Assembly (NCBI GenBank): GCA_019751945.1
Contig: JAIEMT010000014.1
Span: 118,686-182,685 of the forward strand
Direction of reading: 5' to 3'
Length of the DNA stretch: 64,000 nucleotides
Source: a bacterium
GTDB taxonomy: Bacteria; Bdellovibrionota; UBA1018
A program made the translations under genes and the position numbers. Each line of letters opens with the position of its first letter. Position 1 is the first letter of the stretch. The notes beneath the pieces are model-generated. The model was given only the letters and a program-made list of their open reading frames with translations, ran no database searches and was not told where the DNA came from. This document shows, piece by piece, positions 1 through 64,000 of this stretch.

Positions 1-1
1 T

Positions 2-1813
2 CGCTTCAAGGTAGCTGCCATTGCTGTCCAAGAAAAAGATCAGAACTATGCCGGAGCTGGGAAGAGCTATGAAAGTTTTGCAGCCACCGCTCCTACCAAG
101 GAAGCGGGCGAGAAAGCGTTCTCAAGTGCAGTGGCCTCTTACTCGAAGGCGGGGGATTTTACGGCTGCCGAGCAGGCCATTCATAGCTGGATTCGGAAGT
201 ATCCGAACAGCACCAAGCCCTTTGAAGTGGCACGTACCGTTGCGACCGAGGCTTTGATCCAAGGACAATTCGATCATTCTGCCGCTCTGTTTGAAACACT
301 CGGAAAACAGAAGGATGAGTCGAAGGCCTACGAAGTGGCCGCGCGTATTTACGAAGGCAATGGCAATATTGTCAAAGCTCAGGTGGTTTTGGGAGATTTC
401 ATCCGCCGCTATCCGCAGTCTTCTGATCGTTGGAACGTGGGGTTGTCGCTGGCGCGAATGTTCGAAACCCAAGGACAGCTCAGCGATGCCGCAAAAACTT
501 ATCGCTACTGTTCAGCCTCATCCGCTGAAACAGCCCCGGAATGTGGCGCTCGCCTAGGCGATATTCTCATTAGACTGAAGGAAATGGAAAACGCGAAGGA
601 AACTTTTGGGCGCGTGGCTGCTATGAAGTCTAAGCAGAACTCTCCATTCGTCGCGTACTCTCGCTATCGTCTCGCGGAATTGATTGAGGCGGAACCCCAT
701 TTTGATCCGCTTCGCCTTCCTGAGAAATCCTTGCAACGTGCGATGAAGCAACGCCTAGATTTTCTGGAGCGGTTGAGTCGTTCGTATCAGGCAGCTGTTC
801 AAGCGGGTGGTCCTTGGGCCGTCGCCGCGTTGGATCGTCTTGCAACCTGGGTTCTCCATCTTTCCGAGGAAGTCGATCAGATCGCGCCAGCTCCCGGAAG
901 CACACCAGCGGCGGCCGCTCAGTTTAAGGCGGGATTGAAAGGTGTGAGTGATTCGCTTCGAAAGAAGGCTTTCGATACCTGGCAAGACGCTTTCAAAAAA
1001 GCAGCGGATTCCGAGCTTCTTTCACCCGTTTTACCTGAAATCATGGATCGACTGGCGGATCTCGGCCGTGAGAAGCGTCTTCCTCGCGCTCAGGGTTATC
1101 GTGGCAGATTTAGAATTGTCGGTTTGCCTGCGGATGGCGGCAGTGAGGGAACGTCGGCTGCATTCACTCGAATTCGAGAGCGATTGTTGAAGAATCCTCA
1201 AGATGCCAATGCCTGGTTGGATTACGGCAACTTGATATGGGGTCAAGGAAAACCGCTTCTTGCAAAAGTAGCCTACGATCGTTCACAAAGTTTGAATAAG
1301 AAGAGCCCGGGTGCTCTCAATAATCGTGCGGTGGTGCTCCTGACATCCGGGGCCAATGAAGAAGATTGGTTCATCGCAGCGGGAGCGAATCAGCTTCTAC
1401 GTGAAGCACTTTCTCAGGACGATCTCTATCTCCCAGCTAAAATCAATCGCGCGACCCTCTTGAACTACTATCGTATTTTTTCTAAATCGCGCGCGCTTTG
1501 GGAGCAGATCAATGTTCGCGCTCCTGGGCTAGATACTCATGACGGATTGGGCGTGGCTCTCATGGGGTCAGGACGTTTCAGTGAGTCGATTTCTGAATTT
1601 TCTCGAGCTGCAGAAATCGGGGGCAATCGCAGCCGTTTTGTCGATGCTTATCACGACGCTGTTCGGATGAGTCTCAGACCGGGAGTGGAAGGCGCAGAGC
1701 AATGTCTGTCGAAACTGGGCTCGTTGAGTTCGTCGGATCTCGCGGGCTTTGAGAAGCAAGCGGTCGATCACTTACAAAAGACTTGTGAGAAATGGAAGAC
1801 ACCAGGCACATGA
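2..1813 (+). CDS. TPR-repeat protein, GltE-like (adventurous gliding motility), 5' truncated by window edge
   Basis: Frame is open from base 2 (RFKVAAIAVQEKDQNYAGAGKSYESFA...) into the 131..1813 ORF; TPR-like repeats; followed by CglF-like and GltG-like genes. Confidence 0.7.
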   Translation, partial: RFKVAAIAVQEKDQNYAGAGKSYESFAATAPTKEAGEKAFSSAVASYSKAGDFTAAEQAIHSWIRKYPNSTKPFEVARTVATEALIQGQFDHSAALFETLGKQKDESKAYEVAARIYEGNGNIVKAQVVLGDFIRRYPQSSDRWNVGLSLARMFETQGQLSDAAKTYRYCSASSAETAPECGARLGDILIRLKEMENAKETFGRVAAMKSKQNSPFVAYSRYRLAELIEAEPHFDPLRLPEKSLQRAMKQRLDFLERLSRSYQAAVQAGGPWAVAALDRLATWVLHLSEEVDQIAPAPGSTPAAAAQFKAGLKGVSDSLRKKAFDTWQDAFKKAADSELLSPVLPEIMDRLADLGREKRLPRAQGYRGRFRIVGLPADGGSEGTSAAFTRIRERLLKNPQDANAWLDYGNLIWGQGKPLLAKVAYDRSQSLNKKSPGALNNRAVVLLTSGANEEDWFIAAGANQLLREALSQDDLYLPAKINRATLLNYYRIFSKSRALWEQINVRAPGLDTHDGLGVALMGSGRFSESISEFSRAAEIGGNRSRFVDAYHDAVRMSLRPGVEGAEQCLSKLGSLSSSDLAGFEKQAVDHLQKTCEKWKTPGT

Positions 1814-2073
1814 GAAAAATGATGAGTGGAGTTCTTTTTTTGGGACTGGTTCTGAGCACCCTGGCTTTCGCAGCGGGCGAAAAGAAAGAGCCCCGAGTGA
1901 TTTATCCCAAGAAGACGGACTTAGACTTTGAAGGAACTCAGATTGAAGGGGAAGTTCGAAATCCTGGAGAATTTTATTTTCAGGTTCGACCGGAAGAGAA
2001 ATTTGATTCGTTAGTGAAGCGCCGAAAGAATTTTCATCGTGAAATGCTTCGCGACGTGGTGCTGAGCAAGTAG
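1810..2073 (+). CDS. Small secreted protein, CglF-like (gliding motility)
   Basis: MRKMMSGVLFLGLVLSTLAFAAG signal peptide, about 88 aa, between the TPR protein and FHA/GltG genes. Confidence 0.6.
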   Translation: MRKMMSGVLFLGLVLSTLAFAAGEKKEPRVIYPKKTDLDFEGTQIEGEVRNPGEFYFQVRPEEKFDSLVKRRKNFHREMLRDVVLSK

Positions 2074-2083
2074 AGGATCGATC

Positions 2084-4201
2084 ATGGCAAAAGACAAAGA
2101 CGATTCAGGTGAAGTAGCTCCTCCATCAGGGGTAAAAGTCCCACCCAGACCCGCACTTTTCGTGGGTCGCAAAGTAGTTGTTCTGCAAAGTGTTGATGGA
2201 GATCGCACCTATCAGTTCAATAAAGACCGCATTGTCATCGGCCAAGTGATTTCGGCAGACGTACGCCTCACAGGCGACTGGATTGCGCCCATTCATGCAG
2301 TTCTTGAAGTCCGGAAGTCTCAAGACGATAAGTACATTTGTACGATTTATGATCTAGCCAGCGAATCGGGCGTTTTCGTCAATGACAAGAAAATCATCAG
2401 CCAAGGTTTAAAAGACGGGGACACCATTAAACTGGGTCGTTACCAGCTGAAGTTCTCCCTCGAAGATGCGGACAAAGTTGCTTCGCGCCAGAAACGAAAG
2501 ATTAAGGACTCAGGCGATCAGCAACTCTACATGGATCCCAAAGAGGATTTCACGTCCCTCATTCTTCAAGATGAGATGGAAGTGGAAGAAATCTTCGACT
2601 ATCGCCCTGCGAAGAAGCAGGCCGTAGAAGTCGTCATGTCCTGGAGAGGGACCATTCTCGACGTCGAGCACTACGTGAACCAGAAAACAATTACCATCGG
2701 TGGTTCGAAGGCGTGCGATTTCGCCGTTCCTCCTACCTTGGGCCCAGGCAGTTTCAATTTGCTGAAGTTCACTCAAGGTCGTTACGTTTTGAATCTGCAT
2801 CCGAAGATGTCGGGTGTGCTACAAAGCCATGGCGAAGTCATCGATATTCAGAATCTCACTACCAAGGCAGCAAAGGGCGTCGAAGGCGGCGAGTTGCCTC
2901 TCGAACAAGATGAGTTTGCAAAAATCAGTGTAGGAGAGGTCGACTTCTATGTGAGCTTCACCGCGGCTCCCCCGCGACTTAAGCATCGCCGCATGTTCGA
3001 GCGCGATCCCTATTATTACCGCGTTCTCGCTACCTCGGTGGTATTCACTGCCGCGATTGTCGGCATGCTCTTGAGCGTGGATGTTCCAAAAGATTTGGAA
3101 GCTGAAAAGATTCCGGAACGTATCGCCACCGTTCTCTATCAGCCTGAGAAATTCATGATCCCACCGATTCCGAGAGTTCAGGAAAAGAAGCCCGAACCGG
3201 AGAAGGTAGAGCCTCCGAAACCGAAACCCACTCCTAAGGAGACGGTGAAAGTGGAGATTCAGCCTCAGAAGGATCCGCCCAAGGTCATTCCGAAGGAAAT
3301 GGATGTTTCGAAACCAAAAGTTCAGCCCAAGCCCGCTCCGCAACCTACGAAGGTTGCTGTGAAAGCGCCTGAACCAAAACCGGTCAAAGCTGCGGCTCCG
3401 AAGGCGCAACCTGCAGCTAAAGAAGGCGAGGGCGCTCGAGCAAAGGGGCCTGAGGGAACACGTGGATCTCAGAAAGCACCTCCTGCGGATGTTCCTCAGA
3501 AGAAGGCCAATCGTCCGTCTACTTCGAACACCGGAACCGCCGGTGTTCGTGGCAACAGCCAGGTTCCAGGTCCGGGCAACGTCGACGTCCTAAAAGGCAT
3601 GACGGCGCAGATTCAAAACGTCTTAGGAAACACGGCTGGAAAATTTGGTTCTGGCGGTGGCAAGAAACTCGAAGGTTACGGCGCGTTTGACACCCAAGGG
3701 AGTGGCGGAGCAGCTCTTTCCGGCCGCGCTTCCGGTGGTGGTGGCAATGCAGAGGCCCTCGGTGGATTAAGCGACAGGGGCAGCGGCGGGGGTCGCGTCG
3801 GCACGGGTAAAGGTGCTGCCGGCAACGCTTCGGGAATTATCGGCGGACAGCTCCGCGTCGGCATTCGTGTCGGAGCTCCTGAAGAAGCAGTGGTCATGGG
3901 TGCCATCGATGCCAACGCTATCGAAGCAGCCTTGCTCGCTTATCGCGACAATTTCCGCAACTGTTACGAAAAGGAAATCAATGCGGAGCGCCCGGATCTC
4001 TCCGGTCGGGTCAGCACCAACTTCGTGATCGGGTCTTCGGGACGTGTGACTCAAGCAGGGATCGAATCCAGCACACTGAAGAACGAGCGAGTCGAACGCT
4101 GTATTGTTGGCGTGATTCGGCGAATTCCATTCCCCATCCCGAAGGGTGGCGGAATCGTGCAAGTGACCTACCCGTTCAAGTTCAATCCGCTGAAACGGTA
4201 G
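2084..4201 (+). CDS. FHA domain / Pro-Lys-rich linker / AgmX-TonB-type C-terminus protein, GltG-like
   Basis: N-terminal FHA-like sequence (ITIGGSKACDFAV / IVIGQVISADVRL), one TM segment (ATSVVFTAAIVGMLLSV), EPEKVEPPKPKPTPKE linker, Gly-rich stretch, C-terminal TonB/AgmX-like domain (YRDNFRNCYEKEINAERPDLSGRVSTNFVIGSSGRV). Confidence 0.75.
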   Translation: MAKDKDDSGEVAPPSGVKVPPRPALFVGRKVVVLQSVDGDRTYQFNKDRIVIGQVISADVRLTGDWIAPIHAVLEVRKSQDDKYICTIYDLASESGVFVNDKKIISQGLKDGDTIKLGRYQLKFSLEDADKVASRQKRKIKDSGDQQLYMDPKEDFTSLILQDEMEVEEIFDYRPAKKQAVEVVMSWRGTILDVEHYVNQKTITIGGSKACDFAVPPTLGPGSFNLLKFTQGRYVLNLHPKMSGVLQSHGEVIDIQNLTTKAAKGVEGGELPLEQDEFAKISVGEVDFYVSFTAAPPRLKHRRMFERDPYYYRVLATSVVFTAAIVGMLLSVDVPKDLEAEKIPERIATVLYQPEKFMIPPIPRVQEKKPEPEKVEPPKPKPTPKETVKVEIQPQKDPPKVIPKEMDVSKPKVQPKPAPQPTKVAVKAPEPKPVKAAAPKAQPAAKEGEGARAKGPEGTRGSQKAPPADVPQKKANRPSTSNTGTAGVRGNSQVPGPGNVDVLKGMTAQIQNVLGNTAGKFGSGGGKKLEGYGAFDTQGSGGAALSGRASGGGGNAEALGGLSDRGSGGGRVGTGKGAAGNASGIIGGQLRVGIRVGAPEEAVVMGAIDANAIEAALLAYRDNFRNCYEKEINAERPDLSGRVSTNFVIGSSGRVTQAGIESSTLKNERVERCIVGVIRRIPFPIPKGGGIVQVTYPFKFNPLKR

Positions 4202-4204
4202 AAA

Positions 4205-4336
4205 AACAGTTTGCGGTTTGCAGTCTGCGGCCACAGGCATCAGTCTGCAGAAGCCGTCCCATCTAACAGTTGCCAACAGAAACAGCCCCAGCCTCAGCAA
4301 ACGGATGCCAGCTTCCGCAAACTGCAAACTGTTTTG
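4205..4336. repeat. ORF-less palindromic element with arms built from about 7-bp GTTTGC(G/A) units, filling the gap between convergent genes
   Basis: Left arm aaaacagtttgcggtttgcagtctgcgg...; right arm ...ccgcaaactgcaaactgtttt is its inverted counterpart; related to 25605..26080. Confidence 0.7.
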
Positions 4337-4912
4337 TTACCCGTTTTTCTTCATCGCTAAGAACCGGAAAGTTCTGTAGCCAGCAGCTGCCGCAGTGTAC
4401 ATGATCTTTCGAAGCGTATCGTATCGGATGCGCTTGTCGGCTTGAATGGCTAACACGCCTTCGAAAGGAAGCGGATTTCCCTGAGCATCGCGGGCCTTCG
4501 ACTTCACTTGGAGAAGTTCTGCGCGCTGGCGAGCTTTCATCAGGGCATCATATAAAGGCACAATTCTTCGGCCGCCTTCATCCAAAGAAGTGGGATTAAA
4601 CTGATAAACAGCTTCGTCAGAACCTGCTGCAGCAGCGTTCTGTACAAAATCCATAATGCGCTGATTGTCGATGGTGAGCGCTTCAGGTGTTACAATCACC
4701 TGTAAGCTATCGGGCGGAAGATCGCGTGAGCCAGTCATCGGAAGCTGAATTCCATTTACCGACGCAAAGTTCGTTGTGCTCGCCGAATAAGTTTTTAGCA
4801 AGAAGATAAGAATAATGACCAACACGTCCATTAAGCTCGTTAACTGGAGCTCAAAGTCCTTCTGAATTCTTCTGCGGGTTCTGCGCGACTGAATGGAGCG
4901 ACGGAATGCCAT
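4337..4912 (-). CDS. ExbD/TolR-family motor protein, AglS-like
   Basis: Single N-terminal TM after RRIQKDFELQLTSLMDVLVIILIFLLKTY; adjacent to a second ExbD and a TolQ. Confidence 0.75.
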   Translation of the reverse strand: MAFRRSIQSRRTRRRIQKDFELQLTSLMDVLVIILIFLLKTYSASTTNFASVNGIQLPMTGSRDLPPDSLQVIVTPEALTIDNQRIMDFVQNAAAAGSDEAVYQFNPTSLDEGGRRIVPLYDALMKARQRAELLQVKSKARDAQGNPLPFEGVLAIQADKRIRYDTLRKIMYTAAAAGYRTFRFLAMKKNG

Positions 4913-4915
4913 CTC

Positions 4916-5461
4916 TTATGCGTCTCCCAAAAGATTTCCGAAAATCACATTCGGAAAAAGATTTTTCAACGGCTCGTCGTTGCCAGTCTGTTCGTTCTTT
5001 TGAAAAATCGGCGGATCGCCCGCTTCCATCGTTCGGAAGGAGTCCATCACCACAATCAATTCGTCGTAAGTGTTTCCAGAGGCAGGAATAATCACGATCG
5101 AGTTTTCTTTCGGAAACTGCTTCTTCACCCCAATCAAGACATCGTGAATGCCTTGTGCGTTGGGCGTGCCGTCCGGATTGTGAGGGACCTTCTTCGGAGC
5201 AATCTTGTTAAACGGACTCCAAATTTCAGCGCCACTTTCTTTCAACGTCACGGTCAGCTGCAAGGGTTTTTCTTTCAGCTTTTCTTGAATCTGTTTGGTG
5301 CTCGCCGTGGGGAAGGGCGATTCAATACTTCCCAAACTCAAGAACGACATCGTGAAGAGCAAGAACGTAATCAGGGTGACCATGGCATCCAAAATCGGAA
5401 CCAGGTTCAGAACAATTCCACCTTGATGCGTTTTGCGGCGGGAACTCGGGCGTTTAAACAC
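4916..5461 (-). CDS. ExbD/TolR-family motor protein, AglQ-like
   Basis: GGIVLNLVPILDAMVTLITFLLFTMSF ExbD TM with conserved Asp. Confidence 0.75.
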   Translation of the reverse strand: MFKRPSSRRKTHQGGIVLNLVPILDAMVTLITFLLFTMSFLSLGSIESPFPTASTKQIQEKLKEKPLQLTVTLKESGAEIWSPFNKIAPKKVPHNPDGTPNAQGIHDVLIGVKKQFPKENSIVIIPASGNTYDELIVVMDSFRTMEAGDPPIFQKNEQTGNDEPLKNLFPNVIFGNLLGDA

Positions 5462-5468
5462 GCTCTAG

Positions 5469-6137
5469 TTACTCCTTCTCGGATGAGTGCCGATATTTGC
5501 GAGCCGACAAAAGATCCAAAAGCTTCACGCCGAACTCGTCGATCTCTTCCAGAATCTTCGTCGCCTGATTGGTCAGAATGCTATGCGAGACCATCGTGAA
5601 AATCGCGGTGATCAAACCAAATGCCGTCGCATTCATGGCCAGAGCGATACCCGCCGACAACGCTGCTTGGCGCTGTGCCGGATCGGCTTGCTGAGAAATC
5701 GCATCGAAGGAAGCGATCAGACCGAAGATCGTTCCCAAGAGTCCCAAGAGGGTGGCGATGTTGGCAATCAACGCTAAGAAGGGAATTCGCTTCTCGAGCT
5801 TCGGAATCATTTCCAAGCTTGCCGCGTCGATGGCGTTTTGAATCTGCTGCTCATCGCGGGAAGCGCGCTGAAGGCCAGCTTTGATGACCTTTGGAAGCGC
5901 CGCTCCTCCTGCGCCGTTACAGACGCGGATGGCTCCGTCCAGGTCGTTGGCCAGAATGAACTTCTGGACTTCGAACATGAAGGAAGGACCGTCGATGTTG
6001 TATTTTCTAAAGAGTCGCGCGAATCGTTCGAGCGTCAGACCGATTGAAATTCCCAAGGTACAGGCAATCAAGCCCATCCAGAAATTGTGTGAACGAAAGG
6101 CGTCCATGACCAGCTTTACCAAGCTCGGTAGATCCAT
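5469..6137 (-). CDS. MotA/TolQ/ExbB proton channel family protein, AglR-like
   Basis: TolQ signature: IPFLALIANIATLLGLLGTIFGLIASF ... GIALAMNATAFGLITAIFTM. Confidence 0.8.
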   Translation of the reverse strand: MDLPSLVKLVMDAFRSHNFWMGLIACTLGISIGLTLERFARLFRKYNIDGPSFMFEVQKFILANDLDGAIRVCNGAGGAALPKVIKAGLQRASRDEQQIQNAIDAASLEMIPKLEKRIPFLALIANIATLLGLLGTIFGLIASFDAISQQADPAQRQAALSAGIALAMNATAFGLITAIFTMVSHSILTNQATKILEEIDEFGVKLLDLLSARKYRHSSEKE

Positions 6138-6227
6138 GAGCTTTCCCCCTAAGTCGGATATGATTGTTCAATAAACTTCGTATCTTAACTTAAGGATACC
6201 GGATTTCGCGGAGCGGTCAACCTGTTC

Positions 6228-6563
6228 TTAAGCCAGGTGTTTTTGAATGGCTTCGACGAAGGCTTCTTTGGGCTGATTTCCAACCAATTGCTCGACGACT
6301 TTCCCGTTTTGGAAAAGGATGACGGTCGGAATTCCACGAATATGGAACTGGGTCGGGGTTTGCGGATTCTCATCCACATTCATTTTAAAGACTTTTACCT
6401 TGCCAGTGTATTCATCCGCCAAAGAATCGATGGTCGGGCCCAAAAGCTTACAAGGACCACACCATTCCGCCCAGAAATCTACCAAAGTGAGTTCATTAGA
6501 CTTCAAAATATCGCTGTTGAAATTGGAGTCGGTTGCTTCTTGAACGTGTTTGGAGTTCGCCAT
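6228..6563 (-). CDS. trxA: Thioredoxin
   Basis: LVDFWAEWCGPCKLLGPTIDSLA active site and complete fold length (111 aa). Confidence 0.95.
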   Translation of the reverse strand: MANSKHVQEATDSNFNSDILKSNELTLVDFWAEWCGPCKLLGPTIDSLADEYTGKVKVFKMNVDENPQTPTQFHIRGIPTVILFQNGKVVEQLVGNQPKEAFVEAIQKHLA

Positions 6564-6682
6564 GGTTGTGAGTACCTTTCTTAGTCTATTTTAATACAAA
6601 ACCTTGGTGTTTTTATCAAAAAATAGATAACTTCTGCCTACTATCCCTAGCATTTGGCGACCGCAGGGTCGAGGAAAAGGAT

Positions 6683-7276
6683 ATGGCGAATAGTGTAATG
6701 GATCCCAAAGCCTACCTCTTGCAAACCGCAACCGAGTCTCGTGCTGCTTTCGACGATTTTTTGACACTCAACCAAGATTCTTTAGTTCAGGCCGCCCGAA
6801 AGATAGGCCAGTGCGTTAAGGAGGGGGGCAAGCTGTTGATCCTTGGAAATGGGGGATCGGCTGCCGATGCCCAGCACATGGCTGCTGAAATGGTCGGAAA
6901 AATGCTGGTGGATCGCCGTCCGCTTCCAGCCATTGCTCTCACTACTGATTCCTCGAACATTACTGCCATTGGGAATGATTTTGGATACGATCAGGTTTTC
7001 GTAAAACAAGTCCAGGCTCTCGCAAAAGCGGGGGATGTGGTTCTGGCCATCTCCACCTCCGGCAACAGTAAGAATGTGATTTTCGCCGTAGAAGAAGCCA
7101 AGAAAAAAGGCTGCCTCGTGATCACTTTAACAGGCGGCAGTGGTGGTAAATTGAAAGCGCTAGGAGATCTCGCGCTCAATGTGGCTCAAGGAAAGAACTC
7201 CAGTCGCATTCAAGAGAGCCATATTTTCGCCGTGCACAGCATGGTGGATTTATTGGATCGATTTTTTTTAGACTAG
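6683..7276 (+). CDS. gmhA: SIS-domain phosphoheptose isomerase
   Basis: LLILGNGGSAADAQHMAAEMVGK, LTTDSSNITAIGNDFGYDQVF; SD-like gaggaaaagg upstream. Confidence 0.85.
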   Translation: MANSVMDPKAYLLQTATESRAAFDDFLTLNQDSLVQAARKIGQCVKEGGKLLILGNGGSAADAQHMAAEMVGKMLVDRRPLPAIALTTDSSNITAIGNDFGYDQVFVKQVQALAKAGDVVLAISTSGNSKNVIFAVEEAKKKGCLVITLTGGSGGKLKALGDLALNVAQGKNSSRIQESHIFAVHSMVDLLDRFFLD

Positions 7277-7282
7277 GAGAGT

Positions 7283-7726
7283 ATGCGCCATCTCAAAGTC
7301 TTCGTTCTGAATCGAGTTGTCGCAAAGGTCATGGACCTGCTCTTAGTAATTGCGGTGGCAGCGATTCTTCCTTATCCGCTTGGGCCACTTCTCGGTTTCA
7401 TTTACAGCTTGTTAGCAGATGGCTTGAACTTCGGTCCCTTTCAGGGGCAGAGCGTAGGCAAGCGCGTCTTAGGACTCAAGGTTTTAAATACCGTGCGAAA
7501 GGCTCCTGCGACGTACCGGGACTCGGCCCTTCGGAATGCTCCGGTGGGAGTGGCGACTTTCTTTGCCATCATTCCAGTCTGGGGTTGGTTCATTCTCTTC
7601 CTCGTGGGAATTCCCCTCATGGCCATGGAAATCTACTTAATGCTGAGCGTCGGCAACGGGCACCGCTTGGGCGATGTGATGGGCGATACAGAAGTAGTGG
7701 TTGAAGCTGCGCAGCCGCAGAAGTAG
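7283..7726 (+). CDS. RDD family membrane protein
   Basis: RVVAKVMDLLLVIAVAAILPYPLG ... GQSVGKRVLGLKVLN ... DSALRNAP. Confidence 0.8.
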   Translation: MRHLKVFVLNRVVAKVMDLLLVIAVAAILPYPLGPLLGFIYSLLADGLNFGPFQGQSVGKRVLGLKVLNTVRKAPATYRDSALRNAPVGVATFFAIIPVWGWFILFLVGIPLMAMEIYLMLSVGNGHRLGDVMGDTEVVVEAAQPQK

Positions 7727-7735
7727 AACCCTCCC

Positions 7736-10489
7736 ATGGCTTTAGATCCTTCGAAGTACCCTCCGTCGAATACGCTCTACCTCGTTGATATCAGCTCGTT
7801 CATCTTTCGAGCGTTTTACGCCATTCGCACACTGAGCAATCGGAAGGGCGAACCGACGAATGCGGTCTATGGCGTGCTTCAAATGCTGACGAAGCTTGTG
7901 GATGATGCCAATCCTCAGTACCTCGCCATTGTTTATGATTCGAAGGAACCAGGAGTGCGAAAGCAACTCTATGCGGATTACAAAGCCAATCGCAGTGCAC
8001 CTCCGGATGATTTGCTTCCTCAGTTTGCTCGCATTGATGAGTTGGTGAGTAGTTTGGAAATGCCTTCTTGCCGTTTGTCGGGCATGGAAGCCGATGATTT
8101 GATTGCTACGCTCACTCGCAAGTGGTTGGCCGAATCGGCGGAACATCAGGTGGTCATCGTGAGTGGTGATAAGGACTTGATGCAGTTGGTGAACGGGCGC
8201 GTGAAGGTTTGGGACACGATGAACGGAAAGTTCTACGGAACTCCGGAAGTCGTAGAAAAATTCGGCGTCAACCCCGCTCAAGTTTTGGATTACCTGTCGT
8301 TGGTGGGGGACAGTTCGGACAATATTCCGGGTGTGCCCAGTATTGGTCCGAAGACAGCTACGGATTTACTCAAAGAGCATGGCACGCTTGAAGCGATTTT
8401 AGATGCTGCCAAACAAGAAAAGATTTCTGGAAAGAAGGGCGAGGTTCTTCGCAAGCACGTGCAAGACGCAGAGCTTTCGAAAAAGCTGGCGACACTTCAT
8501 TCGGATTTGAAGGTCGATCTGGATCGTTCGAAGCTGAAGTTTAAAATGGCCGTGAGTGAGAAGGCCATCGATCTCTTCAAAGAGCTCGACTTTCACACGA
8601 TGGTGAAAAAGTACACGGCTCAAGAATTTCCGGGCATGGAGCTTTCGAGTGCGCCTCCTTCCACCGCTGAAGTCGCTGCGGTGAAAATGAAAACACCGAC
8701 AGGTTTGAAGTTTGAAACCATTGCCACGGAAAAAGACCTCGATGCGGTGATTGCGAAGATTCTTAAGCGCGGAGAGTGTGGCTTTGACACTGAAACAGAT
8801 TCCCTCAATCCCCGGGTGGCAAAACTGGTTGGGATTGCACTTTCTTGCGATTTAGAGAGTGGCTACTACATTCCACTCGAGCACCGCGAGGGAAGGCAGC
8901 TTCCAAAGAAGATCGTTTTAGAAAAGCTCCGTCCGATTCTTGAGAATCCAAAGATTAAGAAGATTGGTCAAAATTTAAAATTCGATTACAGCATAATGAG
9001 CGCCCAAGGCGTCGTGATGGATGGAATTGGCGCCGACACCATGGTTGCCGCGTACATTATCCAGCCCGAGAGTCGTCACAACCTTCAGGCCTTGTCTCGG
9101 CAGTATCTCGACTATGAAGTGATGACCTATGAAGAGGTTTGCGGAAAGGGAAAAGACGAAATTACTTTCGATCAGATTCCGATCGAGAAGGCGACTCGTT
9201 ACTCTGCAGAAGATGCGTGGGTAGCACTCAAGCTCTGGCACACGCAGCAACCTCTCCTAGAAAAAGAGCGGTTGATGGAAGTTTTTGCAGAGGTGGATCT
9301 TCCACTAGTTCCTGTCTTGGCTCGGATGGAAATGCAGGGCGTTGCTATTGATGAGCCCTATTTGAAAGGGCTTTCACAAGAATTTGAGACGGATCTGAAA
9401 AAAATCGAAGAGAGAATAGGGGCCTATACCTCGAAGCCTATTAATTTGAATTCGACGAAGCAGCTTGCTCAGCTCCTATTTGAAGAATTGAAGCTCCCCG
9501 TGCAGAGTAAAACCAAAACGGGCTATTCCACCGATGCTTCTGTTTTAGAGGCGCTTTCTTCGTTGCATGAGGTGCCCCGGCTCCTTTTGGAATACCGAGA
9601 AATTACGAAATTAAAAGGAACCTATGTGGACCCTTTGCCGACCCTTCGAGATCCGGTGACGGGAAAGATTCATGCAGGTTTTCACCAGACAGTGGCTGCA
9701 ACGGGTCGATTGTCTAGTTCAGACCCCAATTTACAGAATATTCCAATTCGTTCCGATCGAGGAAAACGCATTCGCCAAGCGTTCATTGCTTCGCCCGGAA
9801 ATATTTTGGTGGCTGCGGACTATTCGCAGATTGAGCTTCGCTTGCTAGCTCATATGAGCGGCGATCCGGAACTGGTTCGCTCCTTTCAAAAAGACGAAGA
9901 CATCCATCGCCGGACGGCGAGCGAGATTTTCAGTATTGCACCTGAAAAAGTTTCGGACGAGCAACGAGGAGTAGCTAAGGCGATTAACTTTGGCCTGATG
10001 TACGGCAAAACCCCCTTTGGTCTTTCGCAGGAATTAAAAATTCCCCGGAAGGAAGCTCAAGAGATTATTGATCGATATTTTACTCGCTATAGCGGAGTGA
10101 AGAAATTTTTCGACAAACAGATCAGCGATGCCAAGGAGCGCGGGTGGACTTCCACTCTCAACGGCCGTAAGCGTTACTTCCCGGATATTCATTCGAAGAA
10201 CCACGCCGTTCGACAAAACGCAGAACGCATGGCCTTGAACGCGCCCTTACAGGGCACGGCTGCAGACTTAATCAAACAGGCGATGATTCATTTAGACGAA
10301 CAGCTCACGCGAAAAGGGTTTCAGGCCCGACTCATCATTCAAGTGCACGACGAGCTTCTCATTGATTGCCCGAAGAAAGAGGAAGAACCCGTGAAGGCGC
10401 TCCTCATTCATACGATGGAAAACGCTATGAAGCTTTCCGTTCCATTGAAAGTGAACGCTTCCAGTGGGCCTACCTGGAACGATCTCTAG
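7736..10489 (+). CDS. polA: DNA polymerase I
   Basis: 5' nuclease, 3'-5' exonuclease and polymerase motifs (VAADYSQIELRLLAHMSGD, KAINFGLMYGKTPFGLS, QVHDELLID). Confidence 0.97.
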   Translation: MALDPSKYPPSNTLYLVDISSFIFRAFYAIRTLSNRKGEPTNAVYGVLQMLTKLVDDANPQYLAIVYDSKEPGVRKQLYADYKANRSAPPDDLLPQFARIDELVSSLEMPSCRLSGMEADDLIATLTRKWLAESAEHQVVIVSGDKDLMQLVNGRVKVWDTMNGKFYGTPEVVEKFGVNPAQVLDYLSLVGDSSDNIPGVPSIGPKTATDLLKEHGTLEAILDAAKQEKISGKKGEVLRKHVQDAELSKKLATLHSDLKVDLDRSKLKFKMAVSEKAIDLFKELDFHTMVKKYTAQEFPGMELSSAPPSTAEVAAVKMKTPTGLKFETIATEKDLDAVIAKILKRGECGFDTETDSLNPRVAKLVGIALSCDLESGYYIPLEHREGRQLPKKIVLEKLRPILENPKIKKIGQNLKFDYSIMSAQGVVMDGIGADTMVAAYIIQPESRHNLQALSRQYLDYEVMTYEEVCGKGKDEITFDQIPIEKATRYSAEDAWVALKLWHTQQPLLEKERLMEVFAEVDLPLVPVLARMEMQGVAIDEPYLKGLSQEFETDLKKIEERIGAYTSKPINLNSTKQLAQLLFEELKLPVQSKTKTGYSTDASVLEALSSLHEVPRLLLEYREITKLKGTYVDPLPTLRDPVTGKIHAGFHQTVAATGRLSSSDPNLQNIPIRSDRGKRIRQAFIASPGNILVAADYSQIELRLLAHMSGDPELVRSFQKDEDIHRRTASEIFSIAPEKVSDEQRGVAKAINFGLMYGKTPFGLSQELKIPRKEAQEIIDRYFTRYSGVKKFFDKQISDAKERGWTSTLNGRKRYFPDIHSKNHAVRQNAERMALNAPLQGTAADLIKQAMIHLDEQLTRKGFQARLIIQVHDELLIDCPKKEEEPVKALLIHTMENAMKLSVPLKVNASSGPTWNDL

Positions 10490-11730
10490 AGCTCAATCCC
10501 AATTCCAGCATGCCAGATCTCGACCCGAGTGGTGGGGTTACTGCCATTGCGGCTGTCGAATGTGCTGTAGCCCGCATAAATTCTTCGGACGACGGGGATC
10601 CAGGGAATGTGTGCACCTAGGTGAACTTCTCCGCCGACGTGATCTCCATCCGTGCGCCATTTCTCGTAAATCACGCCGCCCTCCACGTAGAGGAAAAGAT
10701 ATTTTACCTTCACAAATCCCCGCGCAATCCAGCCGCTGGTGCTGTCTTGTTGGCCGGGAGAGTTACTGACGCCAAAACCGCCGATGCCCGGACGGAAATA
10801 AATCTTTGGCAGATAAGGCGTGCCGAAGGAAAGAATTTTAAGCTCGGGATTGAGTGTGATTTCGCCCCCGTTGAGCTTTGTTCTGTTGGTGGAAGGTATT
10901 GTTGTGATGGTCATAAAGCGACCGCCCAAATCGATGTTCCAGAGACGGAAGAAGGGGTCTTCGTTCTTAGCTTCTTCTTTCTTTTCCTCGGGTTTTTGTT
11001 CCAGCTCCTTCTTTTCTTCGAGCTTTGCTTCTGGTTTGTCACTAGGAGCCGCCGATCCCGAATCATTCGATCCCTTGGCAAAATCAGGGAGATCTTTTCC
11101 TTGGAAAACCTTCGCTTCACCGATCCCACTCGGGGTGGCTTCAATCATTTTACCTGCTGCCAGCTGAGTGGAATCTCCAGCAATCAGGGCGTGCTCCGAT
11201 TTCGCGATTTCAACGGTTCCTTGGGTCGTGAAGAAATTAAAATTTCCTGTGGAACCCGCGCCGTTGACGACAAACTCTGTACCCCGGACACCCATCACCG
11301 CACTTCGGGTGCGCAACGTGAATCGAAGCTTCTTTTTCAAGGCCTGATCGACTTGAGAGCTGACTTTGTGAAATCCGCCCTTCACTCCGCCCTCGCGAAG
11401 CGTTCCACTCTGCCCCAGTTTTTCAGCATCTGGATTGATTTCAAATTGGGTGCCGGGAGAAAGGGTGAGGAGATCGCGCTCCTTAGGTTCTGTTTTTCCC
11501 TTTTGGGAGTCGATTTCCAGAATCAAGGTTTGTTTTTCTCCGGCAAAAACAATGTCTCCGACTTGAATAGGATCAGCTTGCTTGATTTGAATTTCTTTTC
11601 CGCCGCGCTCGATTTTAATTTGATTCTGAGGCTCTCCCTGAATTTCAACGAGCTGAACCGTTTTAGCCTCAGCAGAAGAGATCCATCCAAAGATAACGCC
11701 AATAGTCAACACTGTGCGGAAAGTAGTCAT
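10486..11730 (-). CDS. FecR-domain secreted protein
   Basis: Signal peptide MTTFRTVLTIGVIFGWISSAEA; FecR-like RTRSAVMGVRGTEFVV; KKEL/E-rich linker; C-terminal beta-rich domain. Confidence 0.75.
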   Translation of the reverse strand: MTTFRTVLTIGVIFGWISSAEAKTVQLVEIQGEPQNQIKIERGGKEIQIKQADPIQVGDIVFAGEKQTLILEIDSQKGKTEPKERDLLTLSPGTQFEINPDAEKLGQSGTLREGGVKGGFHKVSSQVDQALKKKLRFTLRTRSAVMGVRGTEFVVNGAGSTGNFNFFTTQGTVEIAKSEHALIAGDSTQLAAGKMIEATPSGIGEAKVFQGKDLPDFAKGSNDSGSAAPSDKPEAKLEEKKELEQKPEEKKEEAKNEDPFFRLWNIDLGGRFMTITTIPSTNRTKLNGGEITLNPELKILSFGTPYLPKIYFRPGIGGFGVSNSPGQQDSTSGWIARGFVKVKYLFLYVEGGVIYEKWRTDGDHVGGEVHLGAHIPWIPVVRRIYAGYSTFDSRNGSNPTTRVEIWHAGIGIEL

Positions 11731-11781
11731 AGGTTGTTCTACTTTACTGGGTGCCTTTGATTTGTCAAAATCATTGCCACC

Positions 11782-13434
11782 ATGCGCCGCATGAATGCCC
11801 AGCAAACTGGATGGAGTGTTCTGTTTTTTCTCCTGATATCTTGCGCAGTTCTCTACTCTCAGATTTTTCTATATTCACAGAATACTTTACTTTGGAACGG
11901 GCGATGGATTGTTGAGAAACGAGAGGCAAAAATGCTTCTCATGGGTGCCGACGAAATGCTTTTGTCGCGAGCCCCGCTTTCTCAGAATCAACTCCACTTG
12001 GGAAGTTTCTACGGTTTTCAAAGGCTTCGGTATTACAGAGCGATTCGCCCATCCTCTATCGAGATGGAAGTGGCCGTACCGCAGGGAGGATACCTCGAGC
12101 TTCAGTTGGATTCAGGAAAGGGTGCTTTCTCACTGCTTCGTTTCAGTGCTAGCCCCGAGTTTCCGTCAGGATATTTTTTAGGGAAGGATTCCGAAAAATT
12201 GGAGCTCTTGTCGTCCCTTCCTGAAATTCCAGAAGGAACATGGCAGAGGCTGAAATTCGAGTTTCGAGAAAATCGATGGATTGCCAGTCTCAATTCAAAA
12301 CAATGGTTTGCATTGGAAGACTTGGCACCTCCCCATGGTCAGATGACCTTAGGAACTGGATCTCGAGGTGTCGATATTCGATCCGTTCAAATCGGGGAAG
12401 GTTCTGCGACCACCTTAGAAACATTTGAAAACAGCAGAGATTTCCCACGAGTTTTTCTGTTTTTTCTGTGCGTACTGACTGCTCTGAGCTTGGTGTTGGC
12501 AAAAAGAAGTTCAAAACCTGTTTTTGCGGCTGTCCTGGCGAGCGGTATTTTTTTCTTTCTTGGTGTCGGATACTTCAGTTTTGATTATTTTTACTGGTCT
12601 AAGAAGGAAGTTTGCTCGCTCACTCGTCCTTGGAGTTCAGATTTTCGTTCTCGGTTGGATTTAACCGTTGAAGCCGTTCGGTATGAACTCTTCCAAGGAC
12701 TCGGAAGGTGGATGTCTTACGGGTACCCAGACCTCAGATCGGTGATTGAGGCTCGATATATTCCGAAGCGCTATATCGAGGGGCCGTTTTTCTGTTCTTC
12801 CGGCGGAGAATGCTCTTTTGGCAAAGTGCCTCCTCCTTCAGAAAATCATTCCGCGCGCTGGATGCTAGTGGGAACTTCGCAGGCGATGGGGGCTGGTGCA
12901 AAAAATCTCTCTGAATCTTTTTTTTCGAAGACCCATCAGCTTCTCAGAAAAGAATGGAAGCGTCCCTTAGAAGGGTTGAATATTTCGGTCTCTGGATCGA
13001 ACGGCGTGGACCTCTTTTCTCGTTTCCAGCAAAAGTATCAAGATTTTAGACCGGACTTCATGGTCATTAATCTTTCTATTAATGGTGACGAACCCACGCT
13101 AGAAGCTGGCTTAGAAAAGTTTTTGAATTGGAATCAAATACGGGGGATCCGGACACTGCTCTTGAAGGAAGCGGTAGACCAGGAAAATGACGGATTTAAA
13201 AGGAGATATGAAATCATTTCCCGTTTGGCGCGAAAGTACCAGGTTCCTACCTTAGATATGCATTCGTACCTTTTTGCGCCAGGAGTACGTCAGTCCGGGA
13301 AGATCTGGTGGGACTTGATCCACCTGACTAATTATGGACAAACACTTGTTTCAGAAAAGCTGGCTCCTGCTATTTTGGAAACTTGGACGGACGCTAGTAA
13401 ACCGGGCCCAAGGGGCGGCGTCCCACCCGGGTAA
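11782..13434 (+). CDS. Membrane-anchored protein with lectin/LamG-like N-terminal domain and SGNH-hydrolase-like C-terminal domain
   Basis: N-terminal TM, beta-rich domain, internal TM (VFLFFLCVLTALSLVLA), MLVGTSQAMGAG and DLIHLTNYGQTLVSEKL motifs. Confidence 0.6.
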   Translation: MRRMNAQQTGWSVLFFLLISCAVLYSQIFLYSQNTLLWNGRWIVEKREAKMLLMGADEMLLSRAPLSQNQLHLGSFYGFQRLRYYRAIRPSSIEMEVAVPQGGYLELQLDSGKGAFSLLRFSASPEFPSGYFLGKDSEKLELLSSLPEIPEGTWQRLKFEFRENRWIASLNSKQWFALEDLAPPHGQMTLGTGSRGVDIRSVQIGEGSATTLETFENSRDFPRVFLFFLCVLTALSLVLAKRSSKPVFAAVLASGIFFFLGVGYFSFDYFYWSKKEVCSLTRPWSSDFRSRLDLTVEAVRYELFQGLGRWMSYGYPDLRSVIEARYIPKRYIEGPFFCSSGGECSFGKVPPPSENHSARWMLVGTSQAMGAGAKNLSESFFSKTHQLLRKEWKRPLEGLNISVSGSNGVDLFSRFQQKYQDFRPDFMVINLSINGDEPTLEAGLEKFLNWNQIRGIRTLLLKEAVDQENDGFKRRYEIISRLARKYQVPTLDMHSYLFAPGVRQSGKIWWDLIHLTNYGQTLVSEKLAPAILETWTDASKPGPRGGVPPG

Positions 13435-13918
13435 GGACTTCCGTGCGGAAGCGAATCCAAGGTTGCTCCACGAGCTTCGCCGCTTTTTTTGAAATTTCAG
13501 GGGGCAGGGGAAGGTTGTGAACCCACTCTTTGGCTTGGAAGATCGCCTCTTCAGCAAGCTGCAACCCGGCCTCATTGTTCCCTCGATGAATTCGAGAATT
13601 TAAATCGATCGGACTTTCAATGTACGCCCGGTAGTGAGGGTACGCCCAAACATGAAAAGTCAGGACCTCTGAAAGTCCCAGCTCTGAGATGGTGCTTTCC
13701 AACTCCGCATACGCCGAACGCTCCGAGCGGGTGTTCTCCGGTGGGTCGAGCGGTCCCAGCTTGTGTAAAACAGAAAGCGTCGGCAGCGGCGGCTCTTCCT
13801 GCTCTCCCGCTGCTTCCAGAATTTCCAAAAGTTCCTCTTCTCCCAAAAGCGCAGCCAAGCGAACCAGGGTTTGCCCGTGAGCCGAGAGTAGCAGGATGAG
13901 GAAATCAACGAGTCTCAT
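13394..13918 (-). CDS. Hypothetical protein
   Basis: 174 aa ORF in the minus-strand operon; 41-bp convergent overlap with 11782..13434. Confidence 0.55.
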   Translation of the reverse strand: MRLVDFLILLLSAHGQTLVRLAALLGEEELLEILEAAGEQEEPPLPTLSVLHKLGPLDPPENTRSERSAYAELESTISELGLSEVLTFHVWAYPHYRAYIESPIDLNSRIHRGNNEAGLQLAEEAIFQAKEWVHNLPLPPEISKKAAKLVEQPWIRFRTEVLTRVGRRPLGPVY

Positions 13919-13930
13919 TACCTTGGGAGG

Positions 13931-14602
13931 TTATGATTTTTTTGATGAAAAGAGAAGTTTCCAGTGAGGGGGAGTGGGTTTTTGTGAGACTCCCGGAAGG
14001 TGTTCTAGGCTGATACTGGGCTCTTTAAAATCAGGTTTCATGACAATGAGCCAGCGCCCCTTCCAGTGGTCTTGGAAACCCGCGACTGCAGCCGCATCTT
14101 GGGCGGCCTCGCAAAAAAGAATCACTCCGTGGGGAAGCATTCCGTCTGAAAGGGCGGTGTTCCAATCCTCGACTTTTTCAATCTGCACCCAGGTATCGAG
14201 CGTCCAAAAGTTCCATCCGAGCGAGGCGGCTTCTGCAGCGATTTCGTTTTCCCAGAGTCGGTCGTAGCGTTCAAACTTTTCCTTTTCGACATAGGAAAAG
14301 AGCTGCTGAGGTAAAAGGCGCGTTCTCTTTTTTAATCGGTCTGCTGTGGAAAACACTTCCATCAGAGCCCCATCGAGCTTGCCAGCGGTTCGGAGCAATT
14401 CGAGCTTATCTTCCCAAACCTTAATTTCCTTGGCTTGGTCTCGATTGCCTTGAGCAAGGCACTTGGATTTCTCTAAATGGAGATCTCGGGAAAGGTCGCG
14501 CAAGATGGCAAGGCGGAGAAGATTGGACTCTTCCATTCCTTGATAGTCATTCCAGCGTTCAGATCGTTGTGCGACCAGATCTTCCAGAGGATTGGCGCTC
14601 AT
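13931..14602 (-). CDS. Hypothetical protein
   Basis: 223 aa ORF, 4-bp overlap with the upstream gene. Confidence 0.6.
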   Translation of the reverse strand: MSANPLEDLVAQRSERWNDYQGMEESNLLRLAILRDLSRDLHLEKSKCLAQGNRDQAKEIKVWEDKLELLRTAGKLDGALMEVFSTADRLKKRTRLLPQQLFSYVEKEKFERYDRLWENEIAAEAASLGWNFWTLDTWVQIEKVEDWNTALSDGMLPHGVILFCEAAQDAAAVAGFQDHWKGRWLIVMKPDFKEPSISLEHLPGVSQKPTPPHWKLLFSSKKS

Positions 14603-15063
14603 AGCTCTTCGTCGGAATCCGATTGAAGAATGGGGGAGAGGAGTACAGATCCCGGAACGCGCTTCCGGTAGGCATCCGTATTCTTAATCTTGGTTTGAAC
14701 TTCTTCGATGGGAACTTCTTCAAAGGCTCCGTCATCTTTCTTATCCGCTTGGGCGCGATGTTCCGCCAAGGTCATGAGAGCTTTGATGAGATCCTGATCA
14801 GCAATCGGAATATTTGGAATAATCGAATTCGTGGCCGGAGCAGGCACAACTTTTTTCGGGCTTTCAGCGGCTTTCTTTTTTTCCGCAGCCTCTTCAAGTG
14901 CCTTTGCTTCGGCCTTCAATGCTTCGGTAGCAGCAGCAACCTGAGCCTGAGTAAATGGAGCCAACGAACCCAGTAGTGCCAGATTCTCCAAAGTGGAATC
15001 CAGCCCTTTAGAATTCCCGGCGCCAATCAATTCCTGGATAAGTTTTTTTACTGGAAGGTCCAA
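14599..15063 (-). CDS. Hypothetical protein, Ala/Lys-rich coiled region
   Basis: 154 aa ORF, overlapping start with the upstream gene end. Confidence 0.6.
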   Translation of the reverse strand: MDLPVKKLIQELIGAGNSKGLDSTLENLALLGSLAPFTQAQVAAATEALKAEAKALEEAAEKKKAAESPKKVVPAPATNSIIPNIPIADQDLIKALMTLAEHRAQADKKDDGAFEEVPIEEVQTKIKNTDAYRKRVPGSVLLSPILQSDSDEEL

Positions 15064-15482
15064 AGTTCGATGTCCCCCAGAAGTTTTTGAAGTTTTTCGT
15101 CGCTGATTTTTGCAAAGTCAGTTTTTGAAATACCGATCTGAGTGACCTTGAGTGATTGGAGATTTTTTGAAACCGCGGTCCAATTCTGATCTGTGATTTT
15201 TCCGCGGGATCCATCGTCGGGGAGGTAACCCCCGCCGACGAGGAAGAGGTGAAAAACTTTCTTCCCACGCTGAACCGGAATGTAAACACTTTCACCCGCT
15301 TTGCCGGAGATGGCGCCCGACTTTAAGCAGTTCGAAATGGTTCCTTGAAAGCGCCAATCCAAAAGACCAGCGATACCGTGGAGGGGACGTTCATTTTCGT
15401 GAAAGCTGGCCACAAAGGCCGTGATTTTTCCTTCGGATAGGGCTTGATCTAAACTTTGATCCGCCATGTTGATGATTGGCAT
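15048..15482 (-). CDS. Protein resembling the M17 leucyl aminopeptidase N-terminal (macro-like) domain only
   Basis: Fold-level resemblance (GKAGESVYIPVQRGKKVFHLFLVGGG); no catalytic peptidase domain follows. Confidence 0.5.
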   Translation of the reverse strand: MPIINMADQSLDQALSEGKITAFVASFHENERPLHGIAGLLDWRFQGTISNCLKSGAISGKAGESVYIPVQRGKKVFHLFLVGGGYLPDDGSRGKITDQNWTAVSKNLQSLKVTQIGISKTDFAKISDEKLQKLLGDIELWTFQ

Positions 15483-15539
15483 GCTGCGCAGTCCCCCTGA
15501 GTAAAATTATACTCAAGACTGGGCTGAGAACAAAGCGCT

Positions 15540-15986
15540 CTATTCAGACTCTTTTGAAGAGGAGCCGGGGGCAGAATTTTCCCGGTGGTAGGCGTCCAGA
15601 ATGCCATTAATGAAGCTGGGGCTTTCTGAGGACCCAAACTGCTTCGCCAATTCAATGGCTTCGTCAATACTGACGGAGGCCGGGATGTCTTTGAAGTTCT
15701 GCATCTCGTAGAGCGCCATTCGCAGGAGGTTCCGATCGATCACGCTCATTCGACTCAATTTCCAGTGAGTGGCATGTTTCTCGAGGGTTTGGTCCAAAGC
15801 CTCCCGATGTTGAACGGTGCCGCGCACGAGCTCGCCAGCAAAATCCCGCAGCTTTTCGGGAACCTTAAAATGTTCGAAGTGCTTGTGGATCGCCCCGTCC
15901 AATTCAACGCCAGTCGGAAAGCTCCCCACATCGTATTCATATAAAATTTGAAGCGCTATTTCTCGTGCAAGGTGGCGGGATTTCAT
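15540..15986 (-). CDS. nusB: Transcription antitermination factor NusB
   Basis: SRHLAREIALQILYEYD ... SVIDRNLLRMALYEM ... PASVSIDEAIELAKQFGSSESPSFINGILDAY. Confidence 0.95.
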   Translation of the reverse strand: MKSRHLAREIALQILYEYDVGSFPTGVELDGAIHKHFEHFKVPEKLRDFAGELVRGTVQHREALDQTLEKHATHWKLSRMSVIDRNLLRMALYEMQNFKDIPASVSIDEAIELAKQFGSSESPSFINGILDAYHRENSAPGSSSKESE

Positions 15987-16507
15987 TTCGTCACCTCAGG
16001 AGCATCGCTTTTTCCGTCTTTAAAAATTGGGAAGGTGGGTTCGTTATCCGGAATGGGTTGGGGTTCCGTTTGTTGCAGCTCGGCTACAAATTCCTCAACA
16101 TCCCGAAACTCTCGATACACAGATGAAAAGCGAACGTACGCGACTTTGTCGATCTGGTGTAATTCGCTCATCACCATCTGCCCAATGGTTTTTGCAGGAA
16201 TTTCTTTTAACCCAATGCTCTGCATTTTCTTTTCGATGCGACCGACTGTTTCTTCGAGCATCTGAGTTGTCACGGGCCGCTTTTGGCAGGCCTTCATCAA
16301 GCCGCTCAAGATTTTATCGCGATCATAAGTTTCTCGACGGCCATCTTTTTTTATGACGACCGGCATGACTTCTTCAACGCGTTCGTAGGTGGTGAATCGG
16401 CCCTCGCAGCGGAGACACTCTCGGCGACGGCGGGTGAGGTCGGCCGTCTGATTGAGACGCGAATCGATCACCTTCGTATCGGGAGTAGAGCAATAGGGGC
16501 ACTTCAT
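15983..16507 (-). CDS. nrdR: Transcriptional repressor NrdR
   Basis: MKCPYCSTPDTKVIDSR zinc ribbon, RRRECLRCEGRFTTYE, ATP-cone. Confidence 0.97.
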   Translation of the reverse strand: MKCPYCSTPDTKVIDSRLNQTADLTRRRRECLRCEGRFTTYERVEEVMPVVIKKDGRRETYDRDKILSGLMKACQKRPVTTQMLEETVGRIEKKMQSIGLKEIPAKTIGQMVMSELHQIDKVAYVRFSSVYREFRDVEEFVAELQQTEPQPIPDNEPTFPIFKDGKSDAPEVTK

Positions 16508-16535
16508 GACTGACTCCCCTTGTATCCTAATCGAC

Positions 16536-17792
16536 TCAGTGTTTAAAGAGCGGAAATTTCGAGCAAAGTTCGCGGACTTGAGAACGAATCTGGCGCAGGG
16601 TCTCGGGGTTTCCTTTGCTAGAAACAGTTTCGGATATCCATTTCGCCATGGCTTTCATTTCGGATTGGCCCATGCCCCGAGTGGTGACTGCAGGCACCCC
16701 AATGCGAATACCGCTAGTCACAAATGGACTGCGCTTCTCGTTGGGAACGGTGTTCTTGTTCACCGTAATGCCGGCGTGATCGAGCCAGGCTTCAGCATCT
16801 TTACCAGTCACTTCGCCATCGCCCGTTTGGGTGAGATCGACCAGGAGGAGGTGATTGTCCGTACCTTTTGTGACCAGGCTGAAGCCTTTCGCCATCAGTT
16901 CTTCTGCTAGGGTTTTTGCGTTGACCAAGATTTGCTTTTGATAGGCCCTAAACCCGGGTTGCAATGCTTCGCCGAAAGAAACCGCCTTAGCTGCGATCAC
17001 GTGCATCAGAGGCCCCCCCTGAATTCCTGGGAAGATCAGCGAGTTCACAGCCTTCAATCGATCATTCGAACAGAGAATCAAACCGCCACGGGGACCACGC
17101 AAAGTCTTGTGGGTGGTGGAAGTCGTGTAAGTCGCATGAGGAATCGGTGTGGGGTGAAGGCCTGCGGCGACCAATCCCGCGATATGGGCCATGTCGACCA
17201 CAAAATGGGCGTCCACTTCTTTAGCAATGCCCGCAATGGTTTCGAAATCAATGATGCGTGGATAGGCGCTAGCCCCTGCGACGATGACTTTCGGGCGATT
17301 TTCTTTCGCGAGTTTTCGAAGCACCTCGTAATCGAGGAGGTGAGTCTCGGGATGAACTCCGTAACTCACCACCTTATAGAGTTTTCCGCTGAAGTTGGCA
17401 GGGCTGCCATGAGTGAGGTGTCCTCCGTTGGACAAACTCATTCCAAGCATCGTATCTCCAGGAGCCATCAAGCTCATGTACACGGCCATATTGGCTTGGG
17501 ATCCCGAATGCGGCTGAACGTTGGCGGCTTCTGAGCCAAAAATTTTGCAGATGCGCGAGATAGCCAGCGATTCGACTTCATCTACAAACTCACAGCCACC
17601 GTAGTAGCGCTTTCCAGGATACCCTTCGGCGTACTTGTTGGTGAGGACAGATCCCTGTGCTTCTAAAACCGCCGCGCTGACATAGTTTTCAGAAGCGATG
17701 AGCTCAAGGCCCTCGTGTTGACGGCGTTTTTCTTTTTCGATCATTTCGAAAAGAGATGGATCAGAACTTTGTAGCTGGGGAAGCTGGCTCAT
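16536..17792 (-). CDS. glyA: Serine hydroxymethyltransferase
   Basis: [54 protein letters not shown]. Confidence 0.97.
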
Positions 17793-17801
17793 GTAAAACC
17801 T

Positions 17802-18239
17802 CTACTTGGATTCGATGTCGGAAATTTTCTTAACTCGAGCTAAGTGACGCTGGTCTTGGGAGCCCGGAGTTTTAATCCACGCACGAATAATTTCAGCGGC
17901 GTATTCGGGTGCCACAATTCTAGATCCGAGGCAAAGCACGTTAGCGTGATTATGTTCTCGAGAGAGCTGCGCCGAAACAGGGTTTTCAACAACAGCGGCA
18001 CGAATTCCCTTCACTTTATTTGCGGCGATGCTCATTCCGATTCCAGTTCCGCAGATCAGTACGCCTAAAGGGGCGGTGCCTTTCAAGATTTCTTTAGAAA
18101 GCTTTTCGGCAAAATCGGGATAGTCCACTCGATCGGCTGTAGCAGGGCCTAGATCCGTCCACTGAAACTCTGGAAGGAGTTTTAGAATCTTTTGCTTGTG
18201 ATCGAAGCCCGCGTGATCTGCGGCGATCAAGATTTTCAT
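17802..18239 (-). CDS. rpiB: Ribose-5-phosphate isomerase B
   Basis: IAADHAGFDHKQ ... GVLICGTGIGMSIAANKVKGIRAA. Confidence 0.93.
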   Translation of the reverse strand: MKILIAADHAGFDHKQKILKLLPEFQWTDLGPATADRVDYPDFAEKLSKEILKGTAPLGVLICGTGIGMSIAANKVKGIRAAVVENPVSAQLSREHNHANVLCLGSRIVAPEYAAEIIRAWIKTPGSQDQRHLARVKKISDIESK

Positions 18240-18271
18240 CTGGGACCTTTCTAGTTCTAGCTAGCTTGGAG

Positions 18272-19570
18272 CTAAATTCGGCCCACGATTACGCTGGCAT
18301 TCGTTCCACCAAAGCCGAAGCTATTGGACAGAGCGTAGTTGAAGCGTTTTTCGACGGCGTTCTTGGCAGTAAAATCTAAACGAAGTTCAGCGCAACCCGG
18401 ATCCAAATTGTCCAGGTTGATGGTCGGAGGAATGATTCCATGTTTTACAGCTAAAAGAGAGAACATGGCTTCAATGGCCCCAGCCGCTCCGAGCAAGTGC
18501 CCGGTCATCGACTTCGTCGAGCTGACGTGCAGATGTTTCGGACCTTGTGGGAAAAGTTTTGCAACAGCGCGGGCTTCTTCTACGTCTCCCGCTGGAGTCG
18601 AAGTACCGTGCGCATTGATGTAACCAATTTGTTCGGGGTTCAAGCCAGCTGATTTGAGCGCCATCTCCATCGATCGACGGCCGCCTTCCCCTTCCGGAGA
18701 AGGGGAGGTCATGTGATAAGCGTCGCCCGAAAGTCCGTAGCCACAGACTTCCCCATAAATTTTTGCGCCACGGGCTTTGGCGTGTTCGAATTCTTCCAAA
18801 ATTAAAGTCGCAGCACCTTCGCCCATGACAAAGCCGTCTCTGTCCTTATCAAAGGGACGCGAAGCTTGCTCAGGGGCATCGTTACGAGTGGAAAGCGCCT
18901 TCATCGAAGCAAAGCCCCCAATACCGAGCTGTCCGATGACCGCTTCAGCGCCACCCGCGAACATCACATCTGCATCGCCACGTCGAATGGCGTCGAAAGA
19001 TTCCCCCACGCTGTGAGCGCTGGAAGAACAGGCTGTGACGTTACAGAGGTTGGGGCCTTTTAAATCCAAAAGGATGCTGACCAAACCTGCGGCAATGTTC
19101 GGAATCACTTGCGGGATAAAGAACGGAGTGATTCGGCGATAACCTTTCGCCAAGAAGTCATTATAGACGTCCACGATTTCTGGCAAACCGCCCATGCCGA
19201 CGCCAATGTTCACACCGATCCGTTCGGGGCGAATTTTTGAGCGATGAGCATCTAAGCCAGAATCTGCATAAGCCTCGATCGAGGCGCCCACTGCAAGGTG
19301 TGCAAATCGTCCGCCGCGGCGGAGATCTTTCTGACTAAACCCTTGAGTGACCACAGAATCAGCAGAGGGCTTGAAGGGACCCACCGGTTGAGTGGGATCG
19401 TAACCTCGAACCTCTGCAGCGATTTGAACAGAGCAGTCGCCGTAGTCGAAACAAGTGATCTTACCGACGCCGGACTTGCCAGCGATGGCATTTCTCCACG
19501 TATCCTGAGCATTGAGCCCAAGCGGAGTAATTGCACCAATCCCTGTAACGACGACTCGTCGTGTGTTCAT
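18272..19570 (-). CDS. fabF: Beta-ketoacyl-ACP synthase II
   Basis: RRVVVTGIGAITPLG, NVTACSSSAHSVGE, INAHGTSTPAGD, STKSMTGHLLGAAGAIE. Confidence 0.95.
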   Translation of the reverse strand: MNTRRVVVTGIGAITPLGLNAQDTWRNAIAGKSGVGKITCFDYGDCSVQIAAEVRGYDPTQPVGPFKPSADSVVTQGFSQKDLRRGGRFAHLAVGASIEAYADSGLDAHRSKIRPERIGVNIGVGMGGLPEIVDVYNDFLAKGYRRITPFFIPQVIPNIAAGLVSILLDLKGPNLCNVTACSSSAHSVGESFDAIRRGDADVMFAGGAEAVIGQLGIGGFASMKALSTRNDAPEQASRPFDKDRDGFVMGEGAATLILEEFEHAKARGAKIYGEVCGYGLSGDAYHMTSPSPEGEGGRRSMEMALKSAGLNPEQIGYINAHGTSTPAGDVEEARAVAKLFPQGPKHLHVSSTKSMTGHLLGAAGAIEAMFSLLAVKHGIIPPTINLDNLDPGCAELRLDFTAKNAVEKRFNYALSNSFGFGGTNASVIVGRI

Positions 19571-19593
19571 TGGATGGAGTTGTCGACCTCTAA

Positions 19594-19836
19594 TTAGTGG
19601 GTCGTCTTCGAAGCGATGTACTTCACCACATCGCCAACGGTTTTCATCTTCTCAGCGTCTTCATCCGGAATATCGAGTTCAAACTCTTCTTCCATGGTCA
19701 TGACGAGCTCGACGATGTCCAAGCTATCAGCGCCCAGGTCATCGATGAACGATGCAGTTGCAGTGACCTTTGCTGATTCAACAGCGAGTTGGTCGCAGAT
19801 GATGCTTCGGACTCTTTCTTCAACATTAACCGACAT
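19594..19836 (-). CDS. acpP: Acyl carrier protein
   Basis: [35 protein letters not shown]. Confidence 0.97.
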
Positions 19837-19853
19837 TACGATCTCCTTACGTT

Positions 19854-20603
19854 TTACATGTACATGCCGCCGTTGACACCGATCACTTGTCCCGTGATGT
19901 ACTTGCTGGCAGATGACGCCAGAAAGGCCACCAAGGACGCAATGTCCGCAGGCGTTCCCAAACTTCCGAGCGGGATGCTGCGCAGAATCGCCTCTTTTTG
20001 TGCATCCGTCAAGGCCTCAGTCATGTCTGTTTGTATGAAACCGGGCGTAATGACGTTGACGCGAATCGCTCTGCTGGCCAGCTCTTTTGCCGCACTTTTA
20101 CTGAATCCGATGAGGCCGGCTTTTGCCGCAGAATAAGCGGTTTGTCCGGCGTTTCCCATCTCTCCAATCACCGAAGAAATTTGAATAATACTTCCCGTTC
20201 GCGCGCGCATCATTTGCTTCGCAGCAGCACGGGTGCAGTAAATAGCACCCTTTAAATCCACAGAAAGGGTCTTGTCTAAATCATCGTCCTTCATGCGAAG
20301 GAGTAAACCATCAATGGTAATGCCTGCATTGTTCACCAATACGGCCAATGGACCGTAAGTCGATGCAATCCAATCCATTTTTTCATCAATTTGAGTAGAA
20401 GAACTCACATCGAAGCCGCAGAGCTCTGCGGTTCCGCCAGCATTTTCAATGGCACTCACCACTTCTTTTGCGCGGGCTTCGTTGGAAGAGTAATTCACGA
20501 AAACATGGAACCCGTCTTGCGCGAGCTTCAGGGCCACTCCGGCACCAATTCCGCGAGAAGCGCCGGTCACAAGTGCCTTGGGTTTGTCCTTTAATGAGGT
20601 CAT
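19854..20603 (-). CDS. fabG: 3-oxoacyl-ACP reductase
   Basis: [37 protein letters not shown] aaaggag upstream of the ATG at 20603. Confidence 0.93.
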
Positions 20604-20684
20604 GCGAGCTCCTTTAATATCCACTTTTCTGACTCGGCCATCCTGGCCTCGTTGAAAGGCGGCGCATTCGCTAGTGACCTTCGG

Positions 20685-21686
20685 TCACAAAGACTCGAAA
20701 GTGCGAATGTTTTCGGTACTACCACAACTGGTTACCTTCAATGTTTTATCCTCAAAAGAGATTCTCTTTGCCAAACCTTGCAGCACCTTGCCCGGTCCAA
20801 ATTCTATGGCGACGGTGTGACCCGCTTGCAAGAACGTCACGATGGATTGGCGCCAAAGTACCGGATGATCAACCTGTTCAGTTAAGAGTTCAAACACCAG
20901 GCCCGGTTCCTGAGTCAGGCGTGCAGTGCGATTCGGAACGTAGGGACAGGCTAAGGGTTTTGGCCGATGGTCCGGTTGGGTATCCGCAAAGAGTTGGGCC
21001 ATCCGGTCGCGAGCGGGCGACATTAACGTGCAATGGAAGGGTGCGCTCACCTGAAGGGGGATCGCCTTTCCACCCGGAACGACGGTTCCAGCCTTAATGA
21101 GTTCTACTGCGGTGGCCACGGCATCGGTTGAACCAGCGATCACGACTTGTCCGGGAGCATTGAAGTTTGCCGGTTGAACAATCGCTTCTACAGAGAGCTG
21201 CGTCGGGGTCTCTCCTGATGAGCGTTTTGCAATAGCGGCTTTCGTAGCAGCTTCGCAAATGGTGGTTACCTTTTCATCTTCTAAGCCGAGCACCGCGGCC
21301 ATGGTGCCTTCGCCTGCGGGTACTGCCCGCTGCATGGCAGCTCCACGTTCTTTCACCCAGCGAACCGCTACGGCTAACTGCAAAGATCCGGCTGCGACAA
21401 GTGCCGAATACTCACCTAAAGAATGGCCGGCAACTGCCGCAGGCTTGAACCCGAATTCCATTTGAGCAACTCGAAATGCTGCAACGGAAGTAGTGAGTAA
21501 GCAGGGTTGAGTGTTTTCGGTCAGAGTGAGATCCGACTCGGGGCCTTCGAAGCAGAGCTTTGAAACATTCAGTTTCAACGCATCCGATGCTTCTTCAAAT
21601 GTTTGCTTTGCAACGGGGAAGTCGTTGTAGAGATCCTTTCCCATTCCGACAAACTGAGAACCCTGTCCCGGAAAAAATGCAATCAT
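20685..21686 (-). CDS. fabD: Malonyl-CoA:ACP transacylase
   Basis: AFFPGQGSQFVGMGKDLY, AGHSLGEYSALVAAG. Confidence 0.95.
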   Translation of the reverse strand: MIAFFPGQGSQFVGMGKDLYNDFPVAKQTFEEASDALKLNVSKLCFEGPESDLTLTENTQPCLLTTSVAAFRVAQMEFGFKPAAVAGHSLGEYSALVAAGSLQLAVAVRWVKERGAAMQRAVPAGEGTMAAVLGLEDEKVTTICEAATKAAIAKRSSGETPTQLSVEAIVQPANFNAPGQVVIAGSTDAVATAVELIKAGTVVPGGKAIPLQVSAPFHCTLMSPARDRMAQLFADTQPDHRPKPLACPYVPNRTARLTQEPGLVFELLTEQVDHPVLWRQSIVTFLQAGHTVAIEFGPGKVLQGLAKRISFEDKTLKVTSCGSTENIRTFESL

Positions 21687-21689
21687 GGT

Positions 21690-22691
21690 CTACCACCTCA
21701 TGAGCAAGCTGCCATAGGTCAGACCTGCTCCGAAAACGTCGAAGAGAACGACTTGTCCGGGTTTTACTCTTCCATCGCGAACTGCTTCGTCAAAAGCTGT
21801 CGGAGTTGTTGCCGCTGAGGTGTTACCGAATTTATCGATATTAATCAGAGTGCGCTCGGCCGGAAACTCGAGACGCTTTGCCACTGCTTCGATGATTCGG
21901 AGATTTGCTTGGTGAGGAACAAACCAGTCGACATCGCTCAGCGAAAGCCCGTTTGCTTTCACTGCTTCTTCAGCAAAGTCCGCTAAAGTTTTCACAGCGA
22001 CTTTGAAAATTTCTTTTCCCTTCATGGTCATCTTGTCGAGACGCTTTTCATGAATCTCTGGGGTGACGGGCTGATTCGACCCACCTGCGTGAATGTAGAA
22101 AAGGTCCCAAAGGCTTCCGTCCGTTCTTAAATGGCTAGAGAGGATACGCTGAGGGGAGTCGGCAGCTGTTTGTTCGAGAATAAACGCACCCGCGCCATCC
22201 CCGAATAAAATGGCTGAAGTCCGATCTTCCCAGTTCACAAAGCTGCTGAGAACTTCTCCGCCCACGACCAAGACAGTCTTTACCTGGCCATTGCGGATAT
22301 ACATATCCGCAGTTGAAAGAGCGTAAACAAAGCCGGAACAAGCGGCGTTGACGTCCAGGGCCCACGCTTTTTTTGCGCCCAATTTCTTTTGGAGCCAACA
22401 TGCTGTCGATGGAACCAGCGTATCTGGTGAACAGGTAGCGAACAGAATGGCGTCGATATCTTCGACTTTCTTCCCGGCCATTTCTAGCGCGCGAAGGGCA
22501 GCTTGATAGCCTAGCGAAGAATTCTGTTCGTGCTCACTGCCGGGCTGAGAAATACGACGCTGACGGATGCCGGTTCGCTCGGAGATCCAAGCATCGTTCG
22601 TATCCAGAGTTTTAGCCAGATCGTCATTAGTGACAACCCGGGCTGGAAAAGCTGATCCTGTGCCGCTGACTCGCGAAGCGAATTGGCTCAT
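21690..22691 (-). CDS. fabH: Beta-ketoacyl-ACP synthase III
   Basis: VTNDDLAKTLDTNDAWISERTGIRQRRI, NAACSGFVYAL, DVFGAGLTYGSLLMRW. Confidence 0.95.
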   Translation of the reverse strand: MSQFASRVSGTGSAFPARVVTNDDLAKTLDTNDAWISERTGIRQRRISQPGSEHEQNSSLGYQAALRALEMAGKKVEDIDAILFATCSPDTLVPSTACWLQKKLGAKKAWALDVNAACSGFVYALSTADMYIRNGQVKTVLVVGGEVLSSFVNWEDRTSAILFGDGAGAFILEQTAADSPQRILSSHLRTDGSLWDLFYIHAGGSNQPVTPEIHEKRLDKMTMKGKEIFKVAVKTLADFAEEAVKANGLSLSDVDWFVPHQANLRIIEAVAKRLEFPAERTLINIDKFGNTSAATTPTAFDEAVRDGRVKPGQVVLFDVFGAGLTYGSLLMRW

Positions 22692-22694
22692 GGA

Positions 22695-22901
22695 TTAGTT
22701 TTGCTGAGCAGATACTTCTTTGGTTTTCGGTTTGAATACCGCTTTGCCTTCGTAGAAACCGCAGGCGCAAACGCGATGGGGGCGCTTGGGTTCGCTACAG
22801 TTCGGGCAGCTATTTGTCGTCACCACTTCGAGGCGATTGCCACCCGCGAAACGACGCATGTTTCTTCTGCTTCGGGATACTTTTTTCTTAGGTACGGCCA
22901 T
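22695..22901 (-). CDS. rpmF: 50S ribosomal protein L32
   Basis: MAVPKKKVSRSRRNMRRF ... CPNCSEPKRPHRVCACGFY. Confidence 0.95.
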   Translation of the reverse strand: MAVPKKKVSRSRRNMRRFAGGNRLEVVTTNSCPNCSEPKRPHRVCACGFYEGKAVFKPKTKEVSAQQN

Positions 22902-23562
22902 TTTCCATCTCCTTTAATACTGAGAACGGGTTGTTCTTAGCGATCTGTTTGCAGGCGCAGCGACCGGTGTTCCAGTCGGCTCCGCACTGACTGCACATTC
23001 CTTTACAGGATTCTTTGCACAACGGTTGAAACGGTATTTGGAGCTGCAGCTGTTCTGTGAGAACCGCGCTCAAATCAATGAAGTCATTTGAAATATAGGT
23101 AATATCTAAATCTTGTGTAACCTCGGTGCTGCTCTCATCGGACTCTGGGCTAGCAGCGTGTCGCGCCCAACCGCGGTTCTGTCCGCCAGGCTTCGAGGCT
23201 TTTTGATTTAAGTAGCCCACGCCTGCCATGACGGGGTCTTTACAGAAAAGAGCCGAGAAGTGGTGCTTCGCTGCGAATGAAAAATAAGAAGCACAGCGAC
23301 TGCAAATTAAACGGATAGAGGTGTCATAGTCTCCCGTCGCAATCACGACTTCGTCGACTTTTCTTAAAGAGAAGTCCGCGCGCACGTTTCGCGGCTGTGG
23401 AGCCTTAGATCGAGAAGGATTTCGCAACAGCTCTGAAACAGCAGGCGACGAATCGTGAGATTCCTCATCGACCGCTTCAACTGAATCGAGAACCCACTTC
23501 TCTTCTTGCGTGAAGGAGAGTTCTTTCTCGAGATCTGAGAGTTCGTGTAAATAAACCTTCAT
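22888..23562 (-). CDS. YceD/DUF177 family protein
   Basis: CSRC...QLQLQIPFQPLCKESCKGMCSQCGADWNTGRCAC immediately upstream of rpmF. Confidence 0.85.
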   Translation of the reverse strand: MKVYLHELSDLEKELSFTQEEKWVLDSVEAVDEESHDSSPAVSELLRNPSRSKAPQPRNVRADFSLRKVDEVVIATGDYDTSIRLICSRCASYFSFAAKHHFSALFCKDPVMAGVGYLNQKASKPGGQNRGWARHAASPESDESSTEVTQDLDITYISNDFIDLSAVLTEQLQLQIPFQPLCKESCKGMCSQCGADWNTGRCACKQIAKNNPFSVLKEMENGRT

Positions 23563-23635
23563 GATTTACCAAATAGTTACCAACTAAGAGTTTAAGGGTG
23601 TGGACATTAGCTTGCGTGGGTGAGCAGAGTCAACC

Positions 23636-24730
23636 CTAAAGCGAAGTTAGAGGCTCAGGTAAATAGCTTCCGGCCTTAGTTGCAACCCATTGAACTTGAT
23701 GGGTCTTTTGGAACTTTTTCCAGCGAGGACCTTGAAGCTGCAAGGCCTGGAGAGGGTGCTCGGTCAGGTGGGCTAAACTGGATATTAAAACGTCTTTCGG
23801 TTTGATTTTTTCGCTCTGAGATTCGATCAAAATCCAGTCATGAAAGGCGTCTGAAAGAAGTCTTCCTCCTCCAGCGAGGTGCCCCCCTTTGGTTCGAGAG
23901 GCTCCATCGGCGAAGTGAACTTGAAGGGTGCCAAAGGCGTGATGAGAACCCGTGGTTGTTTCCGCTGCCGATACACAGTCAGAGATGAAACAGAGCCTGC
24001 CCTTCTTGGAGCCTGCGTGAAGGCGTTTCATCCACCGAATCAGAGTGGGGGCGAGGTGAACTTGATCGATGATCACTTCGAGATGCGTTCCAGGCCTGCC
24101 CAGTGCAGCTCCTAAGATGCCGGGACTGCGGTGGTGAAAGGCGAGCGCATTCCATGCGTGAGTGACTCCGCTAAAGCCGTTTTCAAACGCAGTGTGACCT
24201 TGATGTTCGGTGGCTTGAGAGTGGCCAGCGGATAAAATCACCTCGTGCCTTTTGGCCCAATTCTTTAAAGATAACAACTGCTCAGGGCTAAGGAGTTCGG
24301 GTGCAATGGTCAGAAGTTTCAGCGTCTTCTGGCTGGCTTCGTACAAGGACTCGAGTTCCTGCATGTTGAAAGCGCGAATCGTGTTTTTGGGATGAGCTCC
24401 GCAGGCCATGGGGCTCAAAAAGGGCCCTTCGAGATGAATTCCCAGGGGAAGAGCGCCGGATGCTGTTTTCTCATCCCCGGATTTGTTCCAGGCTTTTCGA
24501 ATCCATGCCCCGATTTTTTGAACGGACGAAGTGAGGTCGGACTCTGAAGCAGAAAGGGTGGTGGGACAAAAACCAGCAATTCCCTTTTGCCAAAGCGCGC
24601 GCGCGAGTTCCTCGAAATCCTTCGAGGAACCAGTCATTAAGTCGATTCCGAAAGCCCCGTGAAAATGGAGGTCAATGATTCCGACGGTCCGCGGTAATTT
24701 ATTCTTGACGGCGCTACTTTGGCGTGGCAC
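23636..24730 (-). CDS. nagA: N-acetylglucosamine-6-phosphate deacetylase (GTG start)
   Basis: IIDLHFHGAFGIDL, GIHLEGPFLSPMACGAHP, ILSAGHSQATEHQ, GVTHAWNAL, FISDCVSA. Confidence 0.85.
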   Translation of the reverse strand: MPRQSSAVKNKLPRTVGIIDLHFHGAFGIDLMTGSSKDFEELARALWQKGIAGFCPTTLSASESDLTSSVQKIGAWIRKAWNKSGDEKTASGALPLGIHLEGPFLSPMACGAHPKNTIRAFNMQELESLYEASQKTLKLLTIAPELLSPEQLLSLKNWAKRHEVILSAGHSQATEHQGHTAFENGFSGVTHAWNALAFHHRSPGILGAALGRPGTHLEVIIDQVHLAPTLIRWMKRLHAGSKKGRLCFISDCVSAAETTTGSHHAFGTLQVHFADGASRTKGGHLAGGGRLLSDAFHDWILIESQSEKIKPKDVLISSLAHLTEHPLQALQLQGPRWKKFQKTHQVQWVATKAGSYLPEPLTSL

Positions 24731-24744
24731 CCAAATACGGTACC

Positions 24745-25599
24745 ATGACAGATCCGAAGAAAAAAGCTGCCCCTATCCTTGCAAAAAAGCCGGCTCAGAA
24801 AGGCATGCCCGTACCTCCTATGAAGAAACCTCCTGTGAAGGCTGCTGCCCTGGCTGTGAAAGCAGCTGGCAAACCCGCCGCTCCTGCGAAGCCGTCTCGT
24901 TTCGATTCCATTAAAAAAATGATTTTAGGTGGCGGAGCCCCGGCCAAAGGAGCTGCCCTTGCAAAAGCTCATCCGGCACCTGCTGCTAAGGGTAAGAAGG
25001 CGGTAACACCTCCCCCAGCTCCGGCGAAAGCCGTTGCAGCTGCAAAGGGTGCCAAGGGCGCCGCTGCAAAAACTGCGGTGGCTCCAGCGCTACCGGCGAA
25101 AGGTGCCAAAGGTAAAGCGGGAGCGGTTGTTGCTGCTCCGGTTGTTGCCCCGGCTCCGCTGACAAAAGCTCCTAAGAAAGGCAAGAAGGGCAAAGCCGCA
25201 CAAGAAAGTACTTTTGCTGGGAAGGCGGCTGCTGGCACTTCATTGGCAGATGGACACGGCGATGCCGTTTGTCGCGAAGTGGCTTGTGAAAATTTGGCGA
25301 CGACAGCGGGCTACTGCCGACTGCACTACATTAAGAATTGGAAAAAGATTAAGCGCAAGGATCTCATTTTGCGCGAGAAGAAACTCAATCAGTACATTGA
25401 AGAACTGGTTGCGAAGTATCCCGATAAATATATCGAAGCGATCCGTCAGGACCTCGCGAATGATAAGGAATTTGCCAAGGTCATCACCGACCTCGATCTC
25501 GATGAGTCGATGGATGATTTTGAGGGCGATTCTGAGAATGTCGAGGCAATCATCGACACTATTAAGCGCGAGTATGATGACGAGGGTGAATCGTTCTAA
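24745..25599 (+). CDS. Lys/Ala/Pro-rich (histone H1-like) N-terminal tail fused to a small Cys/His-motif domain and acidic C-terminus
   Basis: KKKAAPILAKKPAQK...KAVAAAKGAKGAAAK tail; CREVACENLATTAGYCRLHY motif; DLDLDESMDDFEGD acidic C-terminus. Confidence 0.7.
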   Translation: MTDPKKKAAPILAKKPAQKGMPVPPMKKPPVKAAALAVKAAGKPAAPAKPSRFDSIKKMILGGGAPAKGAALAKAHPAPAAKGKKAVTPPPAPAKAVAAAKGAKGAAAKTAVAPALPAKGAKGKAGAVVAAPVVAPAPLTKAPKKGKKGKAAQESTFAGKAAAGTSLADGHGDAVCREVACENLATTAGYCRLHYIKNWKKIKRKDLILREKKLNQYIEELVAKYPDKYIEAIRQDLANDKEFAKVITDLDLDESMDDFEGDSENVEAIIDTIKREYDDEGESF

Positions 25600-25604
25600 C
25601 TAAC

Positions 25605-26080
25605 CAGTTTGCTGTTTGCGGTTTGCGGTTTGCAGAAGCGGGCATCTGTTTGCTGAAGCGGGTTCTGTTAACTGTTTGGGGCATTAACTAGTCGGTAAAT
25701 GTGGCCACCAAGTTTGTCACAGAGTTGAACGGTTTCAGTGGGTGGTTGTTTCACTAAATCAAGAAGAGCGCAGCACTCCCGTTGCGATCCAAGAGCAATC
25801 CTGTAGAAACGAACGCGGTCACGATGAGTACCTTTGGCGGACCCTTCTGCCAGGTTCAAGACTATGCTTGATGAAGCGCGAAGCAGCTGGTCCTGAAGGT
25901 GCAATGGCAATCGCACTTCCCGTGCCTTACGGTAGAACTCTACTGCTAGTTGATAGCTACGAAATTTCTGAAGACTCACTCAAGGGGACAATCAAATCCG
26001 GTGCCAAAAGCAACAGACTGGCAGTAACAGCTACCGCAGACAGATGCCCGCTTCAGCAGACCGCAAACAGCAAACTGTCT
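25605..26080. repeat. Large inverted-repeat element (GTTTGC-type 7-bp unit arms) enclosing a four-helix-bundle protein gene
   Basis: Left arm cagtttgctgtttgcggtttgcggtttgcagaagcgggcatctg; right arm gacagatgcccgcttcagcagaccgcaaacagcaaactg is its inverted copy; element abuts stop codons of both flanking convergent genes. Confidence 0.8.
25668..25979 (-). CDS. Four helix bundle protein (23S rRNA intervening-sequence protein / Avd-like family)
   Basis: FRSYQLAVEFYRKAREVRLPLHLQDQLLRASSSIVLNLAEGSAKGTHRDRVRFYRIALGSQRECCALLDL; GTG start. Confidence 0.85.
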   Translation of the reverse strand: MSLQKFRSYQLAVEFYRKAREVRLPLHLQDQLLRASSSIVLNLAEGSAKGTHRDRVRFYRIALGSQRECCALLDLVKQPPTETVQLCDKLGGHIYRLVNAPNS

Positions 26081-26685
26081 CAGTGTTTCTTTCGAGGATC
26101 CCCGGGAGGAAACACAAAGTGTTTACTAATCTCTTTCTCCCTCGTCTCCTCAAATTCCGCATCTTCTATCAAGGAGTCCGGATCATTCTTAGCAAGCCAA
26201 TCGTCGGCCATTTGATCGAGGCCCAAATTCGCTTTGTCCACTCGAACGTAGAGAGTCTTTTTCTCGACTTCCATTTGTGCCCATTTAAACGGGATATCTT
26301 TAAACGAGGCGAGGGAGTTGTCAGCCAAGAGCTCCATCTTTTCTTTGTCAGTGGGGTCAAAAACTTTTTGCATGACGTTGGCAACAGCATCAATGCAGAG
26401 CGAAAGCAGGTCTTCGAGCTTTGGGCTACTGGCTTTGGGATCGAAATCGCTGCTGGCGTAAAAGGTGGTTGAAGCCAGCGCTTTTTCTGTAACCAGGGAG
26501 ACTGCGAGAATCACTTCGTCGGGAAAAACTTCCGCAGAAGCTTGAAACTTGGTCGGAGATTTTAATTTTGCGAGAGCCTTGAGGCCGTCACTAAAATGAT
26601 TCGTAAAAACTTCTTGAACCATTTTTGTAAAATCTACGGGAAGGGGCTGTCCTTTTCCGGCTGAGGTTTTTCTACGTTCTATCAT
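26080..26685 (-). CDS. Hypothetical protein
   Basis: 201 aa ORF directly downstream of the protease gene on the same strand; stop codon abuts the repeat element. Confidence 0.65.
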   Translation of the reverse strand: MIERRKTSAGKGQPLPVDFTKMVQEVFTNHFSDGLKALAKLKSPTKFQASAEVFPDEVILAVSLVTEKALASTTFYASSDFDPKASSPKLEDLLSLCIDAVANVMQKVFDPTDKEKMELLADNSLASFKDIPFKWAQMEVEKKTLYVRVDKANLGLDQMADDWLAKNDPDSLIEDAEFEETREKEISKHFVFPPGDPRKKH

Positions 26686-27783
26686 TTACAGAATTCCTTG
26701 AGGCACTTCATCGAGCTTCGGGAGTTCTTGAAGCTGAATGGAAGGATCCATCGTTTTATTATTTCGTCTCACCTTGAGTGTGATCTTATCGGTCGGCTTG
26801 AGTTTTGCGAGTTGGCGTTCCAAATCGTAGGGTTCTTTGATGTCGACACCGTTTGCTTTGACAATAATGTCGCCCTGCTTGATTCCGGCATCCAGAGCGG
26901 GTCCGTCTTTTACGAGGTTGAGTACAATGACTCCCTTATCCACCGGAAGATTATAGTAGCTGGCAATGGCAGGGGTGACTCGTTCACCCAAAACGCCGAG
27001 CCAAGGACGAGGAACGCGACCATAGCGTTTCAAATCCGCGAGAATCTGTTTTGCTTCGTTGATGGGAATTGCAAAACCAACCCCGCTGCTCTGACCCGTT
27101 CGCGAAAAAATCACGGTGTTAATTCCTACCACTTCGCTTTTGAGATTAAAGAGAGGGCCTCCGCTGTTGCCAGGGTTAATGGAGGCATCGGTTTGAAGAA
27201 AGTTGTCAAAAGGGCCTAGTCCGATCGTGCGATTTTTTGCGCTGATAATTCCCATCGTCACCGTGTGCTGAAGGCCGAAGGGATTGCCCACGGCAAAGAC
27301 GGCTTCAGCGATTCGAACTTTGTCGGAATCCGCGAGGGCAACGGGTTTTAAACCGGGCGGAACTTTTCGATTGCTGTCGCGAATCTGTAAAAGCGCGACG
27401 TCCATCTTTTGATCTTTACCGATAATCTTTGCTCGAAACTGGCGTTTGTCGATAAGCGTCACCATCACTTCATCGGAATGCGCGACGACGTGATTGTTCG
27501 TTATGACATAGCCGTCAGTGTCGATGATGAAGCCCGAGCCGAGAGAGGTATTTTTTCTCTCCTGGGGAACTCCCCAGAATCTCAAGAACTCATCCATTCC
27601 AAAAACATTGTTGGTCACCGTGTTGGCGCTGACGTTCACCACCCCGGGCAAAACTTTTTCGACTAAGTCGGGCAGGTTTGCGGGTGCCACATTTGCAGAT
27701 GCGTCGCGTTGCGCAATGTGTGGTGCAGAGAATAACAAAAGGAAGAAAAGGCTCCATTTGAGGTGTTTTTTGGGGGTTCTCAT
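26686..27783 (-). CDS. Periplasmic trypsin-like serine protease with PDZ domain (DegP/HtrA family)
   Basis: Signal peptide; GSGFIIDTDGYVITNNHVV, MDVALLQI, SINPGNSGGPLFN; PDZ near the C-terminus. Confidence 0.93.
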   Translation of the reverse strand: MRTPKKHLKWSLFFLLLFSAPHIAQRDASANVAPANLPDLVEKVLPGVVNVSANTVTNNVFGMDEFLRFWGVPQERKNTSLGSGFIIDTDGYVITNNHVVAHSDEVMVTLIDKRQFRAKIIGKDQKMDVALLQIRDSNRKVPPGLKPVALADSDKVRIAEAVFAVGNPFGLQHTVTMGIISAKNRTIGLGPFDNFLQTDASINPGNSGGPLFNLKSEVVGINTVIFSRTGQSSGVGFAIPINEAKQILADLKRYGRVPRPWLGVLGERVTPAIASYYNLPVDKGVIVLNLVKDGPALDAGIKQGDIIVKANGVDIKEPYDLERQLAKLKPTDKITLKVRRNNKTMDPSIQLQELPKLDEVPQGIL

Positions 27784-27844
27784 GAGTCCTGATTTATGCC
27801 AAAGTCGGACCTCCATTTCAACCTATTCTAAAGAGGACGTGCCT

Positions 27845-29023
27845 ATGACCGAAGTCGTGATTGCAAGCGTAGCAAGAACACCGATTGGGAACTTTTTGGG
27901 AGCACTTTCCAGTATTCCAGCGCCCAAGCTAGGCGCTACAGCAATCGAGGCGGCCCTCAAAAGAGCAGGTGTGAATGCCGACCAGGTTTCTGAAGTCATC
28001 ATGGGCAACGTGCTCCCAGCGGGGGAAGGTCAAGCTCCGGCGCGTCAAGCTGCGATCTTCGCGGGCATTCCCAAGTCGGTTCCGGCTTTGACGATCAATA
28101 AAGTTTGTGGAAGCGGAATGAAAGCGCTCATGCTCGGTACACAATCCATCTTGTTGGGTGACAGTGAAGTCGTGGTTGCCGGCGGAATGGAAAACATGAG
28201 CCAGGTTCCCTACATTATTCCGGGTGCCCGAACGGGTTTGCGCATGGGGCATCAGCAGATCGTCGATGCCATGATTTATGACGGTCTTTGGGATCCCTAC
28301 AGCAATCAGCACATGGGCAATTGCGGGGATCTCTGCGCGAAGGAAAGAAATTTTTCTCGAGAAGAGCAAGATCGTTACGCCATTCAAAGTTACAAGCGCG
28401 CTCAAGAAGCTCAAAAGGGTGGGAAATTTCAATTCGAAATCGCTCCGGTTTCGATTACTGGCAAGAAGGGGGATGTCACTCAGATTTCTGAGGACGAAGG
28501 TCCTGGCAAAGCCCAGTTCGACAAGATTCCTACCTTAAAGCCTGTTTTCGATAAGTCGGGAACGATTACGGCCGCGAATTCTTCTCCCGTCAACGATGGC
28601 GCTGCAGCATTGGTTTTGATGTCGGCAGAGAAGGCCAAGCAACTCGGCGTGAAGCCGCTTGCGAAAATCGTTTCTTACGGCACGCATGCTCAGGCACCGG
28701 AATGGTTCACCACCGCTCCAGCAGATGCCATGCGCAAGGCTGCGAAGAAGGCCGGCTGGGAAATGAACAGCATCGACTTATTCGAAGTGAATGAGGCCTT
28801 CGGTGTCGTTGCTTTGGCAGCTCAGAAGGAATTGCAAATTCCTGAGCAGAAATTGAACGTTCGCGGTGGGGCAATTGCATTGGGCCACCCGATTGGCGCG
28901 AGTGGAGCTCGAATCGTGATCACCTTGCTTGCGGCTTTGAAGGACATGAATTTGAAGCGCGGAATGGCAGGCATTTGTATCGGCGGCGGCGAAGCCACTG
29001 CGATTTGCATCGAACGGATTTAG
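27845..29023 (+). CDS. Acetyl-CoA C-acetyltransferase (thiolase)
   Basis: [68 protein letters not shown]. Confidence 0.95.
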
Positions 29024-29025
29024 CG

Positions 29026-29721
29026 ATGAAGAAAACTGTTTCGGATGCCAAGGACGCAGTAAAAGATATTCCGGATGGAGCCGTGCTTGCTCTGGGCGGA
29101 TTTGGTCTCTGCGGAATTCCTGAAAACTGCATCGGAGCCCTCGTCGAAAAAGGCGTGAAGAATCTGACCTGCATTTCCAATAATGCAGGGGTGGACGATT
29201 TTGGAATCGGTCTTCTGCTTCAGCGTCGACAAGTGAAGAAAATGATTTCGAGTTACGTCGGTGAGAACAAGCTCTTTGAAAGCTTGGTGCTTTCAGGGGA
29301 ATTGCAGGTGGAGCTCACTCCGCAAGGAACTCTCGCTGAAAAATTGCGCGCAGGTGGGGCTGGGATTCCCGCGTTCTTCACTCCCACTGGTGTGGGCACC
29401 ATTGTGGCGGACGGCAAAGAAGTGCGCGATTTTGACGGCCGGAAATATGTTCTAGAACGTTCTTTGAAGGCGGACTTCTCGATCGTGAAAGCCTGGAAAG
29501 GCGATTCGATGGGAAATCTGGTTTTTAGAAAAACGGCGCGGAATTTTAATCCGGTGGTTGCCGTTGCCGGAAAAATTACGATTGCCGAAGTGGAAGAGTT
29601 GGTGCCGGTCGGATCGATCGATCCCGATCAGGTTCACGTTCCCGGAATCTACGTTCAAAGAATTTTCCAAGGAAAGAATTACCAGAAGCGCATTGAGAAG
29701 CGGATGCTTCGAAACGGATAA
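29026..29721 (+). CDS. 3-oxoacid CoA-transferase subunit A
   Basis: GGFGLCGIPENCIGAL, NNAGVDDFGIGLLL, RKTARNFNPVVA. Confidence 0.92.
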   Translation: MKKTVSDAKDAVKDIPDGAVLALGGFGLCGIPENCIGALVEKGVKNLTCISNNAGVDDFGIGLLLQRRQVKKMISSYVGENKLFESLVLSGELQVELTPQGTLAEKLRAGGAGIPAFFTPTGVGTIVADGKEVRDFDGRKYVLERSLKADFSIVKAWKGDSMGNLVFRKTARNFNPVVAVAGKITIAEVEELVPVGSIDPDQVHVPGIYVQRIFQGKNYQKRIEKRMLRNG

Positions 29722-29724
29722 ACT

Positions 29725-30381
29725 ATGGCACTCAGTCGTGAACAGATTGCTCAAAGAATTGCTCAAGAGTTGAAAGACGGATTCTACGTGAATCTTGGGA
29801 TTGGAATCCCCACGCTCGTCGCAAATTACATTCCTCAGGGAATTTCTGTGATTCTGCAGAGTGAAAATGGGCTGCTCGGAATTGGGCCGTATCCCACCGA
29901 AAGTGAAATCGATTCGGATTTGATCAATGCTGGCAAAGAAACGGTGACTGTCATGCCGGGAAGCTCTTTTTTCTCGAGTGCCGATTCATTTGCCATGATT
30001 CGCGGCGGTCATGTGGACCTGACCGTGTTGGGTGCGATGGAAGTGGACGAGCAAGGCAATCTCGCCAACTGGATGATTCCCGGAAAAGTGGTGAAGGGGA
30101 TGGGCGGCGCGATGGATTTGGTCGCGGGCTCTCCGAACGTCATCGTGGCCATGCAGCATGTCTCGAAAGATGGTCAGAGCAAGGTGTTGCCGAAGTGCCA
30201 GCTTCCGTTGACGGGTGTTGGTGTTGTGAAGAAGATCGTAACGGAATTGGCGATGATCGAAGTGACTCCGCAGGGTTTGGTTTTGCGTGAGCGCGCGCCG
30301 GGTGTTTCGGTCGATGAAATCAAGAAAGCAACCGCTGCGAAGTTAACGGTCCCGGCTCAAGTCGCTGAAATGCGATTGTGA
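29725..30381 (+). CDS. 3-oxoacid CoA-transferase subunit B
   Basis: [52 protein letters not shown]. Confidence 0.93.
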
Positions 30382-31262
30382 GCTCTTACCACGTAAATAA
30401 AGTCGTCATTTTCTGAAAGCGTAATGGCAGCATCCGGGCCGACCATTTTTCGCATCAGTGCTTCGGTGGGATACCAGCGGTGTTCCGGGTTTTCCACCAA
30501 GTCCTTATCGTAGTTCGGCTTCCCAGCATTCGGAACTGTGATCACTAATTTCTTCCCGACACGGTAAGCTTCATCCACAATTTTCTGAGCATGGGGCATT
30601 TCCACATGTTCCAAAATATCGGGAATCATCACCGTATCGAATTCGCAATCTTCAAACGGCATCTTCGCTGCATCCATTTTTAGGAATTTGGATTGAGGAT
30701 ATTTTTCCTGTGCATACTGGAGGCGAATTTCATCGATGTCCACGCCCGTGCCACCGCCGACGTAATTCAATACATAACCGGTCGAACAGCCGATCTCTAA
30801 AACCTTGTTGTCCGCCTGTTTTTTCAACCAGTTGATGCGCTCTCTTTGTTTGGGGTCTTTATAGATAGAAGAAGGATGCCCGCACTCGGCAAGGAAATAC
30901 GCCTTGCGAATCATGCCCAAGTAATCCTCATTCTTGGAATTGAAGGTGAGATCGCCAACCGAAGCGTAGCGATTCTTTCCGGTCGTGTCTTCAATCACAA
31001 TGGCGGGGCCACCCGGCTTCTTTAAAATCGTGCGGGCCAACACCTTCAAAACGGGGCGTGGAATGGGGGGGAGTTTCTTGGTCGTTTCCTCATCCACTCG
31101 CCAATAAAGAACCATGCATTTTTTGGTGCGGCGTAAGAACTTGTAAAAATCGACGAAGTTCAAACCAAAGTCGGGCAGTTCATGAAAATGAACCCGGTCA
31201 TCATCCATCAACTTCGGATGATTCCAACCCTCTCCTTTTCGGCCAATGACATTGATTTCCAT
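30357..31262 (-). CDS. SAM-dependent class I methyltransferase with N-terminal extension
   Basis: [47 protein letters not shown]; likely ATG at 31262; 25-bp convergent overlap with the CoA-transferase B gene. Confidence 0.75.
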
Positions 31263-31292
31263 TCCCCCCAGACCTACCACGGAAAGCCGCGG

Positions 31293-31320
31293 GGGGGTAG
31301 GGGCGGTGCGTGCTACCCCC
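31293..31320. repeat. Inverted repeat (hairpin) upstream of the methyltransferase gene
   Basis: gggggtag-12 nt-ctaccccc, perfect 8-bp stem. Confidence 0.7.
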
Positions 31321-31338
31321 ACTGGCAAAAAAAGGGGA

Positions 31339-31536
31339 CTCGCCTTTGGTTGGGTTGGGTTGGGTTGGGTTGGGTTGGGATTCTCGGAAATGAGATGCGC
31401 TGGGATCCGAAATTAGAGCGAAATCTGAGGTTGTCACAGATTCCCTCTCATAACCTCTGGGATGAGTGGAGGGCATACCGCAGAAGTGAGGCGAACCCTT
31501 CTCTGCCTTTCCCAACCAAACCCAACCAAAGGCGAG
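31339..31536. repeat. Palindromic element with TTGGG tandem-repeat arm (G-quadruplex-capable)
   Basis: ctcgcctttggttggg (31339-31354) and perfect reverse complement cccaaccaaaggcgag (31521-31536); left arm continues as GGG(TT GGG)x4. Confidence 0.8.
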
Positions 31537-31585
31537 AAGGGAGTAAAAGGTAGCGGGGTCCCCGGCTCACTTCGTAGTCGAATAA

Positions 31586-32449
31586 TTAGAGAGCGCTGCC
31601 GGCTGAGGTCGCAGCGGGTGCGATCTCTCCTGCGATCGAATTATTCAGGAACTTTTGGGATGCGTCCGAGGATTTTTCGGGCTTTTTGGGAGCGGGGGTG
31701 CCTCTCAGGAGGTCATCACACATTCTATTGCCTGTGGTGAAACCGTCAAAGAAGGAGCCTAGAGTAGGTCCTTCGGGAGAATTTTCCAGTCCTTTGATCG
31801 GAGTTTTTTCAGTGTCTCCCATCCAGAACTGTTCAGTCGTTAGGAGCTGAGGAAGGGGGGAGGATCCGTCTAGGTGAGCTCTCATATAGATCACCAAAGG
31901 AGCGAGCGGTTTTAGTTTGGGATGAAACTTTTCGGGATGCTTGAAGGTGACTCTTACGGTGAGGCCTTCACCCCGGTAAATGCCAACGTGGTTTGTAAAA
32001 TCTTGTTCATAGGTAATATCGTCGCGGATGGAGTTGAGCTCGTCCAGTACCTTAGGAAGTTTTCGCTTGGCGACTGTGGTTAAGATGGCTGCCGTCAACT
32101 GTTGGGCCGAATTGATTTCTAGGGCCGCTTTCTGGTCGATGCCGTTTTTTTTGAGGTCTTTATTATAGCCAATTTCATTAAAGAATTTGAACGCCGCTCT
32201 TTCTTTGTCACTTAGAAGTTTCTCAAAAATTCCATTTTGGATTTCTTGTAGGCGAAGAGCGTCGATGACCTGCATGGCACTGAGGTCGGGATCAAAGGGC
32301 TTTTGATCAATAGCCTTACAGACCGTTTCCAATGCATCTCTTAATCCCGGAACTTGAAAGGCATTGCTAATCGGAGTTGCTTCCTGCCCGTAAGACGAAG
32401 AAACAATCGATAGAAGTCCGGCGATCAAAAAACCGAAGGTTCTTTTCAT
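31586..32449 (-). CDS. Secreted hypothetical protein
   Basis: 287 aa with signal peptide MKRTFGFLIAGLLSIVSSSYGQ. Confidence 0.7.
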   Translation of the reverse strand: MKRTFGFLIAGLLSIVSSSYGQEATPISNAFQVPGLRDALETVCKAIDQKPFDPDLSAMQVIDALRLQEIQNGIFEKLLSDKERAAFKFFNEIGYNKDLKKNGIDQKAALEINSAQQLTAAILTTVAKRKLPKVLDELNSIRDDITYEQDFTNHVGIYRGEGLTVRVTFKHPEKFHPKLKPLAPLVIYMRAHLDGSSPLPQLLTTEQFWMGDTEKTPIKGLENSPEGPTLGSFFDGFTTGNRMCDDLLRGTPAPKKPEKSSDASQKFLNNSIAGEIAPAATSAGSAL

Positions 32450-32468
32450 AAGTTCGCTCTCAAAAGGT

Positions 32469-33782
32469 TTACTTGCTTGCGGAATTTTCGGCGCCGGCTT
32501 GTTTGTACTCGACGTTTGCGGTGTCGAGGCCTTTCAAGCGAGCAGCTCCGTGCAATTCGATGCCGTAACCACTGGTTAAGTTCATGTTTGCAGGGAAATC
32601 AATCGCGTAAGCAGTGGTGTAGCCGACGTAAGTCCAACCATTGACCGGATCTTCCGGAATGGTGATCGGGCTGCCCGAGCCACCCATGTACTTGGTGACC
32701 ACGATGGTTGCCGGATTCGGCTCAGTGCCTACGAATAAGTAACGGGTTTCGAAATCCAAGCGAGTCGCAGCGAGAGTCGAAGAGATCGAATCCAGTGCGG
32801 TCGAGATGGATTGAGAACAAACATCGGTAGTCGTACCACCCAAGGCGCTAGCCATGGCGATGTAACGATCGCCTGCGTACGATCGGCCACCCAAACAGGT
32901 GCCGCTCGAAGAGCCGTTGCGATCATACGTCGAAACCGATGAGAAGAATCGAAGCATGTTGGCCGAAGGCTTCAAGGCCTTGAGCGAATTCAAACGAGAA
33001 TTGAAGCTCGTAGTACCGGTGCGCACTTGAGCGCAGCTGGCTTCAGCATAGTTCGGAGCCGTACAGATGATGTCGGCTTGATCCGGCCAGCGCTTGTAGT
33101 GCTGCTTGCCGTTTGCATCTTGATAAATCGGACCCGTCTTTTCGCAAGAATCGACGTAACCGTCGGAGCGAACACAAGCCGTCACGCCGGAGGTGTCGTT
33201 TCCGTTGCCGACGACGTAAATTACAAGCTGTGCGTCGTTACGAATGAAGTTCGTGCCGGGAGCATAGTTATGCAAAGCATTCAAAATAGTGTCTAAGCCG
33301 GGTTCATTTCCGTTCGTCGTGCTGTTGATGTCTGCCATGCTCAAGAAACGGGTGTAAGAACTCGGAGTACGAAACAAACTTGGGAGAACCGTGCCCGGAG
33401 CGTTTGCTACTGCGCCTGGAAACGGAGGAATCCAGCTAGCGCCCCAGTTGCTGTCGTATTGGGAAGCCGCGATTTGATCGAAAGTGCGCGGAGTCACCAA
33501 GGGGATCGTTGCGAAATGGTAGTCCCAGCCGCGGCTCTGAAGATTGTTCAAGAACGTCGGAAGCTGTGAAGCCACTTGGTTGAACACGGTTCCCATGGAA
33601 CCGGTGTCGTCTTCGACTAAAAGAATATCGACCTTGGGCGGAATCATCACACCGCCAGGAGCTGCTGCTGCCTGAACTTGGCTGCCGACGATGAACGCCT
33701 GTCTGCTGCATCCTGTGGAAGCCAAAGATAGACCCGCAACTAGCGCAAGGAGCCATCGATTGGTAAAGCGTTTGTGGTTCAT
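32469..33782 (-). CDS. Putative lipoprotein with von Willebrand factor A-like domain
   Basis: Signal/lipobox LALVAGLSLASTGC; KVDILLVEDDTGSMGTVFNQVASQLPTFLNNL resembles a MIDAS region. Confidence 0.65.
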   Translation of the reverse strand: MNHKRFTNRWLLALVAGLSLASTGCSRQAFIVGSQVQAAAAPGGVMIPPKVDILLVEDDTGSMGTVFNQVASQLPTFLNNLQSRGWDYHFATIPLVTPRTFDQIAASQYDSNWGASWIPPFPGAVANAPGTVLPSLFRTPSSYTRFLSMADINSTTNGNEPGLDTILNALHNYAPGTNFIRNDAQLVIYVVGNGNDTSGVTACVRSDGYVDSCEKTGPIYQDANGKQHYKRWPDQADIICTAPNYAEASCAQVRTGTTSFNSRLNSLKALKPSANMLRFFSSVSTYDRNGSSSGTCLGGRSYAGDRYIAMASALGGTTTDVCSQSISTALDSISSTLAATRLDFETRYLFVGTEPNPATIVVTKYMGGSGSPITIPEDPVNGWTYVGYTTAYAIDFPANMNLTSGYGIELHGAARLKGLDTANVEYKQAGAENSASK

Positions 33783-33891
33783 TACTCTCTCACTCTCTCT
33801 ATAAAACTCTTGTACAGGTCAAAATCCATAGACCCACACAAGGAGATCTATCGCAAACTCGATACCAGTCTTGTGAGAGGTCTCGAAATAT

Positions 33892-33913
33892 CTGAAATAT
33901 TCAATAGTTTCAG
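33892..33913. promoter_or_regulatory. Inverted repeat in divergent intergenic region
   Basis: ctgaaa-N10-tttcag. Confidence 0.4.
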
Positions 33914-33984
33914 TATATTAAGATGAATAGTTGAAAATCTGCATGAGGATGAAAGCCCCCCTTTGTCTCTCCAGACACGGACGA

Positions 33985-34003
33985 CTGTCTAGTGTTTAGA
34001 CAG
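33985..34003. promoter_or_regulatory. Inverted repeat in divergent intergenic region
   Basis: ctgtcta-gtgtt-tagacag, perfect 7-bp arms. Confidence 0.5.
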
Positions 34004-34059
34004 CGAGAATCACCCCCAAATTTCTAGCGGAAGGCGTCGAAGATCGATAAAATAATGAG

Positions 34060-34977
34060 ATGGAAAACACCGATCGAGTCCGCTTCGGAGATGACCCAAC
34101 AGCGCAGTGGTTTGTGGCAATCGACGGCGGTGGTGGGTACGTCGGGCCTCTGAGTTCTTCCGATGTTTACCATCGCATTATGCAGGGCGAATTCACTTGG
34201 GCTCATTTCATTTGGAAAGAGGGCGAGAAAACTTGGACGCGCGTTTGCGATCACCCGGCCTTTGCTGCGGTTGTTCCGAGTAAACCTCCAGCTCAGCTGC
34301 AAAAAGATATTACCGGCGAAATTCAGGTGAAAAAATCCGAACGCACTAAAACTCTTGCTCGGGGAGGGAAGCCTCCGGCGATGCCTGGCCAAGATCGGCC
34401 AGTGCGAGATTGGTACCTTTATTACAATGATTCGCAATTTGGCCCTTTCGCTGAAGCCGAAATCGGCAGGCTGCTCAAGACCGGAAAGATTAACCCGAAG
34501 GTTCATGCTTGGCGCGATGGAATGAACACCTGGCTGCGCATCGAAGAGATTTCTTCCTTTGACGACTATACCGGCGACAAGGCTCCGACGGGTCATAGTC
34601 GAACGGTTCATGGTCCGTCTCGTTTAGCAGATACGAAAATCGCCAAAGATCGTCGGCCCGAACAGCGCGAAACTCCGCGTCGACCGATGGTGGCTCGTAT
34701 TTTAATGTCGAATAACGAATCCGTGATTGTGGCGGTTTGTCGTGATATCAGCGTAGGTGGGATGCAGGTGCTCACCGATCGCGTGCCCGGACCGGTGGGA
34801 ACCAAAATTAAGCTCAACGTGAGCCCCTCGGGAGATCAAGGCCTTCAGCCTTTCATCGCCGAAGGGATGATCGTGAGAGTTTTGGAGGACGGTCTTGGAT
34901 TCAGCTTCCGATTCGACAAAATCGCAAACTCGGCAGTCCAATCTCTCGAAGAGTACATCGCCAGTGAGCCCGGCTGA
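34060..34977 (+). CDS. Tandem GYF_2-like domains plus C-terminal PilZ domain protein
   Basis: WFVAIDGGGGYVGPLSSSDVYHRIMQGEFTWAHFIWKEGEKTW and WYLYYNDSQFGPFAEAEIGRLLKTGKINPKVHAWRDGMNTW; PilZ CRDISVGGMQV. Confidence 0.8.
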   Translation: MENTDRVRFGDDPTAQWFVAIDGGGGYVGPLSSSDVYHRIMQGEFTWAHFIWKEGEKTWTRVCDHPAFAAVVPSKPPAQLQKDITGEIQVKKSERTKTLARGGKPPAMPGQDRPVRDWYLYYNDSQFGPFAEAEIGRLLKTGKINPKVHAWRDGMNTWLRIEEISSFDDYTGDKAPTGHSRTVHGPSRLADTKIAKDRRPEQRETPRRPMVARILMSNNESVIVAVCRDISVGGMQVLTDRVPGPVGTKIKLNVSPSGDQGLQPFIAEGMIVRVLEDGLGFSFRFDKIANSAVQSLEEYIASEPG

Positions 34978-35923
34978 TTCGCATGCCTATCGCTTAGATG
35001 ATCCGATTTATCCGGGGCTGATTCGCCCCAAGGGATTTCCAGAACTTCCCGCGGGCTGGACGTCAGAAGCAAATACTTTTGAAAGCTCCGACGGCAAACT
35101 TCAAATCTTTGAACTGATTCATTCCAAAAAAGATTCTCCAAAAGGGCATCGCGCTCTGGTTGTACTGCATGGTCAGGGGGAGCATTGCGGTCGTTACTTG
35201 CATGTTCCTCACTACGTGCAATCAGAGATCGATGTGGTGTACCTCATCGATCATCGCGGGCACGGTCGTTCGGGCGGCGGACGCGGGCACGCTGAACATT
35301 TTCACTCTTTATACGATGACGTGGTGCTGGGAATTCAGCGTTTGGAAAATCGTCTGATTAAAAAATATGGAAAGGCTGAGATTCATCTTCTCGGCCACAG
35401 CTTGGGCGGATTGATTTCGCTTCAAACTCTTTTCCTCAATCCCAATCTCCCCATTTTATCGGCAACGGTGACGGCGCCTCTTCTGCGAATTAAAGCGAAG
35501 GTACCGGCGTGGAAGAAGGCGATGGCGAATGGATTAGCGAAGGTCTGGGGCTCGCTTCAGATCGCGACGGCCCTGGATGCCACTATTCTTTCTCATGATC
35601 CCGGCGTGGTAGAGGCCTATCAAAAGGACCGCTTGGTTCATTGTAAGATGACCCCTGCCTTCTACATGCAGCTTCAGGTGGAAATGGAAGCCGCCAGGAC
35701 CCGGACGACGGGGATGGAAATGCCGCTACAAGTCGTTGTTCCCATGGGGGATCAGCTGGTCGATGCCGATGCTTCCGTAGGCTTTTACGAGCAGCTCAAA
35801 CATTCCGATAAGCGTCTAAAAACGTTCGAAGGTTTTTACCACGAGCCTTTAAACGAGATTGGCAAAGACCAAGTTTTTGCTGATATTTTATCGTGGATTG
35901 CGGCACATCGAGCAGGTAAGTAG
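34964..35923 (+). CDS. Alpha/beta hydrolase (monoacylglycerol lipase/lysophospholipase-like), probable GTG start
   Basis: ALVVLHGQGEHCGRY, LIDHRGHGRSGGGRGH, LLGHSLGGLISL. Confidence 0.85.
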   Translation: MSPADSHAYRLDDPIYPGLIRPKGFPELPAGWTSEANTFESSDGKLQIFELIHSKKDSPKGHRALVVLHGQGEHCGRYLHVPHYVQSEIDVVYLIDHRGHGRSGGGRGHAEHFHSLYDDVVLGIQRLENRLIKKYGKAEIHLLGHSLGGLISLQTLFLNPNLPILSATVTAPLLRIKAKVPAWKKAMANGLAKVWGSLQIATALDATILSHDPGVVEAYQKDRLVHCKMTPAFYMQLQVEMEAARTRTTGMEMPLQVVVPMGDQLVDADASVGFYEQLKHSDKRLKTFEGFYHEPLNEIGKDQVFADILSWIAAHRAGK

Positions 35924-35939
35924 TACCGCAAGGTTTTCG

Positions 35940-36500
35940 ATGTCAGACACTACTGCAATTCAACTTAAGAAACTCGTCCGCAAGCTGAGCTATCGAGAAG
36001 GGGATTTCACCCTTGCCTCGGGGCAGAAGAGCAAATTTTACATCGATTTGAAGTGCACCACTTTGCATCCCGAAGGAGCTCAGCTCCTGGGACGGTTGAT
36101 GGTGGAGCGTGTGAAGGCCGAAGGCCTCCTAGTCGACGGAGTCGGCGGAATGACCTTGGGCGCAGACCCAATGGCCACCGCTGTATCGCTCGCGGCTTTG
36201 GAAAAAGGCCTCGTTTGGCCGGCGTACATTGTTCGAAAAGAGCCGAAAGATCATGGCACCGCAAAGTATGTTGAGGGAACTGAGAATCTTCCTGCTGGCG
36301 CAAAACTCTTGGTCCTAGAAGACGTGGTCACCACTGGAGGTTCCAGCGTGAAAGCCATCGAGAGACTTCGGGAAGCTGGCTACAAACCGGTGGCTGTATT
36401 TACAGTGGTAGATCGTCAATCTGGCGGGCGCGAAGTCTTTGAAAAGATGGGCGTGAAATTCCTGTCGTTATTTACTTTGCAGGAGATTCAATCGCCGTGA
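35940..36500 (+). CDS. pyrE: Orotate phosphoribosyltransferase
   Basis: SYREGDFTLASGQKSKFYIDLK, LLVLEDVVTTGGSSVKAIERLREAG. Confidence 0.93.
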   Translation: MSDTTAIQLKKLVRKLSYREGDFTLASGQKSKFYIDLKCTTLHPEGAQLLGRLMVERVKAEGLLVDGVGGMTLGADPMATAVSLAALEKGLVWPAYIVRKEPKDHGTAKYVEGTENLPAGAKLLVLEDVVTTGGSSVKAIERLREAGYKPVAVFTVVDRQSGGREVFEKMGVKFLSLFTLQEIQSP

Positions 36501-37198
36501 ACTCTGCTTTTGTGAATGACATGTTTTCGTCGATCTCTCGTCGCTACGATCTTCTCAACGATACGCTGTCGCTTGGTATTCATCGCATTTGGAAACGTGA
36601 ATTGATCAGTACTGGTGTTGCGCATCTCAGAAAAGTCGCAGGCAGCAAAGTTTTAGACTTGGCTACGGGCACAGGCGATCTCGCTTTTGGATTCGCAAAG
36701 AGAACTCCGGAATCTGTTGAAATCTTTGGAGCCGATTTTTGTGCGCCGATGATCGAAGAAGCCGCGCGTAGACAGGCAGCTCAGGGCATGGCGCGAATTC
36801 AGTTTCGTCAGGGTGATGCCCTGGCTCTCGAGTTTTCTGATCAGAGTTTAGATTTGGTGAGTGTTTCCTTTGGTGCGCGAAATTTTGCCGATATTTCTAA
36901 GGGAATGAGCGAAATTGCGCGAGTTTTGAAACCCAATGGTCTCGCTTTGATTTTGGAGTTCGGACGTGCTGATTCCTTCGTGGGTCGCGCGTTCGAGAAG
37001 TTCAACTCGGCATGGCTCCCGTTCTGGGGTGGTCTGCTGACCGGAAATTCAGATGCCTATCGCTATTTGCATCGATCTTCGGAAGGGTTTCCTTCGGGAG
37101 AAGATTTTTTAGCGCTTTGCAAAAAGGCTGGTTTCGCTTCGTGTGAATACCGCCGGTTTTTTCCGGGGAATGTCTTCCTCTATTCGCTAAGAAAGTAG
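36497..37198 (+). CDS. ubiE: UbiE/MenG C-methyltransferase
   Basis: MFSSISRRYDLLNDTLSLGIHRIWKRELI, VLDLATGTGDLAF, VSVSFGARNFAD. Confidence 0.92.
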   Translation: MNSAFVNDMFSSISRRYDLLNDTLSLGIHRIWKRELISTGVAHLRKVAGSKVLDLATGTGDLAFGFAKRTPESVEIFGADFCAPMIEEAARRQAAQGMARIQFRQGDALALEFSDQSLDLVSVSFGARNFADISKGMSEIARVLKPNGLALILEFGRADSFVGRAFEKFNSAWLPFWGGLLTGNSDAYRYLHRSSEGFPSGEDFLALCKKAGFASCEYRRFFPGNVFLYSLRK

Positions 37199-37199
37199 T

Positions 37200-37853
37200 T
37201 TGTTTGTGGTGAGAGCACGTGGCGGCCCTTCGAGGGCTTTCGAATTTTTCGGTCTATTTATTTTACCGCCGCTTCTCTATCTCTATTTCTTTCAAGGGAA
37301 GATGCCGCTGCCGTTGCTTTGGGGCGCGACTTATATTGCCTGGCGATTACTGAATCGTCAGAATGGTTATCGCTTCTCGCGGCTTTTTCGATATCACCAG
37401 AAGATTACGCCGGAGATGAAAAGAATTTTGAAGCGCTACTTCCTCATTGCGCCATTTATTTTTGTACTCGCTTATCTTTTGGTGCCTGAACATTTCCTAC
37501 AACTTCCTCTGAAACGTCCGATTCTTTGGCTAGCTATCTTGATTCTTTACCCGCTTCTCTCGGTCGCGCCTCAGGGGTTTCTCTACCGGGAGTTCTTCTA
37601 TCAGCGTTATAAGAAGCTCTTTGGCAGAGATCGTTTCGTATTGGTTGCAGGCGCGGTCAATTTTGGATTCATGCATGTCATTTTTCTGAATCGAATCACG
37701 GTTCTACTGACCTTAGTGGGCGGCTATCTCCTGATGAGGACCTATTTAAAGACGAAGTCCTTATTCTATTCCAATTTTGAGCATGCCCTCTATGGCCTCA
37801 CGATCTTTACCTCCGGGCTGGGGGTCTATTTCTATCATGGCCGGATTCACTGA
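37200..37853 (+). CDS. CPBP-family intramembrane protease-like protein
   Basis: Multiple TM segments; FLYREFFYQRY and NFGFMHVIF motifs. Confidence 0.75.
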   Translation: MFVVRARGGPSRAFEFFGLFILPPLLYLYFFQGKMPLPLLWGATYIAWRLLNRQNGYRFSRLFRYHQKITPEMKRILKRYFLIAPFIFVLAYLLVPEHFLQLPLKRPILWLAILILYPLLSVAPQGFLYREFFYQRYKKLFGRDRFVLVAGAVNFGFMHVIFLNRITVLLTLVGGYLLMRTYLKTKSLFYSNFEHALYGLTIFTSGLGVYFYHGRIH

Positions 37854-37912
37854 TAATCCTACATAACCATTTGTAATTAATAACTTTTTTAAATGACATA
37901 AAGAGTTGAAAG

Positions 37913-37922
37913 CGCTGCAGCG
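37913..37922. promoter_or_regulatory. Perfect 10-bp palindrome upstream of the 13-gene operon
   Basis: CGCTGCAGCG in the 87-bp gap before the first gene, downstream of an AT-rich stretch. Confidence 0.35.
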
Positions 37923-37940
37923 TCAGTGTAGGAATAGGCG

Positions 37941-38858
37941 ATGAAAAAAGTCGCGATTATCGCGAATCGCCAAGCCGGAGGAGGATCAGCAGCGGAGGCA
38001 ATCCGGCAGGCACAGCGCAGCTTGTGGGGCTGGGACTTCGAATATCATTTCCCCAAAAGTCTTTCCGAGATGGCTTCCATCTGTGAATCCTTAGGCTCTC
38101 ATACGCACGAAGCAGCCGTCATTGTAGGGGGGGACGGAACTGTGAACCAGGCCCTTCGTGGCTTGATTAAAAGTCAGGTGCCCCTTTGCGTTTACCCCGG
38201 GGGTACTGCAAACGATTTGGCTGCCGATTTGGGTTTAAAGAAAGATTGGTCTCAGGTTCAGCGCCTTCTAGATTCTCGTGAAACCGATCTCATCGACCTG
38301 ATTGAAGTGAATGGAGTTCCCTTTTCTACGGTCGCTGGAATTGGAATTGGTTCCATCCTCACTTCCGAATTTAATCGAAAGCGCAAGGGGTCCGCAATCT
38401 ACAGCGCGCTCTCGAAACGCTTGCACTCGCATCTCTATTCCTTCTTGAGTGTGAAAACCATTTTGATGCGAAGCGATTATCATTTTGATCTTCGTATTCG
38501 CAGTGACATTTTCGACGAAAAGGTTCGCTCTGCGGCTGTCTTCATTTGCAATCAGTCCAAGCTGGGTGGCGATTTACGCGTGGCCCATCATCGCGTTGAG
38601 AATGACGATCAGAAATTTAGTGTGTTGGTTGTTCCAAAGTGCGGAACCTTGCGGTTGATGCGAGGGCTTGTGGAGTTACGTCTTGGAAAGATGCCTAAGG
38701 ACTTTATCGCTTTTTCAACGGATCGCCTCTCCATTCAAGAAACTCAGGGAAGAAATATCCCAGTATTTGGAGACGGAGACATTCTAGTCGAAAGCTCGAA
38801 ACTCGAATTTAAAATCGCTCCTCGAGCTTTACGAATTTACCGGGAGGGAAATGCATGA
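37941..38858 (+). CDS. Diacylglycerol kinase-like lipid kinase (DAGK catalytic family)
   Basis: KKVAIIANRQAGGGSAAEAI, VIVGGDGTVNQALRG, LCVYPGGTANDLAADLGL. Confidence 0.9.
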   Translation: MKKVAIIANRQAGGGSAAEAIRQAQRSLWGWDFEYHFPKSLSEMASICESLGSHTHEAAVIVGGDGTVNQALRGLIKSQVPLCVYPGGTANDLAADLGLKKDWSQVQRLLDSRETDLIDLIEVNGVPFSTVAGIGIGSILTSEFNRKRKGSAIYSALSKRLHSHLYSFLSVKTILMRSDYHFDLRIRSDIFDEKVRSAAVFICNQSKLGGDLRVAHHRVENDDQKFSVLVVPKCGTLRLMRGLVELRLGKMPKDFIAFSTDRLSIQETQGRNIPVFGDGDILVESSKLEFKIAPRALRIYREGNA

Positions 38859-39925
38859 AGGTTCTCCTGACTGGCGGAACAGGTTTCTTAGGAAAGAAAG
38901 TTCTTTCCCAGCTTCTCCTTCTTCCTCAAGTCACACGTGTTGTCGTGGTAACCCGTACTTTGAAATCTCATCCCAGCCCACGTGTTCACCTTTTAAATCT
39001 GGACCTGTCTCATCCATCGGCCATGAACTCATTGCCAACGGATATTGATTGCGTGGTTCACCTCGCAGGCCTTTACGATTTTGAAGCGGACTTCACGAAG
39101 AACTACATTCAAAACGTAGTGCCTACCTTGAATCTCTTGGACAAGATGCGCGAGCTGAACACAGCGAAACGCGTGCCGCTTTTATTTGCATCGACCTACG
39201 CAGTGGGTTTCGGTTTGAAGAAGCCGTTACTTGAGGAACCGGTGACTCTACTCCCACCTAAGAGCGTTCCCTATGCCTTCTCCAAGGCAACAGCAGAAAA
39301 GGCTGTGACAGAATCAGGAATTCCAGCACAGATTTTTCGGTTTGGAATTCTGGTGGGTGAACAAGAAAATGGCGCGATTGAAAAGGTCGATGGACCGTAT
39401 ACTTTCGTGCGCTTGATTTCCAAGCTCGGTAGCCTTGCTGCATCGCTGAGCCGCCCGAGACATTTCAAAATTTTAACTTCCACTGCAGTAACTCGGTGGG
39501 GTTACTTACCCTTTCCTGGGGACTCTGAAGGAATTCTTCCCTTCGTACCTGTGGACGTCGCAGCAAAAGTGGTGACCCAATCGGTAGACGGCCTCTCGCA
39601 GTGGACGGGCACTCAAGAAATTTACGGTGTCTACAACCCGTCGAGTGTGACGGTAAAAAAATTCAGTGAGCTCCTTCTCGGTGAGTACATGCCGGGGTTT
39701 AAGCCGGTATTTGTTTCTAGTTTGCCGGCGTGGAGTCTTAAGTTCCAGCGAGCCATTACTCAGGTTTCAGGAACGAGCTTTGAATTCGCTTTGAATCCAC
39801 TCCAACTTAGTAATTTGAACTTCGTTGAGAGGTTTAAAGACGTGAGTATTCCACCGTTTGAATCTTATGCTCCGAGTTTCTTTCAGGGATACCAGGACTA
39901 TGTGGGGGAGGGGCCTAACGCATGA
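38855..39925 (+). CDS. NAD(P)-dependent extended SDR (epimerase/reductase)
   Basis: KVLLTGGTGFLGKKVL, CVVHLAGLYD, VPYAFSKATAEKAV; 4-bp overlap. Confidence 0.85.
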   Translation: MKVLLTGGTGFLGKKVLSQLLLLPQVTRVVVVTRTLKSHPSPRVHLLNLDLSHPSAMNSLPTDIDCVVHLAGLYDFEADFTKNYIQNVVPTLNLLDKMRELNTAKRVPLLFASTYAVGFGLKKPLLEEPVTLLPPKSVPYAFSKATAEKAVTESGIPAQIFRFGILVGEQENGAIEKVDGPYTFVRLISKLGSLAASLSRPRHFKILTSTAVTRWGYLPFPGDSEGILPFVPVDVAAKVVTQSVDGLSQWTGTQEIYGVYNPSSVTVKKFSELLLGEYMPGFKPVFVSSLPAWSLKFQRAITQVSGTSFEFALNPLQLSNLNFVERFKDVSIPPFESYAPSFFQGYQDYVGEGPNA

Positions 39926-42057
39926 TTCCCTCTAGTCGTAGAAAAATTCTGGTCATCAATTTCCTAAAAGAAGGACCGGTGGACTCGGAAGTGACCGTCT
40001 TTTCAGGAGCAGAATTTGAGATAGTTCAGCACAAGATTGGTTGGAACTTCGCTGCTGCGGAAGAATTAATTAAGCGCTTTGATGGATACGTAGACGGTAT
40101 TTCTCTCTGTGGTCTTCAAAAGAAGGCCTCGGTCGGAAGGCATCAGTTCATGCACCCCGGCTATCTCGCCATGATGAAAGTGGCTACAAAGACCCCGCTT
40201 TACTTGGCCGACGACGTTCGTGATTTCTTCGCGGATTGGACGATCCAGCGCGTTTTGAAAGAGCAGCCCCAGTTTTTTGCCGGTAAGAAAGTCCTTTTTC
40301 AGGTGGGGATTGTGAGTTCGATTCTGTCTCGAGTGGAGCAAGCAGGCGGTCAGCTCTATGGCGCCGATCCTCTCGTCATTTCCGGTATTCCGCTCTTGCT
40401 GAAGGGGCGACTCGCTTTTCAGACTTTTTTGAGGACCCTAGGCACTTCCCACGGCATTCTTTCTAAGCTTGGCATTGATCCGGGTAGAAGCATGAAGAAT
40501 CAACGCGTGCTCAAGCAACTCGACAAGTGGGTTCGGGACGCGGATATCTTTGTCGCATTCAACAACATGTTGGATCGCATGGCGTCGCTGGAATGCTTAC
40601 GCGGAAAAATTCTCTTGGTTGATTATCTGAACGCGGACACGCGTGCGCGACTGGATGAATTGGACCTCGCTCAGATTGTGGAGTTTACTCCGGACCATCC
40701 GATGTTGAATCCCATTCGGAGTCGGCATTTTTCAGTTCTTTCGGCACTCATTGATCAGAAGCGGATGCAGGACGATAGTCCCTGCGGCTTTGACGAGTAT
40801 TTGTTGAAGTGGACTCAGGAACAGAACATCAGTCCGAAGAAGCTCTCATCTTCACGTGGCGTTGTTCGTCGATGCGCTTTCATAGTTCATCCTCTTTCCT
40901 TGCAGCAGCTCTGCGAGGGATCGAAGGTTCCGTTCTTGCCAGTCGCTCCCAAAACTGTTCAGAAGACGGCTGCCGACGTGATGGGACGCCTCCCGATTTT
41001 CAAGTTCGGAACTTTAAAGGGGGCTGTCAGCGAAGCGAATGGCCAAGAAGTCGTTTGCGACATTTACGCCATGGCGGCCACTCCCGCTGGTTTGATGGGA
41101 ATGGATGAACAGTATGTTTACAAACGCCTGGTAGACGGAGCCGAGCTAGCTAAGAAAAATGGAGCGGCCATCTTAGGGTTGGGTGCCTATACGAAAGTCG
41201 TGGGTGACAGTGGAGTGACGGTAGCGAGAAAGGCCCCCATCCCGGTAACGACTGGGAATTCTTATTCGTCTTCTTCGACTCTTTGGGCTGCTCGGGAAAT
41301 GGTGGAGCGTCTTGGAATCTATTCACGCCCCGAAAATGGAATGATTCGAAAAGCGATGGTCATCGGCGCTACTGGAAGCATTGGCCGAGTTTCTTCCATT
41401 CTGGTTTCCTTAGTGGCGAATGAAATCGTCCTCGTGGCTGTTCGTCCGGACAAACTTTTAGAGCTCCGTCAGGAAATTTTGGAAATGTCTCCGTCCACGA
41501 AGGTGAAAGTTACCACTCAACCCACTGCTGAGGACTTGGCGGACACCGATCTCATTGTGACAGCGACTTCAAATCGCGATGGTTCTGTTTTGAATATGGA
41601 TCTAGTGAAGCCAGGAGCTGTGGTTTGTGATTGCTCGCGGCCCTTAGATATTGGGGCCGAAGAAGCTGCAAAGCGTCCCGATGTTCTCGTGATTGAGAGC
41701 GGCGAAATTCTCCTTCCTGGAAATCTCACCATCGACTGTGACATCGGTCTGCCAAAACCAGTGGTTTACGCCTGCTTGGCAGAGACGGTGCTTCTGACGA
41801 TGGAAGGCCGTTACGAAAGCTACTCCCTCTCGAAACAGCTTTCGATGGAGAAGGTGAAAGAAATTTATAAGATCGGAATCAAGCATGGAGCGAAGCTCGC
41901 CAGCATCTGCGGTCCCACAGGGGTGATCACAGACGAACAGATTCAACGCTGTCGGGAATTAGCTCGCGAACGCCTCAAGACTTGGAATGGCGGAGGCAGG
42001 CAGAAGAACTATGACGAATCAGTACTTTCAAGACCTGAATTACACATTAGCCAATGA
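39922..42057 (+). CDS. Unknown N-terminal domain fused to long-chain acyl-ACP reductase (AAR)-like C-terminal domain
   Basis: C-terminal half: AFIVHPLS, GAAILGLGAYTKVVGDSGVTVARKAPIPVTTGNSYSSSSTLWAAREM, AMVIGATGSIGRVSSILVS, ETVLLTMEGRYESYSLSKQLSMEKVKEIYKIGIKHG. Confidence 0.7.
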   Translation: MIPSSRRKILVINFLKEGPVDSEVTVFSGAEFEIVQHKIGWNFAAAEELIKRFDGYVDGISLCGLQKKASVGRHQFMHPGYLAMMKVATKTPLYLADDVRDFFADWTIQRVLKEQPQFFAGKKVLFQVGIVSSILSRVEQAGGQLYGADPLVISGIPLLLKGRLAFQTFLRTLGTSHGILSKLGIDPGRSMKNQRVLKQLDKWVRDADIFVAFNNMLDRMASLECLRGKILLVDYLNADTRARLDELDLAQIVEFTPDHPMLNPIRSRHFSVLSALIDQKRMQDDSPCGFDEYLLKWTQEQNISPKKLSSSRGVVRRCAFIVHPLSLQQLCEGSKVPFLPVAPKTVQKTAADVMGRLPIFKFGTLKGAVSEANGQEVVCDIYAMAATPAGLMGMDEQYVYKRLVDGAELAKKNGAAILGLGAYTKVVGDSGVTVARKAPIPVTTGNSYSSSSTLWAAREMVERLGIYSRPENGMIRKAMVIGATGSIGRVSSILVSLVANEIVLVAVRPDKLLELRQEILEMSPSTKVKVTTQPTAEDLADTDLIVTATSNRDGSVLNMDLVKPGAVVCDCSRPLDIGAEEAAKRPDVLVIESGEILLPGNLTIDCDIGLPKPVVYACLAETVLLTMEGRYESYSLSKQLSMEKVKEIYKIGIKHGAKLASICGPTGVITDEQIQRCRELARERLKTWNGGGRQKNYDESVLSRPELHISQ

Positions 42058-43099
42058 GGATACGGCTCTCGAAGTCGCGATCCTTCCGGAAAATGCGAAG
42101 CATGTTGTCTCTGTGGCGGGGAGCGGTGGAAGAGTTCTGCCGCTACTCAGTCGCTTTCCAGAGCGCTTGACCTGTGTGGATGTTTCCAAAGAACAGCTCG
42201 CGCTGACAGAGCTTCGAATTGAATCCGTTCGAGCGCTTTCGCACGAAGACTTCGTAGCTTTCTGGGGATACCCCCCTAAGGCAATGACTCCGGAGCGTCG
42301 CCAGGAGTGTTTTGAGAAAATCAATCTCACGTCTGGCTCTCAGGAGTTTTTGAGGAAGTATTTCGAAAAGCGGAACTGGGGCAGCATCCTTTACGATGGG
42401 AAGTGGGAAAAAACTTTCGCTCGCTTGAGTCGAGTGAATCGCTCGATCACCGGGGCGAAGGGGCTGGGGTTGTTTACCGCTCTGACCCCGGAGGAGCACA
42501 CGGCTTATCTGAAAAAGAAGTTTCCCCGAAAAGCCTGGTTCTTAGTGATCTTCTTGTTGGGGAACGCCACCGTATTTAACGCCCTTCTCTATAAGGGACA
42601 TTTTCCTAAGAAGAATATTTCTCGGTCCTTTATTCGATTTTACCTGGATGCCTTTGATCGTCTTTTTAAGCAGGGTCCTGCACGTCAAAACTTCTTCATG
42701 CAGCTTTTATTTTTTGGACGCGTTTTATTTGCCGAGGGCTGTCCAATCGAATGCGAAAAAGAAATTTTTGAAAAGTGTAAATCGGCTCTTGCAAAAACAA
42801 AGGTGGAATATGTTCGGGGCGATCTCATGAAGGTGGTTCAAGAGAGTGATCAGGACATCGATTTTCTGAGTTTCTCTGATGTTCCATCCTATTTCTCGGG
42901 TGATACGGAAAAGAATTTTATGCAGCGCGTGCGTCCTAAGCTTTCAAAGGACGGTACCGTGGTGGTTCGAAACTATCTCCATGTTCCAAAGGACGTGGAT
43001 ACAACGGGTTTTGATTTGGTCTCCGATCAGTACAAATCTGCCATCGACGCTGAAAAAGTTCAGGTTTACTTGGTTGATGTTTACCGGAGGCGCCAGTGA
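42011..43099 (+). CDS. DUF3419/BtaA-like 3-amino-3-carboxypropyltransferase family protein
   Basis: HVVSVAGSGGRVLPLLSRFPERLTCVDVSKEQLALTELRIESVR; VEYVRGDLMKVV; FLSFSDVPSYF. Confidence 0.7.
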   Translation: MTNQYFQDLNYTLANEDTALEVAILPENAKHVVSVAGSGGRVLPLLSRFPERLTCVDVSKEQLALTELRIESVRALSHEDFVAFWGYPPKAMTPERRQECFEKINLTSGSQEFLRKYFEKRNWGSILYDGKWEKTFARLSRVNRSITGAKGLGLFTALTPEEHTAYLKKKFPRKAWFLVIFLLGNATVFNALLYKGHFPKKNISRSFIRFYLDAFDRLFKQGPARQNFFMQLLFFGRVLFAEGCPIECEKEIFEKCKSALAKTKVEYVRGDLMKVVQESDQDIDFLSFSDVPSYFSGDTEKNFMQRVRPKLSKDGTVVVRNYLHVPKDVDTTGFDLVSDQYKSAIDAEKVQVYLVDVYRRRQ

Positions 43100-43842
43100 A
43101 GGCATTGATTGTCACCTCCGAGGTCACTTACGTTCCTAGGAACTATGCCGACCTCTTTGTTGAACTCGTTGCTGGTGCTCGTGAGCACTTGGCGGGTTTG
43201 ATGGTGCTGAGCAATGCGGAGCCGAAGCTTTGGCTAAAAGTCATGGGTCTGGGTGCTCTGGGTTGTCGCAATATGGCTGGAACGCTGGCCAAAAACTTAG
43301 TGAGCCTTCGTCAAAAGTCCCGAGAAAAAATTTTTGAATCAGCAGGGCTTCCAGTCTATCGCGCTTCAACGATGAATGAGCCGGCCGTCATTGATTGGGT
43401 GAGAGATCAATCCATTGACCTCATCGTGAATGTTCGCACGCGCTGCATCTATCGAAGGGATATTTTGAAGGCACCGCGCCTGGGCTGCTTAAATATTCAC
43501 CACGGCTTGTTGCCCGAGTATCGGGGCACTCTCTGTGATCTCTATGCTTTGTACGAAAGAAGACCCGCTGGTTTCACTATTCACGTCATGAATGAAAAAG
43601 TCGATGCCGGCCAGATCCTTGTTAGGAAGGCCGTGTCCCAGGGAGATGACCGAAACTATTTAGACTACCTAGCGCGCACAGGCGCCGAAGAGGGTAGAGC
43701 GCTCGCAGCTTTGTTGAACGACGTTGCTGCGCTGAACTCCCTGCCTGAAGGAGTTCCCAATAGCTGCGCCAAGCCTATTTATACCCGAAATCCAAATCGT
43801 AAACAGATCGCACAGATTCGAAAGGCAGGAATGGTATTATGA
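43096..43842 (+). CDS. Formyltransferase-family protein
   Basis: LGCLNIHHGLLPEYRGTLCDLYALYERRPAGFTIHVMNEKVDAGQILV. Confidence 0.85.
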   Translation: MKALIVTSEVTYVPRNYADLFVELVAGAREHLAGLMVLSNAEPKLWLKVMGLGALGCRNMAGTLAKNLVSLRQKSREKIFESAGLPVYRASTMNEPAVIDWVRDQSIDLIVNVRTRCIYRRDILKAPRLGCLNIHHGLLPEYRGTLCDLYALYERRPAGFTIHVMNEKVDAGQILVRKAVSQGDDRNYLDYLARTGAEEGRALAALLNDVAALNSLPEGVPNSCAKPIYTRNPNRKQIAQIRKAGMVL

Positions 43843-44585
43843 GTGAGAGAGCGACCACAGCAAGCATGCCGTGGCTCCAGTGTTTTCACGGGTCTCCCGG
43901 AATCCCAACGGATTTCGATGAAATGGCGAAGCATGTTCGCCAAGTGAACATCGTCGCACTTCCTCGTCAAGGTTACAGCGGTGCAGAGGCCAGTTCTGAA
44001 TCACCTGACGGAGCTCGATTCCTACTGGGGTACTCCTGGGGAGTGGTGGATTCCTTGAAACAAGCCGTTCAATTGCTGGAAGAAAATCCTTCGGCGTTGA
44101 AGGGAGTAATCTTGGTAGCTCCCTATTTATTTCTAAAGGCTGAAGTCAGTTCCTTAAAAAAGCTGATTTTGAATCTGCCCGGAATTGGAAAAGCACTTTT
44201 AAAAAAAGTGGGTTCTGGAGCTGTGGACGAAATGATTGTGAAGAGCTCGCTTCCGAAATCCGTTCCAGCTGGCTACTGGCGGGCCGCTGAATCCTACAAG
44301 CAACCCGATGTTTTGAAGCGGTCTGTCTTAGAGAAGTCGGTTTCCGTATCGCAAGTTCAGGAATTACTTCGCCGTTTGAGTGCTGCAGACGTCCCCGTGG
44401 GAATTCTCTGGGGAGAGCATGATCAAACGAGCCGCTACATCGAACAAGTTGCCCCGATTCTCAAAGAAGTTCCCTACGCGCGTGTTTTGCGTCTTTCAGA
44501 TGCAGGGCATGCGATTCCTTGGACTCATCCCAAACAAATGGCTGCCGCAGTTGAAGAACTCATGGAGGTCAAAAAGTGGAATTGA
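43839..44585 (+). CDS. Alpha/beta hydrolase
   Basis: WLQCFHGSPGIPTDFDEMAKHV, LLGYSWGVVDSLKQ, GILWGEHDQTSRYIEQVAPIL, DAGHAIPWTHP. Confidence 0.75.
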   Translation: MSERATTASMPWLQCFHGSPGIPTDFDEMAKHVRQVNIVALPRQGYSGAEASSESPDGARFLLGYSWGVVDSLKQAVQLLEENPSALKGVILVAPYLFLKAEVSSLKKLILNLPGIGKALLKKVGSGAVDEMIVKSSLPKSVPAGYWRAAESYKQPDVLKRSVLEKSVSVSQVQELLRRLSAADVPVGILWGEHDQTSRYIEQVAPILKEVPYARVLRLSDAGHAIPWTHPKQMAAAVEELMEVKKWN

Positions 44586-46303
44586 ATCAAAAGGCCGGAT
44601 ATTTTTCAGGCGAGCATGTTCGAAATAATGTGCACGCATTCTTAGACGATCACATGAAGCGCGACCCAAAGCGGGTTGTTTTAAAATGGGTTCCGATGCA
44701 GGTACTCCTGGCTCGAGCTGCTCAACCATCGAATGATCCACTTCCGCACGAGTCGATCACGGTTGAAGGATTGCACGAGCGCATTGGTCATCTCGCTGCT
44801 GGCTTCCAGCAGCTGGGATTGGGAAAAGGGGATCGAGTGATCCTTTTTGTTCCGATGTCGATGCCGCTCTATGCTTCGATGTTTGCCCTTCAAAAAATTG
44901 GCGCTATCCCCGTGTTTTTGGATTCTTGGGCGCGTCGGCAGCATCTCGGTGCAAGCGCTAAGATCGTAGAACCTAAAGCGATGATCAGTTTTGAGAAGGC
45001 TTTCGAGCTCTGTGATCAGGTTCCTGAACTCGCTGAAATCGGGATGAAGATTTGCGTTGGCCCGACTGCGGGATTGAAAAAATATTCTGGTCATTTGGAG
45101 CAGCTTCTTCAGACTCCGGGGTTTGCGGAAGTCACTCCTGTTGAGCAGGAGCACACCGCTTTGATCACTTTTACAACGGGTAGTTCGGGCGTTCCTAAAG
45201 GTGCGAATCGAACTCATCGCTTTTTGGCGGCTCAGCATTACGCCCTTGATACCTGTATTCCTTACACGGACGGGGATGTTGATCTCCCGGTGTTTCCCAT
45301 TTTCTCTCTCAATAATTTAGCAGCTGGAGTTCCGACGGTGATTCCAGCCTTCGACATTGGTACCCCCGGTGATCGCGATCCAGAAATTCTGTTGGGACAG
45401 CTGCTTTCCACCGGAACGACCTGTACGACGCTCTCACCATCGCTCTTTAGTCGTCTCGCTTCGTTCTGTTTGGCGAAGAACATTCAGCTCCCGCAGCTTC
45501 GCAGAGTCGTAACGGGGGGCGCGCCGGTCAGCCGAGACAATGTCATGGACTTTCAAAAAATCGCCCCGAAAGCGCAGATTTGGGTTCTCTTTGGAAGTAC
45601 TGAGGCTGAGCCGATGGCCCATATTGAAGGCCACGAAATGGTTTCGATGAAAACCAAGGCTTCCGAAGATCCGGAATGGGTGGATGAAGGGGTCAATGTT
45701 GGAAAAATGGCCGACGGACTCGATTTCAAATTCCTGAAAATTCAAAAGGGTACGGTTGAGATTCAATCTTCTGCAGATTGGAAGAATCTTGAAGTTCCGC
45801 AGGGCGAAGTCGGTGAATTGATTGTCGCGGGTGAGCACGTCTGTCGCAACTATTATAATGATGACGAAGCTTTCAAGCGGGCCAAAATCCTGGATGCCAA
45901 TGGCGTCGTTTGGCATCGAACCGGAGATCTCGGGCGCTTAGATTCCTACGGCTACCTCTGGATCGTGGGACGGGTTCATAACGCGATTCAACGGGGTGGA
46001 CGCTACGAATTCCCTGTTCGAGCAGAGATGATTTTGAAGAAGTTGCCGTTTGTGAAGCTGGCTGCTTATTTGGGAATTCCCGACCCACAACTGGGAGAAA
46101 AGGCCGTGTGCGTGGTGACGGGCGATGATGTCGGAAATTCTCACTCTCAGTGGAAATCTGAAATCGAACGCATCATGAAGAAGAATGGAGTGCCGGTTGA
46201 TCAAGTCGTGATCACCCAGTCTATTCCGATGGATCCGCGACACCACTCTAAAGTGGAATACGAAGTTCTCAAGAAAGAGCTCACAGCAGCTCAATTGGTA
46301 TAA
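44576..46303 (+). CDS. AMP-dependent synthetase/ligase, OleC/FAAL-like
   Basis: ALITFTTGSSGVPKGANRTHRFLAAQHYAL...DGDVDLPVFPIFSLNNLAAGVPTVIPAF; WHRTGDLGRLDSYGYLWIVGR. Confidence 0.85.
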   Translation: MELNQKAGYFSGEHVRNNVHAFLDDHMKRDPKRVVLKWVPMQVLLARAAQPSNDPLPHESITVEGLHERIGHLAAGFQQLGLGKGDRVILFVPMSMPLYASMFALQKIGAIPVFLDSWARRQHLGASAKIVEPKAMISFEKAFELCDQVPELAEIGMKICVGPTAGLKKYSGHLEQLLQTPGFAEVTPVEQEHTALITFTTGSSGVPKGANRTHRFLAAQHYALDTCIPYTDGDVDLPVFPIFSLNNLAAGVPTVIPAFDIGTPGDRDPEILLGQLLSTGTTCTTLSPSLFSRLASFCLAKNIQLPQLRRVVTGGAPVSRDNVMDFQKIAPKAQIWVLFGSTEAEPMAHIEGHEMVSMKTKASEDPEWVDEGVNVGKMADGLDFKFLKIQKGTVEIQSSADWKNLEVPQGEVGELIVAGEHVCRNYYNDDEAFKRAKILDANGVVWHRTGDLGRLDSYGYLWIVGRVHNAIQRGGRYEFPVRAEMILKKLPFVKLAAYLGIPDPQLGEKAVCVVTGDDVGNSHSQWKSEIERIMKKNGVPVDQVVITQSIPMDPRHHSKVEYEVLKKELTAAQLV

Positions 46304-46305
46304 CA

Positions 46306-47229
46306 ATGCTTCAACGGTGGTGGACTTTTACTCAAGAGCGTTTTGAACCGATCTCACACTTTGTGATGATCAGTTTCTTTTTCTTGGGTCATTGGATCGT
46401 CGCTGACTATTTTATGAGGTATCCAGCGTGGTCGAGTCTCGGCATGCCGGTATGGAAGATTCTTCTTCTTTACTTGGGGACCTGGGTGTTCTTTTTTAAG
46501 TTACGCCTCTATGACGAGATTAAGGATTACGCATTCGACCTCAAATACAACCCCGATCGACCGTTAGCTCGGGGTCTTTTAAAAAAGTCTGAAGTTCAAA
46601 CCGGAATTCTAATTTGCATTTTTATTGAACTTCTCTTTGCTCAATGGGTGGGCATGCCCGCCTTTGTGGGGATGTTAGTGGCAGTGGTCTACTCGTTGTT
46701 GATGTACAAGGAATTCTTTGTCGGAAAAATTCTAAGAAACTATCTAACTACCTACGCGCTGACTCATACGATTGTGTCCTCTCTTTTATCGGTTGCTCTT
46801 TTGAGCGCGTTGACAGCTCGCTATCCTTGGAATCTCAACTATCCCCTTATTTTCTTCGCCCTGAATAGTTGGATGATTTTTAATGTTTTTGAGTTTGGTC
46901 GAAAGACCTTTGTCTCCTCGGAAGAGAAGAAGGAGGTAGAGACTTATTCCAAGCTTTTCGGGCGATCTGGCGCAGTGATTTTGGTTTTAGTGATGGTGCT
47001 TTTGTCGGCATCTCTTCTGAGTCAGGTTCGGTTTGGATTTCTCCATCATTTAATGTTCACTCTATTTTGGTTGACCTTAGCCGTTGCTGTTTCTGGAGTG
47101 ATTTATGTTCGAAAGAATACAAAACAATCCGCAAAGATTTATCGGGCCGTAGTTTCCACCTATTTGGTAGCGGTCTATGCCGCGGTTATTCTTTTCTGTT
47201 GGTTTCATTCTAACGGGGTGACTTCATGA
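46306..47229 (+). CDS. UbiA-family prenyltransferase
   Basis: Polytopic; FFFKLRLYDEIKDYAFDLKYNPDRPLARGLL matches the UbiA Asp-rich motif and NPxRPL. Confidence 0.8.
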   Translation: MLQRWWTFTQERFEPISHFVMISFFFLGHWIVADYFMRYPAWSSLGMPVWKILLLYLGTWVFFFKLRLYDEIKDYAFDLKYNPDRPLARGLLKKSEVQTGILICIFIELLFAQWVGMPAFVGMLVAVVYSLLMYKEFFVGKILRNYLTTYALTHTIVSSLLSVALLSALTARYPWNLNYPLIFFALNSWMIFNVFEFGRKTFVSSEEKKEVETYSKLFGRSGAVILVLVMVLLSASLLSQVRFGFLHHLMFTLFWLTLAVAVSGVIYVRKNTKQSAKIYRAVVSTYLVAVYAAVILFCWFHSNGVTS

Positions 47230-49937
47230 TCGTAACGCCACAGAGTACGGAGAGTTTTGCAAAACGTGAGGCGGGCGGGAAGGGATTCAATCTCTTTCTC
47301 TTGAGTCAGGCAGGTTTGCCCGTTCCATCGTGGGTGGTGGTCGGTGCCCGTTATTTCAAACAGTTTCGTGAGCAATCGGGTTTAGATGCACAGTTCGCTG
47401 CATTGCTGGCTCCGTTAAGTGCTCAATCCGAACCCGCACAGTTTGAATCCGTCTCGCAATCCATTCGATCGTTGATCTTAAAGACGTCGCTTCCTTTAGC
47501 GGTAGAGGCAACTCTCAGAGCCGCTTATCAGAAGCTCGGCTGCCCATTGATTGCGGTGCGCTCTTCCGGGGTGGACGAGGATTCGGCGCGCTTTTCATTT
47601 GCAGGTCAGCTCAGTACCTACCTTTTTGTGAAGTCCGAGGAAGAGGCGCTCCGATCGATTCGGGAGTGTTGGGCCTCCGGCTATTCTGCTCGCGGTCTGA
47701 GCTATCGCGCTCAAAATGGCTTGCTGGGACAGGGACCGATTGAAGTCGCTGTGGTTCTTCAAGAGATGGTTGATTGCGAGAAAAGTGGTGTTCTCTTTAC
47801 TTGTGATCCTACGACTCAAGATGGAAAAAAAGTCATGATCAACTCCGTGTATGGAATCGGAGAGGGCCTAGTTTCGGGCCTTTTAGATGCCGATACCTTT
47901 GTATTAGAAAAAAGCACGGGAAAGAAGCTGAGCGAGCAGATTGTAGATAAAGGGAGTCAGCTCGTACGCAATGAATCGGGCGAGGGAACTGTCGAAGCTC
48001 CCGTTTCTGCATCGTTGATTTCTAGGCCGTCTTTAGATGATGGCGAACTCGAGGCTCTGGCTCGCATTGGCCGCGATGTGGAAGGGCTTTATCGTTTTCC
48101 TCAAGATGTAGAATGGGGTTGGAGAGAGGGCCGATTCTATCTGCTTCAGGCACGTCCAGTCACCACACCGGTAAGAAATGAGGATGGGCTTCTTTATATC
48201 TGGGACAACTCCAATATCGTAGAAAGCTACGGCGGAATTACAATGCCGCTCACTTTCAGTTTTGCTCATCACGTTTACCACTGGGTTTATATTCAGTTCT
48301 GCGAAATTCTACTGGTGCCTTCTAAAGAGATTCGCAAGATGGACTCTTTTTTAAAGAACATGTTGGGCCTGTTCTACGGTCGAGTTTTTTATAATATTCT
48401 AAATTGGTACAAGCTCACCAGTATCTTGCCGGGCTTTAAATACAATCGGAAGTTCATGGAAACCATGATGGGGACCCAGCACAGCCTGGCGGATGAAATC
48501 GCCGATCGAATTAAGCCCCCCGGGTTTCAAGAACGTTGGATATCCAAGGTTCGACGTTTTGTAACCGGTCTGAAGTTTCTCTATTTTCATTTTACCATTC
48601 AGAAAATGGTTGATGAGTTCTTAGAATACTTTCATTCAGTTTACGGAGAGTACCGAAAGCGTAACTATTCTAGAATGCCATCAGATGAGATTTTTAAGGA
48701 CTATCAGGAGCTCGAAGAGAAACTCTTGATGGAATGGAAAGCCCCAATCGTGAATGACTATCTCTGCATGGTTCACTTTGGGATTCTGAAGAAGCTCACC
48801 GGGCTTTGGCTTTCCAAGCTAGGCGACTCCTTGCAGAACGATCTTTTATGTGGAGAGGGGAATCTCGAATCTGCCGAACCCACTCGCGAGTTGATTCGAA
48901 TGGCGGCATTAGTGGCTCAGAATCCGGCTCTGAGAACTCTGATTGAACGCACACCTCCGCAAGATGGAATGGAAGCGTTGGTCAACGCACCTGAGTTCAG
49001 TGAATTCCGTGCGAGAGTCGATCGTTACATCGATCTCTATGGGTTTCGCTGCATGAACGAAATGAAGCTGGAAGAACGGGACCTCTATCAAGATCCATCG
49101 TTCCTCTTTGTCTGCCTGAAGAACTATCTGCGCAGTGGCCAAACGGATCTCAAGGAATACGAAAAGCGCGAAAAGGAAATTCGCCACGGTGCGGAGAAGA
49201 AGGTTCATGAAAACCTCACGGGCTTGAAGAAGAAAGTTTACCTTTGGTCTTTGAAGCATGCCCGGAAAGCTGTGCGGAACCGTGAGAATACCCGATTCTG
49301 TCGCACCCGAATCTACGGTATTGCGCGGGCCATGTTTTACGGAATGGGCCGAGATTTTGTTCTTCGCTCCATGTTGGATCGACCTGAAGACATTTTCTAT
49401 CTTCAGATTCAGGAGATCTTTGGTGCCTTGGAAGGGACGTTGACGGTTATTAATCTGAGGGCGCTCGTTGATGTGCGCAAAAAGGAATACGCCACTTACG
49501 TGGCTCAAGAGCCGTCTTCTCGCTTTCACACTCGCGGCCCAACCTATTGGATGAACGACCACTTTCCTGAGCACGAGGTGGCTTTGCCACCCATCGATCT
49601 TCCTGATGGCGCATTAAAGGGAATCGGATGCTGTCCTGGGATTGTTGAGGGAACGGTGAAAGTGATTCTCTCTCCTCAGGATGATATGGAATTGAACGGC
49701 GAAATCTTAGTGACGGTGAGAACAGATCCAGGGTGGATTCCTTTATATCCATCGGCTTCGGGCCTGATCGTAGAACGGGGCGGGCTGCTTTCTCACTCTG
49801 CTATCGTGGCCCGAGAAATGGGCTTGCCCACTATCGTTGGCGTACAGTCGCTTACTAAAAAGCTTCGTACTGGAATGAAAATTCGAATGAACGGAGAAAC
49901 CGGCGTTATCGAAAACGTGGAAGGACCACCACTATGA
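47226..49937 (+). CDS. PEP-synthase/rifampin-phosphotransferase-like dikinase with unusual central domain
   Basis: AGGKGFNLFLLSQAGLPVPSWVVV, IAVRSSGVDEDSARFSFAGQLSTYL, GGLLSHSAIVAREMGLPTIVGV (swivelling His domain), VTVRTDPGWIPLY. Confidence 0.85.
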   Translation: MIVTPQSTESFAKREAGGKGFNLFLLSQAGLPVPSWVVVGARYFKQFREQSGLDAQFAALLAPLSAQSEPAQFESVSQSIRSLILKTSLPLAVEATLRAAYQKLGCPLIAVRSSGVDEDSARFSFAGQLSTYLFVKSEEEALRSIRECWASGYSARGLSYRAQNGLLGQGPIEVAVVLQEMVDCEKSGVLFTCDPTTQDGKKVMINSVYGIGEGLVSGLLDADTFVLEKSTGKKLSEQIVDKGSQLVRNESGEGTVEAPVSASLISRPSLDDGELEALARIGRDVEGLYRFPQDVEWGWREGRFYLLQARPVTTPVRNEDGLLYIWDNSNIVESYGGITMPLTFSFAHHVYHWVYIQFCEILLVPSKEIRKMDSFLKNMLGLFYGRVFYNILNWYKLTSILPGFKYNRKFMETMMGTQHSLADEIADRIKPPGFQERWISKVRRFVTGLKFLYFHFTIQKMVDEFLEYFHSVYGEYRKRNYSRMPSDEIFKDYQELEEKLLMEWKAPIVNDYLCMVHFGILKKLTGLWLSKLGDSLQNDLLCGEGNLESAEPTRELIRMAALVAQNPALRTLIERTPPQDGMEALVNAPEFSEFRARVDRYIDLYGFRCMNEMKLEERDLYQDPSFLFVCLKNYLRSGQTDLKEYEKREKEIRHGAEKKVHENLTGLKKKVYLWSLKHARKAVRNRENTRFCRTRIYGIARAMFYGMGRDFVLRSMLDRPEDIFYLQIQEIFGALEGTLTVINLRALVDVRKKEYATYVAQEPSSRFHTRGPTYWMNDHFPEHEVALPPIDLPDGALKGIGCCPGIVEGTVKVILSPQDDMELNGEILVTVRTDPGWIPLYPSASGLIVERGGLLSHSAIVAREMGLPTIVGVQSLTKKLRTGMKIRMNGETGVIENVEGPPL

Positions 49938-50674
49938 CGATGCTCTATGAAGTTGAAGATTTAAAATTTCACTACAAGTTGGGAAATCAACAAATTGACG
50001 CCCTTCGCGGTGTTTCTTTGGAGATTAAGCAGGGAGAGTTTGTCTGCCTAACAGGCCCATCGGGTTCGGGAAAGTCAACGTTGCTCAATATCTTAGGAAT
50101 GATTGAGAGTCCTGCTGAGGGAAAGGTAAAATTTGGGGGAGTCAATTTAGGAACTCTTCTGGAATCGGAAAAGAATGAAATCCGTCGACACAAGATTGGG
50201 TTTGTCTTTCAGAGCTTCAATCTTTTTCCTGTTCTGAAAGCAGCTGAGAACGTGGAGTATTTTCTGGGCAGAATGGGTGTTTCGAAAAAGGAACGCCACC
50301 TTCGTGTGCAAGCTTCCATGGAAGCAGTTGGAATCTGGGAGCAGAGAAATAAGAAGCCGTTGGAAATGAGCGGAGGGCAGCGTCAGCGCGTGGCAATTGC
50401 GCGAGCTCTCGCTAAGAATCCAGAAGTCATTATTGCTGATGAGCCGACAGCCAGCCTAGATCAGGCGAATGGGCGTCAGATCATGGAGATTTTTAAAGAT
50501 CTTCACACTCAGAATAAAGTGACCATCGTCGTGGCAAGCCATGACCCGATGGTGCTTTCGTTTGTGGAAACTCAGATCAAGCTTCGAGATGGGCAGATAT
50601 TAGATTTTCCTGGACTTCATCCTTCAACCAGTGGCCGGGGAGGACCGCATGCAGATCAAACTAGCTCTTCGTAA
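49934..50674 (+). CDS. ABC transporter ATP-binding protein (LolD/MacB-type)
   Basis: LTGPSGSGKSTLLNILG, EMSGGQRQRVAIARALAKNPEVIIADEPTASLD. Confidence 0.95.
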   Translation: MTMLYEVEDLKFHYKLGNQQIDALRGVSLEIKQGEFVCLTGPSGSGKSTLLNILGMIESPAEGKVKFGGVNLGTLLESEKNEIRRHKIGFVFQSFNLFPVLKAAENVEYFLGRMGVSKKERHLRVQASMEAVGIWEQRNKKPLEMSGGQRQRVAIARALAKNPEVIIADEPTASLDQANGRQIMEIFKDLHTQNKVTIVVASHDPMVLSFVETQIKLRDGQILDFPGLHPSTSGRGGPHADQTSSS

Positions 50675-51854
50675 TCTTCTTAGAAATCCGCGGCGAACGA
50701 GCACTGTCCTTCTGACGGTGATCACGGGCTCAGCTGCTTTGTTCATTTTTCACGGGTTCAACGCGGGCCTCATGAATCAATACCGGGAAAGTACCATTCA
50801 TTCCCGCTATGGCCACGGGCAGATTAATACCGTGGGTTACCGAGAGAAGGTGTTCGAGAAACCGTGGGAGCATTGGATGAACAATGGCGCTCAAGTCGCA
50901 GAGCGTTTAAAGCAGCTCCCGCAAGTAAAACAGGTGTTTCCGCGCGTGGAGTTCTTCTCGCTCTTAACCAATGGTCGCGTCACTGTCAGTGGAAAAGGGC
51001 AGGGGGTCGATGCGGTTGAAGAGGCAAAATTCTTTAACATGCTCAATATTGAGCAAGGGGTAGCCCTCTCAGATCAAGCGGATGGAATTTTGCTCGGAAA
51101 GGGTTTGGCGCGGGCGTTGGACGTGAAGCCGGGCGATCGAGTCACCGTTCTAGGAAATACCATTCAAGGCAGCATCAATGGTTTGGACTTGATCGTCACT
51201 GGGATCTTTCATACAGGCCAGAAAGAGTTCGATGACGTCGGGTTTCGAATTCCTTTGGCACAAGCTCAGAAGCTTTTAGAAACAGAGCAGGTAGAGTCGG
51301 TTGCTTTAGGACTAGACTCTGTCGCGTCTTGGGATGCGGTTGCATCCGTGGTTCGTGCAGAGTTTCCAATGCTCGAAGCGACTCCTTTCGCTGTACTGGA
51401 TAAAGTTTGGTACCAGAACTCGGTGGATTGGCTCGACTCTCAATTTGGGTTCATTCAGTTCATTATTTTGGCGATCGTAATTTTAGGAATTTTTAGCACG
51501 GTTTCGATTGGTGTCCTGGAGCGCAAACAGGAGATTGGAAATCTGCGAGCCAACGGGGAGTCCGGAAGGCAGGTACTGGGCCTTCTCATTTTAGAGGGCT
51601 TGGCATTAGGCGCTCTGGGGGCATTCTTGGGTTTGGCTATTGCTTGGATCATTAATCTCACGTTATTGAGAAACGGTGTTTTGATGCCACCGGCACCTGG
51701 AATTACACGCCAGTTTTATATTCACATTGAGTTGCAGCCCAAGATGGCTGCAGTCGCCTTTTTGATGGGCGCAGTGACTTCGGTCTTAGGAACCTTTTTA
51801 GCTGGATTGAAAGTGGCACGAATGCCGATTGGCGAGGCCTTACGATCGAATTAG
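50649..51854 (+). CDS. ABC transporter permease, FtsX/LolE-like
   Basis: LALRNLLRNPRRTSTVLLTVITGSAALFI; C-terminal three-TM FtsX domain; start overlaps the ATPase gene. Confidence 0.9.
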   Translation: MQIKLALRNLLRNPRRTSTVLLTVITGSAALFIFHGFNAGLMNQYRESTIHSRYGHGQINTVGYREKVFEKPWEHWMNNGAQVAERLKQLPQVKQVFPRVEFFSLLTNGRVTVSGKGQGVDAVEEAKFFNMLNIEQGVALSDQADGILLGKGLARALDVKPGDRVTVLGNTIQGSINGLDLIVTGIFHTGQKEFDDVGFRIPLAQAQKLLETEQVESVALGLDSVASWDAVASVVRAEFPMLEATPFAVLDKVWYQNSVDWLDSQFGFIQFIILAIVILGIFSTVSIGVLERKQEIGNLRANGESGRQVLGLLILEGLALGALGAFLGLAIAWIINLTLLRNGVLMPPAPGITRQFYIHIELQPKMAAVAFLMGAVTSVLGTFLAGLKVARMPIGEALRSN

Positions 51855-51877
51855 CTACTAGTCCGGGGAGAGATGAG

Positions 51878-52579
51878 ATGACGGCACTTTGGAGTTTAGC
51901 GTTGTGGATTTCGGTGAGCGCAAATGCTGCTGCTCCAGCTTTGGACACAGAAGAGATTCTCGCCAAGGTCGATAATATTCGAAATCCTGGCAGTTCCTTC
52001 TTAATGACGGTGGATGTTTCCAGCGGTGGCGATTCCACCTCTGCTTTCGAGGTGTTTGTTCAGGGAAACAATAAAACCCTCGTGAAAACCTTAGAGCCAC
52101 CGAGGGACCGGGGCAGAAATCTCCTGATGCTCGATGAGGAGATGTGGGCCTTTGTGCCGAATCTGAAGCGCTCCGTGCGAGTAAGTTTGAGTCAGAAACT
52201 GACGGGTCAGACTGCCAATGGCGACATCAGCCGAATGCGTTGGAAGGGGGATTACGAAGCCGTTCTGGAGTCTGAAACTCCTCAGCAATGGATCCTGCTT
52301 CTCTCAGCAAAAAAGAAAGGCCTGACTTACGACAAAGTCCGCGCTTGGGTGGAGAAGAAATCTTATCGTCCTTTGAAGGCTGAGTTTCTCACTTCCAGTG
52401 GAAAGGCACTGAAGACTGCGGTCTATGAAGAATATAAGACCATGGCGGGAGCGATTCGTCCGACTCAGATTCGGATTCAAGATGCCATTCGGGCCGATGA
52501 CCGTTCAGTCATTACTATTCAGAAGATGGAAGTGAGAACTTTTCCAACCTCGCTTTTTAATCAAAACAGCTTGCAATGA
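51878..52579 (+). CDS. LolA-like outer membrane lipoprotein-sorting protein
   Basis: Signal peptide; DTEEILAKVDNIRNPGSSFLMTVDVSS, KTLEPPRDRGRNLLMLDEEMWAFVPNLKRSVRVSLSQKLTGQTANGDI. Confidence 0.85.
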   Translation: MTALWSLALWISVSANAAAPALDTEEILAKVDNIRNPGSSFLMTVDVSSGGDSTSAFEVFVQGNNKTLVKTLEPPRDRGRNLLMLDEEMWAFVPNLKRSVRVSLSQKLTGQTANGDISRMRWKGDYEAVLESETPQQWILLLSAKKKGLTYDKVRAWVEKKSYRPLKAEFLTSSGKALKTAVYEEYKTMAGAIRPTQIRIQDAIRADDRSVITIQKMEVRTFPTSLFNQNSLQ

Positions 52580-53787
52580 AATTTCTCCTTCTCGCAATTT
52601 CCCTGGGGGTCTGGGTTAGTGCGGCTCCAGCCCAAGCTGAAGTTCGGTTTTCTGATTTTCAGCATGAGGAAATTTTAGGCTACATTTCTGCGGTCCAGTT
52701 TAAGAATTCTACTTTGAGCCATAACCTTCTTTACGGATCGACGAAGTTGGATGCCCGCCTGAGCGATTGGACGTTTTCTGCCGCACTTCGATTCAGTGGA
52801 GAATTGGGTGTTGCTCCCAATAAGTCGCCCAATGGCGAAGTTGAAATTCGATCTTTAAATCTGGGCTACGCTCAGGGAGATTACAAACTCACCTTCGGAT
52901 TCCAAGAAATTCCGTGGGGCGAGACATTTGGATTTTATATTGCAGACTTGGTGAATCCCAAGGATCTTCGCGACCCGATTTTGAATGAACTGGGTTGGAT
53001 TCGTGTTCCTGTTTTTGCACTGAATGCGCAATATTTTTTAGACAAAACGACTTTTCAATTTATTCTCACACCAGTGCCCAGAAATCCCCGGGTGCCCCTG
53101 CGTGGTTCAAACTTTGACATTTTTCCTGAGGGAATTCCGTCGCAGGATTTGAGATCCTTCGATCTGAGTCGGATGGACGAGGAGGCGGAGTGGGGAGGGC
53201 GGGTGAGTCAGCTCTTTTCGAGCGGCTTAGATCTCGGTTTGATGTACTTCCAGCATTGGAATCGAACTCCCGTCTATGAGTTGATTTCTGGTTCTCAGAT
53301 TGCTCCGGCGCAGGTACGGGTCAATACGCTTGCTCTGACAGCGAGTCAGGCGTTGAATCAGTGGGTGATTCGAATGGATAGCATCGCCACATTGGGACAA
53401 CCCATTCCAGATATCAATCTCGGAGCGCCACGGAGAGTTTTGGATTGGCAAACGATTGTGGGGACGGACTATTCTCCTTCGGATTCTTGGACGTTCGGCG
53501 CCCAGTATCATAAAGAATGGGCGAACCCGGAGTTCTGGCATTGGGGAAGTTTTCGAGTGGCGTATAAGTGGGCCGAAGGACGGTGGGCCACCGAGATGTT
53601 TGTGTTTGCGGGGCTCAATAATTCCGATGGCTGGCTTCAAAGAAAGCTGATTTGGAATGTCTCACGAAGGTTAGTCGTTTCACTAAGTTTAGACGTATTA
53701 GGCTACTCTATTTCGAAACGACCCGGCATTTTGACAAGTTTTTTGAATGCCGATCGAGTTTTGGGTTGGGTGACCTATCACTTCTGA
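52576..53787 (+). CDS. Predicted outer-membrane beta-barrel protein
   Basis: Signal peptide MKFLLLAISLGVWVSAAPAQA; alternating amphipathic beta-strands; C-terminal LGWVTYHF aromatic end. Confidence 0.65.
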   Translation: MKFLLLAISLGVWVSAAPAQAEVRFSDFQHEEILGYISAVQFKNSTLSHNLLYGSTKLDARLSDWTFSAALRFSGELGVAPNKSPNGEVEIRSLNLGYAQGDYKLTFGFQEIPWGETFGFYIADLVNPKDLRDPILNELGWIRVPVFALNAQYFLDKTTFQFILTPVPRNPRVPLRGSNFDIFPEGIPSQDLRSFDLSRMDEEAEWGGRVSQLFSSGLDLGLMYFQHWNRTPVYELISGSQIAPAQVRVNTLALTASQALNQWVIRMDSIATLGQPIPDINLGAPRRVLDWQTIVGTDYSPSDSWTFGAQYHKEWANPEFWHWGSFRVAYKWAEGRWATEMFVFAGLNNSDGWLQRKLIWNVSRRLVVSLSLDVLGYSISKRPGILTSFLNADRVLGWVTYHF

Positions 53788-53802
53788 GTTAGAATTCTAC
53801 CC

Positions 53803-54243
53803 ATGGATAAAAAACTTCAATCGACCACGAGCAAAGAAGCATTGGCTTGCCTCAATCAGATTTATCAGGCCGAGATGGCGGGAATCATTCGCTACCTGCA
53901 CTACTCGTTCATGATCATGGGGCATAACCGAATTCCGATTCAGAAATGGTTTCGGGATATGGCCGCTGAAGCGACCTCCCATGCGGTAGTGATTGGTGAA
54001 AAAATCACATCTTTCGGGGGACATCCGCCTGTTGCATCGGCCAAGGTCGAAGAAACGAATCAACACGGCGTTCACGCAATCCTCGAGGAAAGCTTGAAAT
54101 TTGAACTGGAAGGCCTTGAACTTTATAAGAAATTAGTCGGCCTTGCTGGTGATGACATTGCCCTCGAAGAGCTAGCGCGTGAGTTCGTGAAGACCGAGAC
54201 TGAGCACATCGAAGAAGTTTATAAGATGTTGCGGAAGGACTAG
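53803..54243 (+). CDS. Ferritin-like/bacterioferritin family protein
   Basis: LNQIYQAEMAGIIRYLHYSFMIMGHNRIPIQKWFRDMAAEATSHAVVIGEKI, E..H spacing. Confidence 0.85.
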   Translation: MDKKLQSTTSKEALACLNQIYQAEMAGIIRYLHYSFMIMGHNRIPIQKWFRDMAAEATSHAVVIGEKITSFGGHPPVASAKVEETNQHGVHAILEESLKFELEGLELYKKLVGLAGDDIALEELAREFVKTETEHIEEVYKMLRKD

Positions 54244-55446
54244 TTAAGCGGCTTTACTGCCCTGTGCAGCAATAATTTTTTGAATCTCTTCGTCTTTGGC
54301 CTGATCGCTCTTCAGTAAGAAGAGTTCGATGGGGGCTTTCTGTCCTTTGAAGAGATGCGTTCCTAGATTAATCAATCCTGCCGGCGGTGACTGAAGCTGA
54401 TCCACGAAAGCTTTGGACATCACGATATTGGTACCGCTGATCGTGTGCACGAGCTTTTCCATACGATGGAGCATGTCGACTTCAGCCGAGGTCGTATCAA
54501 AAGATTTCTGCGTCACTCGTCCGCGAGGAGTTTCTAGTTCAACCGTGTGAACATCTACCGTCGTACCTTTTGCAACGTGAAGTGAAACTCCGCATTCCAA
54601 GATGGTGCCATTCGAGGTTTGAAGTTTCACAATGGCTTCGCGGAATTCGATGGCCACGGCGAGGGCGGAGTCGCAAGGATTGGACTTATCATCGAGCAGG
54701 CCAAAGTGACCGTAAGCAGAGTCGCCTTGGTGGGACTCTCTCCATCCGCCGTTTCGAATAATGGCTTCTGAAAACGAATGAATCACCGCACTTCGCGCCG
54801 ATTTTTTTCCCACCTTGAGTTCGTGAATCTTGCTGCTATTGACTACGTCAAAGGCAATGCCCACCAGATCTTTTTGAATGGGGAATTTAATGTCCGTGTC
54901 TCGTAATGCCCAAAGGACAAACGGAGGAACCCAGCATTCTAGTTCCAGGCGCATCAGGGTTTCTGATTTCCGAGCGGTTTCTAATTCGCTCGTCAGCTTC
55001 AAGAGATTCACTGTTTGTTGGCGCAGTTCGCCTTCACGCACCTTGAGTTCTTCGTTCAGACGCTTGGCTTCTTGGTTCGCTTTGTAATAGTCGATGGCGC
55101 GTGTAAGGGCTTGCTCGAGCTCGTCCACATCCCAGGGCTTGCGGATATAGTCGTAGATCTGCGCTTTACGAACGGATTCCACCACTAGATTCTCATCTGA
55201 ATAACCCGTCACTATAATTCGAACGGCTTCGGGAACGATTTCCTTCGCCTGCTGAAGAAAGGTCACACCGTTCATTCCAGGCATTCTCTGGTCGGACACC
55301 AAAATCCAAGGCTTCGCATCTTTTAAGGCTGCTAGCGCAGCATAGGGCGTATCAAAGGTTTTAATCTCCCAAGTGTCTGGAAGAGAGGCCTCAAATACGG
55401 TGAGATTATGCGGCTCATCGTCGATGTAAAAGATCACGGGTTTCAT
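54244..55446 (-). CDS. Response regulator with C-terminal class III adenylate/guanylate cyclase-like domain
   Basis: REC: FYIDDEPHNL, ILVSDQRMPGMNG, DYIRKPWDVDEL; cyclase: VGIAFDVVNSSKIHEL, QGDSAYGHFGLL, LFKGQKAPIELFLL. Confidence 0.8.
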   Translation of the reverse strand: MKPVIFYIDDEPHNLTVFEASLPDTWEIKTFDTPYAALAALKDAKPWILVSDQRMPGMNGVTFLQQAKEIVPEAVRIIVTGYSDENLVVESVRKAQIYDYIRKPWDVDELEQALTRAIDYYKANQEAKRLNEELKVREGELRQQTVNLLKLTSELETARKSETLMRLELECWVPPFVLWALRDTDIKFPIQKDLVGIAFDVVNSSKIHELKVGKKSARSAVIHSFSEAIIRNGGWRESHQGDSAYGHFGLLDDKSNPCDSALAVAIEFREAIVKLQTSNGTILECGVSLHVAKGTTVDVHTVELETPRGRVTQKSFDTTSAEVDMLHRMEKLVHTISGTNIVMSKAFVDQLQSPPAGLINLGTHLFKGQKAPIELFLLKSDQAKDEEIQKIIAAQGSKAA

Positions 55447-57266
55447 GCGGCTCTCTTGCCCTCCGTGGATCCTATTGGAAGACGCAAGACGATCGTGGTT
55501 CCTTTTCCTTCGGTGCTTTGAATGTCGACGGTGCCCTGGTGGCGCTCAATTTCCTTTTTCACGATGTGTAAGCCGAGGCCTGTTCCCTTGCCGACTTCCT
55601 TCGTGGTGAAGAACGGGTCAAAGATGCGATCCCGAACCGTCTGAGGAATACCTGTTCCAGTGTCTGAAATTTCAATTTTTACAAAGTCCCCATCAGGGCG
55701 GGCTCGAAAGGTGAGGGTGCCGCCGTGAGGCATAGCGTCGATCGCATTGGTTACGAGATTCATGAACACTTGGTTCATGCCCACCACTGAGCCAAAAATA
55801 TGCGTGTCGGGTGTGAAGTCCGTCTGCACGGTCACTTTATCGCGAAGTTTGTTTCGGAGAATGGTGGTCGTGGATTTCACCAATTCCTCAATCATAATGT
55901 CATTGAAGGGCGCTTGATTGAGTCCGGTGTACTGGCGCAAGCTTTTGATAATGTCGACGGTCAGGCTCAGGCCGTCTTTCATCACTTTAAAGAGCTGATC
56001 GATCTTTCCTTTTTGAGTTTCGTCGAAATTGGCCTTACTAACGAGCTTTTCAAGAGGACTTAGGGCTCCATTGACATAGTTAATGGAGTTATTGATTTCA
56101 TGAGCCAGACCAGCTGAAAGTGTACCAAGAGAAGCAAGCTTGGCAGATTGAATGAGTTCTGCTTGGGTGCTTTGGAGTTGGAGAGTCTTTTTCTTCACCT
56201 CGAGTTCAAGATTTTTTCTGAGGTAATCTCGTTCTTTATAAGCTTCTTGGGTCTTTTTGTTCAGCAGTAATCCAAAAATCAAGAAGCCCGTGTTTGCTCC
56301 CAGAGGAAACAGACTAAAGGAAGAACCCGCTCCTGCGAACACTAGCATCTCCGTTACCATGGCGACGGCAAGAACTCCGGTACTGACGAAGCAAAGAAGA
56401 TCGGCAGTCGATTTTTCTTTTGCAAACAGGCTGCCACTCACTATGAGTTGAGACATAAAGCAGATCAGCGCCGCTGGAAACCAGAAGGTAGTTCCAAACT
56501 GAATTCCATCTCCAGTTGAAGAATTCATATTGAAGACGAAACCGACGAAGCAGGAGAAGAGATAAAAGTAGAAGGGCGGTGTCGGAAGGTAGCGCAATTG
56601 TCTCAAAGAAGCGAAATAAGTCAGAGTTCCGATGCTGAGAGCGAGGTCGCCTAGTCGATGAACGGTCAGCATGGGGAGATCGAATCCCAAGAGAGGGAAG
56701 ATTGCTTCGCACTGATAAATAGAAAGTGCCACGGCCGATACGCTGGCTAAGATTGCGGCCTTTCGGTCTTCCTTCGCAAAAGTCGAAAGGTACTGAGAGA
56801 GAGTAATTAGAAGCAATGCGAAGGCACCGCCCGCGTATGCAAACTTGAAGAGCAGTTCTTCCCATCCCTCAGGTTGAACTTTGGGCCAATAGGAAATCGA
56901 AGCGTAGGTTTTCGAATACGAATACATCTTAATTTCAATGCTGCCCGTAGTTGGAAGTTCGCGGCAGTCAATGTTGGGCGCGTTGAAAATAAAATTTGGC
57001 GTTTGCATCGTCTTATCGCCGAAGACGCGATCAAATTTTCCGTTAATCCACACTTCTTGAGCGCCATAGAGCAGAGCGGGTAATTGCATGACCAAGCCCG
57101 GCTGACAGTTCAGATCCGCTGCGTTTGCTGAGATTCTTAAAACAGGTTGAGAAAGGCTAAGGTCCCATTTTTCTAGGACAGTCCACTTGCTTTCGCCGGA
57201 TGGAATCGTAGTGTTCCCCGTCACCACCGCTAGCCAAAGCAAGATTTGAGTCGCTAGATTTTCCAT
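55443..57266 (-). CDS. Membrane sensor histidine kinase
   Basis: Extracellular domain plus seven predicted TM; AGLAHEINNSINYVNGAL, NAIDAMPHGG, TGTGIPQTVRDRIFDPFFTTKEVGKGTGLGLHIV. Confidence 0.92.
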   Translation of the reverse strand: MENLATQILLWLAVVTGNTTIPSGESKWTVLEKWDLSLSQPVLRISANAADLNCQPGLVMQLPALLYGAQEVWINGKFDRVFGDKTMQTPNFIFNAPNIDCRELPTTGSIEIKMYSYSKTYASISYWPKVQPEGWEELLFKFAYAGGAFALLLITLSQYLSTFAKEDRKAAILASVSAVALSIYQCEAIFPLLGFDLPMLTVHRLGDLALSIGTLTYFASLRQLRYLPTPPFYFYLFSCFVGFVFNMNSSTGDGIQFGTTFWFPAALICFMSQLIVSGSLFAKEKSTADLLCFVSTGVLAVAMVTEMLVFAGAGSSFSLFPLGANTGFLIFGLLLNKKTQEAYKERDYLRKNLELEVKKKTLQLQSTQAELIQSAKLASLGTLSAGLAHEINNSINYVNGALSPLEKLVSKANFDETQKGKIDQLFKVMKDGLSLTVDIIKSLRQYTGLNQAPFNDIMIEELVKSTTTILRNKLRDKVTVQTDFTPDTHIFGSVVGMNQVFMNLVTNAIDAMPHGGTLTFRARPDGDFVKIEISDTGTGIPQTVRDRIFDPFFTTKEVGKGTGLGLHIVKKEIERHQGTVDIQSTEGKGTTIVLRLPIGSTEGKRAA

Positions 57267-57277
57267 TCAGTTCAAAT

Positions 57278-58963
57278 TTAAGCGGTCGACTGCGGTTTTC
57301 CTGCGGTTAAGGTTGCTGCAGCTTCGACGAGGTCTACGCCGGCTGCCTTTGCGGCACGTTCCAATGAGTTTACGGCGTATTCCAAATCACTGATGCTATG
57401 AGACGTGGTGATTGAAAAACGGAAGCGGGATTTATTGCGAGCAACAACGGGGTAGACCACCGGGAGAGCAAAAACACCGTCGTTCATCATTGCCTTGAAT
57501 ATTTTTCCAATTTTTCCTTCATCGCCGATCAAAATCGGAATGATCGGAGTGGTGTGATCGGGAGGTACAACGATTCCGCGACGATTCAGAATGCGAATGA
57601 AATGTTGAATATTGCTTCGGAGCTTGTCGCGAAGAGTGCGATCGCGAGTGAAAATGTTGATGGCAGCCAGCGATGCACTGGCCACTGACGGCGGAAAGGA
57701 AGTTCCAAACATGTAAGAGCGGGAATAGGACCTGAGCCAGTTCATCACGTCTTTGCGGCCGACCACGAATCCACCCATGGTTCCAATAGCTTTCGAGAAT
57801 AAGCCGACAATCAAGTCGATCTTGTTGGTCGTGTTGGTCACTTCACTGGTTCCGAGTCCGCGATTTCCCAGAACCCCGAAGCAGTGTCCTTGGTCGACGT
57901 AAGTGCGAGCGTTGTATTCGTTTGCGATTTCAGTGATGGTTTTCAAGTCGCCGAGACTTCCGTCCATCGAGAAAGCGCCTTCGGTTAAGATCATGCAGCC
58001 GCCGTACTTGTCGCGATTTTCAGCTAAAACTTTTCTCAGGTGGTCCATGTCGTTGTGTTTGAAAATACGAACCGTGGCACGAGACATGGCCATTCCATCA
58101 TGCATCGAGGCATGCGCATTAATGTCGGCGACCAGGAGATCTTGTTCACGTGCAATGCCGGCAATGATTCCGACATTGGTGTTGTAACCAGAGGAATAAA
58201 CGAGGGCATCTTCTTTGCCGTAGAGTCGAGCGACACGGAAGGCAAGCTCTTCGTGTGCGTCGGTGGTTCCGGACGTGGTGTGAGTTCCGGTGGATCCAAA
58301 ACCATATTTCTCAATACTCTTGATGGCCGCTTCGAGCACCTCAGGATGGTGCGAGAGACCTAAGTAGTCGTTGGTTCCGAACATGAGAAAGTCGCTTCGA
58401 TCGCCATCGCGGGTTCTATCCAGATTCACGCGAGCACCTGCCATGCTGGTTCTCGGAATCATGTAGGCAAATCGATCCGATTTTTTCCAGTCTTCGTAGA
58501 AGTGATTGAACTTTTGGGCGCGATCGAAAATATCGGCATTGGTCAGGTCCATCGTCAGGAAGCTGGCCAAGTTAAATCCCTGCGCCGGAAGTTCGACGTC
58601 AAAGACCGAACCTTCGGAGTGAAAATTTAATTCGATGAAACGAGAAAGTTTTCCGTCCAGCGGAACTTTGGAATCGATGGTCGAGAATCCGACGCGGAAA
58701 ACTCCATTCTCGAAGAACCGCCGCTGAACAGCGAGTCGGCCGAGATAGGCTTCTTCTTTTTCGAAAAGAACCTTCGAGGAAGCGACGATGGTGTCGTCGC
58801 TGATTTCTTCTTGAACCTTGGCGGCGGCTTCACCTTCGATCACGCAAAAAAGGCCCGTGACCGAAAGGTCTTGGACGGTAAAAGTGTACTGATTACCTTG
58901 CCCGGTCTCGATGATCAAAGTTACAGAACCCGGTTTTTTTACCTGAAATCTTTTATTGCGCAT
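57278..58963 (-). CDS. PilZ-like N-terminal domain fused to alpha-oxoamine synthase (serine palmitoyltransferase/KBL-like PLP enzyme)
   Basis: N-term KRFQVKKPG...TVQDLSVTGLFCVIEG; AOS: FLMFGTNDYLGLSHHPEVLEAA, GFGSTGTHTTSGTTDAHEELA, VDQGHCFGVLGNRGLG, IVGLFSKAIGTMGGFV. Confidence 0.85.
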   Translation of the reverse strand: MRNKRFQVKKPGSVTLIIETGQGNQYTFTVQDLSVTGLFCVIEGEAAAKVQEEISDDTIVASSKVLFEKEEAYLGRLAVQRRFFENGVFRVGFSTIDSKVPLDGKLSRFIELNFHSEGSVFDVELPAQGFNLASFLTMDLTNADIFDRAQKFNHFYEDWKKSDRFAYMIPRTSMAGARVNLDRTRDGDRSDFLMFGTNDYLGLSHHPEVLEAAIKSIEKYGFGSTGTHTTSGTTDAHEELAFRVARLYGKEDALVYSSGYNTNVGIIAGIAREQDLLVADINAHASMHDGMAMSRATVRIFKHNDMDHLRKVLAENRDKYGGCMILTEGAFSMDGSLGDLKTITEIANEYNARTYVDQGHCFGVLGNRGLGTSEVTNTTNKIDLIVGLFSKAIGTMGGFVVGRKDVMNWLRSYSRSYMFGTSFPPSVASASLAAINIFTRDRTLRDKLRSNIQHFIRILNRRGIVVPPDHTTPIIPILIGDEGKIGKIFKAMMNDGVFALPVVYPVVARNKSRFRFSITTSHSISDLEYAVNSLERAAKAAGVDLVEAAATLTAGKPQSTA

Positions 58964-59140
58964 GAGAGTGCTCGCTATTGTTGAAACCTTTAATCCCTAA
59001 GGTGTTTTCGGTGTTTTAGAGCATCCGGTTTAGCATAATCAATGCTGCGCCGCGTGATTTTTGGCAGGAATTCAAAGATTCTTAAACTTTGGTGGAATCC
59101 ATTAGGATTTTGTCAATTCATGACGTTTGAAGTCAAATAT

Positions 59141-59170
59141 TTGCCGATTTTGAAAAGGCTGTGATATACC
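59141..59170 (+). promoter_or_regulatory. Possible sigma70-type promoter for typA
   Basis: TTGCCG - 18 nt - TATACC close upstream of the GTG start. Confidence 0.35.
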
Positions 59171-59179
59171 CCTCCGACT

Positions 59180-61036
59180 GTGACCCAAAAACTTAGAAAT
59201 ATTTGCATCATAGCGCACGTCGACCACGGTAAAACCACCCTCGTAGATCACCTCCTCAGGCAATCTGGGACCTTTCAGAACCACCAGCAGACGGTGGAGC
59301 GCGTCATGGACTCGATGGACTTGGAACGCGAGCGAGGCATCACCATCATGGCCAAGAACACCTCGGTTCGGGTCGGAGACTACAAAATCAACATTGTGGA
59401 CACTCCCGGCCACGCGGATTTCGGCGGTGAGGTGGAGCGAATTATGGGGATGGTGGACGGCGCACTTCTCCTTGTCGATGCTGCTGAGGGACCGCTTCCT
59501 CAGACTCGATTTGTTCTACAGAAAGCATTGAAGCAAGGTCACAAAATTATTCTGGTCATCAACAAGGTGGATCGCCCTGAGTGCGCGGATGGTACGCGTA
59601 TTCAGCAGGTGGTGAATCAAACCTTCGATCTGTTCTTTGATCTCGGCGCCAATGATCAACAGTTGGAGTTTCCAATCGTGTACGCTTGTGCCCGCCAAGG
59701 GTGGTGCACTCAGGATTTCGATTCGATTCGGGATTTGATCGATGGAAAAAAGAAGAGTTCGCTTCAGCCCCTTTTTGATTTGGTAATCAAGAATGTTCCG
59801 GCGCCAGAGGTGGATGTCGACAAGCCCTTTCAAATGCTGGTTTCAAATCTCGCTTACTCTGAATACGTCGGCCGTTTGGCCATTGGGCGCGTGAAGGCGG
59901 GGACGCTGTCTAAGAACAAGCGCGTGATTCGCGCCGGAGATGGGGTGAACCAAAATTTCTCCGTCACCCAAGTGTATACCTTCGAGGGGCTGAAGCAGAC
60001 TGAAGTGACGTCTATTTCGGCGGGAGACATTGTTGCCTTAGCGGGAAGTGAGCTCTTCGATATTGGTGACACCATCATCGAAAACGAAAGCACACCGGTT
60101 CTTCCAAGAATTAAAGTCGAGCCTCCCACCATCGGAATGATTTTTTCGGTGAACACTTCACCGCTTTCGGGCCAAGAGGGCGAGGCCATTCAATCTCGTA
60201 AACTTCGCGACCGTCTTTTGAAAGAAGTTCGCCACAACGTTGCGATTCGATTTGAAGAGACGGGTCTTCCAGACCAGTTTCGTCTTTTGGGACGAGGCGA
60301 GTTGCAGTTTGCAATTCTGATTGAGCAGATTCGCCGCGAAGGTTTTGAAATCATGGTGGGCAAGCCTCAGGTTCTTTTCCGTACCGGTGAGAACGGCGAG
60401 AAGCTCGAACCCATGGAACGTGTGACTTTAGATATGCCTGAGGCTCATACCGGCGAAGTCACTGCGCTGTTTCAGGGTCGAAAGGGGCTTCTGACTTCTT
60501 ACGATATGGATCAAGGCCATGGTCGTGCCCGGTTGCAATTTGAAATTCCGACGCGCGGACTGCTGGGCATTCGTTCTCGTTACCTCACCATCACGCGTGG
60601 AGCCGGTTTATTTAGTTCCGAAGTGATCGGATTTGAACCGCATAAGGGTCAGATCGTTCATCGGATCAGTGGTGCTTTGATTTGCGATCGTTCGGGTGAA
60701 ACCGTGGAGTATGGCCTTTTAGGTCTCGAGGATCGGGGCAGCTTCTTTGTGGGTCCGGGCGTAAAGGTTTACGAGGGGATGGTGATTGGGGAGCACAATA
60801 AGGATACGGACTTAAACGTCAATCCTTGTCGCGAAAAGAAGCTCACCAATATCCGATCCGCGGGCGCTGAATTTCTTGTGACCCTAGCGGGCCTGAAAAA
60901 TATGTCGCTCGAGCAATTTATCGAGTGGATTGACGACGACGAGTGGATTGAAGTGACGCCTGAAACCGTTCGCGTCCGTAAAAAAATTCTCGCAGGCAAT
61001 CTGCGCAGCGTGAAGCGAATCGAAAAGCCCGAATAA
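59180..61036 (+). CDS. typA: Ribosome-associated GTPase TypA/BipA (GTG start)
   Basis: [60 protein letters not shown]. Confidence 0.96.
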
Positions 61037-61435
61037 CTATTTCAGGGTGACCGTAACGGCATTTTTGCAATGCGTACAGAGATCCGACGCGGGCCATTTC
61101 TCCGTGCGTTTTCCAAATGGAATCGGTGCACGACAGTCCGGACAAATTCCCATTCCCCCTTCAATCGTACTGATTCTATTGTAGGTCCAGAGCGCTAAAA
61201 AGGGTCCGGCTAGAAAGAAGCCTGGAACCAAAAAGAAATGGAGGAGGGGAATGAGGATGGAAATGCAGGCTAAGCCCCAACAAAGGCTGAGGGTTTTAGC
61301 GGCTTTTAGGGTGCGTTCTTTTTTGGACCAAACACTGATTTTTACTTCCCCGGCGGATTCTTTGCCCGAAGTGTCGGCTTTGATTTGAACGATGTGAAGC
61401 GAAGTGGACATAGCCCTAAGACTGTTTATAGCCAT
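61037..61435 (-). CDS. Small membrane protein with C-terminal zinc-ribbon-like CxxC pair
   Basis: ICPDCRAPIPFGKRTEKWPASDLCTHCKNAV; two hydrophobic segments. Confidence 0.6.
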   Translation of the reverse strand: MAINSLRAMSTSLHIVQIKADTSGKESAGEVKISVWSKKERTLKAAKTLSLCWGLACISILIPLLHFFLVPGFFLAGPFLALWTYNRISTIEGGMGICPDCRAPIPFGKRTEKWPASDLCTHCKNAVTVTLK

Positions 61436-61481
61436 TTTTTAAATAATTTGCTAACGGAGATCTGGGGTTCGGAGAACGACG

Positions 61482-61811
61482 ATGGAAACAAAGAAACTTT
61501 TTTTGGTGCACTGTGGCTTTTATGATTCGGAAATCTCCGACGGGGTTTATGAATCGCACGTGAATTATATGGTCGTAGCGGATTCGTTTGATGATGCACG
61601 GGTTCAGGTTCGCCTTCACCCCGAGTTTGCTAAAAAGAAAATGCACGTGGATGGAATGCAGTGGATTGAAGCAGTGAATGGCTTCAAGGTTCAGCTGAAG
61701 CGAGATCCCGCTTACGAGGGACAGAGTCGTATTAGCACGAAGAAGCACCGGGATTTTGCCACAGCAAAGCCAGCCGCTTCTTTCGTAGATCCTCAGCCTT
61801 CTTCGAATTAG
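61482..61811 (+). CDS. DUF1543-like protein
   Basis: LFLVHCGFYDSEISDGVYESHVNYMVVADSFDDARVQV. Confidence 0.7.
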   Translation: METKKLFLVHCGFYDSEISDGVYESHVNYMVVADSFDDARVQVRLHPEFAKKKMHVDGMQWIEAVNGFKVQLKRDPAYEGQSRISTKKHRDFATAKPAASFVDPQPSSN

Positions 61812-61817
61812 TACGAA

Positions 61818-63914
61818 TTAATCCGCATTAAAGGCTGCAGCCGGGACAGTGTAGCTTCCCGTGTAGCGAATAATTTGGCTCAGACGAAGTTCGTCCACCA
61901 CGCCGGTGAGACGATACTTGCTGCTCGTGCTTGCGCCTTGGCCGACGCGGAAATCTGCCTGATTGGCAAAGAGTTTGGTTTTACCCACGCTGCCAATGGT
62001 GCCGCTGGCTTTTTGAGCGCCGTCCACAAAGATGCGGACTTCACCCATATTGAAGGTGACCGCGACATGGTAGAACTTCGAAGTATCCAAATTCATAGCC
62101 GGAGTTGTGATGGAACGAGTGGTACGGCCATTGGAGCTTCCAACGAAGCGAACTTTGAACCGGTTATTGCTTTCTCTTTGTAAACGCACTTCCCAGCTGA
62201 AGTTTGGCGAAGCAGCGCTTTGAGACATCAAGACCGAGTAAGTTTTCGTAATCGAGAACTTCACTCGAGCTTCTGCAGTAAGCTTTCCGCCACTTGCAAT
62301 CATCGCTAAGCTGGACGACATCGGAGCAGCGACTGCGCTGCTGGTGGTGAGGTTCAATCCTTGCTTAAATGCGCCGTTTACAGCACTAGTGCCCGAGTTC
62401 GTCACAAGATTATTGTGATACGAGCCTGCCAGGAGGCTGCTATCGGTGGTGAGGGTGGGGGAGTCGAAGTGATAAAGAGCGAGGGTGTTTGCGCTCTGTT
62501 GAGTCCAGCTGACAGATGCAGCTTTGCTCACATTGCCAGCGGCATCGGTAGCGCGGACTTGTAAGGTGTTGTTCCCGTTCGGGACTGAGGTCATGTTCAG
62601 CGGCGAAGCGCAGTTTGCGAATGCAGCCGAGTTCAAGCTGCAGCTGTAAACCACGCCGGCTTCATCCGAACCGAAGGCAAAACTAGCAGTCGATTGTAAG
62701 TTCGGGCTTACCGGAGCACTTGAAATCGCTACAACAGGAGCGCGGGTATCGCGAACCCATTGAACGCTGATGCCGCCGGATTGGCTACCATCGCCGCTTT
62801 GTTGCGCCACTTGCATGGCATAGCTGCCGTCTCGAGACTTATTCACGACAAAGCTAAACGAAGAACCCGTGCAATACTGTGCGAGCTTCCCACCGGTGAC
62901 TTCGTAGCTGCTGACATCACCCGAGAGCACGACGACGTAGCCGTTATTGCAGGAACCGCTGACGACAATCTGGTTGCCGTTTGAAGGATAAGAAGCCACG
63001 CTCGGCGAGAGAACGGCCGGTGCGGTTGGAATTCCAGAGTTCTTCTGCCAGCTCAAGTTCACGGCCGATGAAGCATTACCTGCCAGATCGACTTGTTTGA
63101 GTTGGAAGGAGTACGCGCCGTCCACTTTTTTGGAAACAGTGAAACCAAAGGTTTGGTTCGAAGCGCAGTTCACGACTTGGGCGTCATCGCCGGAGAGTTG
63201 AACCAATTGGCCGGCGGTGCAAGAGCCTGCGATGGAGAAGCTGCCGCTCGAAGCGTAGGGGCTGATGACTGGCGAGATAATCACTGGTGCCGACGGAACG
63301 GCCGTCATGCGAACCCATTCAAAAGAAACAGGCGCTGAAGTCATGCCCGTTTCTTCGTTTGTTTGAGTGACCGAGTAACTGTAGCTGTCGTCTTGGTTGA
63401 CGTCGCTGATGTTCATGACGAAGTTGCCGCTATTGGGGCAAGTCATCGAGAAATCTGCATCGCCATCGAGGTCCACAGTGTAACCTGCGATACAAGAGCC
63501 TTGAATTGAAACTTCATTGCCATTGGTGTGAATCACACTCGAAGCCGGGCTGGCCAGAACAGGAGAAGCCGGAATCGAGGTATCTCGTATCCACGAGAAG
63601 CTCACTCCCTCAGAGGAGTTTCCAGCGTTGTCAACGGCCACGATTTTGAAATCATAGTTTCCGTCTTTTGCTTTATTGACGGCAAAGCCAAAGTTTGAAG
63701 CTGCGCAGTTTGCAATTTGTGAATCGGCGCCACTTAAATGAATGACTGTGCCGGTTTCACAAGACCCTTGAAGGTTTAAGACCAAGTCACCCGAAGTAAA
63801 GGGGCTTAGGCCTGGAGCTGTGAAAGCCACCGCTTCAGGAGCTTGGGTGTCGCGAATCCATTGCAGATGAACGGAAGGAGGGCGGAGTGCTAAACTTAGT
63901 TGAAATTGCAGCAT
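61818..63914 (-). CDS. Large repetitive Ig-like domain protein with C-terminal LamG/concanavalin-like domain
   Basis: About six repeats of roughly 95 aa (W.R....P.AP...SP....G....I.GSC..G..V.LSGD...C...F.F.V.K..DG.Y); C-terminal LYHFDSPTLTTDSS...NNLVTNSGTSAVNGAFKQGLNL and DGAQKASGTIG. Confidence 0.75.
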   Translation of the reverse strand: MLQFQLSLALRPPSVHLQWIRDTQAPEAVAFTAPGLSPFTSGDLVLNLQGSCETGTVIHLSGADSQIANCAASNFGFAVNKAKDGNYDFKIVAVDNAGNSSEGVSFSWIRDTSIPASPVLASPASSVIHTNGNEVSIQGSCIAGYTVDLDGDADFSMTCPNSGNFVMNISDVNQDDSYSYSVTQTNEETGMTSAPVSFEWVRMTAVPSAPVIISPVISPYASSGSFSIAGSCTAGQLVQLSGDDAQVVNCASNQTFGFTVSKKVDGAYSFQLKQVDLAGNASSAVNLSWQKNSGIPTAPAVLSPSVASYPSNGNQIVVSGSCNNGYVVVLSGDVSSYEVTGGKLAQYCTGSSFSFVVNKSRDGSYAMQVAQQSGDGSQSGGISVQWVRDTRAPVVAISSAPVSPNLQSTASFAFGSDEAGVVYSCSLNSAAFANCASPLNMTSVPNGNNTLQVRATDAAGNVSKAASVSWTQQSANTLALYHFDSPTLTTDSSLLAGSYHNNLVTNSGTSAVNGAFKQGLNLTTSSAVAAPMSSSLAMIASGGKLTAEARVKFSITKTYSVLMSQSAASPNFSWEVRLQRESNNRFKVRFVGSSNGRTTRSITTPAMNLDTSKFYHVAVTFNMGEVRIFVDGAQKASGTIGSVGKTKLFANQADFRVGQGASTSSKYRLTGVVDELRLSQIIRYTGSYTVPAAAFNAD

Positions 63915-63974
63915 GACCTCACCGCGTTTAGAATGGGTTCACCAGAATCCAAACATAAACGAGGGAGATCACGC

Positions 63975-64000
63975 ATGAGTTTGAAGCTATACAAGAAGGC
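63975..64000 (+). CDS. Possible start of a CDS truncated by the window edge
   Basis: ATG AGT TTG AAG CTA TAC AAG AAG preceded by SD-like gagggagatc. Confidence 0.3.

What the first reader, a model, noticed from the sequence alone, without database searches (positions are those of the whole stretch)
25605..26080. Four-helix-bundle (IVS-protein/Avd-like) gene inside a long palindromic cassette that fills a convergent intergenic gap
Seen: the 104-codon ORF is bracketed by inverted arms of about 40-70 bp made of GTTTGCG/GTTTGCA-type units plus a shared core (agaagcgggcatctg / cagatgcccgcttc). The cassette starts 5 bp after one stop codon and its other end reaches the stop codon of the opposing gene. 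Known: this family is encoded in intervening sequences of 23S rRNA, which are also palindromic stems, and is related to the DGR accessory protein Avd. Inference: a mobile or RNA-level element living outside rRNA genes.
Basis: partly seen in the sequence, partly recalled or inferred. Interest (0 to 1): 0.75.

Follow-up and report, generated by a model that had tools for sequence, protein, structure and literature searches.

The report
Dispersed IVS-like palindromes carrying four-helix-bundle genes
A small hairpin-shaped DNA cassette that carries a gene known mainly from inserts in bacterial ribosomal RNA has spread, with and without its gene, into gaps between protein genes of this bacterium, so it can now be asked directly whether such inserts are mobile and whether their one protein moves them.

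Summary
Observation confirmed. A 103-aa gene (PF05635/TIGR02436, 23S-rRNA-intervening-sequence protein, IVP) sits at the centre of a 473-bp palindrome filling a convergent gap. Both refutation criteria fail: the arms recur, and the site is empty in relatives. In the 3.2-Mb genome the arms recur as 12 complete gene-less palindromes (about 125 bp) at unrelated sites, absent from 54 other genomes of the class. In eight relatives the same convergent pair has only -4 to 145 bp between its stops; at a second palindrome one relative has a 1-bp gap. The genome holds about nine further IVP genes in cassettes with other arm words, some as head-to-head pairs. In other phyla too, IVP genes are bracketed by inverted, 5-8-bp-periodic repeats; several lie beside tRNA genes. 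I read this as an IVS-like mobile hairpin element outside rRNA with IVP-bearing and gene-less forms. That IVP itself drives spread is inferred: no recombinase is encoded, and neither reverse transcriptase nor Y1 transposase tracks the elements. One relative has two 98%-identical copies with 6-7-bp flanking repeats, so a carrier DNA transposase stays a serious rival. The link to Avd is fold-level only.

The parts
25605..25675 (+). left arm of the palindrome: 7-bp GTTTGCx units, shared core GAAGCGGGCATCTG, inner CTGTTAACTGTT end
   Evidence: recurs elsewhere in the genome
25668..25979 (-). IVP (four-helix-bundle) gene, 103 aa, GTG start, no clear Shine-Dalgarno; its stop codon lies inside the left arm
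   Evidence: PF05635 and TIGR02436; AlphaFold pLDDT 96, four helices, best PDB match 2gsc
26010..26077 (-). right arm of the palindrome, inverted copy of the left arm
24724..25599 (+). convergent neighbour, Ala/Lys-rich 291-aa protein with a conserved C-terminal part; half of the gene pair used for the empty-site test
26080..26685 (-). convergent neighbour, 201-aa conserved protein, found in 28 of 35 genomes of the family
4209..4329 (.). gene-less palindrome of the same family in the convergent gap between 2738-4201(+) and 4337-4912(-); one relative has a 1-bp gap here

Best explanation
This is an IVS-like mobile palindromic element outside rRNA. SHOWN: an imperfect long palindrome whose centre carries the IVP gene; lineage-specific insertion flush with the stop codons of a convergent gene pair; 12 complete gene-less copies of the same palindrome at unrelated sites, in this genome only; paralogous IVP cassettes with other arm words in the same and related genomes. 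INFERRED: the cassette is the gene-bearing form and the bare hairpins are derivatives maintained in trans; read-through RNA from the 201-aa gene folds into the hairpin (RNase III-type substrate and 3'-end barrier), which makes insertion at transcript 3' ends nearly harmless, as IVSs are in rRNA helices; the IVP oligomer (homopentamer in the solved Xanthomonas relative, per PMC4990558) binds the repeated arm words on hairpin nucleic acid and is needed for propagation, probably with host replication/repair or a host recombinase, because the cassette encodes no enzyme.
For: Dispersed copies and lineage restriction; empty sites; gene at position 68-72 of the 138-nt aligned palindrome, its centre; convergent bias, 10 of 13 against 99 of 731 junctions, p=4e-7, 9 of 12 if only complete copies are counted; outer 20 bp of the arms nearly invariant while the centre drifts, as for recognised ends; paralogous cassettes mostly flush with stop codons with ORF 3' ends running into the arm words; purifying selection on IVP, median dN/dS 0.17; same arm architecture in other phyla: inverted flanks 70% v 19% control, periodic flanks 37% v 2%; 11 of 12 tRNAs found in 60 IVP loci lie within 500 bp of the IVP gene, with palindromes of short repeated words between tRNA and IVP; two 98%-identical copies at unrelated sites in KLAP30.
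Against: No transposition observed; no recombinase in the cassette; no target-site duplication visible for the GTTTGC family; in KLAP30 the duplicated unit has transposon-like ends outside the IVP pair. Covariation between arms is slight (3 of 33 pairs), so sequence rather than fold may be conserved. The window gene has a GTG start and no clear ribosome site. Position bias could come from selection instead of targeting. Flank statistics are not corrected for phylogeny.
Confidence: 0.55

Rival explanations
1. IVP cassettes and bare hairpins are MITE-like passengers moved in trans by an ordinary DDE transposase that recognises the inverted ends; IVP is cargo or a regulator.
For: Two KLAP30 copies share 949 bp at 98% with ends CTCCCTC/GAGGGAG and flanking repeats CAAGGTT and CACGGA, typical of DDE transposition. 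Conserved outer arm ends.
Against: No GTTTGC-flanked gene other than IVP was seen among the arm matches; no duplication visible at the GTTTGC sites; the IVP-plus-arms design recurs with unrelated arm words in many phyla, which one transposase family would not explain.
Confidence: 0.25
2. The hairpins are bidirectional terminators or 3'-end stabilisers kept by selection, and the IVP gene is a domesticated regulator that entered one of them; little or no autonomous mobility.
For: Convergent-gap position flush with stops; relatives have ordinary terminator-like hairpins in the same gap (L261, L245); strong fold, z = -11.7.
Against: Many copies in one genome of 55, with shared arm sequence at unrelated sites, require recent dispersal; the sites are empty in relatives.
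Confidence: 0.1
3. REPIN-type elements moved by Y1 (RAYT/IS200-like) transposases.
For: Seven Y1_Tnp genes in the genome; paired inverted arms in intergenic gaps resemble REPINs.
Against: None of the six Y1 loci examined carries GTTTGC arms; a single arm does not fold above chance, z -0.4, -1.4, +0.95; Y1 presence does not track IVP elements, p=0.42, and KLAP30 (G017) has none.
Confidence: 0.05
4. Retro-mobility using a DGR or other reverse transcriptase, with IVP acting like Avd.
For: Fold similarity of IVP to Avd; two DGRs in the genome.
Against: RT genes in 9 of 21 IVP genomes and 15 of 34 others, p=1.0; G017, G041 and G042, rich in IVP, show none. The DGRs have their own Avd.
Confidence: 0.05

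Closest known systems
ORF-bearing intervening sequences (IVS) of 23S rRNA, e.g. the 428-nt Coxiella burnetii IVS (PMC4990558)
   Same: Stem of inverted ends, IVP/S23p ORF in the loop, similar size, 7-bp tandem repeats beside the ORF (GACAGAT in Coxiella), transcribed context
   Different: Here outside rRNA, at the 3' junction of two protein genes, with many dispersed gene-less copies; RNase III processing untested
REP/REPIN elements with RAYT transposases (PMC2817692, PMC3116915)
   Same: Small intergenic palindromes with one gene-bearing relative in the genome
   Different: No Y1 transposase in or beside the element; arms do not fold singly; the only gene is IVP
MITEs and their parent insertion sequences
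   Same: Conserved inverted ends, gene-less copies, lineage-specific spread, empty sites
   Different: No parent transposase identified; the internal gene encodes a four-helix bundle
Avd of diversity-generating retroelements
   Same: Four-helix-bundle fold (TM 0.60-0.62 to 4dwl)
   Different: Different NCBIfam family, no RT or variable protein beside it; the true Avd genes are elsewhere in the genome

Membership tests
PF05635 / TIGR02436 IVP protein family | match above the curated cut-off | tested here: met
   54.9 bits against 33.8, and 55.5 against 24
PF05635 / TIGR02436 IVP protein family | four-helix bundle of the S23p type | tested here: met
   AlphaFold pLDDT 96; best PDB match 2gsc, E 4e-4, TM 0.73
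23S rRNA IVS element | insertion within a 23S rRNA helix | tested here: not met
   lies between two protein genes; no rRNA in window 22000-30000 or in 60 related loci
23S rRNA IVS element | terminal inverted repeats forming a stem with the ORF in the loop | tested here: met
23S rRNA IVS element | excision by RNase III | not testable with these tools
   needs RNA; a long stem is predicted
REP/REPIN | each half is itself a small hairpin | tested here: not met
   single arms fold no better than shuffles
REP/REPIN | cognate Y1 transposase flanked by the same repeat | tested here: not met
   six Y1 loci carry no GTTTGC words
MITE | target-site duplication | tested here: inconclusive
   none visible in the GTTTGC copies; 6-7 bp at the KLAP30 copies
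MITE | empty sites in relatives | tested here: met
DGR Avd | Avd family match with neighbouring RT, template and variable repeats | tested here: not met
   no NF033474 match for the window protein; the genome's RTs are on other contigs, C26 and C36

The most novel reading that the evidence does not exclude
IVP proteins define a separate class of mobile hairpin elements, of which 23S rRNA IVSs are one niche: a single hairpin-binding oligomer, without a recombinase of its own, propagates palindromes into transcript ends and spacers (mRNA 3' junctions, tRNA spacers, rRNA helices) across many phyla and supports gene-less satellites.
Probability: 0.3. Interest if true: 0.92.

Novelty: new variant of a known kind. 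Interest (0 to 1): 0.7.

Why it matters
Whether IVSs are mobile, and whether their ORF serves mobility, has been an open proposal since the early 1990s (discussed in PMC4990558). Here gene-bearing and gene-less forms, empty sites, paralogous cassettes and near-identical copies exist side by side outside rRNA, so both questions become testable by comparison and in a laboratory host. I found no paper in the held library that describes dispersed IVP palindromes outside rRNA; most subscription journals and preprints are not covered.

Tried and rejected
Reverse-transcriptase link: not supported by co-occurrence. Y1/RAYT link: not supported. Rfam family: none. Constraint on pairing between head-to-head IVP genes: a large apparent effect shrank to pS 0.53 v 0.64, p=0.005, once only pairs of the same genome were compared, so it is a weak hint at most. 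Covariation support for the hairpin: slight. Gene-less relatives of the other own-genome arm families: none clear in the 0.9 Mb searched. Target-site duplication for GTTTGC copies: none seen by eye.

Full report
OBSERVATION. The finding is real. The minus-strand ORF 25668-25979 (103 aa) lies in a palindrome whose arms are 25614-25667 / 26022-26075 (54 nt, 83%) and 25605-25626 / 26056-26077 (22 nt, 95%). It fills the gap between a plus-strand gene ending at 25599 and a minus-strand gene ending at 26080. The protein matches PF05635 and TIGR02436 above their cut-offs. AlphaFold gives a confident four-helix bundle (pLDDT 96) whose best solved match is 2gsc, the Xanthomonas S23p/IVP protein. The sense RNA (minus strand) folds with the arms paired and the ORF between them, z = -4.2.

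THE ARMS RECUR. Searching the whole genome (3.23 Mb, 71 contigs) with one arm gives about 30 matches, mostly back-to-back inverted pairs. Twelve are complete gene-less palindromes of about 117-135 bp (C3, C4 three times, C5, C8, C11, C15, C23 twice, C32, C43); others are fragments or cut by contig ends. Copies are 75-89% identical to the query copy in their better orientation, near-invariant over the outer 20 bp and variable in the centre. Aligned with these, the window element differs by one large insertion, the IVP gene, at position 68-72 of 138, the centre. The family was found in none of the 54 other genomes of the class searched.

EMPTY SITES. The convergent gene pair around the window element is conserved. 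In eight relatives of the same family the two stop codons are separated by -4, -4, 12, 39, 45, 78, 93 and 145 bp, without the palindrome or IVP (some hold a terminator-like hairpin); here by 480 bp. Four other relatives keep the pair with 496-710 bp of other sequence between. At the gene-less copy 4209-4329 one relative has a gap of 1 bp against 135 bp here; in others the genes are not adjacent or other sequence lies between. The relatives are other genera, so the ancestral gap length is an inference.

POSITION. With a simple codon-usage gene caller, 9 of 12 complete GTTTGC copies examined (10 of 13 with one fragment) lie in convergent gaps, 3-19 bp after one stop and -2 to 12 bp before the other, while 99 of 731 gene junctions and 14% of intergenic bases in 843 kb are convergent; p = 4e-7 for 10 of 13. 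This may be targeting or the survival of harmless insertions; I cannot separate the two.

OTHER CASSETTES. The genome holds about nine more IVP genes. One (C55) has its own palindromic arms of CCGTAA/CCGTAG words. Others are head-to-head pairs (C14, C60; remnants in C12, C28) around a central hairpin with GGAG ribosome-site-like sequence on both sides, so that read-through from either direction would meet a sense gene (inference); ORF ends run into arm words (HPKPKP from CCGAAACCG). Most are also flush with convergent stops. In the class, 21 of 58 genomes have IVP genes of this type, up to 11 matches per genome, many paired. Median dN/dS among close pairs is 0.17: the protein is under purifying selection.

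BROADER PATTERN. In 55 IVP loci with complete flanks, inverted similarity between the two flanks and 5-8-bp periodicity exceed same-locus controls (rank tests p = 1.5e-8 and 1e-24, not corrected for relatedness); in phyla other than Bdellovibrionota 70% v 19% and 37% v 2%. Of 60 loci scanned with Rfam none holds rRNA; 12 tRNAs were found, 11 of them within 500 bp of the IVP gene, in candidate-phyla, Margulisbacteria and Bacteroidota MAGs, with palindromes of short repeated words between tRNA and IVP in several. IVP elements thus tend to sit at ends or spacers of transcripts, of which 23S rRNA helices are the known case.

MOBILITY. Two copies in MAG KLAP30 are 98% identical over 949 bp at unrelated sites, with CTCCCTC/GAGGGAG ends and 6-7-bp flanking repeats: recent movement, but possibly as cargo of a DNA transposon. 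Neither reverse transcriptases (9/21 v 15/34, p = 1) nor Y1 transposases (13/21 v 17/34, p = 0.42) track IVP elements, and six IVP genomes show neither (several assemblies are incomplete). Single arms do not fold and no Y1 locus examined has these arms, so this is not a REPIN system.

MECHANISM. Shown: palindrome, gene at its centre, dispersal, lineage-specific insertion, gene-less copies. Inferred: RNA hairpin with RNase III-type processing, IVP binding to arm words, IVP-dependent propagation with host enzymes. The Coxiella IVS paper (PMC4990558) reports the same plan in rRNA, including 7-bp repeats by the ORF, RNase III excision and the homopentameric Xanthomonas structure, and recalls the unresolved proposal that the ORF serves mobility.

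VERDICT. A dispersed, IVS-like palindromic element outside rRNA with IVP-bearing and gene-less forms. Filed as a new variant of a known kind because the protein family and the hairpin-with-ORF plan are known, while location, copy number, gene-less satellites and paired forms are not described in the papers I could search.

Noticed in passing
L060 (G000:C36:1-12000) 2186-6204 and L061 (G000:C26:28000-38000) 3701-7640: Two diversity-generating retroelements in the same genome, each with RT, Avd (NF033474 match) and a C-type-lectin-like variable protein.
   Followed up: partly
L111, L120, L128, L130, L141, L146: IVP genes next to or between tRNA genes in candidate-phyla, Margulisbacteria and Bacteroidota MAGs, several with a palindrome of 6-7-bp words directly after the tRNA.
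   Followed up: partly
L078 2526-3475 and L079 727-1676: Near-identical 949-bp transposon-like units carrying an IVP pair, with 6-7-bp flanking repeats.
   Followed up: partly
G000 C4:44347-44732, C1:255752-255901, C11 about 92259-92405, C3:37625-37771: Other long near-perfect palindromes, probably unrelated MITE-like repeats.
   Followed up: no
window 31348-31379 and 31511-31536: (GGTTG)6 tandem repeat with an inverted CCCAACC stretch about 130 bp away.
   Followed up: no
L065 3589-4267, L063 3529-4223: Head-to-head IVP gene pairs forming a giant hairpin with mirrored ribosome-binding sites.
   Followed up: partly
L114, L115, L122, L127, L144, L148: Opitutaceae-type MAGs carry IVP after a same-strand gene of about 450-520 aa with TTCTCG-type arms, possibly one conserved site.
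   Followed up: no
L223 (G000:C8:73545 region) and C8:73059-73270: A Y1 transposase gene near a CTTTCTGCCTGACGCCC inverted repeat, a candidate true RAYT/REP pair; similar repeat at C3:82751-82962.
   Followed up: no
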